Below, piece after piece: positions 1 through 20,266 of a DNA stretch of 20,266 bases. The stretch spans positions 1 to 20,266 of the IMG/VR virus record IMGVR_UViG_3300014827_000026; one strand, given 5' to 3'. The notes beneath the pieces are model-generated. The model was not told the origin of the DNA. It saw only the letters and a list, made by a program, of their open reading frames with translations, and made no database searches. The DNA comes from a virus. The position numbers and the translations under genes were made by a program. Numbering within the stretch: position 1 is the stretch's first letter; each line of letters starts with the position of its first letter.

Positions 1-499
1 GAGGCGGGGGGGGAGGTGGCGGAGCGCTGGGGGTGATCGAAGCCGTCAGAGACGATGGCGACGTCGAAGGGTTGGGAACGAACGTGTCGGATGCCCAATC
101 GATCACCAGGGGAGTGGTGGTGCTTTCCACCCAGCCGGTAGGCAAAGGGATTTCGACAATGAGCCCGGTGGCGTCGACGGTCGGCACGACGGCCGGATCA
201 TTCGACGTGACGATGAAGGTTGTTCCTGCGGGGAATTCCTCGCCGGCTGGAAGTGCTCCGGTGTAAACGAGAGTGTTGCCGCCTACGGTGTCAAGCATGG
301 TGATCTCCGTGAATCTGATGCGGGTTGGGGTTGCATGATGGTGGTGACGGTGCTTGCGGTGCCATTCTTTCTGGCATTCGAAGCACAGCATGGACGATGC
401 ACTGCGGCGGTGCTCCTTCGCGTCTTCCTCATTCATGGCCCGACGAAAGTCGTTGTGGCCACAGGAGAAGATGACGGCGATTTCAAAGTCTTCGATCAT
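1..499 (-). CDS. Partial phage protein: Cys/His cluster plus Ig/adhesion-like segment and Pro-rich tail
   Basis: This reading frame is open from an ATG at 499 to the left edge (166 codons, C-terminus missing). It starts 10 nt after the PAPS-reductase-like gene, behind a GAGTGAGGA-type ribosome site, so it belongs to the same transcript. The N-terminus has a possible metal site, C13-x-H15 with C39-x2-C42, followed by a His/Arg-rich stretch. From residue 68 (MLDTVGGN) the composition changes to Gly/Val/Thr/Pro-rich sequence that looks like a beta-sandwich, then Ser/Thr/Pro and a poly-Pro run at the edge. A second in-frame ATG at 298 has its own GGAG site, so the second half may be made separately, or two ancestral genes may have fused. 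I do not recognise the family. The open frame is certain; the function is not. Confidence 0.7.
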   Translation of the reverse strand, partial: MIEDFEIAVIFSCGHNDFRRAMNEEDAKEHRRSASSMLCFECQKEWHRKHRHHHHATPTRIRFTEITMLDTVGGNTLVYTGALPAGEEFPAGTTFIVTSNDPAVVPTVDATGLIVEIPLPTGWVESTTTPLVIDWASDTFVPNPSTSPSSLTASITPSAPPPPPPP

Positions 500-509
500 T
501 GTATGGTCC

Positions 510-1379
510 TCACTCGCACAAGCCGTATTTACTCTCGCAACTTGGCCTATCGAGTTCCTTTAGGATGTTGAATTGATAGCCGCCGTAGTCTGTTTTCGAC
601 CATTCAACAACCTCGTCTATCCAGTTGTGAATGCTGAGTTTACCTCTTCCATCGATGCGGGGTTTGATACCCGGCACGCATGGCGCAAAAAAAGTGCGGT
701 TGGTTGACTGTTCCCAACCCCGTACCTTGTCAATCATCTCGGGGGCGCGTCTAGCCCAGCTTGCGATGTCTTCCTTCCCGTTATTCACGCAAGGTGCACA
801 TCCTACCCGGCTAAATCCTAGCGAATACAGGTAGTTGATCGGCTCGCCTTTTACGCTCTCAAAGCATTGCGGCTTCAACCATTCGACCAATGGGCAGCGA
901 TATTCGCAGTCCAGCAATGTATCCCACCCCACCTCCGGCTGATCGGCTCGGTCTCCACTTTCTTCGCGGCGAACACCGCTGTAGCGCGTGAATTCCTCAT
1001 CACCCATATTCGATTCAATCCAGCGCACCATCGGATTGATCTTGAGTTTTTCGGTACAGAATTGAGCCGTCTTACTAGGGAAGCGCCCTTTGATCTTTGC
1101 CATCAATTCGAATGTCAGCGGCTCTTCGCTGCTCATCTGGTAGTGATTCTCGGCCCAGAGCGGCGTCTTCCACATATCCGCGAGGATCGGCTGCAACCTC
1201 ACTACATGATGAACAGTTCGGCTATATTCCTCGACGAATTCTGTCGTCAATGGGTGCTCATTCCCTCCCGCATCGGAGTTGAGGAGAATTACGTCCTCGG
1301 CGCGATATCGATTCAACACCCACCGCGCACACGCCTGAGAGTCAATACCCCCGCTAAATCCAACAATATGCTTAGACAT
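510..1379 (-). CDS. PAPS reductase-like PP-loop protein (phage type)
   Basis: 289 residues of the phosphoadenosine phosphosulfate reductase / PP-loop ATP pyrophosphatase superfamily. The PP-loop SGGIDS is at residues 9-14. A GVRREES motif near residue 135 is typical of the family. Cys residues follow at C194-x2-C197, C234 and the C-terminal C281/C288 (CESKYGLCE), an arrangement phage members share and which may bind an Fe-S cluster or metal. Family enzymes activate sulfate or transfer sulfur; relatives include DndC of DNA phosphorothioation. No other dnd gene is visible here, so the phage substrate is unknown. The start is an ATG behind AGGAAAGAG, 10 nt after a small membrane-protein gene. 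Family assignment is firm; the reaction is inferred. Confidence 0.85.
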   Translation of the reverse strand: MSKHIVGFSGGIDSQACARWVLNRYRAEDVILLNSDAGGNEHPLTTEFVEEYSRTVHHVVRLQPILADMWKTPLWAENHYQMSSEEPLTFELMAKIKGRFPSKTAQFCTEKLKINPMVRWIESNMGDEEFTRYSGVRREESGDRADQPEVGWDTLLDCEYRCPLVEWLKPQCFESVKGEPINYLYSLGFSRVGCAPCVNNGKEDIASWARRAPEMIDKVRGWEQSTNRTFFAPCVPGIKPRIDGRGKLSIHNWIDEVVEWSKTDYGGYQFNILKELDRPSCESKYGLCE

Positions 1380-1389
1380 AATCTCTTTC

Positions 1390-1569
1390 CTAGTGGCGAA
1401 ACAGTGTTGCGATCACAATCGCCGCGAAGAGGACGCCCCACCCGATAAAGGGTGAGATGTGCGCACGGCGGAAGGCGAGGGTTACTAAGCAGATGCCGAC
1501 GGCGATTATGATGTAGGCGGCAAACGCTGCGATGACGGCGAACGCCAGCGCGAAGATGAAGACCATCAT
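1390..1569 (-). CDS. Small two-helix membrane protein (59 aa)
   Basis: A 59-residue gene, easily missed because of its length. It opens with two consecutive Met codons that overlap the stop of the preceding gene in an ATGATG/TGA arrangement. Two hydrophobic segments (about residues 3-31 and 40-56) flank a short basic loop (RRAH), giving a predicted hairpin inner-membrane protein. Phages often encode such proteins as holins, spanin partners or superinfection-exclusion factors. There is no lysin next to it, so no role can be chosen. Its TAG stop lies within the ribosome binding region of the PAPS-reductase-like gene, so the two are probably translationally coupled. Confidence 0.65.
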   Translation of the reverse strand: MMVFIFALAFAVIAAFAAYIIIAVGICLVTLAFRRAHISPFIGWGVLFAAIVIATLFRH

Positions 1570-1859
1570 GATCCAACCTCCACACTCACCACTTCGCCCA
1601 GCCGCATTCCTGCAACCAGAAGATCCTCATCCGCAACCGCTTTGTAGCCGCGGCAGATGAAGTTGTAATCCCCGTTGCCAGCCTGCACCATGCCGTACTC
1701 ATGCTCGGGGTGCATCTTTTCAACCTCGGCCGCAACCTTGCCCAGGATGTCCGTTACGCCCGCTTCGACGAAGTGACGCTGCTTGCCCGCACGGAAGATG
1801 TAGACCTTGTGCTTGCGGTTGCCCGGCTCGAATATCTTGATGCGGATGCTCTTGGTCAT
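1566..1859 (-). CDS. Hypothetical phage protein (97 aa)
   Basis: Start chosen at the ATG at 1859 (MTKSIRIKIF) because it overlaps the upstream TGA in an ATGA junction; the frame is open further upstream but gives an unlikely His/Arg-rich extension. The protein alternates beta-type and charged segments (KVYIFRAGKQ, EYGMVQAGNGDYNF) and ends in a Val-rich strand, suggesting a compact alpha/beta fold. No catalytic motif is visible and I do not recognise the family. It lies in a run of five overlapping genes (2825 to 1390) that must be co-transcribed. Confidence 0.7.
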   Translation of the reverse strand: MTKSIRIKIFEPGNRKHKVYIFRAGKQRHFVEAGVTDILGKVAAEVEKMHPEHEYGMVQAGNGDYNFICRGYKAVADEDLLVAGMRLGEVVSVEVGS

Positions 1860-2374
1860 CAGTCCCTCCACTTTCCGAGGCTCTTTGCAATGTTCATGGT
1901 CGCCAGCGTGATGCTGCGCACCGTCGATACCGTGTTGGGGTTGGCACCGGGCCCTAGGTATGCCATGATCTTCGGGTGCTCCCAGTCGGGGTGCTCGATT
2001 ACGCATGCGCGGATGAGGTCGGTCCTGACGGGCGGGGGCTTGGGTGCGTCTTCCTCTTCATCGTCTTCCATCTGCGGTTCCACTTCTTCGACATGATCTG
2101 CGATGGGATACGTCCGGCTGGACCAGTCAATCTCGGGTCCATCCTCGGCAAACCCTTGGCACTTCAGATCCATCACCAGCCCGGAATTTATTCTCTGCGC
2201 AGCCGTGTTGCACCAGTCCTGCGCTCCCTTGCTCATGGCGTTCCAAACATTATCCGTCACCACGCTTGCGGCCATCACCAAGCGCGAGATGTAGACGCTT
2301 TCCGCCTCGCCTATCATCTGCGGTGCGAATGCGCCCGTTTGCGCCGCCCTCAAAAGCTCTTCGTAGATCGTCAT
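1859..2374 (-). CDS. Hypothetical phage protein with acidic linker and winged-helix-like C-terminus
   Basis: 171 residues in three parts. The N-terminus (1-70) is helical. The middle is very acidic and Pro-rich (about 90-115, with runs of D/E then KPPP). The C-terminus (about 116-171, VRTDLIRAC...LGKWRD) has the helix pattern of a small helix-turn-helix or winged-helix domain. ATGA overlaps on both sides (2371-2374 and 1859-1862) place it in a tight cotranscribed series. A DNA-binding or recruitment role is possible but only inferred from composition. Family not recognised. Confidence 0.7.
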   Translation of the reverse strand: MTIYEELLRAAQTGAFAPQMIGEAESVYISRLVMAASVVTDNVWNAMSKGAQDWCNTAAQRINSGLVMDLKCQGFAEDGPEIDWSSRTYPIADHVEEVEPQMEDDEEEDAPKPPPVRTDLIRACVIEHPDWEHPKIMAYLGPGANPNTVSTVRSITLATMNIAKSLGKWRD

Positions 2375-2646
2375 TCGGTTTCGCCTTCCTCTGCTATGGC
2401 CCGCGCCTCACGCTTCGCCTTGCGCTCTGCCCAGTACGGGTGATGCGCGCTGAACTCGCCTGCGATGATCGGGTCCGGCATCATCTCCTCGAAGAACTCG
2501 TAGGTGAATCGCGCGTCCAGGGGATGCCCGTTGCTTCCCATCCCGAACCTCTTGCACGCCGTGTAGAAGTTAGCCTTCACGCGCCCGTCATCATCCAAGA
2601 GCTGCACTTCTGTGTTCGCCGGCCAGAATACGAAGGCTATCGTCAT
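2371..2646 (-). CDS. Hypothetical phage protein (91 aa)
   Basis: 91 residues, joined to both neighbours by ATGA-type overlaps. The N-terminus is hydrophobic and strand-like (MTIAFVFWPA), then a charged turn, an aromatic/acidic helix (YEFFEEMMPD) and a highly charged C-terminal helix (ERKAKREARAIAEEGE). There is no signal peptide, cysteine cluster or enzymatic motif. I do not recognise the family. Being part of an unbroken overlapping series is the best evidence that it is real. Confidence 0.65.
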   Translation of the reverse strand: MTIAFVFWPANTEVQLLDDDGRVKANFYTACKRFGMGSNGHPLDARFTYEFFEEMMPDPIIAGEFSAHHPYWAERKAKREARAIAEEGETE

Positions 2647-2825
2647 CGCACATCCTCCAGCGCCGTCTTCAGTTTGCGAAACATATCCTTGTCCAACTCG
2701 TCAGGATCGATGTTGAACCCGTGCGGGCAGATGGTCTCGCCAGTCACCGCCTCGCGTAGTTCCGCCTTCTCCTGTTCGGAGAACCGAAGACGTATCTCTT
2801 GCCACTCAGAATCTCGTATCAGCAT
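2643..2825 (-). CDS. Hypothetical small phage protein (60 aa)
   Basis: The start is decided by the ribosome binding site: GGAGG lies 8 nt before the ATG at 2825 (MLIRDSEWQE). That GGAGG would fall inside the coding sequence if the upstream in-frame GTG at 2840 were used, so the shorter form is preferred. The product is 60 residues, mostly charged and helical, with no recognisable domain. It is the first gene after the hairpin at 2867-2898 and begins the leftward overlapping series that leads to the PAPS-reductase-like gene. Confidence 0.65.
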   Translation of the reverse strand: MLIRDSEWQEIRLRFSEQEKAELREAVTGETICPHGFNIDPDELDKDMFRKLKTALEDVR

Positions 2826-2866
2826 GGTTTGCGCCTCCACAGCGTTTTTACTTGTTTGAAGGGTTG

Positions 2867-2898
2867 AACCCGATGCGGGGGTTTGTCCGCATCGGGTT
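2867..2898. terminator. Perfect 12-bp hairpin after the Gly-rich gene, candidate terminator
   Basis: The arms AACCCGATGCGG (2867-2878) and CCGCATCGGGTT (2887-2898) are exact complements around an 8-nt loop. The hairpin lies 6 nt past the stop of the minus-strand Gly-rich gene, where a terminator would sit. The T-tail is better on the plus strand (TTTTC) than on the minus strand (TTCAACCC), so it may be a weak leftward terminator, an mRNA 3'-end stabiliser or a plus-strand terminator blocking antisense transcription. Confidence 0.55.
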
Positions 2899-2904
2899 TT
2901 CTAA

Positions 2905-3105
2905 TTAGCCGTCGCCGTAGCCGTCGCCGTAGCCGGAGCCGTAGCCGGAGCCGTAGCCGTCGCCGTAGCCGGAGCCGTCGCCGTAGCCGGAGCCGGAGCC
3001 GTCGCCGTCGCCGTCGCCGTAGCCGGAGCCGGAGCCGTCGCCGTCGCCGTAGCCGGAGCCGGAGCCGTCGCCGGAGCCGTCGCCGAGTTCTTCTACGCTT
3101 GCCAT
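2905..3105 (-). CDS. Gly-X dipeptide repeat protein (66 aa)
   Basis: After MASVEEL the whole protein is a (Gly-X)n repeat, with X being Asp, Ser or Tyr, to the last residue. Glycine at every second position with D/S/Y resembles low-complexity, disordered or Ca-binding glycine-rich segments. Small proteins of this kind commonly follow DUF6948-type genes in phages (from memory). The start lies inside the end of the DUF6948-type gene (13 nt overlap, different frame), about 9 nt after AAGGA. The Arg-rich products read from other frames of this region look artefactual. Function unknown. Confidence 0.6.
   Translation of the reverse strand: MASVEELGDGSGDGSGSGYGDGDGSGSGYGDGDGDGSGSGYGDGSGYGDGYGSGYGSGYGDGYGDG
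2908..3085. repeat. Degenerate hexamer tandem repeat encoding Gly-X
   Basis: About 30 units built from GCCGTC, GCCGTA and GCCGGA (plus strand), without spacers. The unit is a multiple of three, so length changes preserve the reading frame of the Gly-rich protein. The repeat could expand or contract by slippage. Confidence 0.9.
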
Positions 3106-3392
3106 ACCGGAACATCCTTGATTGAGGCTTCGCCAGCGGGCGATACATCGAGAATTTCAATCACTTGCATAATCTCGATGCGCGGCACCGCAACGGGAAA
3201 CTTGCAATCTTTGGGACGGCTAGTCCCTGATACAGCGAGCTGCGACAGTGATGCCGCACCCGCCCAATACCAAAGGCGACGCGCATCGCTCAGGACGGCT
3301 TCCTGCCCTACGCGAGATTCAAGGTTTCCAGCGAATACTCCCGCTGAATGGGTACGTGCGATCACGTACCTTCCTGCTTTCTTTGCTGCCAT
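3093..3392 (-). CDS. DUF6948-type phage protein
   Basis: Start taken at the ATG at 3392 (MAAKKAGRYVIARTHS), with a strong GGAGGAG site 3-4 nt upstream. The open frame extends further upstream but that part has no good site. The 99-residue product matches my memory of the DUF6948 family in siphophages: VIxRTxSAGVxxGxLxxR near residue 10, then a DARRLWYWAGAASLSQLA block around residues 34-51, then a VPRIEIMQVIEI segment. Its molecular role is not established. The next gene downstream is a Gly-X repeat protein, an association also seen in relatives. The assignment is from memory of the motif. Confidence 0.8.
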   Translation of the reverse strand: MAAKKAGRYVIARTHSAGVFAGNLESRVGQEAVLSDARRLWYWAGAASLSQLAVSGTSRPKDCKFPVAVPRIEIMQVIEILDVSPAGEASIKDVPVWQA

Positions 3393-3399
3393 TGCTCCT

Positions 3400-3428
3400 C
3401 CACATGCGCAATTCATTACCGCATGTGG
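3400..3428 (-). promoter_or_regulatory. 9-bp inverted repeat overlapping the ribosome binding site of the DUF6948-type gene
   Basis: CCACATGCG (3400-3408) and CGCATGTGG (3420-3428) are perfect complements around 11 nt. On the minus-strand transcript the 3' arm ends in the GG that begins the GGAGGAG ribosome site of the gene starting at 3392. The hairpin could limit ribosome access, or the DNA palindrome could be a repressor operator. Confidence 0.45.
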
Positions 3429-3504
3429 TTTATCAAAGCATAGGGTCGCTACCTTATCAAGCACTAAATGGGCTCTCCCTGTGGATATGTGTGTTACATT
3501 GGAC

Positions 3505-3766
3505 ATGTTCAGAGAGAGAACGCGGTCCTCCATTGCCCTCACCTTAGACGTGGGGGCTATTTTTGCACTATTCTCTTGCGCGAGTGGGGTTGCGTGTGGG
3601 ATATTGGTGACTCAGGCGCCCAACGTAGTCTCAGCCTGTTCCGCAGTACAAGGGTAGCGCGGAAGCCGAGGTCGTCGGCGATAGTGGCAAGACGGTATAT
3701 CACCACACAACGACCTATCCGTGGCAGCCGGGAGAGACCGGCAAGAATTCCTCGCCGCGCGGATGA
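3505..3766 (+). pseudogene. Possible small membrane-protein gene broken by a frameshift (weak)
   Basis: Two short plus-strand open frames overlap. The first (ATG at 3505, stop at 3657; also an in-frame ATG at 3487) encodes a basic N-terminus (MFRERTRSS) followed by a hydrophobic stretch. The second, in another frame, is open from 3629 to a TGA at 3766. It encodes a hydrophilic segment of natural-looking composition (QYKGSAEAEVVGDSGK, then YHHTTTYPWQPGE) but has no start codon. Joined by one frameshift in 3629-3657 they would form one protein of about 85-90 residues. No ribosome site is visible, so this may be chance. Confidence 0.2.
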
Positions 3767-3816
3767 TGTACTTGACCGGAGCTAGATGTGCAATGGTCGG
3801 GATCTAAGCGGGCTAC

Positions 3817-3891
3817 TCAGGGAGGCGATTCCCTGATGACTTCGGCTCCGTTCAAGACGAACGGGCAAAGTTTATGAGTGGACTCACTCAT
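3817..3891. other. Three consecutive hairpins, possible structured RNA
   Basis: There are three separate perfect stems within 75 nt. TCAGGGA/TCCCTGA (3817-3836) has a 6-nt loop, CCGTTC/GAACGG (3848-3864) has a 5-nt loop, and ATGAGTG/CACTCAT (3874-3891) has a 4-nt loop. None is followed by a T-run, so they are not intrinsic terminators. The spacing suggests a folded RNA or an array of protein sites upstream of the plus-strand gene at 4006. No known riboswitch or ribozyme core was recognised. Confidence 0.4.
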
Positions 3892-4005
3892 GAGAACCCG
3901 ATGTCAGGATAATCCGCTTCGGGAACCGGGTGGGAAAGCGTCGGGATCGGCATTGAGCCCGGCGCGCCATCGGTAACAGGCAACCCCAACTGATATCATC
4001 CATTC

Positions 4006-4305
4006 ATGGGTAAGGTCATCGACTTTGGCGGAATCAGCGTCGATACGCGCGATGCCAACCCATCCATCGAATGCCAGCACCTGAACATCCTGCTCGACCC
4101 CAACGGACAGATTGTGACATGCAGGACATGCGGTGCGCAGTTGACGCCGTGGTGGGCGCTCCTGATGCTGGTGAATCGCTACAGCGAGGCAACCAAAGCA
4201 CTCCTGGCGCTCAGACCACCACCGTCGGCGCTTCGGGTGACCGAAGTCCCTGCGATTCAAGTAGCGACGCAATCACCGCCTGAGCTGCCTCGTTCACCGG
4301 CGTAG
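4006..4305 (+). CDS. Small zinc-ribbon protein on the opposite strand
   Basis: 99 residues. A hydrophobic/acidic start (MGKVIDFGG) leads to C33-x-H35 and, after about 15 residues, C50-x2-C53 (ECQHLNILLD, VTCRTCGA), then an amphipathic helix (PWWALLMLVNRY). This pattern resembles single zinc-ribbon proteins that phages carry in early regions. It is the only plus-strand gene, apart from the intein nuclease, in the left 18 kb, and it lies next to the structured island. The Pro-rich C-terminus runs antisense for 95 bp into the end of the converging gene at 4211-4444. No clear ribosome site precedes the ATG. The motif is clear; expression is uncertain. Confidence 0.6.
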   Translation: MGKVIDFGGISVDTRDANPSIECQHLNILLDPNGQIVTCRTCGAQLTPWWALLMLVNRYSEATKALLALRPPPSALRVTEVPAIQVATQSPPELPRSPA

Positions 4306-4444
4306 TCAGCGTTTTGATGATTTCCCGAATCTCTTCTGTCGTATGAGGGTCGGTCTGGACGTTCTCAGGCACGTACACGCAGATATCGACATTGATGATG
4401 ATCGATGATTTTTGGAAAGCAACGCGCGCCTGGGGTGAAATCAC
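4211..4444 (-). CDS. Hypothetical phage protein (77 aa)
   Basis: Begins with an ATG overlapping the stop of the secreted-protein gene (ATGA at 4441-4444), so the two are cotranscribed. The 77 residues include a beta-type segment (IIINVDICVYVPE) and a helix (TEEIREIIKTL...EAAQAVIASLLE), ending in Pro/Val. No catalytic motif or signal peptide is visible. It is the last gene of the head-module transcript before the gene-poor island, and it converges with the zinc-ribbon gene at 4006. Family not recognised. Confidence 0.65.
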   Translation of the reverse strand: MISPQARVAFQKSSIIINVDICVYVPENVQTDPHTTEEIREIIKTLTTPVNEAAQAVIASLLESQGLRSPEAPTVVV

Positions 4445-5253
4445 TGGCTCCTGCCAATCACGAATACCGTCCTAAGTCCTCGCGTCTCGACTGCAGAAGT
4501 CGCATCGGCAAAGAACTGCACCTGCACGGATGTTGGAGCCGTCATCCCGAGCGCGGGACAGCCGTTTAGGCCAGGGGCTGCGATGTTGGGGATGAATGCC
4601 GTGCGTACAAATCCTCCCGGAGTACTACTGACAGCCGTCGTGGTCACAATGGCTGTGCTGTACGTCGGCGATCCTACAACCTGGTTGGCAACCACACACG
4701 CAGTTTGAACATCCATCACACTGTTGCCGGTCGTAGCTGTCGGGGTGTAGAAATCAAAATACATGCCCAGCGTCGTCCAGTATGGCGGCATGTCGAGAAC
4801 GGTGAAAGCGTATTGCGGGGACGATGGAATAGCCGCGAAGCTCAGATATCCGAGCCCGCTGGTAGCCGGGTTCACACTGCCAATCGTCGGAGCATTGGAG
4901 TTGTATACGGACCATATCCCTGAGAACGCTACGCTTCCGCTTGAAACACCCATTAGGTACGTGAGGTTGGTCAATGGCGGCGTCGACAATCCACCGCCCG
5001 TAACACTCGAAAATAAGGACCACCAGATGGAACCGGCGGTTCCGGGGACGTTGTTGAAGTTGCTCGAAAGACGCGAGATGTACAGCGACCCACCATAGCT
5101 CACGATCGATCCGGTGTAGTAGGTGGTGACGGGGTTGTAGGCGCCGTAGAACTCGGAAATTGGAATCGGAGGTGCAACCTGACCACTGGCCGTGATCGGA
5201 ACCGCAAGCGCCATGAACACGCACATGCACATCAGTTTCTTGATTCCCGGCAC
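4441..5253 (-). CDS. Signal-peptide protein with carbohydrate-binding-like N-terminal module
   Basis: GTG start at 5253 behind AGGAGG at 6-7 nt. Residues 1-24 form a signal peptide: basic KK, hydrophobic core MCMCVFMALAVPITA, and a likely cleavage at ASG-Q. Next comes a module of about 50 residues (ISEFYGAYNPVTTYYTGSIV, then YGGSLYISR...NNVPGT...WWSL). Its Y..G.IV.Y.G..Y......N.P......W pattern resembles chitin-binding CBM5/12 domains and similar repeats in secreted soil-bacterial proteins. The remainder (about 90-270) is Ser/Thr/Gly-rich and beta-type, like a virion surface or adhesin domain. A Sec signal is unusual in a gene of the head module. It may be a decoration protein, a cargo gene expressed in the host, or an envelope-modifying factor. 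The function is inferred. Confidence 0.75.
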   Translation of the reverse strand: MPGIKKLMCMCVFMALAVPITASGQVAPPIPISEFYGAYNPVTTYYTGSIVSYGGSLYISRLSSNFNNVPGTAGSIWWSLFSSVTGGGLSTPPLTNLTYLMGVSSGSVAFSGIWSVYNSNAPTIGSVNPATSGLGYLSFAAIPSSPQYAFTVLDMPPYWTTLGMYFDFYTPTATTGNSVMDVQTACVVANQVVGSPTYSTAIVTTTAVSSTPGGFVRTAFIPNIAAPGLNGCPALGMTAPTSVQVQFFADATSAVETRGLRTVFVIGRSQ

Positions 5254-5283
5254 TTTGAACCTCCTAGTGAAGCAATAGTGATT

Positions 5284-5472
5284 CTACAACTTGAACCCGT
5301 CGTGCCTGCGGAAGTATACGGGCTTGCCGTCCTCCCATTTGATGGTCGTTTCTCCGTAGAAGTGAGGGCCTACCAGCGCCGCTAACTGTGAGGCCGCACG
5401 ATAGACCGCATCCGCCACAGCCGGCATCGTCTCCGCCGCGTGCTCCTCTGTTCTCATTTGCTCAGTCGCCAT
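5284..5472 (-). CDS. Hypothetical small phage protein (62 aa)
   Basis: Lies directly after the head-protein gene, overlapping its end by 11 nt. The ATG at 5472 (MATEQMRTEE) follows AAGGGA; an alternative ATG lies at 5484 and another at 5457. The protein has an Ala-rich helix (VADAVYRAASQLAALV), then a short beta-type tail (HFYGETTIKWEDGKPVYFRR). No domain is recognised. Its place behind the head protein and ahead of the secreted protein puts it in the structural transcript. Confidence 0.6.
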   Translation of the reverse strand: MATEQMRTEEHAAETMPAVADAVYRAASQLAALVGPHFYGETTIKWEDGKPVYFRRHDGFKL

Positions 5473-7204
5473 CTTTCCCTTCATAATAACCCGAGCTGCA
5501 TCGGCAGTTGTGAACTATAATTGAATTGCCGATGTACCATCCATCTTTTGTTTCGAGGTTATACACTTGCCCCCTAAAATTGCCTCTCTGGATGCTAGCG
5601 ATGTTATCAAGGAATACGTGTCCGGCAGTACGATCGAACAGATTGCTTTGCGAAACGGGTGCAGTATCACACCCATTCGTTCTATCTTGCTCGACAACAA
5701 CATTAGCAGACGCTCTGGTCGCGCTCCTCGTATCGCGTTGCCTGACGTTGATTCCATTGTGCGCGAGTATCTTTCTGGAACCAGCGAGCAGGCCATCAGC
5801 CAACGCCTTTCCGTCAGCCGCTCCGTCGTGCGGCGCGCGCTGATTGAGAACAACGTTCCCATCCGAAGCGGCAGTGCGGCCATGTTCATGCGCCAATCGA
5901 GAATGACCCCAGAAGAACGCAGCCGCCTTGTGGCCCCATGCCACGATGCGGTTCGTGGCGTCAAGCGCAGCGTCAAAGAACTGGTCAAGCGAGCGGCTAC
6001 TCGGCAAGGACTCTTGAATGTCGTCAGCGAGTACGAAGAGAAATTTGCTGGGATGCTGACCTCCATGTCCGTTGTGTTTGATCGGCAGACGGCGGTGGGT
6101 CCCTATAATTGCGATTTCACCATCGGAACTGTCGCCGTGGAAATCTTCGGAGGACACTGGCACTTCTCTGGTCGCCATCTTGCCCGAGCTAAGCAAAGAT
6201 TCCACTATCTCCTGAATCATGGCTGGGATGTTCTGATTATCGTAGTCAGGAGCGGTAGACCGTTTGGAATCGAGGCTGCAAAGTACGCTATCTCCTTTGC
6301 GCAGAATACCGGCATTGACCCATCCGCTGTCCGTCAATACCGGATGATTCGGAGTAATGCGGAGGAGCTTGCCCGATTCCGTGCGGATGATAATGATATC
6401 CCCGTCGTATTTCCTCGCGCTAACCCCCGTGATGGTGACACCGGGCGATACAAGAGTGTCCCCAAGTAAGCAGTTCGGATGAGCGGGGGGAACGTCGTCG
6501 CCGGACTCGAAATCGTCATCGATCGGGATGCGCCCCTGCTCTGAGTTCGGGATGCAAATCTCTTCGCACGCGGTATCGTCGGGAAGCCAGCTCTTGAACT
6601 TCATCCCCGCGCCCTTTGCCGCTTCATGCGTCCCGCGCGACCTGGCGTAAGCCGTCTCCGTTCGCCCAATCATCAGCGCACGTTGAGCGCCAAACTGCTC
6701 ACTCTCCATGATCTTGTGCTGCAGTTGGCTCGTAGTCCATCCTTTGTCGATGGATTCGGTGACAAGATCCTTCAGCGCTCCCCGCGTCGTCTCCGTGATT
6801 GACCACTTCGCGTCCGGGTTGTCGATGATCTTACCGTTCGGCAGAACTCTCTTTCCCACCAGCTCCGCCGCACGCTTCGCCGCCATCTCGCGCGCCTGGG
6901 CCAGCACCTGCGTCCATAGCGGGTTGGGTGCAGCATCGATCACCTCGGGGATGTGGATGCTCAGCAGATACTCTTTGGCGGCGTCGACGGCCTCATCCTG
7001 GGTGATCGGAGCAATCTCCGGAATCAGGCTCGCCCAATCCATGTTCACTTCGATGATGCGCTCGAGGTCTTCTTTGCGCTTGGCGTTGTCTGCTTTCGCA
7101 AGATCGTCAGCCCCGGCCGCCGCGGCAATCGGCAGCGAAATCAGCAGACTATCGGCGATGGCTTGCCCTTTGCGCTTGAGGTACGCGGCTAATACTGACT
7201 CCAA
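5462..7204 (-). CDS. SPP1 gp7/Mu F-type head morphogenesis protein interrupted by an intein
   Basis: The precursor has 580 residues. The N-extein (1-244) carries the MuF/SPP1 gp7 signature: a helical segment with IGRTETAYARSRGTHEA near 180-196 and the C-terminal DVPPAHPN. The motif PPAHPN-CRC is split by an intein (residues 245-566), leaving a C-extein of only 14 residues starting CRCSSGYY. Spliced product would be 258 residues. MuF proteins are minor capsid components that enter the prohead with the portal; the portal gene is immediately upstream, overlapping by 16 nt. The start appears to be TTG at 7204 (LESVLAAYL); no ATG precedes residue 54. Family assignment is strong; the TTG start is less so. 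Confidence 0.9.
   Translation of the reverse strand: MESVLAAYLKRKGQAIADSLLISLPIAAAAGADDLAKADNAKRKEDLERIIEVNMDWASLIPEIAPITQDEAVDAAKEYLLSIHIPEVIDAAPNPLWTQVLAQAREMAAKRAAELVGKRVLPNGKIIDNPDAKWSITETTRGALKDLVTESIDKGWTTSQLQHKIMESEQFGAQRALMIGRTETAYARSRGTHEAAKGAGMKFKSWLPDDTACEEICIPNSEQGRIPIDDDFESGDDVPPAHPNCLLGDTLVSPGVTITGVSARKYDGDIIIIRTESGKLLRITPNHPVLTDSGWVNAGILRKGDSVLCSLDSKRSTAPDYDNQNIPAMIQEIVESLLSSGKMATREVPVSSEDFHGDSSDGEIAIIGTHRRLPIKHNGHGGQHPSKFLFVLADDIQESLPSSRSLDQFFDAALDATNRIVAWGHKAAAFFWGHSRLAHEHGRTAASDGNVVLNQRAPHDGAADGKALADGLLAGSRKILAHNGINVRQRDTRSATRASANVVVEQDRTNGCDTAPVSQSNLFDRTAGHVFLDNIASIQRGNFRGQVYNLETKDGWYIGNSIIVHNCRCSSGYYEGKDGD
5516..5558 (+). promoter_or_regulatory. Candidate -10 box and Shine-Dalgarno of the antisense nuclease
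   Basis: A perfect TATAAT (5516-5521) is 45 nt before the TTG start of the nuclease and a GAGG (5555-5558) is 8 nt before it. No good -35 box is present at the expected distance. The TATAAT is the complement of intein block G codons (Ile-Ile) and the GAGG is the complement of block F codons (Asn-Leu-Glu), so these signals sit in splicing-essential sequence. Confidence 0.4.
5567..6469 (+). CDS. Vsr/EDxHD-like homing endonuclease encoded antisense within the intein
   Basis: 300 residues entirely inside the intein DNA but on the opposite strand. The N-terminus has two homologous helix-turn-helix units of about 45 residues (roughly 7-51 and 57-102), each following D.I.EY.SG...AI...S...V/I R..L..NN..RSG. 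The C-terminal nuclease (about 145-235) has an acidic helix (EYEEKFAGML), then NCDF (D183), VEIFGGHWH (E192, H197, H199), H204 and HGWDVLIIVV. This is the layout of Vsr-like/PD-(D/E)XK nucleases, as in EDxHD homing enzymes. The start is TTG at 5567 with GAGG 8 nt upstream (5555-5558). The TAA stop ends one base before the intein Cys1 codon. Its codons pair exactly with intein codons (residue k opposite precursor residue 547-k). It probably cuts intein-less head-protein alleles. Confidence 0.85.
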   Translation: MPPKIASLDASDVIKEYVSGSTIEQIALRNGCSITPIRSILLDNNISRRSGRAPRIALPDVDSIVREYLSGTSEQAISQRLSVSRSVVRRALIENNVPIRSGSAAMFMRQSRMTPEERSRLVAPCHDAVRGVKRSVKELVKRAATRQGLLNVVSEYEEKFAGMLTSMSVVFDRQTAVGPYNCDFTIGTVAVEIFGGHWHFSGRHLARAKQRFHYLLNHGWDVLIIVVRSGRPFGIEAAKYAISFAQNTGIDPSAVRQYRMIRSNAEELARFRADDNDIPVVFPRANPRDGDTGRYKSVPK

Positions 7205-8895
7205 GCTCGCTCGCCCTTTGCGAAAGGGGCGTCGGCTACTTTGCCAGCCCCCTTGCCCGCTCCGGATTTGCCCTTCGAACCAGATGCGCCCGCATCGTCA
7301 CCGCCGGCCGCCGCACCGGCAGCTTGCGGCATCTCCGTCTGTCCAGCCAACACCGACAGCGGAATCGCGCCCGAAGCTGTATAGACCATCGCGACGTCGC
7401 CGCCCTCAATCGGATCTTGGCCAGCCCGCACGCGCTGCTCGTTGATCGTCTCGCGTCCGAGCTTGAGGTAGGTGCTGTCAATCGTCGCCTGGTCCGTAGC
7501 GGCTACTTCGCTGTCCAGCGACCACACCATCTCCACATTCGCGTAGTCCGGACCCCATCCCATGACGATGAGGCGGTCCATGAACGCCTTCCACCACACC
7601 ATCTCGACCTGGATGCCCTGCTCTTCGATCTGCTCTTTTTCCTGCTCGGCAGATGCGCGAGATTGCGGCTCTTTGACGAACGGCTTTGGAAGCACGCGGA
7701 AGACGTGGCACACGATCCGGGTCAGCCATTCGTCATAATCGGACTTCAGCAGTTCGCCGGCTGAGCCCTTCATCTCGAACGGCTTCATCCCGCCGGGGAT
7801 AAACCGAATCTTCGACTTCAGGTTCATATTGCCAGACATCAGCGCGTCGAAGGATGCTTGCCAGATGGCAATGGCTTCTGGACTCCACGTCTCCGGTACT
7901 CCCAGCATGACGTCGGGGATCGTGCCTTTCTCCCAGAAGTTCGTCATGTAGAGCGTCTTCTTCACCATCTGAAGCGCTTCCTGCATGATCTGCTCAACTT
8001 CGGAGTATCCGCCGATGGGAAAGTCAGTTCGCGGGCGCGCCGGCATGTACAGAAGCTCGTCTTCCGAGAGGTTTACAAGAGGTAAACCTTTTACAATCTG
8101 CTGGTAGCCGGGCTGGGGAGCGTCAGGGATGCGGCCCCAATCGTCGATCAGCGGCTTGATCGTCGCTCCGTCAATAGCCGTAATCGCATAGGGCTTGTTG
8201 CCGAGCTTGTTCTTCCACACGAAGGCGGAAGCGGCGTCGATGGTGTAGCGATCGCGGAAGATCATCCGCATCCACATTGCGTAGGGAATCTTGCGGTCCG
8301 GCTTCTCGAAGAACTGCGTCAGCTCTTTGATGCGCGGATCTTGCTCGGACTTCTTTCCGCCCGATTCCTTGAGCGCGAACTTCCACGGCAGCGCCACAAC
8401 CTCATCGATGCGCGATTCCATCACCGAGGCAATCACGCCAGACGCAGCCGCGAGAGCGCGAAGCATGCTGAACAACTGCAGCCGCTTCGGGTAGATGTCG
8501 AGGTTCGTTCCTACCTGGTAGTCGTAGGCGCGGGGATAGTTGACGTTCGGAGGGCCAAACGGATAGACGGGCTGGAAGGGGCTGAAGAAGTTCCCGTCCA
8601 TGTCGACGTCGGCGATGAAGTCGGGAGGATTGTCGCGGTCTCCAAAGCCTGGGCGGTTGTTGTCATGCCCTGCGAGTAGGTTGGCGGGCACGCGCTTTAG
8701 GCCGGTGTTACCTTCCAAGGTTCTGCCCTGAAAATTTCCCGGTTGACGAGCTCCGCGCGACGGCCCTGAGAGGCCAGAACCCGGCGATATAGGGGTGTTC
8801 GTGCCGCCTGACGGGCCTTTGGCGAAGAGTTCTTCCACGCTGGGGCGCTTGCCGTAGCCGGTGAAGGTTGGGTCTTTGGTCTCGTCATCCAGCAT
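7189..8895 (-). CDS. Phage portal protein
   Basis: The start is the ATG at 8895 (MLDDETKDPTF), set by GGAGGA 6 nt upstream; the open frame extends to 8946 without a site. 568 residues, in the normal portal range. An unstructured Gly/Pro-rich N-terminus (to about 100) precedes the portal core: ALAAASGVIASVMESRIDEV near 160-180, KFALKESG, a FRDRYTIDAASAFVWKN region, LPLVNLSEDELLYMP and a C-terminal clip/crown part (YLKLGRETINEQRVRAGQDP). The C-terminus is Ala/Gly-rich with many lysines. The portal ring forms the DNA-entry vertex of the capsid and docks the terminase. It overlaps the head-protein gene downstream by 16 nt, the standard portal-MuF order. The call rests on segment patterns and context. 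Confidence 0.85.
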   Translation of the reverse strand: MLDDETKDPTFTGYGKRPSVEELFAKGPSGGTNTPISPGSGLSGPSRGARQPGNFQGRTLEGNTGLKRVPANLLAGHDNNRPGFGDRDNPPDFIADVDMDGNFFSPFQPVYPFGPPNVNYPRAYDYQVGTNLDIYPKRLQLFSMLRALAAASGVIASVMESRIDEVVALPWKFALKESGGKKSEQDPRIKELTQFFEKPDRKIPYAMWMRMIFRDRYTIDAASAFVWKNKLGNKPYAITAIDGATIKPLIDDWGRIPDAPQPGYQQIVKGLPLVNLSEDELLYMPARPRTDFPIGGYSEVEQIMQEALQMVKKTLYMTNFWEKGTIPDVMLGVPETWSPEAIAIWQASFDALMSGNMNLKSKIRFIPGGMKPFEMKGSAGELLKSDYDEWLTRIVCHVFRVLPKPFVKEPQSRASAEQEKEQIEEQGIQVEMVWWKAFMDRLIVMGWGPDYANVEMVWSLDSEVAATDQATIDSTYLKLGRETINEQRVRAGQDPIEGGDVAMVYTASGAIPLSVLAGQTEMPQAAGAAAGGDDAGASGSKGKSGAGKGAGKVADAPFAKGERAWSQY

Positions 8896-9115
8896 GGGTT
8901 CCTCCGAATAGCTTTTGGCGCATCTCTTTGCGTATCCGGTCCTCATGGCTTTGGATCAGCAAGTCCATCGTATCCTGCTCGCGAACGAAGCTCGCATCCG
9001 CGTGGGCTGCTTCGATCATCGGGAGCGCCTGGCGGTAGTTTCCGGTTGCCATGATCTTTCGCGCCGCCGCGAGGTTCTTTCTCGCCGCGTTCAGTGTTTC
9101 AGCTTTGAACCCCAT
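8885..9115 (-). CDS. Small helical phage protein ahead of the portal (76 aa)
   Basis: Start placed at the ATG at 9115 (MGFKAETLNAARK), just after the preceding small gene's stop, with GAGAGG about 10 nt upstream. An ATG at 9136 would overlap that gene. The 76 residues are almost wholly helical: LNAARKNLAAARKIMATGNY followed by RQALPMIEAAHADASF resembles a single TPR-like helical hairpin, then QSHEDRIRKEMRQKL. Its 3' end overlaps the portal start by 11 nt. Function unknown; it could be a scaffold-like or portal-accessory protein, but nothing shows this directly. Confidence 0.6.
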   Translation of the reverse strand: MGFKAETLNAARKNLAAARKIMATGNYRQALPMIEAAHADASFVREQDTMDLLIQSHEDRIRKEMRQKLFGGTHAG

Positions 9116-9120
9116 GGCCC

Positions 9121-9285
9121 TTATGCCTCTCTGCATCGTAGCTTCTTTGGGAGAATGATCGCACGGCGCAAAGCAACTTCCCGGCACCATGGAAGCTGAA
9201 GCCAGTGCAGAATGAGCGCGGCGTATATCCAGCGATTGCGCAGTCCAATTGTGATTTCCATCTCGGCTGGTGCCATGAGGCTCAT
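9121..9285 (-). CDS. Very small basic/hydrophobic phage protein (54 aa)
   Basis: A short open frame in the 200-nt gap between two better genes: MSLMAPAEMEITIGLRNRW, a hydrophobic segment (IYAALILHWLQLPW), then a basic tail with KK and RR. It starts 15 nt after the stop of the zinc-ribbon gene and ends 5 nt before the next start, as expected in a packed operon. The EITIGLRNRW start resembles other tiny phage proteins I have seen. A second start at 9276 is possible. The ribosome site is weak (GGGATAGA). Confidence 0.45.
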   Translation of the reverse strand: MSLMAPAEMEITIGLRNRWIYAALILHWLQLPWCREVALRRAIILPKKLRCREA

Positions 9286-9300
9286 TCTATCCCACGGCAT

Positions 9301-9627
9301 CTACCAGTCTTCCTTGCACCCGCGGAAGTGGTTTCCACCCAGCGCTCCACACGCCTTGCACGGCTTCCCAACTGGGTTGATCGGAGCCACGTAGCCGGTC
9401 GTGGTCTCGCGCGCTGATTTCAGGTGTGGGCGCTTCTCAATCAAGATCGCCACCGCCTTCGCCGCCAGCGCTTTGCCTTCCTCGCCCGGCGCTGGAATAT
9501 CCTTGCGGTCCCACTTCCGAGATCGACACTTCCCCGAGGTGCAGTGCGTGTACACCACACCCGGCGTCGGTATCCATTCGTGGTTGCAGATGTCGCAGTG
9601 GTTCACTGCGCGCTGGAGTTGGCTCAT
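9301..9627 (-). CDS. Double zinc-ribbon-like phage protein (108 aa)
   Basis: An AAGGAAC site precedes the ATG at 9627 by 7 nt. There are two Cys clusters. The N-terminal one (C11-x2-C14, then C29 and C34) resembles a zinc ribbon with CDIC and CTSGKC. The C-terminal one (C92-x2-C95 and C104) has CKACGALGGNH. A Lys/Ala helix lies between them. It is probably a structural zinc protein binding nucleic acid or a partner protein. No enzymatic residues are evident and I do not know the family. It belongs to the small-gene cluster between TerL and portal. Confidence 0.7.
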   Translation of the reverse strand: MSQLQRAVNHCDICNHEWIPTPGVVYTHCTSGKCRSRKWDRKDIPAPGEEGKALAAKAVAILIEKRPHLKSARETTTGYVAPINPVGKPCKACGALGGNHFRGCKEDW

Positions 9628-9683
9628 AGATCGTTCCTTTGGGTTACGTCCCTGTGGTGGTTAGGTGATTAGAGTGTCAGGTG

Positions 9684-9845
9684 TCATTTGCTGTCCATTA
9701 GGAGTTGGTCTGTCTTTTCCTTGAACGCTTGGCCTAGTTGTTGATCGTATGGGATGTGCAGTTCTCTATCTAACGGCATAAATGCTATCGTCTTCAGAGC
9801 TAACCTGAATAGTTTCACAATGAAAATGCGGTCATCTAACGTCAT
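9684..9845 (-). CDS. Hypothetical small protein (53 aa)
   Basis: The start at 9845 (MTLDDRIFIVKLF) is fixed by the ATGA overlap with the stop of the preceding Cys-rich gene; the upstream in-frame extension lies inside that gene. The protein is helical, with an amphipathic N-terminal part (IFIVKLFRLALKTIAF) and a charged C-terminal part. No domain is recognised. Translational coupling to the Cys-rich gene is likely. Confidence 0.6.
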   Translation of the reverse strand: MTLDDRIFIVKLFRLALKTIAFMPLDRELHIPYDQQLGQAFKEKTDQLLMDSK

Positions 9846-10357
9846 CGCGTGCCTCCCGGCGTATTGTAGATAAATAGACACTTCCCGCAGTGTTCGCATG
9901 TTCGGCTGTGTTCGGTGGAGTTTACATCACTGAAGGATTGGTTCTTGTACAGGTGACGCGGACGCCGCCCGACATGTTTGTGGTGAGGACATTCGCAGCA
10001 CTTATCGGTACAATCGAAGTGGCATCCGGCGCGGCATGTACAGTTTCGCGAGGCAATTTCCGCTTCCATAGTTGCTTCCCCCAATCTTATCGCTCCGTTC
10101 ACACTGTCGTTGAAAGGCTTCTTAGAGCATCCGCACGTGTCGTCCTCTGGGCATCCTTCGTCGTGTACTGACCCATGGAACCACGCCATCTCGCGCAGAA
10201 CGTCGCGCACGGAGGCGAGTTGGCGTTCAAGGCATAGCCTCTCGCGCCGCTCTGCGATGATGATGCCGGTACGATCATCTGGGAAGCGTAGATTGAACGT
10301 CTCAACCCATTCCTGAGCTTCGCGTGTCTCCGTTTTTGTCACATCTAGCTTAGGCAT
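9842..10357 (-). CDS. Cys/His-rich phage protein (171 aa)
   Basis: A GAGGCGG site lies about 4 nt before the ATG. The N-terminal half is a charged helix region (ETREAQEWVETFNLRF, ERRERLCLERQLASVRDVLR) that could form a coiled coil. The C-terminal half has about fifteen Cys residues in closely spaced motifs (CPEDDTCGC, CTCRAGCHFDC, CCECPHHKH, CEHCGKC), consistent with two or three zinc-binding knuckles. A role in nucleic-acid or protein binding is inferred only. It overlaps its neighbours on both sides. Family not recognised. Confidence 0.7.
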   Translation of the reverse strand: MPKLDVTKTETREAQEWVETFNLRFPDDRTGIIIAERRERLCLERQLASVRDVLREMAWFHGSVHDEGCPEDDTCGCSKKPFNDSVNGAIRLGEATMEAEIASRNCTCRAGCHFDCTDKCCECPHHKHVGRRPRHLYKNQSFSDVNSTEHSRTCEHCGKCLFIYNTPGGTR

Positions 10358-10556
10358 TCACCGCCTCGAATAGATCGGAATTTTCGCATACCATGCGGTC
10401 AAAGAAGACGCGGATAACTTGGCTGACATTTCCAGAGTAAGGACTAATTTCCATCGCGGTGTGACGAACCTCACCAACCTGCCCGATGTAGCGCTGCATA
10501 GTGCGCGAGATCCCTTCAATGGGCTTTACCGTTACTTTGTCGCCAAGGTTGAACAT
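10350..10556 (-). CDS. Small beta-barrel-like protein (68 aa)
   Basis: The start at 10556 (MFNLGDKVTVKPIEG) is set by GGAGG 8 nt upstream. The open frame extends upstream into the promoter, which rules out the longer form. The sequence has the rhythm of a small SH3-like or KOW-like barrel: LGDKVTVKP, YIGQVGEVRH, QVIRVFFDR. Such proteins are common in phage early regions and their roles are usually unknown. It is the first gene after the promoter at 10604-10632 and leads the small-gene cluster between TerL and portal. Confidence 0.7.
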   Translation of the reverse strand: MFNLGDKVTVKPIEGISRTMQRYIGQVGEVRHTAMEISPYSGNVSQVIRVFFDRMVCENSDLFEAVNA

Positions 10557-10603
10557 GGTGTATTCCCTCCAATGAAGACAATGTGTGTTGCCTCCATGTG
10601 TGT

Positions 10604-10632
10604 AATATACGCACCACCATAGATGGACGCAA
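10604..10632 (-). promoter_or_regulatory. Leftward promoter TTGCGT-N17-TATATT
   Basis: On the minus strand, -35 TTGCGT (10627-10632) and -10 TATATT (10604-10609) are exactly 17 nt apart, in the 104-nt gap after TerL, with a 40-50 nt leader to the ATG at 10556. Just upstream are two direct copies of the plus-strand sequence ATCGTA (9-nt period), a possible operator or UP-type element. The TTGCGY -35 recurs at two other putative promoters in the window. Confidence 0.55.
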
Positions 10633-10660
10633 GCGAAATCGTAACAATCGTACACTTTCT

Positions 10661-12415
10661 TTACGATGCCCACGAAGGCTTATTACAAGCCTCGTGCCAT
10701 TCCTGAAAGCCATCGGTGCTCACACTGTCCTGCTCCTTGATGGGGAGTGTGCATTTTGCACACAACCTTTGCGGAACCATGGCGGCGATAGCGCGCTCGT
10801 AGGCTTTCACAGGTCCGGGCTTCGCGGGCGCTGGAGGTGGGGGCGCGGGGTGTACGCCGTCAGCCTTTGGAACCGGCTGCTGGGCATGGGGTTGTTCTTT
10901 CGCTTGCTTGGCCGCGGATGCCTGATAGAACCTCAGCAAGCCAGTCCAGTTGCCCCCCGGCTCCGCAAACGCCAGCATCGTCGACTCCGCACGATCTGGA
11001 GACTTTACACCCCGTTTCCGCGCATCCTCTTTCGATTCAATGAGAATCTGCCCGCGCGAGTTGTGCTTGTACCGGATGCCGGCAAGTTGCGAAAGGGTCG
11101 TATCATCCTCAAGCCCGCAAAAGTCGCCATCCTGGGCGCGCTGTCGCAATCCCCAATAGAGCTCGGCTTTCAGGTTGGTGAACTTCTCTGGAAACCGCGT
11201 CTCGGCGGCCACATTCAGCGGGTACGCTGGGAAGCCCTGGTCCTGCAGATGCAAGTACATTCCGTAGCCAATGCCAATCGAATCAACGTTCACCACGTCG
11301 AGATGCTCGCGGTACTGATTCAGAACGGCTACCACTTGCCCGCGCGGGTCCGCATCTGGCCACGAAACCTGCAGGATGATCTGCGGCCCACGGCGAAGCG
11401 TGAGCACCGTTTCATCCTCACCTGGTCCGGCGACGTCGAGGCCCGCGCGTATCGGCTCGTCAAGGAACACGCGGTCGTCATTCTGTGCGCGCTCGAGCCA
11501 TGTAAGCGACAGCAGGGAATCGTCTGACTGCTTCGGAAACTGTCCGAGGACTCGAGCCTGGAAGCGAGGATTGTTGACTCCCCACCGCTTGAACCTGTCT
11601 CGCACCCACCGGCGCGTCGTCAGCCATGGCATCACGTTCCGGTCTAGATCCTCTTCGCTCATCGTCATGAGGTCTTGCTCGCCGTTGCCAAGTCGTTTCT
11701 TTTTCACCTCTTGCGTGGATTCATCCGTCTCTTCGTAGTTCAGACAGCAGCCGTCGAGGTTTGGCGTGTCGAACGCCGAGATGGTGAACCGCGTCCATTC
11801 GTCCGCATCCGCGCCAAACGCATCGAAGAACACTCCAGACGGCACCGTAGGATTGCCAAGCGCCAACACATGCACGATACCGCCGGCGCGCGCACCTTCG
11901 ATCGCTTCGTAGATTTTGGGGTCGATGCCGGGCGCTTCGTCGAGGATCACGAGGATGTGGTCCGCGTGGAATCCTTGGAACTTGACGCCCTCATCCTGCT
12001 TTGTGACGGACGTTGTGAAGCCGATCGCGTACCGCTTCTCACCCATCTTGAGTTCGGTAAGTTGCGCTTTTGGGAAGGGATATTTCGACCGCGCCAGAGC
12101 TGAGTGAACCTCACCCCAAAGCAGTTTCTTCACCTGGTTCAACGTCGGTGCCGTTGTGACAACTACACACGACTGATACCGCGCCAGCCACCACAGAAGC
12201 GCCAAAGCTGCAAGGAACGTTTTACCCGATGAATGGCAGGCCTTCACCGCAACCTTCGCGTGCGGCTTAGCCAGCGCGTTCAAAATATCGTCCTGGGTAC
12301 TCCATAACTCCGTCATCAGCCATCGACGCACGAACGCTGGAGGATTCACCAAGCTCTCACGAATGAGCCGGCGCTCCTCCGGCGAGTATCGGTCAATCGC
12401 GCTTTGTGTCGCCAT
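10661..12415 (-). CDS. terL: Terminase large subunit with Pro-rich linker and C-terminal Cys cluster
   Basis: Start chosen at the ATG at 12415 (MATQSAIDRYSPEERR), giving a 23-nt overlap with terS; 584 residues. The ATPase has Walker A ACHSSGKT (about 59-66), an adenine-side motif VTTAPTLNQVKKLLW and Walker B ILVILDEAPG (D159, E160). The RNase H-like nuclease follows with AGLDVAGPGEDET (D327), NVDSIGIGYG (D378) and SPDRAESTMLAF. It is the packaging motor that cuts and translocates phage DNA into proheads through the portal. After about residue 500 comes an Ala/Pro-rich linker, then CAKC and HEAC (C-x2-C ... H-x3-C), a zinc-ribbon-like tail that terminases usually lack. Confidence 0.95.
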   Translation of the reverse strand: MATQSAIDRYSPEERRLIRESLVNPPAFVRRWLMTELWSTQDDILNALAKPHAKVAVKACHSSGKTFLAALALLWWLARYQSCVVVTTAPTLNQVKKLLWGEVHSALARSKYPFPKAQLTELKMGEKRYAIGFTTSVTKQDEGVKFQGFHADHILVILDEAPGIDPKIYEAIEGARAGGIVHVLALGNPTVPSGVFFDAFGADADEWTRFTISAFDTPNLDGCCLNYEETDESTQEVKKKRLGNGEQDLMTMSEEDLDRNVMPWLTTRRWVRDRFKRWGVNNPRFQARVLGQFPKQSDDSLLSLTWLERAQNDDRVFLDEPIRAGLDVAGPGEDETVLTLRRGPQIILQVSWPDADPRGQVVAVLNQYREHLDVVNVDSIGIGYGMYLHLQDQGFPAYPLNVAAETRFPEKFTNLKAELYWGLRQRAQDGDFCGLEDDTTLSQLAGIRYKHNSRGQILIESKEDARKRGVKSPDRAESTMLAFAEPGGNWTGLLRFYQASAAKQAKEQPHAQQPVPKADGVHPAPPPPAPAKPGPVKAYERAIAAMVPQRLCAKCTLPIKEQDSVSTDGFQEWHEACNKPSWAS

Positions 12416-12884
12416 CTTGGATGATTTCGTCGAACACAGAGACGGTGTGGATGTGCTTGATTGGCTCGGCACCAGCTCCGCCGCCAACATGCTGAACCTT
12501 GTCCCCGTAGCGCTTAGGTGCCAACTGTCCAGCCCGCTTGAGTAGCGTCTGGACAATCAGGTTGGACCGCTGCACATTGTCAGATTCCCGCGTTTCCTCG
12601 CCCTTCGGACCCTTGATTCGCAGCACGCCGATCAGTGGACCATTCGCCACTTCCTGCGCTCGATCGTGCAAGAACGATGCCTGCACATCCCGCGCTTCCG
12701 CGTATTGCTCAGCAAACTTTGCATCTTGGCGCAGCCATTTGTAGATTGTTTCATGGCTTACGCTTGATAAACCTGCCTCTTTCCGAGCGCGAAGGATTTG
12801 CTCAACTCCCTTGTCCGAGATTGCAAGTTGTTCGCAGAGGTAGTCAGCGAGGTCTTCGTCGAATGGTATGGGTGGTCTCGCCAT
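12393..12884 (-). CDS. terS: Terminase small subunit
   Basis: 163 residues, ATG behind AAGGA at 6 nt. The N-terminus has a helix-turn-helix unit (LSSVSHETIYKWLRQDAKFA, about 39-58), after LCEQLAISDKGVEQILRARK, as in small terminase DNA-binding domains. A helical oligomerisation region (YAEARDVQASFLHDRAQEVA) and a Lys-rich segment ending KRYGDKVQHV follow, then a Gly/His-rich tail that probably contacts TerL. It recognises the packaging site. Its 3' end overlaps terL by 23 nt. The placement directly before terL strengthens the call. Confidence 0.9.
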   Translation of the reverse strand: MARPPIPFDEDLADYLCEQLAISDKGVEQILRARKEAGLSSVSHETIYKWLRQDAKFAEQYAEARDVQASFLHDRAQEVANGPLIGVLRIKGPKGEETRESDNVQRSNLIVQTLLKRAGQLAPKRYGDKVQHVGGGAGAEPIKHIHTVSVFDEIIQDGDTKRD

Positions 12885-12976
12885 GGTGATCCTTGGATTG
12901 TACGCTGGTGGAGAGGTGGTCGCCGTCCGGTCATTTGCAGTGGTACGGCGGAAAACTTTCCTAGTCTACACTGCCC

Positions 12977-13432
12977 TCAAAATCTTGGCTTGCCGTTGCG
13001 CCGGGTTTTATGGCCAGAAGCATAGCGCGGCGGGCAGTATGTGATCTTCACTTCGCCTGGGATAAAGGGTTTGAGTTCCCCGCACGCGCTGAGAATTTCT
13101 CGAATGACAGCATCGCAATCTTGCCAGATTTGAATGTTTGAGAACCGCAGTGTGCGATAGCCACGGCTGCGCATGTAGCTCTCACGGCGTTCGTCATAAT
13201 CCTTCCGCCCGGCGTGGGACGCGCCATCGGCTTCGATGATGAGTTGCGCGTAGGGGATATACAAGTCTGCGATGTACGGGCCGATGACGTGCTGAAGATG
13301 GACTCGGGCGGTTGTAGTGGCCAATGCATTCGTGAGAGCGCTGTAGAGTCTGCCTTCGGTGCGCGTCGGCTTCATACGCATCTGATGGGCGAAATCTGAG
13401 GTTTCATGAACAGTATATTTTCTAGTATTCAT
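12977..13432 (-). CDS. DUF559-type (Vsr-fold) endonuclease
   Basis: The ATG at 13432 (MNTRKYTVHETSDFA) is used; a TTG at 13447 is in frame. 151 residues covering almost only the nuclease fold: TRTEGRLYSAL (E26), VIGPYIADLYIP (D56), LIIEADGASHAGR (E67, D69, H73), RGYRTLRFSN and a terminal helix (DAVIREILSACG). This is the DUF559/Vsr-like PD-(D/E)XK family, in which the second acidic motif is E.DG..H. It lies alone between the helicase-methyltransferase and TerS. Free-standing nucleases beside terminases may be homing endonucleases or packaging helpers; nothing here decides. No strong ribosome site is visible. Confidence 0.8.
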   Translation of the reverse strand: MNTRKYTVHETSDFAHQMRMKPTRTEGRLYSALTNALATTTARVHLQHVIGPYIADLYIPYAQLIIEADGASHAGRKDYDERRESYMRSRGYRTLRFSNIQIWQDCDAVIREILSACGELKPFIPGEVKITYCPPRYASGHKTRRNGKPRF

Positions 13433-13468
13433 AGGTTTATCAAACAAGGTCTAGCCTAGCACGGCGTG

Positions 13469-15712
13469 TCAAGAGGCTTGCTCTTCCTCGATTTCTTCGG
13501 GTCCGGGCTCTGCTGCGAAGAGTGGAGCATTTTCGCTGTAGGCAGCCGCGAGATTCTTTCGAGCTTGACGCCAGTACGACTCTTTCAATTCAGAGCCGAG
13601 AAACTTCCGCTGCATCTGCAAGGCGACGAACCCCTCGCTACCGATGCCCGCGAATGGGCTCCAAACGACGTCACCAGGGTTGGACCAAAGATGGATTCCG
13701 CGCCGGATCACGTCGAGCTGCAATGGGCAGATGTGGCGCTCATCGTCGTGCTCGCGTGCGGAGCGGTACTGCAGCGTGTCCGAGGGGTTGATATCCATCC
13801 ACACCGGCGATGCGTAGTTCTGCCACAGTTGGACGGGAAAATCTTCTGGCGTGTGTGCGATGTACTCAGTATTGAGTCCCGGCTTGCGCATGGTCACAAG
13901 GTAGTCTGCGATTCCTTGGCGGCTCATGCTGGAGTCCTTGCGGATTGTCTTATGAAGCAGCCCCAGGGCCTTCGTGCGCTGCATCGCCGTGACTGGATCT
14001 TTCCAGATGCAGACTTCCGAGTGGTAGATGAATCCGGCCTCTTCAAACGCGCGGATGATTTCGCCGCGGAAGTCGCGTAGGCCTATATAGCCGTTGCGAA
14101 CCTTGGATGTGGGCAGGTTCATGCAGTGAATCGAGACCAGCCGGCCGGGCATAAGTGCCCGGAACTGCTCGGCAATTAGGAACCGATAATGCTCCCAGAA
14201 CTGCTCAGATGTGGCGCTGTTCCCCATGTCTCGCGGGGAGTTGGAGTAGGTGTAAAGGCTCTCGAAAGGTGGGCTGTAGATGCTGTAATGAATGGAGTTA
14301 TCTGGAATCTCTCGCGCAGCATCCACGCAGTCCCCGAGCACGATCTTCCATCCTTCGCCCTCGGAACTGTCCTGCTTGTAGTGGGAAGACGTGCGGCTGG
14401 TCGACTTCAATTCTGCCGTCACCAGCTCCCGAACGTTGGCGGTCATTTCATCAGCCATAACTTCTGCATCTGCGTCCTTGCGTTTGATGTTTTCCAAGAC
14501 TGCTCCTTCCGTACTTGCTGCGATGATGTGTGCGTGAACTTCCCGAGTCTGGCCAAAGCGCCAAAACCGCCTGATTGCTTGATAAAACTGCTCCCATGAG
14601 TCATTCATCCCAACAAAGGCCGTGCGTGCGCAGTTCTGAGCGTTCACTCCGTAGCCCATGATGGTGCTCTTGCTGATGAGGACTCGCGTCGTGCCGTCCA
14701 AGAACGCCAGCAACTTCGATTCCTTCACTTCTGACGGGTCCGAGCCGGTAAGATTCACCGCGCCGGCAATCAGTTTGGTTAGCATCTCCGCTTCGGCATT
14801 GAGATTGCACCAAATCACCCACTGCTCTGTCGGTTCCGCATTCACGATTGCAGCGCATTCTGCCGCGCGGTCATCTACTGTGGCGCGCCTCGCTCCGATG
14901 CGCTCCTGCAATGTCTGGGCGGGCACAGCGAAGAGCATCCCTTCGGTTGCCGTCTCCACGTCCACCAGGTGCTCATGCATGTGCAGTGCGGGAAGGTTGA
15001 ACCGCGCGTCATCATAGCCCACGTCAGACGGTTTGCGGATGAATACAGCCCACGAACAGACCCACGCCCAGAAGTCTTTCTTCGCGTGCCCTTTGAGTCG
15101 CCAGTCTTGCGTTGATCCGCCATCGTGTGCGAAGAACATCGCAAGCATCTCCATGCGTCCCATTACGCCCAGAAACTCCGCATGGTTGCCGAGCTCGGTA
15201 TAGTCGTTCGGTGCCGGGGTGGCCGTCGCCGCCAGCCGGTAATCCGTCTTGCAGAACGCCTCAATCAGAGCTGTGCGCGTTGATCCATCGAACGACTTCA
15301 GGATGCTCGACTCATCCAGCACGACGCCCGAGAACATCGTAGGATCAAACTTATCAAGGCGCTCATAGTTGGTGACGTTGATACCTTGAATCACATCCTC
15401 AGGACCGGCGCAATACGTCGCTTCGATGCCGAACTTCGCACCCTCGCGGATTGTCTGCTTCGCCACTGCCAGCGGCGCCAGGATGAGAACCGGCTGCATC
15501 GTGTGAAGCCACACGCAACGCGCCCATTCCAACTCGATGAGCGTCTTGCCGAGGCCAGTGCCAAGGAACGCGGCTGCCTTGCCTAGCCGAAGAGCCCACT
15601 TCACCACGTCCACCTGATGCGGAAACATCGCGGGGTTGAGCGTGGGGATGGATTCCAACCCTTGAGGCTTGCATTGAAACGACTTGTGCGCAATGAAATC
15701 TGAGTAATTCAC
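13469..15712 (-). CDS. SNF2/DEAD-type helicase fused to DNA N4/N6 methyltransferase
   Basis: GTG start at 15712 behind GAGGAA, overlapping the previous stop (GTGA); 747 residues. The helicase part (1-425) has motif I GTGLGKT (51-57), motif II LDESS (133-136), motif III ATATP (162-166), and a C-terminal lobe ending QAIRRFWRFGQ (378-388), the SF2/SNF2 layout. The methyltransferase part (about 450-730) has DCVDAAREIPDNSIHYSIYS, then SPPF (480-483; motif IV) and, near the end, FAGIGSEG (687-694; AdoMet motif I). Motif IV before motif I marks a beta-class N4/N6 amino-methyltransferase. It probably translocates on or opens phage DNA while methylating it, either for protection or for control. No restriction partner was found. 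It lies between replication and packaging genes. Confidence 0.9.
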   Translation of the reverse strand: MNYSDFIAHKSFQCKPQGLESIPTLNPAMFPHQVDVVKWALRLGKAAAFLGTGLGKTLIELEWARCVWLHTMQPVLILAPLAVAKQTIREGAKFGIEATYCAGPEDVIQGINVTNYERLDKFDPTMFSGVVLDESSILKSFDGSTRTALIEAFCKTDYRLAATATPAPNDYTELGNHAEFLGVMGRMEMLAMFFAHDGGSTQDWRLKGHAKKDFWAWVCSWAVFIRKPSDVGYDDARFNLPALHMHEHLVDVETATEGMLFAVPAQTLQERIGARRATVDDRAAECAAIVNAEPTEQWVIWCNLNAEAEMLTKLIAGAVNLTGSDPSEVKESKLLAFLDGTTRVLISKSTIMGYGVNAQNCARTAFVGMNDSWEQFYQAIRRFWRFGQTREVHAHIIAASTEGAVLENIKRKDADAEVMADEMTANVRELVTAELKSTSRTSSHYKQDSSEGEGWKIVLGDCVDAAREIPDNSIHYSIYSPPFESLYTYSNSPRDMGNSATSEQFWEHYRFLIAEQFRALMPGRLVSIHCMNLPTSKVRNGYIGLRDFRGEIIRAFEEAGFIYHSEVCIWKDPVTAMQRTKALGLLHKTIRKDSSMSRQGIADYLVTMRKPGLNTEYIAHTPEDFPVQLWQNYASPVWMDINPSDTLQYRSAREHDDERHICPLQLDVIRRGIHLWSNPGDVVWSPFAGIGSEGFVALQMQRKFLGSELKESYWRQARKNLAAAYSENAPLFAAEPGPEEIEEEQAS

Positions 15713-16365
15713 GCCGATACCTCTTCCTGCGCATACGCTGCGCACCACTCCGCCTCAAGTTTCAGCCGGTCCCGCGTAGCCCCGTACTGCCCGTTGCCCG
15801 CTTGCTCTTCCTCCACGTAGCGCCGAAGATCCTGAATGCGCCTCAGGCCATCCGGGATAGTTCCGAATCCCACCAGGCGCAAGGCGCGAAGCTGGCGAGG
15901 CGTAAGAAGCGGCGCTGGGATGTCCGGACCACGGTCGGGAACCGGCATCACCAGCCCTTGTGCATCGCGTCCGTCGTTCAGAATCGGCCCTGGTGCCGTA
16001 CGAAGCGCTACGCCGTGCTTGGCCACCGCGTCCGCTATGAATCGCAAAGACGCCATAGCCTCCAGCCTTATCAAACTATCCGCGCTAGGCAGGGAAGAGA
16101 AACTTCGCAGTTCTGCCGGGCTGGGGAAGAACTTGCAGGTCTCGAGCGCTCGGCTGAACGCATGGATGCACTGCGCTGGGCTCGCCGGCGTCAGCACCGC
16201 CACGTAGGCTTCGATCACCCCCGTTGCCGTGATATCCCCTTTGAGCGTGTTCGCCAAGATCAGCAATGCTTTCGCTATCGATTGTTTGTGGTTGAGGTCC
16301 CGCGTCCACAAACCGCTGAAGAGCAGCGTAGTTTCCGTCTGTTTTGTTGTGTTTGCCAGTTCCAT
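15709..16365 (-). CDS. Putative replication-associated protein (218 aa), unrecognised
   Basis: GGAGGA lies 5 nt before the ATG at 16365 (MELANTTKQTETT), fixing the start inside the preceding gene's frame. The first ~120 residues are helical (SIAKALLILANTLKGDITAT, TPASPAQCIHAFSRALE) with a FFPSPAELRSF motif resembling the middle part of phage helicase-loader or primase-associated proteins. The rest is Pro-rich and ends in a charged helix (LKLEAEWCAAYAQEE). No ATPase motif is present. Its place between a replication-type gene and the helicase-methyltransferase suggests a role in replication, by context only. Confidence 0.65.
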   Translation of the reverse strand: MELANTTKQTETTLLFSGLWTRDLNHKQSIAKALLILANTLKGDITATGVIEAYVAVLTPASPAQCIHAFSRALETCKFFPSPAELRSFSSLPSADSLIRLEAMASLRFIADAVAKHGVALRTAPGPILNDGRDAQGLVMPVPDRGPDIPAPLLTPRQLRALRLVGFGTIPDGLRRIQDLRRYVEEEQAGNGQYGATRDRLKLEAEWCAAYAQEEVSA

Positions 16366-17077
16366 TTGTTCCTCCAGTTTTAGGTTTTCCGAATCGGTCG
16401 AGCGGGTGATTGTAGAAAGTCTTTGCGCTACGAATCCACGCCGACAGCGCTTCACCGTGAGCTACTTCCGAATTCGCGCGGTTGGTGAGGATTTGCTTCC
16501 AGTGGTCGACGGTGATCAGCGGGCTTCCCGATAGGAATGTTTTGAGTGCCTTCGCTTGTCGGCCATCCCAATCCGGAGCCATCCCGGTTGCCTGGGTTGC
16601 ATAGTCGAAAAACAACTCCTTGAAAAGCGTATGCCGAGCGTCACTCGCGGGCTCTCCGCGAGAAGGCTTTTGCTTCTTCTGTTTCTGAGTATGTATCTGT
16701 TCTGAATCTGTATCTGTATCTGTATCTGTATCTGGTGCCGTTACAAATGGCGATTGTAACGTTTCAGACTGTTTCTTTCTTTCCCTATAGCGCTTTACGC
16801 GCTCATTGCTGCTATCGGAAATATACTGTCTTCGGTTCCAATTCAGCACATTCCAATCCTCGTCAATGAAGCCAAATTGTAGGAAAATAGCCTTTGTAGC
16901 GTTCAACTCTAGCGGAGTGATACGCCAATGAAACGCACGTAACGTTTCATCATGTTTCACATCTTTACATCGTTCACAGAAGAGCATCAGCAACCGACGC
17001 TGGTCAACTTCGGACATCATTTGGACCTTTGGATCATCCGCAAACTCTGAGTACATACGGAACCATGCATTAGCCAT
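16085..17077 (-). CDS. Phage replication-type protein (replisome organiser-like)
   Basis: GGAGGG precedes the ATG at 17077 (MANAWFRMYSEFADDPKVQM); 330 residues if read to the stop. The start matches phage replication proteins that begin WFRMYxEFAxDPKVQ and contain a winged-helix N-terminus (about 1-110, including SDSSNERVKRYRERKKQ). A linker contains a (Asp-Thr)4 repeat and Lys/Gln-rich sequence, then a helical domain (LFKELFFDYATQATGM, GSPLITVDHWKQIL) like DnaD/replisome-organiser C-termini. It could load the helicase at the origin. The last ~95 residues overlap the next gene in another frame and look unlike a natural sequence after about residue 290. Confidence 0.75.
   Translation of the reverse strand: MANAWFRMYSEFADDPKVQMMSEVDQRRLLMLFCERCKDVKHDETLRAFHWRITPLELNATKAIFLQFGFIDEDWNVLNWNRRQYISDSSNERVKRYRERKKQSETLQSPFVTAPDTDTDTDTDSEQIHTQKQKKQKPSRGEPASDARHTLFKELFFDYATQATGMAPDWDGRQAKALKTFLSGSPLITVDHWKQILTNRANSEVAHGEALSAWIRSAKTFYNHPLDRFGKPKTGGTNGTGKHNKTDGNYAALQRFVDAGPQPQTIDSESIADLGEHAQRGYHGNGGDRSLRGGADAGEPSAVHPCVQPSARDLQVLPQPGRTAKFLFPA
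16706..16735. repeat. Short hexamer repeat encoding Asp-Thr
   Basis: Four perfect ATCTGT units plus one variant (plus strand) lie in the linker of the replication-type gene and encode (Asp-Thr)n. The unit keeps frame, so the linker length can vary by slippage. Confidence 0.85.
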
Positions 17078-17345
17078 TAAATCTTCCCTCCATACGGTTA
17101 CGAAGGCTACGGTACCGCAGCCTAAACACCTTGATGGATTTTTCAGGGAGACGGACTGTCCTATGCTCGACAATTTGCCCAAAGAGAAGTGAGCGTATAG
17201 CGCTCTTTGCTTCAGACTGCCTCAAGCCAGATTTCCAGATGAGTTTCTTTAGGGTTATCTCGCCGGGCGTGCCTGATTCATCCTTGCCCAGAATGAGAAC
17301 GGAAATTATGGCGGACTGATGGGATGTGAGACTTAGCGACGACAA
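17070..17345 (-). CDS. Small winged-helix-like protein (91 aa)
   Basis: Start taken as TTG at 17345 (LSSLSLTSHQSAII) because GAGAGG lies 9 nt upstream; a GTG at 17414 is in frame but its extension is Arg/Pro-rich and unlikely. The sequence has the pattern of a winged helix: TSHQSAIISVLIL, then EITLKKLIWKSGLRQSEAKS as a helix-turn-helix, then a beta wing (IVEHRTVRLPEKSIKVFRLR). It resembles small phage DNA-binding regulators or replication accessories. Its end overlaps the replication-type gene by 8 nt. Confidence 0.65.
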   Translation of the reverse strand: MSSLSLTSHQSAIISVLILGKDESGTPGEITLKKLIWKSGLRQSEAKSAIRSLLFGQIVEHRTVRLPEKSIKVFRLRYRSLRNRMEGRFNG

Positions 17346-17438
17346 AACGTTTTTCCTCTCTCGAAGTAGAGGTGCGGTAGGCCAAGGCCTTCGAGTTCCG
17401 AGGCCACACCACACGATATCGCCGGGTGACGATGCCCA

Positions 17439-17467
17439 AATATCGCACAGGGTTGCCCAGAGCGCAA
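17439..17467 (-). promoter_or_regulatory. Candidate leftward promoter TTGCGC-N17-GATATT
   Basis: On the minus strand, -35 TTGCGC (17462-17467) and -10 GATATT (17439-17444) are 17 nt apart, just after the stop of the zinc-ribbon gene. The predicted leader to the gene at 17345 is about 85 nt. It closely resembles the promoter at 10604-10632 (both have GTGCG at the spacer end), which supports it despite the imperfect -10. Confidence 0.45.
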
Positions 17468-17471
17468 GTGG

Positions 17472-17702
17472 TTAGTTTTGCACATGGCGAGCCTTCAAGA
17501 TGCGCTGCCTATAGAGAATCGCTTCGCGGTCCGAGTGCTTGATCCTGCACTTGAGGCAGCGGGCCTTGTACTTCGGGTCTAGCGGGTCGCCACACTCGCG
17601 GCAGAGGTTGTTCGCCTTGCGGTAGGCTCGGAGGCGCTTGAGGGCGTCTCGCACACGCTGGCGCTGGATCTCGAGGTCTGGCAGCCAGTCATTTGTTGTC
17701 AT
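17472..17702 (-). CDS. Single zinc-ribbon phage protein (76 aa)
   Basis: Starts with an ATGA overlap with the stop of the HNH-AP2 gene. A basic helix (IQRQRVRDALKRLRAYRKAN) is followed by C34-x2-C37 and C49-x2-C52 (LCRECGDPL, ARCLKC), then a basic tail. The CxxC pairs with short spacing are those of a zinc ribbon. Proteins of this shape occur in many phages and are thought to bind nucleic acid, but the role is unproven. It shares a transcript with the HNH-AP2 endonuclease upstream. Confidence 0.75.
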   Translation of the reverse strand: MTTNDWLPDLEIQRQRVRDALKRLRAYRKANNLCRECGDPLDPKYKARCLKCRIKHSDREAILYRQRILKARHVQN

Positions 17703-18325
17703 GCCCCCCTCCCAAACTCACCATAAAGACGTTTCGCTGCGGCGCAGTAGACTGCGTGGGCCTCTTCCGGCGTTGAATATCTCCCGAGGTGGATCTTTCG
17801 ACGATTTACTCCGATCGAAGCCGCCCAAACCTTATCTCGGGTGTAAAAAGAAACGCCTTTGAATCCAGATGTGTTATGTTTCGCTCGTACTTGATTATGC
17901 GATTGTTCGGACTTGCTAGCCTTTCGCAGATTGCCATGTCGGCGGTTGTCAAGTCCCGTTTTTGGCCGGATGTGGTCGACAGTCCATTCATGGCCCGCCC
18001 ATCCAAAAAGATCAGAGTGCATCAGGATCGTTTTGCTCCGCCTCACGCCAGTAGCTATCTTCCTGGCAGCGCGAAAGTCGCCGGTGTTTTTGAATTTTAT
18101 CGCGTACCATCGCCATCGTTCAGCCCAGTCCGCGTCTTCAATCTCAATTAGGGCAAAGAGGCCGCGGCTGAGAGGGACATATGCAATGGATGGGCCGATT
18201 GGGCGAATGATGGCTGGAACTGGCTTTTTGTTCCCGTGGATCTTTAGGGGAGGCAGCCAGTCGGCGGTGTCGTCTTCCATTGGGGGGAGTTCGGGGCCGG
18301 TGGGGGGCTGGATTTGGTAGCTCAT
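17699..18325 (-). CDS. HNH endonuclease with C-terminal AP2 domain (homing-type)
   Basis: 208 residues. A Pro-rich N-terminus (1-35) precedes the HNH nuclease core: YVPLSRGLFALIEIEDADW, then WTVDHIRPKTGLDNRRHGNL (D117, H118, N127) and N144 in SEQSHNQ. The C-terminal 55 residues (NTSGFKGVSFYTRDKVWAAS ... YSTPEEAHAVYCAAAKRLYG) are an AP2-type DNA-binding domain. HNH-AP2 proteins are typical free-standing phage homing endonucleases. It lies between a small gene and a zinc-ribbon gene with ATGA overlaps on both sides, so it is integrated in the early operon. No intron is evident beside it. Confidence 0.9.
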   Translation of the reverse strand: MSYQIQPPTGPELPPMEDDTADWLPPLKIHGNKKPVPAIIRPIGPSIAYVPLSRGLFALIEIEDADWAERWRWYAIKFKNTGDFRAARKIATGVRRSKTILMHSDLFGWAGHEWTVDHIRPKTGLDNRRHGNLRKASKSEQSHNQVRAKHNTSGFKGVSFYTRDKVWAASIGVNRRKIHLGRYSTPEEAHAVYCAAAKRLYGEFGRGA

Positions 18326-18543
18326 GCGATTGCCCTCCGCATCATGGCCACGCGCTGGCGCTCATTCAGAGACGCCACATAGGCATATCTCGAATAGTCG
18401 AAGGTCACGTAGGCAAGATCGAGCTCTACGAGCTGCGCAAGGGCGTCTAGGCCGGCTTGGCCGCCGGTCCGTTGGATCATGGACACCATCATGCGCTGCG
18501 TCTTGTTGGCTGCGATATCAGCGAGTACCTGCGAACATGTCAT
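18322..18543 (-). CDS. Small unrecognised early protein (73 aa)
   Basis: GGAG lies 6 nt before the ATG at 18543 (MTCSQVLADIAANKTQRMMV), so the longer in-frame form from a TTG at 18630 is not used. It is the first gene of the leftward block, about 100 nt below a strong promoter. Helical, with a pattern (SQVLADIAANKTQRMMVSMI, GLDALAQLVELDLAYV) like a small helix-turn-helix regulator, then a basic C-terminus (NERQRVAMMRRAIA). A regulatory role is plausible from position but not shown. Confidence 0.65.
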   Translation of the reverse strand: MTCSQVLADIAANKTQRMMVSMIQRTGGQAGLDALAQLVELDLAYVTFDYSRYAYVASLNERQRVAMMRRAIA

Positions 18544-18653
18544 AACTCTCCAGTTCGCCCGAGGCAGGCCTGGATCTGGAGAAACCAGACCCGCCGTCAA
18601 GGGCGTTCTTCTCCTGTGTACGCAGGACAAGCTGCCTTGTGGGCAGGTCTCGA

Positions 18654-18682
18654 ACGATAGAGCAACCTGATACAGATGTCAA
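18654..18682 (-). promoter_or_regulatory. Strong sigma70-type leftward promoter
   Basis: TTGACA (18677-18682, perfect -35) and TATCGT (18654-18659) are 17 nt apart on the minus strand. It would start a leader of about 100 nt that reaches the gene at 18543 and drives the early leftward genes. It is the best consensus promoter in the window. Confidence 0.7.
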
Positions 18683-18699
18683 CTGTGGAAATGTGATAA

Positions 18700-18758
18700 G
18701 CCCCAGCCGCGCCTGTGTGGAGTGCCATCGTGCGGCGATGGCAACAGGGGGCCGGGGC
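18700..18758. ncRNA. Nested 59-nt hairpin between divergent promoters
   Basis: Three helices stack. The outer one is GCCCC.GCC (18700-18708) with GGC.GGGGC (18750-18758), with one A.C mismatch. The middle is CCTGT (18712-18716) with ACAGG (18744-18748). The inner is TGCCATCG (18723-18730) with CGATGGCA (18736-18743) around a 5-nt loop. Most of the 59 nt is paired. There is no T-run, so it is not a simple terminator. It may be a small RNA, an operator or an origin element; the RNA label is tentative. Confidence 0.4.
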
Positions 18759-18796
18759 AGTCTCAAATTTACCATGAAAATAGTTCAAAATAATGC

Positions 18797-18825
18797 TTGC
18801 GCCGTTTCTTGCAAAGGTATACATT
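18797..18825 (+). promoter_or_regulatory. Rightward promoter TTGCGC-N17-TACATT
   Basis: -35 TTGCGC (18797-18802) and TACATT (18820-18825) are 17 nt apart; the overlapping TATACA (18818-18823) is an alternative -10. The leader to the ATG at 18865 is about 35 nt. The -35 box matches those at 10627 and 17462. Confidence 0.5.
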
Positions 18826-18864
18826 TACATCAATCAAGCAACACGCTCTGTGGAGGAGCCCACC

Positions 18865-19038
18865 ATGAAGAACAAAATCAACACCCTCGCCGCCCGCATC
18901 TCAGACTCGAACGAGAAGATTCTCGTCGCTGCCGTCATCATCACCGTCGCCATCTGCGCATGCTGGATTGCCTTTGGCGATGTGATCAACGGGACAGCCC
19001 ACTTCGACTTCAGCGCCTTCCGCCACTTCCGGCCCTAA
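18865..19038 (+). CDS. Small single-span membrane protein (57 aa)
   Basis: GGAGGAG lies about 7 nt before the ATG at 18865 (MKNKINTLAARISDSNEK), deciding against the in-frame start at 18793, which lies in the promoter. A charged N-terminal helix precedes one membrane segment (ILVAAVIITVAICACWIAF), then a short polar tail (GDVINGTAHFDFSAF). It is the first gene of the rightward operon. Role unknown; early phage membrane microproteins are sometimes exclusion or host-takeover factors. Confidence 0.65.
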   Translation: MKNKINTLAARISDSNEKILVAAVIITVAICACWIAFGDVINGTAHFDFSAFRHFRP

Positions 19039-19042
19039 CGCG

Positions 19043-19198
19043 ATGCGGCAGATTCGGTTGACTCCGAAGATTCCGCTCCGACCGTGGCAGGTGTACCAGT
19101 GCCGAGAGTGTGGCACGTCAATCGCCAGCCGAGATGGAAAACCAAAGCGATGTAGCAACCCAACGTGCCAGAAGTGGGGCACCATGAAAGAGGCTTGA
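19043..19198 (+). CDS. Zinc-ribbon microprotein (51 aa)
   Basis: A 51-residue gene 4 nt after the membrane-protein stop. A basic start (MRQIRLTPKIPLRPW) leads to C20-x2-C23 (QCRECGTS) and C37-x4-C42-type cysteines (RCSNPTCQKW). The four Cys are arranged like a zinc ribbon or rubredoxin-like knuckle. No strong ribosome site is visible, so translation may be coupled to the upstream gene. Function unknown. Confidence 0.6.
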   Translation: MRQIRLTPKIPLRPWQVYQCRECGTSIASRDGKPKRCSNPTCQKWGTMKEA

Positions 19199-19199
19199 G

Positions 19200-19346
19200 A
19201 TGAAGCACGGATATAGCTGCACATGCGGATGGACCCTGAATCGCGGTCAACTCACGCGTCGCGAGTATGCCCTTGCCAAAGAGACGCACGCCGCACAAGG
19301 ATGTGAATCGTTGCAGAAGGAACTCAAGCGCAGCGGGAAGTTATGA
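19200..19346 (+). CDS. Small CxC/H/C protein (48 aa)
   Basis: The ATG at 19200 is 1 nt after the preceding TGA, within an operon of overlapping genes. 48 residues: MKHGYSCTCGW gives C7-x-C9, and the helix REYALAKETHAAQGCESLQK gives H30 and C35, a C.C...H....C zinc-finger-like pattern. The rest is basic. I have seen similar one-finger proteins in phage early regions but cannot name the family. Confidence 0.6.
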   Translation: MKHGYSCTCGWTLNRGQLTRREYALAKETHAAQGCESLQKELKRSGKL

Positions 19347-19519
19347 TGACGAACCAACAGCACGATGATTGCGATGCGGCGATTGCCGAGTATATCCGCC
19401 AATCGAAATTCAGATACTGTGTCCGCGACACAATCCAAGCCTTTGGCATCGTGGTTGGCGTCGTCATAGTTTCACTGCTTATCTGGTGGGGAATTATCAC
19501 CGTCCTGCACCACATCTGA
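19343..19519 (+). CDS. Small single-span membrane protein (58 aa)
   Basis: Two Met codons (ATGATG) overlap the preceding stop (ATGA at 19343-19346). The N-terminal half is hydrophilic (MMTNQQHDDCDAAIAEYIRQ ... RYCVRDTIQA). The C-terminal half is one long hydrophobic helix (FGIVVGVVIVSLLIWWGIIT), followed by VLHHI and the stop. This is a predicted C-terminal membrane anchor with the N-terminus probably in the cytoplasm. Role unknown. Confidence 0.65.
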   Translation: MMTNQQHDDCDAAIAEYIRQSKFRYCVRDTIQAFGIVVGVVIVSLLIWWGIITVLHHI

Positions 19520-19541
19520 ATCTTTTTCAAGGAGTTTATGC

Positions 19542-19712
19542 ATGTCAGTAGACGAACAAATAGCGCGATCGTACGAGGATGTGAGGCTCGCAGATCTTGG
19601 CGCGTGCGGAGCCGAACAGTATCTTGCAATCGCATTGCGGGATCGTGATATCGCCCGCGCCAAACTAGAAACGCTCCTCAAGGCAAGCCCGAACAGGATG
19701 GAGAATCTATGA
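19542..19712 (+). CDS. Small helical protein (56 aa)
   Basis: AAGGAG lies 7 nt before the ATG at 19542 (MSVDEQIARSYEDVRLADLG); an ATG four bases earlier is out of frame and quickly stops. The 56 residues are charged and helical, with a pattern (QYLAIALRDRDIARAKLETL) consistent with a short coiled coil. Its stop overlaps the next start (ATGA at 19709-19712). Family not recognised. Confidence 0.65.
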   Translation: MSVDEQIARSYEDVRLADLGACGAEQYLAIALRDRDIARAKLETLLKASPNRMENL

Positions 19713-19963
19713 TCCACACCGCGATTCACTACTATCTGGAGTTCCTGCACGGCAACCCCGCCGGATTCGTGTTCCTGCATGTGATCGCGTTTCTCATCAT
19801 CGCCGTCATCGTGCACGAGAAAATTCTTGACGATGAGCATGAGCATATCTTCGACCCGGTTATGAGCTTGCAGTGCAGAGACGAAGCTGGCAACATCACG
19901 CATCTTCTCTGCGCGCATCCATCTTGTCACGCGTGGGGGAAGATAGGTGGGCGCAATGGCTAA
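19709..19963 (+). CDS. Membrane protein with His/Cys-rich tail (84 aa)
   Basis: 84 residues, starting in an ATGA overlap. One membrane segment (AGFVFLHVIAFLIIAVIV, about 18-35) is followed by an acidic His-rich stretch (HEKILDDEHEHIFDP) and then CRDEAGNITHLLCAHPSCH, where three Cys and several His could bind a metal. It could be a membrane-tethered metal-binding microprotein. No family is recognised. Confidence 0.7.
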   Translation: MIHTAIHYYLEFLHGNPAGFVFLHVIAFLIIAVIVHEKILDDEHEHIFDPVMSLQCRDEAGNITHLLCAHPSCHAWGKIGGRNG

Positions 19964-20129
19964 GAAAAAAGTGAAGCCGCCAGTGAAGGAACTTACGGTA
20001 CAGCCGGTCAGCTTCCGGTGTACAGATGCCGAGTGGCGGGAGTTGGACGAGACGGCGAGGCTCAACGGGCGGAAGTTGTCTGCCGAGGCGCGGTTCCGCT
20101 GCTTCCCTCCAACCATGGGGGCGAAGTAG
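19956..20129 (+). CDS. Ribbon-helix-helix-like small DNA-binding protein (57 aa)
   Basis: Start at the ATG at 19956 (MAKKKVKPPVKE), 8 nt inside the preceding gene; a GTG at 19947 is also in frame. A Lys-rich N-terminus precedes VQPVSFRCTDAEWRELDETA and RLNGRKLSAEARFRCF, the strand-helix-turn-helix rhythm of Arc/MetJ (ribbon-helix-helix) regulators, where VSFRCT would be the DNA-contacting strand. It is a candidate regulator of the operon or of the divergent control region at 18544-18864. The fold is inferred from pattern only. Confidence 0.6.
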   Translation: MAKKKVKPPVKELTVQPVSFRCTDAEWRELDETARLNGRKLSAEARFRCFPPTMGAK

Positions 20130-20266
20130 ATGGCTACCGTCTTTCATTGCAGCCCAACTAATTCGACACATTTCACCACTTGCTGTGAGGTCGCGATATG
20201 CGCAGATCAAGGGAGGTGCCCTCGCTGCGGGCAGATAGTAGAGCCTTCGGGAGATGGTGCTAGATT
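20130..20266 (+). CDS. Partial small Cys-rich protein (right edge)
   Basis: ATG at 20130 directly after the preceding TAG; open for 45 codons to the window edge. It shows C7, C18-C19, C24 and CPRCGQ (C29, C32), a compact zinc-binding cluster of a kind common in phages (from memory, a CC.VAIC.DQ..CPRCG pattern). The end is outside the window. Confidence 0.65.
   Translation, partial: MATVFHCSPTNSTHFTTCCEVAICADQGRCPRCGQIVEPSGDGAR

Follow-up and report, generated by a model that had tools for sequence, protein, structure and literature searches.

Inteins are usually pictured as a splicing domain with an in-frame endonuclease. The locus described here raises the question of where an intein keeps its nuclease when its own frame seems to hold none, and which of the two strands selection then maintains. 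We have analyzed the whole of a 20,266-base virus record (the window), for which an original prediction had placed a homing-type endonuclease gene on the opposite strand, entirely inside an intein of a head-protein gene.

An intein in a minor head gene

The portal gene of the window (7189-8946) lies directly upstream of a MuF-like minor head (head morphogenesis) gene at 5462..7204 (-), which codes for 580 aa and matches PF04233 Phage_Mu_F (E 2e-5) and phrog head families. The gene is interrupted by an intein of 322 aa at 5507..6472 (-), running from Cys1 to His-Asn/Cys+1 and inserted at HPN/CRC (the slash marks the junction), between an N-extein at 6473-7204 (-) and a C-extein at 5465-5506 (-), CRCSSGYYEGKDGD. 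The intein was recognised by the Pfam model Intein_splicing (PF14890, E 2.1e-9) and by the N- and C-terminal intein models TIGR01445/TIGR01443; the Pfam and NCBIfam intein models exceeded their cut-offs. Its motifs are CLLGDT..., TPNH and VHN/C, and the residues C1, N42, H43 and N322 are invariant in 42 relatives.

The splicing half N (blocks A and B with the TPNH motif) occupies 6248..6472 (-), opposite the C-terminus of the nuclease, and the splicing half C (blocks F and G) occupies 5507..5617 (-). In an AlphaFold model of the sense intein, built with its own relatives, the block means were 84-98 over residues 1-70 and 79-98 over the last ~40 residues, and Foldseek matched these Hint halves to the PhoVMA and Mtu RecA inteins. 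We infer from the residues, the Hint fold and the existence of intein-less alleles (see below) that the intein fits the class 1-type; splicing is predicted from the intact motifs and the fold. A fractured gene with a split intein is not what is found here, the sense ORF being single and continuous over 5462-7204. As a side observation, the label 'head protein' of phrog_15127 is misleading, since this family matches inteins as such, those in dCMP deaminase included.

Between the two halves, the sense frame reads through an insert at 5618..6247 (-) that is translated filler and the complement of the nuclease gene (pLDDT <50). Residues 126-274 are mostly without a confident fold (pLDDT ~30), whereas the Hint halves are confident. 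Pfam recognised no nuclease domain between blocks B and F in the sense frame, giving Intein_splicing and Phage_Mu_F only, in agreement with the original prediction that this frame holds no nuclease.

A Vsr-like nuclease on the opposite strand

The complementary strand carries an ORF of 300 aa at 5567..6469 (+). It starts with a TTG codon at 5567, inside block F, and ends opposite Leu2 with a TAA stop (6467-6469) that is the complement of the Leu2 codon (TTA) and adjoins the Cys1 codon. Both frames are stop-free across the same 903 bp. The intein, the antisense ORF and its two ends are thus confirmed as originally described, by the reading of the ORFs and by the intein models.

Two helix-turn-helix (HTH) units precede the catalytic domain of the product. 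The first, residues 10-43 (5594..5695 (+); helices 10-18, 23-30 and 34-43), matched HTH_58 with E 4e-4, and the second, residues 61-94 (5747..5848 (+); helices 61-69, 74-81 and 85-94), also gave HTH matches. Some relatives have a single unit and that of Rhodococcus phage REQ3 has none. The Vsr/EDxHD-like catalytic domain, residues 152-271 (6020..6379 (+)), contains E157, Y180, N181, D183, E192, W198, H199 and R211, all in columns that are invariant or at least 90% conserved (alignment A4). Among these E157, D183, E192 and H199, invariant or at least 90% conserved in 47 relatives, are candidate active-site residues, which we take to be the metal-binding and histidine positions by analogy with Vsr; H199 is missing from some (Gordonia) relatives. 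A conserved sense motif, 'DFHGD..DGEV', had been considered as the sign of a sense domain and was rejected, since most of it is the nuclease core 'YNxDF...VAVE' read on the complementary strand.

The AlphaFold model of the nuclease had a pLDDT of 90.3, and structural comparison gave Vsr (1cw0) with Z 11.6 and an rmsd of 2.2 over 112 residues, the homing endonuclease I-Bth0305I (3r3p) with Z 10.0 and 3hrl with Z 9.4. A Vsr-like nuclease of 300 residues with two HTH repeats, as had been proposed, is therefore what the models and matches show. The profile match expected in the original prediction was obtained for the family, whose profile found the catalytic domain of I-Bth0305I (3r3p, E 1.5e-6) and the DUF559-like endonuclease 3hrl (E 2.5e-6), with MTES_1575 matched in 11 of 17 members; the nuclease of the window taken singly gave weak matches (3r3p E 0.2, MTES_1575 E 0.04). 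We conclude that the antisense protein is a real Vsr/EDxHD-like nuclease, for which cleavage and homing activity are predicted.

Which strand is under selection

The two frames lie codon-on-codon, with their middle bases opposite. By itself, openness of the ORF is weak evidence for a gene, because this phase mirrors similarity between the strands and GC-rich DNA easily accommodates long antisense ORFs. The antisense ORF could then be no gene but the shadow of a conserved sense insert, since the phase would mirror the conserved frame onto the other strand, and in the GC-rich Gordonia and Rhodococcus relatives antisense frames would be open by chance (P0 0.06-0.3). In the AT-richer relatives, in contrast, the probability of chance opening falls to ~1e-5 to 4e-9, and the tests that separate the strands place the constraint on the antisense frame.

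The per-strand dN/dS values of the insert, the comparison suggested in the original prediction, were 0.04-0.20 antisense and 0.86-3.3 sense among the Guernseyvirinae relatives (Salmonella, Escherichia and Pantoea), and 0.22-0.28 antisense and 0.63-0.99 sense in two Gordonia pairs. We also compared the window with 80 relatives by a z test, based on the protein similarity expected on one strand if only the other is selected. Counting related loci as independent, as do the codon-bias statistics, the HTH-linker region was conserved antisense beyond the sense-based prediction (mean z 6.9), while its sense conservation was the shadow of the antisense (z 0.1). The same held for the complement of nuclease residues 18-177, where sense conservation was again the antisense shadow (z ~0). 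Over blocks A and B the last ~70 codons of the nuclease were constrained in both frames (z 3.1 antisense and 5.1 sense), as was also seen in pairwise comparisons. The codons TTA, CTA and TCA, which are stops in the sense frame, were absent from 19 of the 19 intein-borne nucleases examined, window included, with a chance of such absence down to ~5e-6; the free-standing relative of Acinetobacter phage IME285 has 12 of them.

The dN/dS, z and stop-codon tests therefore indicate that the antisense protein is selected and the sense frame merely kept open, the splicing blocks excepted; conservation of the sense insert only reflects that of the nuclease. Given also the confident Vsr fold on the antisense strand against none for the sense insert, the probability that the ORF is a mere shadow is close to nil.

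A different possibility is that the sense insert also codes for a functional domain, so that the region is dual-function throughout. In sense residues 75-125 there is some additional, weak constraint (z 2.0) along with a moderate degree of predicted structure, and the overlap with blocks A and B is constrained in both frames, both of which would fit. For most of the insert, that is the complement of nuclease residues 18-177, z is nevertheless ~0, sense dN/dS ~1 and pLDDT ~30, and a second function along the whole region seems unlikely to us. Nor does the selected antisense gene look like a decayed or dead element that survived by chance. Homing endonucleases often degenerate once fixed, and one unverified record (L029, Salmonella phage GE_vB_HIL) has apparent frameshifts that break both frames, probably sequencing errors. 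However, neither the catalytic nor the intein residues are disrupted in the window or in the relatives, where purifying selection is strong, and we hold decay to be highly improbable.

Start signals inside the splicing blocks

Separate expression of the nuclease and of the head protein was part of the original prediction, and it is suggested at the sequence level by a putative -10 box, a ribosome site and a start codon, all in the final 60 bp of the intein. The predicted -10 box of the nuclease promoter in the window, TATAAT at 5516..5521 (+), lies in block G as the complement of Ile-Ile codons, 45 nt before the start codon. The predicted Shine-Dalgarno, GAGGT at 5555..5559 (+), lies in block F as the complement of the Asn-Leu codons AAC CTC. 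At the predicted promoter of the window no TG extension or -35 box was recognised, a sigma-70 scan of the region gave no excess above chance, and the presence of TATAAT in the window alone is at chance level. The -10 signal emerged only from an alignment of the relatives anchored at the end of the intein.

In 46 of the 73 inteins that were resolved, the nuclease starts exactly 20 codons ahead of where the intein ends. The codons of block F, 'H V Y N L' in the sense frame, are such that its complement reads GAGG...ATG. Its Leu is encoded by CTC in 57 of 70 inteins, where the usage of each gene would give 16. The His opposite the start codon is CAT in 45 and CAC in 4 (complement ATG or GTG), compared with 603 CAT vs 622 CAC elsewhere in the same genes; the probabilities of the start signals are overstated, the loci being related, and the control position in the same inteins, the penultimate His, is evenly split (23 vs 25). 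A perfect TATAAT was present 45 nt upstream of the start in 27 of 108 HN-ending inteins vs 2.9 expected (random synonymous codons, 100 trials, maximum 7) and, 26 nt upstream, in 12 of 32 SN-ending inteins vs 0.3 expected. The Ile codon of block G is ATA in 51 of 80 cases vs a 20% background, and the codon preceding it ends in A, which provides the TGn of an extended -10, in 50% vs 14%. The perfect hexamer occurs in about a third of the inteins and the predicted promoter consists of the -10 box alone.

We infer that the start codon, the ribosome site and the -10 box of the nuclease are written antisense in blocks F and G and kept there by biased synonymous codons, use of the promoter being predicted. 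That synonymous codons are tuned to the ribosome site and start is one more argument against a shadow ORF. A promoter located inside the intein would travel along with it.

Distribution and host genes

The nuclease was detected by tblastn in 124 phage records, whose hosts were Gordonia, Salmonella, Escherichia, Pantoea, Klebsiella, Pseudomonas, Vibrio, Cronobacter, Edwardsiella, Acinetobacter and Rhodococcus. Among the records examined it was located opposite a head gene and nearly always unannotated. A scan of viral contigs provided 175 relatives, and in 73 of 73 loci examined, which include some near-duplicates and the phage of the window, the sense frame was open through the entire nuclease. 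Because these relatives had been found via the nuclease, we ran a search from the sense side, with the degenerate splicing motif GHVYNL[EQ]T in any codons and without using the nuclease. The antisense nuclease was present in 78 of the 80 loci retrieved and the other two end at contig edges; a broken antisense frame opposite a conserved sense insert, the pattern named as incompatible with the original prediction, did not appear.

The nuclease was inside an intein at all loci but one, and missing where the intein was missing. Most of the host genes were head morphogenesis genes with the insertion at HPxC/RC. The intein unit was also found in a head maturation protease (L154), in a portal-MuF fusion and, at two different positions, in dCMP deaminase genes (L172, 718-2121 (-), and L197, 5186-6529 (-)). 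In Escherichia phage fEg-Eco06 (L031, 2108-3001) the intein occupies a second site of the head gene and the usual HPN/CRS site is empty; a scan with the nuclease of this phage gave no additional loci. Scans of the collection could not use the wide alignments A1 and A5, in which divergence was too high.

Some loci depart from the common arrangement. In Acinetobacter phage IME285 (L030, 455-2055; near-copy L120) a free-standing nuclease lies just downstream of, and convergent to, an intein-less head gene (...MCKCRAKLII...). It was considered as part of a split intein and rejected as such, the head gene being complete and intein-less with the nuclease beside it; it has the look of an ancestral form or of a copy that escaped. 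The antisense-nuclease inteins of Rhodococcus phage REQ3 (L032) and of loci L057 and L058 apparently have no Cys1 (HPN-AVLEG, ...AELPGNL). Elsewhere in the window we found a free-standing DUF559 endonuclease-like gene of the Vsr-like superfamily at 12977-13447 (-) (E 7.5e-23), possibly a free-standing homing endonuclease, and an AP2-domain protein with the appearance of an HNH-type homing endonuclease at 17699-18325 (-), possibly the third mobile nuclease of the record. A PAPS-reductase-like gene at 510-1379 (-) and a fused SNF2-type helicase and N6/N4 DNA methylase at 13469-15748 (-) were also identified.

Transfer between phages

Escherichia phage Snoke and Salmonella phage VSe103 have inteins that are 93-98% identical, vs 50-84% for the exteins. 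The identity falls sharply at the 3' intein border, and LSPA1 has the same border. The N-extein was found in 159 phage records vs 70 for the nuclease. Phage fEg-Eco19 has an intein-less allele, and there is an empty allele within the phage group of the window itself (L014), ending AHPN/CRC. The nuclease of the window is 24-46% identical to those of other loci, and the N-exteins were mostly undetectable by the same test. Judging from these comparisons, the intein unit has evidently been transferred between phages and is polymorphic for presence and absence.

The nuclease could be real and still serve the phage, in exclusion of rivals or in DNA processing or repair, instead of homing of the intein. 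Its low dN/dS and its presence in many phages denote a function that has been sustained, repair enzymes occur within the Vsr fold, and phage homing-type endonucleases may also act on co-infecting relatives. Yet the gene is intein-bound at all loci but one, is absent together with the intein, and occurs in several unrelated host genes; the intein-less alleles are clean, intein and extein identities contrast at the insertion site, and a homing endonuclease is among the structural neighbours. A nuclease devoted only to the phage appears quite unlikely in the light of these data, and homing and exclusion are compatible roles that are not mutually exclusive.

A model of the element

The window very probably contains a class 1-type mobile intein whose homing endonuclease is a separate, antisense nested gene with its own predicted promoter. 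We also think it probable, with somewhat more reserve, that it represents a large class of mobile inteins, with an antisense nested nuclease whose promoter, ribosome site and start lie in the complement of the splicing blocks, and which has made its way into the head, protease and dCMP deaminase genes of numerous phages. The head gene would be read late in infection through both exteins and the intein, and the Hint halves, as their intact motifs and fold suggest, would fold, excise themselves and join the head protein at HPN/CRC. On the opposite strand, RNA polymerase would start independently at the -10 box in block G and the ribosome in block F, producing the Vsr/EDxHD-type nuclease with its HTH DNA-binding units. 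The nuclease would cleave intein-less alleles of the head gene. Repair of the break on the template of the intein-bearing copy would then bring in intein and nested gene together by gene conversion; the empty alleles and the higher identity of intein than of extein point to these steps. With a promoter of its own, the nuclease could act ahead of the late expression of the head gene.

If this model is true, the two strands of one DNA segment have different products, the one a protein that splices itself and the other a homing enzyme with a timing of its own. The nuclease, decoupled from a late structural gene, could be expressed at another time, and this might be how an intein of a late capsid gene homes early enough. 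The locus is also a long and well replicated antisense gene overlap in which both strands, and the start signals of one, are under measurable selection. Finally, the analysis exposes annotation errors, such as the label of phrog_15127 and the many unannotated nucleases of well-studied phages, e.g. the Salmonella jerseyviruses.

Comparison with known systems

Like the canonical large inteins with an in-frame LAGLIDADG or HNH nuclease, the element has a Hint domain with Cys1, TxxH and HN/Cys, a nuclease between blocks B and F, and presence/absence polymorphism. Unlike them, its nuclease is a separate protein on the opposite strand with its own start signals, of the Vsr/EDxHD type with HTH units, and what the sense frame carries in its place is unfolded filler. 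Dassa et al. (2009; cited in PMC10448857) reportedly described fractured genes in which an EDxHD endonuclease lies between the halves of a split intein. These, together with I-Bth0305I (3r3p), have a nuclease of the same superfamily tied to inteins or self-splicing elements; here, however, a single frame runs unbroken through host gene and intein, and the nuclease overlaps them antisense. With Vsr (1cw0) and the DUF559/MTES_1575 families the nuclease shares the catalytic fold and the conserved pattern E...D...E...WH. In contrast to these, it has extra N-terminal HTH units, is nested in an intein and is not a repair gene. The EDxHD endonuclease family has been reviewed (PMC3943268).

Antisense homing endonuclease genes are known from the L2066 group I introns of nuclear rDNA (PMC9548176), where the gene likewise sits in a self-splicing element and is antisense to its host gene. 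Translation of the intron RNA is dispensable, whereas the intein needs both strands open, so that its coding is doubly constrained. An antisense endonuclease within an intein was not described in the literature searched, of which coverage was partial, and absence is not proven; each of the known systems has a part of the arrangement, and none in the papers searched joins an intein that splices to a nuclease on the other strand. The nearest published analogue is the ShiLan element (Arsenault, Gosselin, Gogarten 2025; PMC11855218), a non-splicing insertion with an HNH nuclease out of frame on the same strand and no detectable ribosome site. Each is inserted in a phage gene, reads in frame as open filler and hides a homing-type endonuclease in another frame. 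In the element described here, unlike ShiLan, this frame is on the opposite strand of a true intein, and it codes for a Vsr-like nuclease with an embedded ribosome site and a predicted -10 box.
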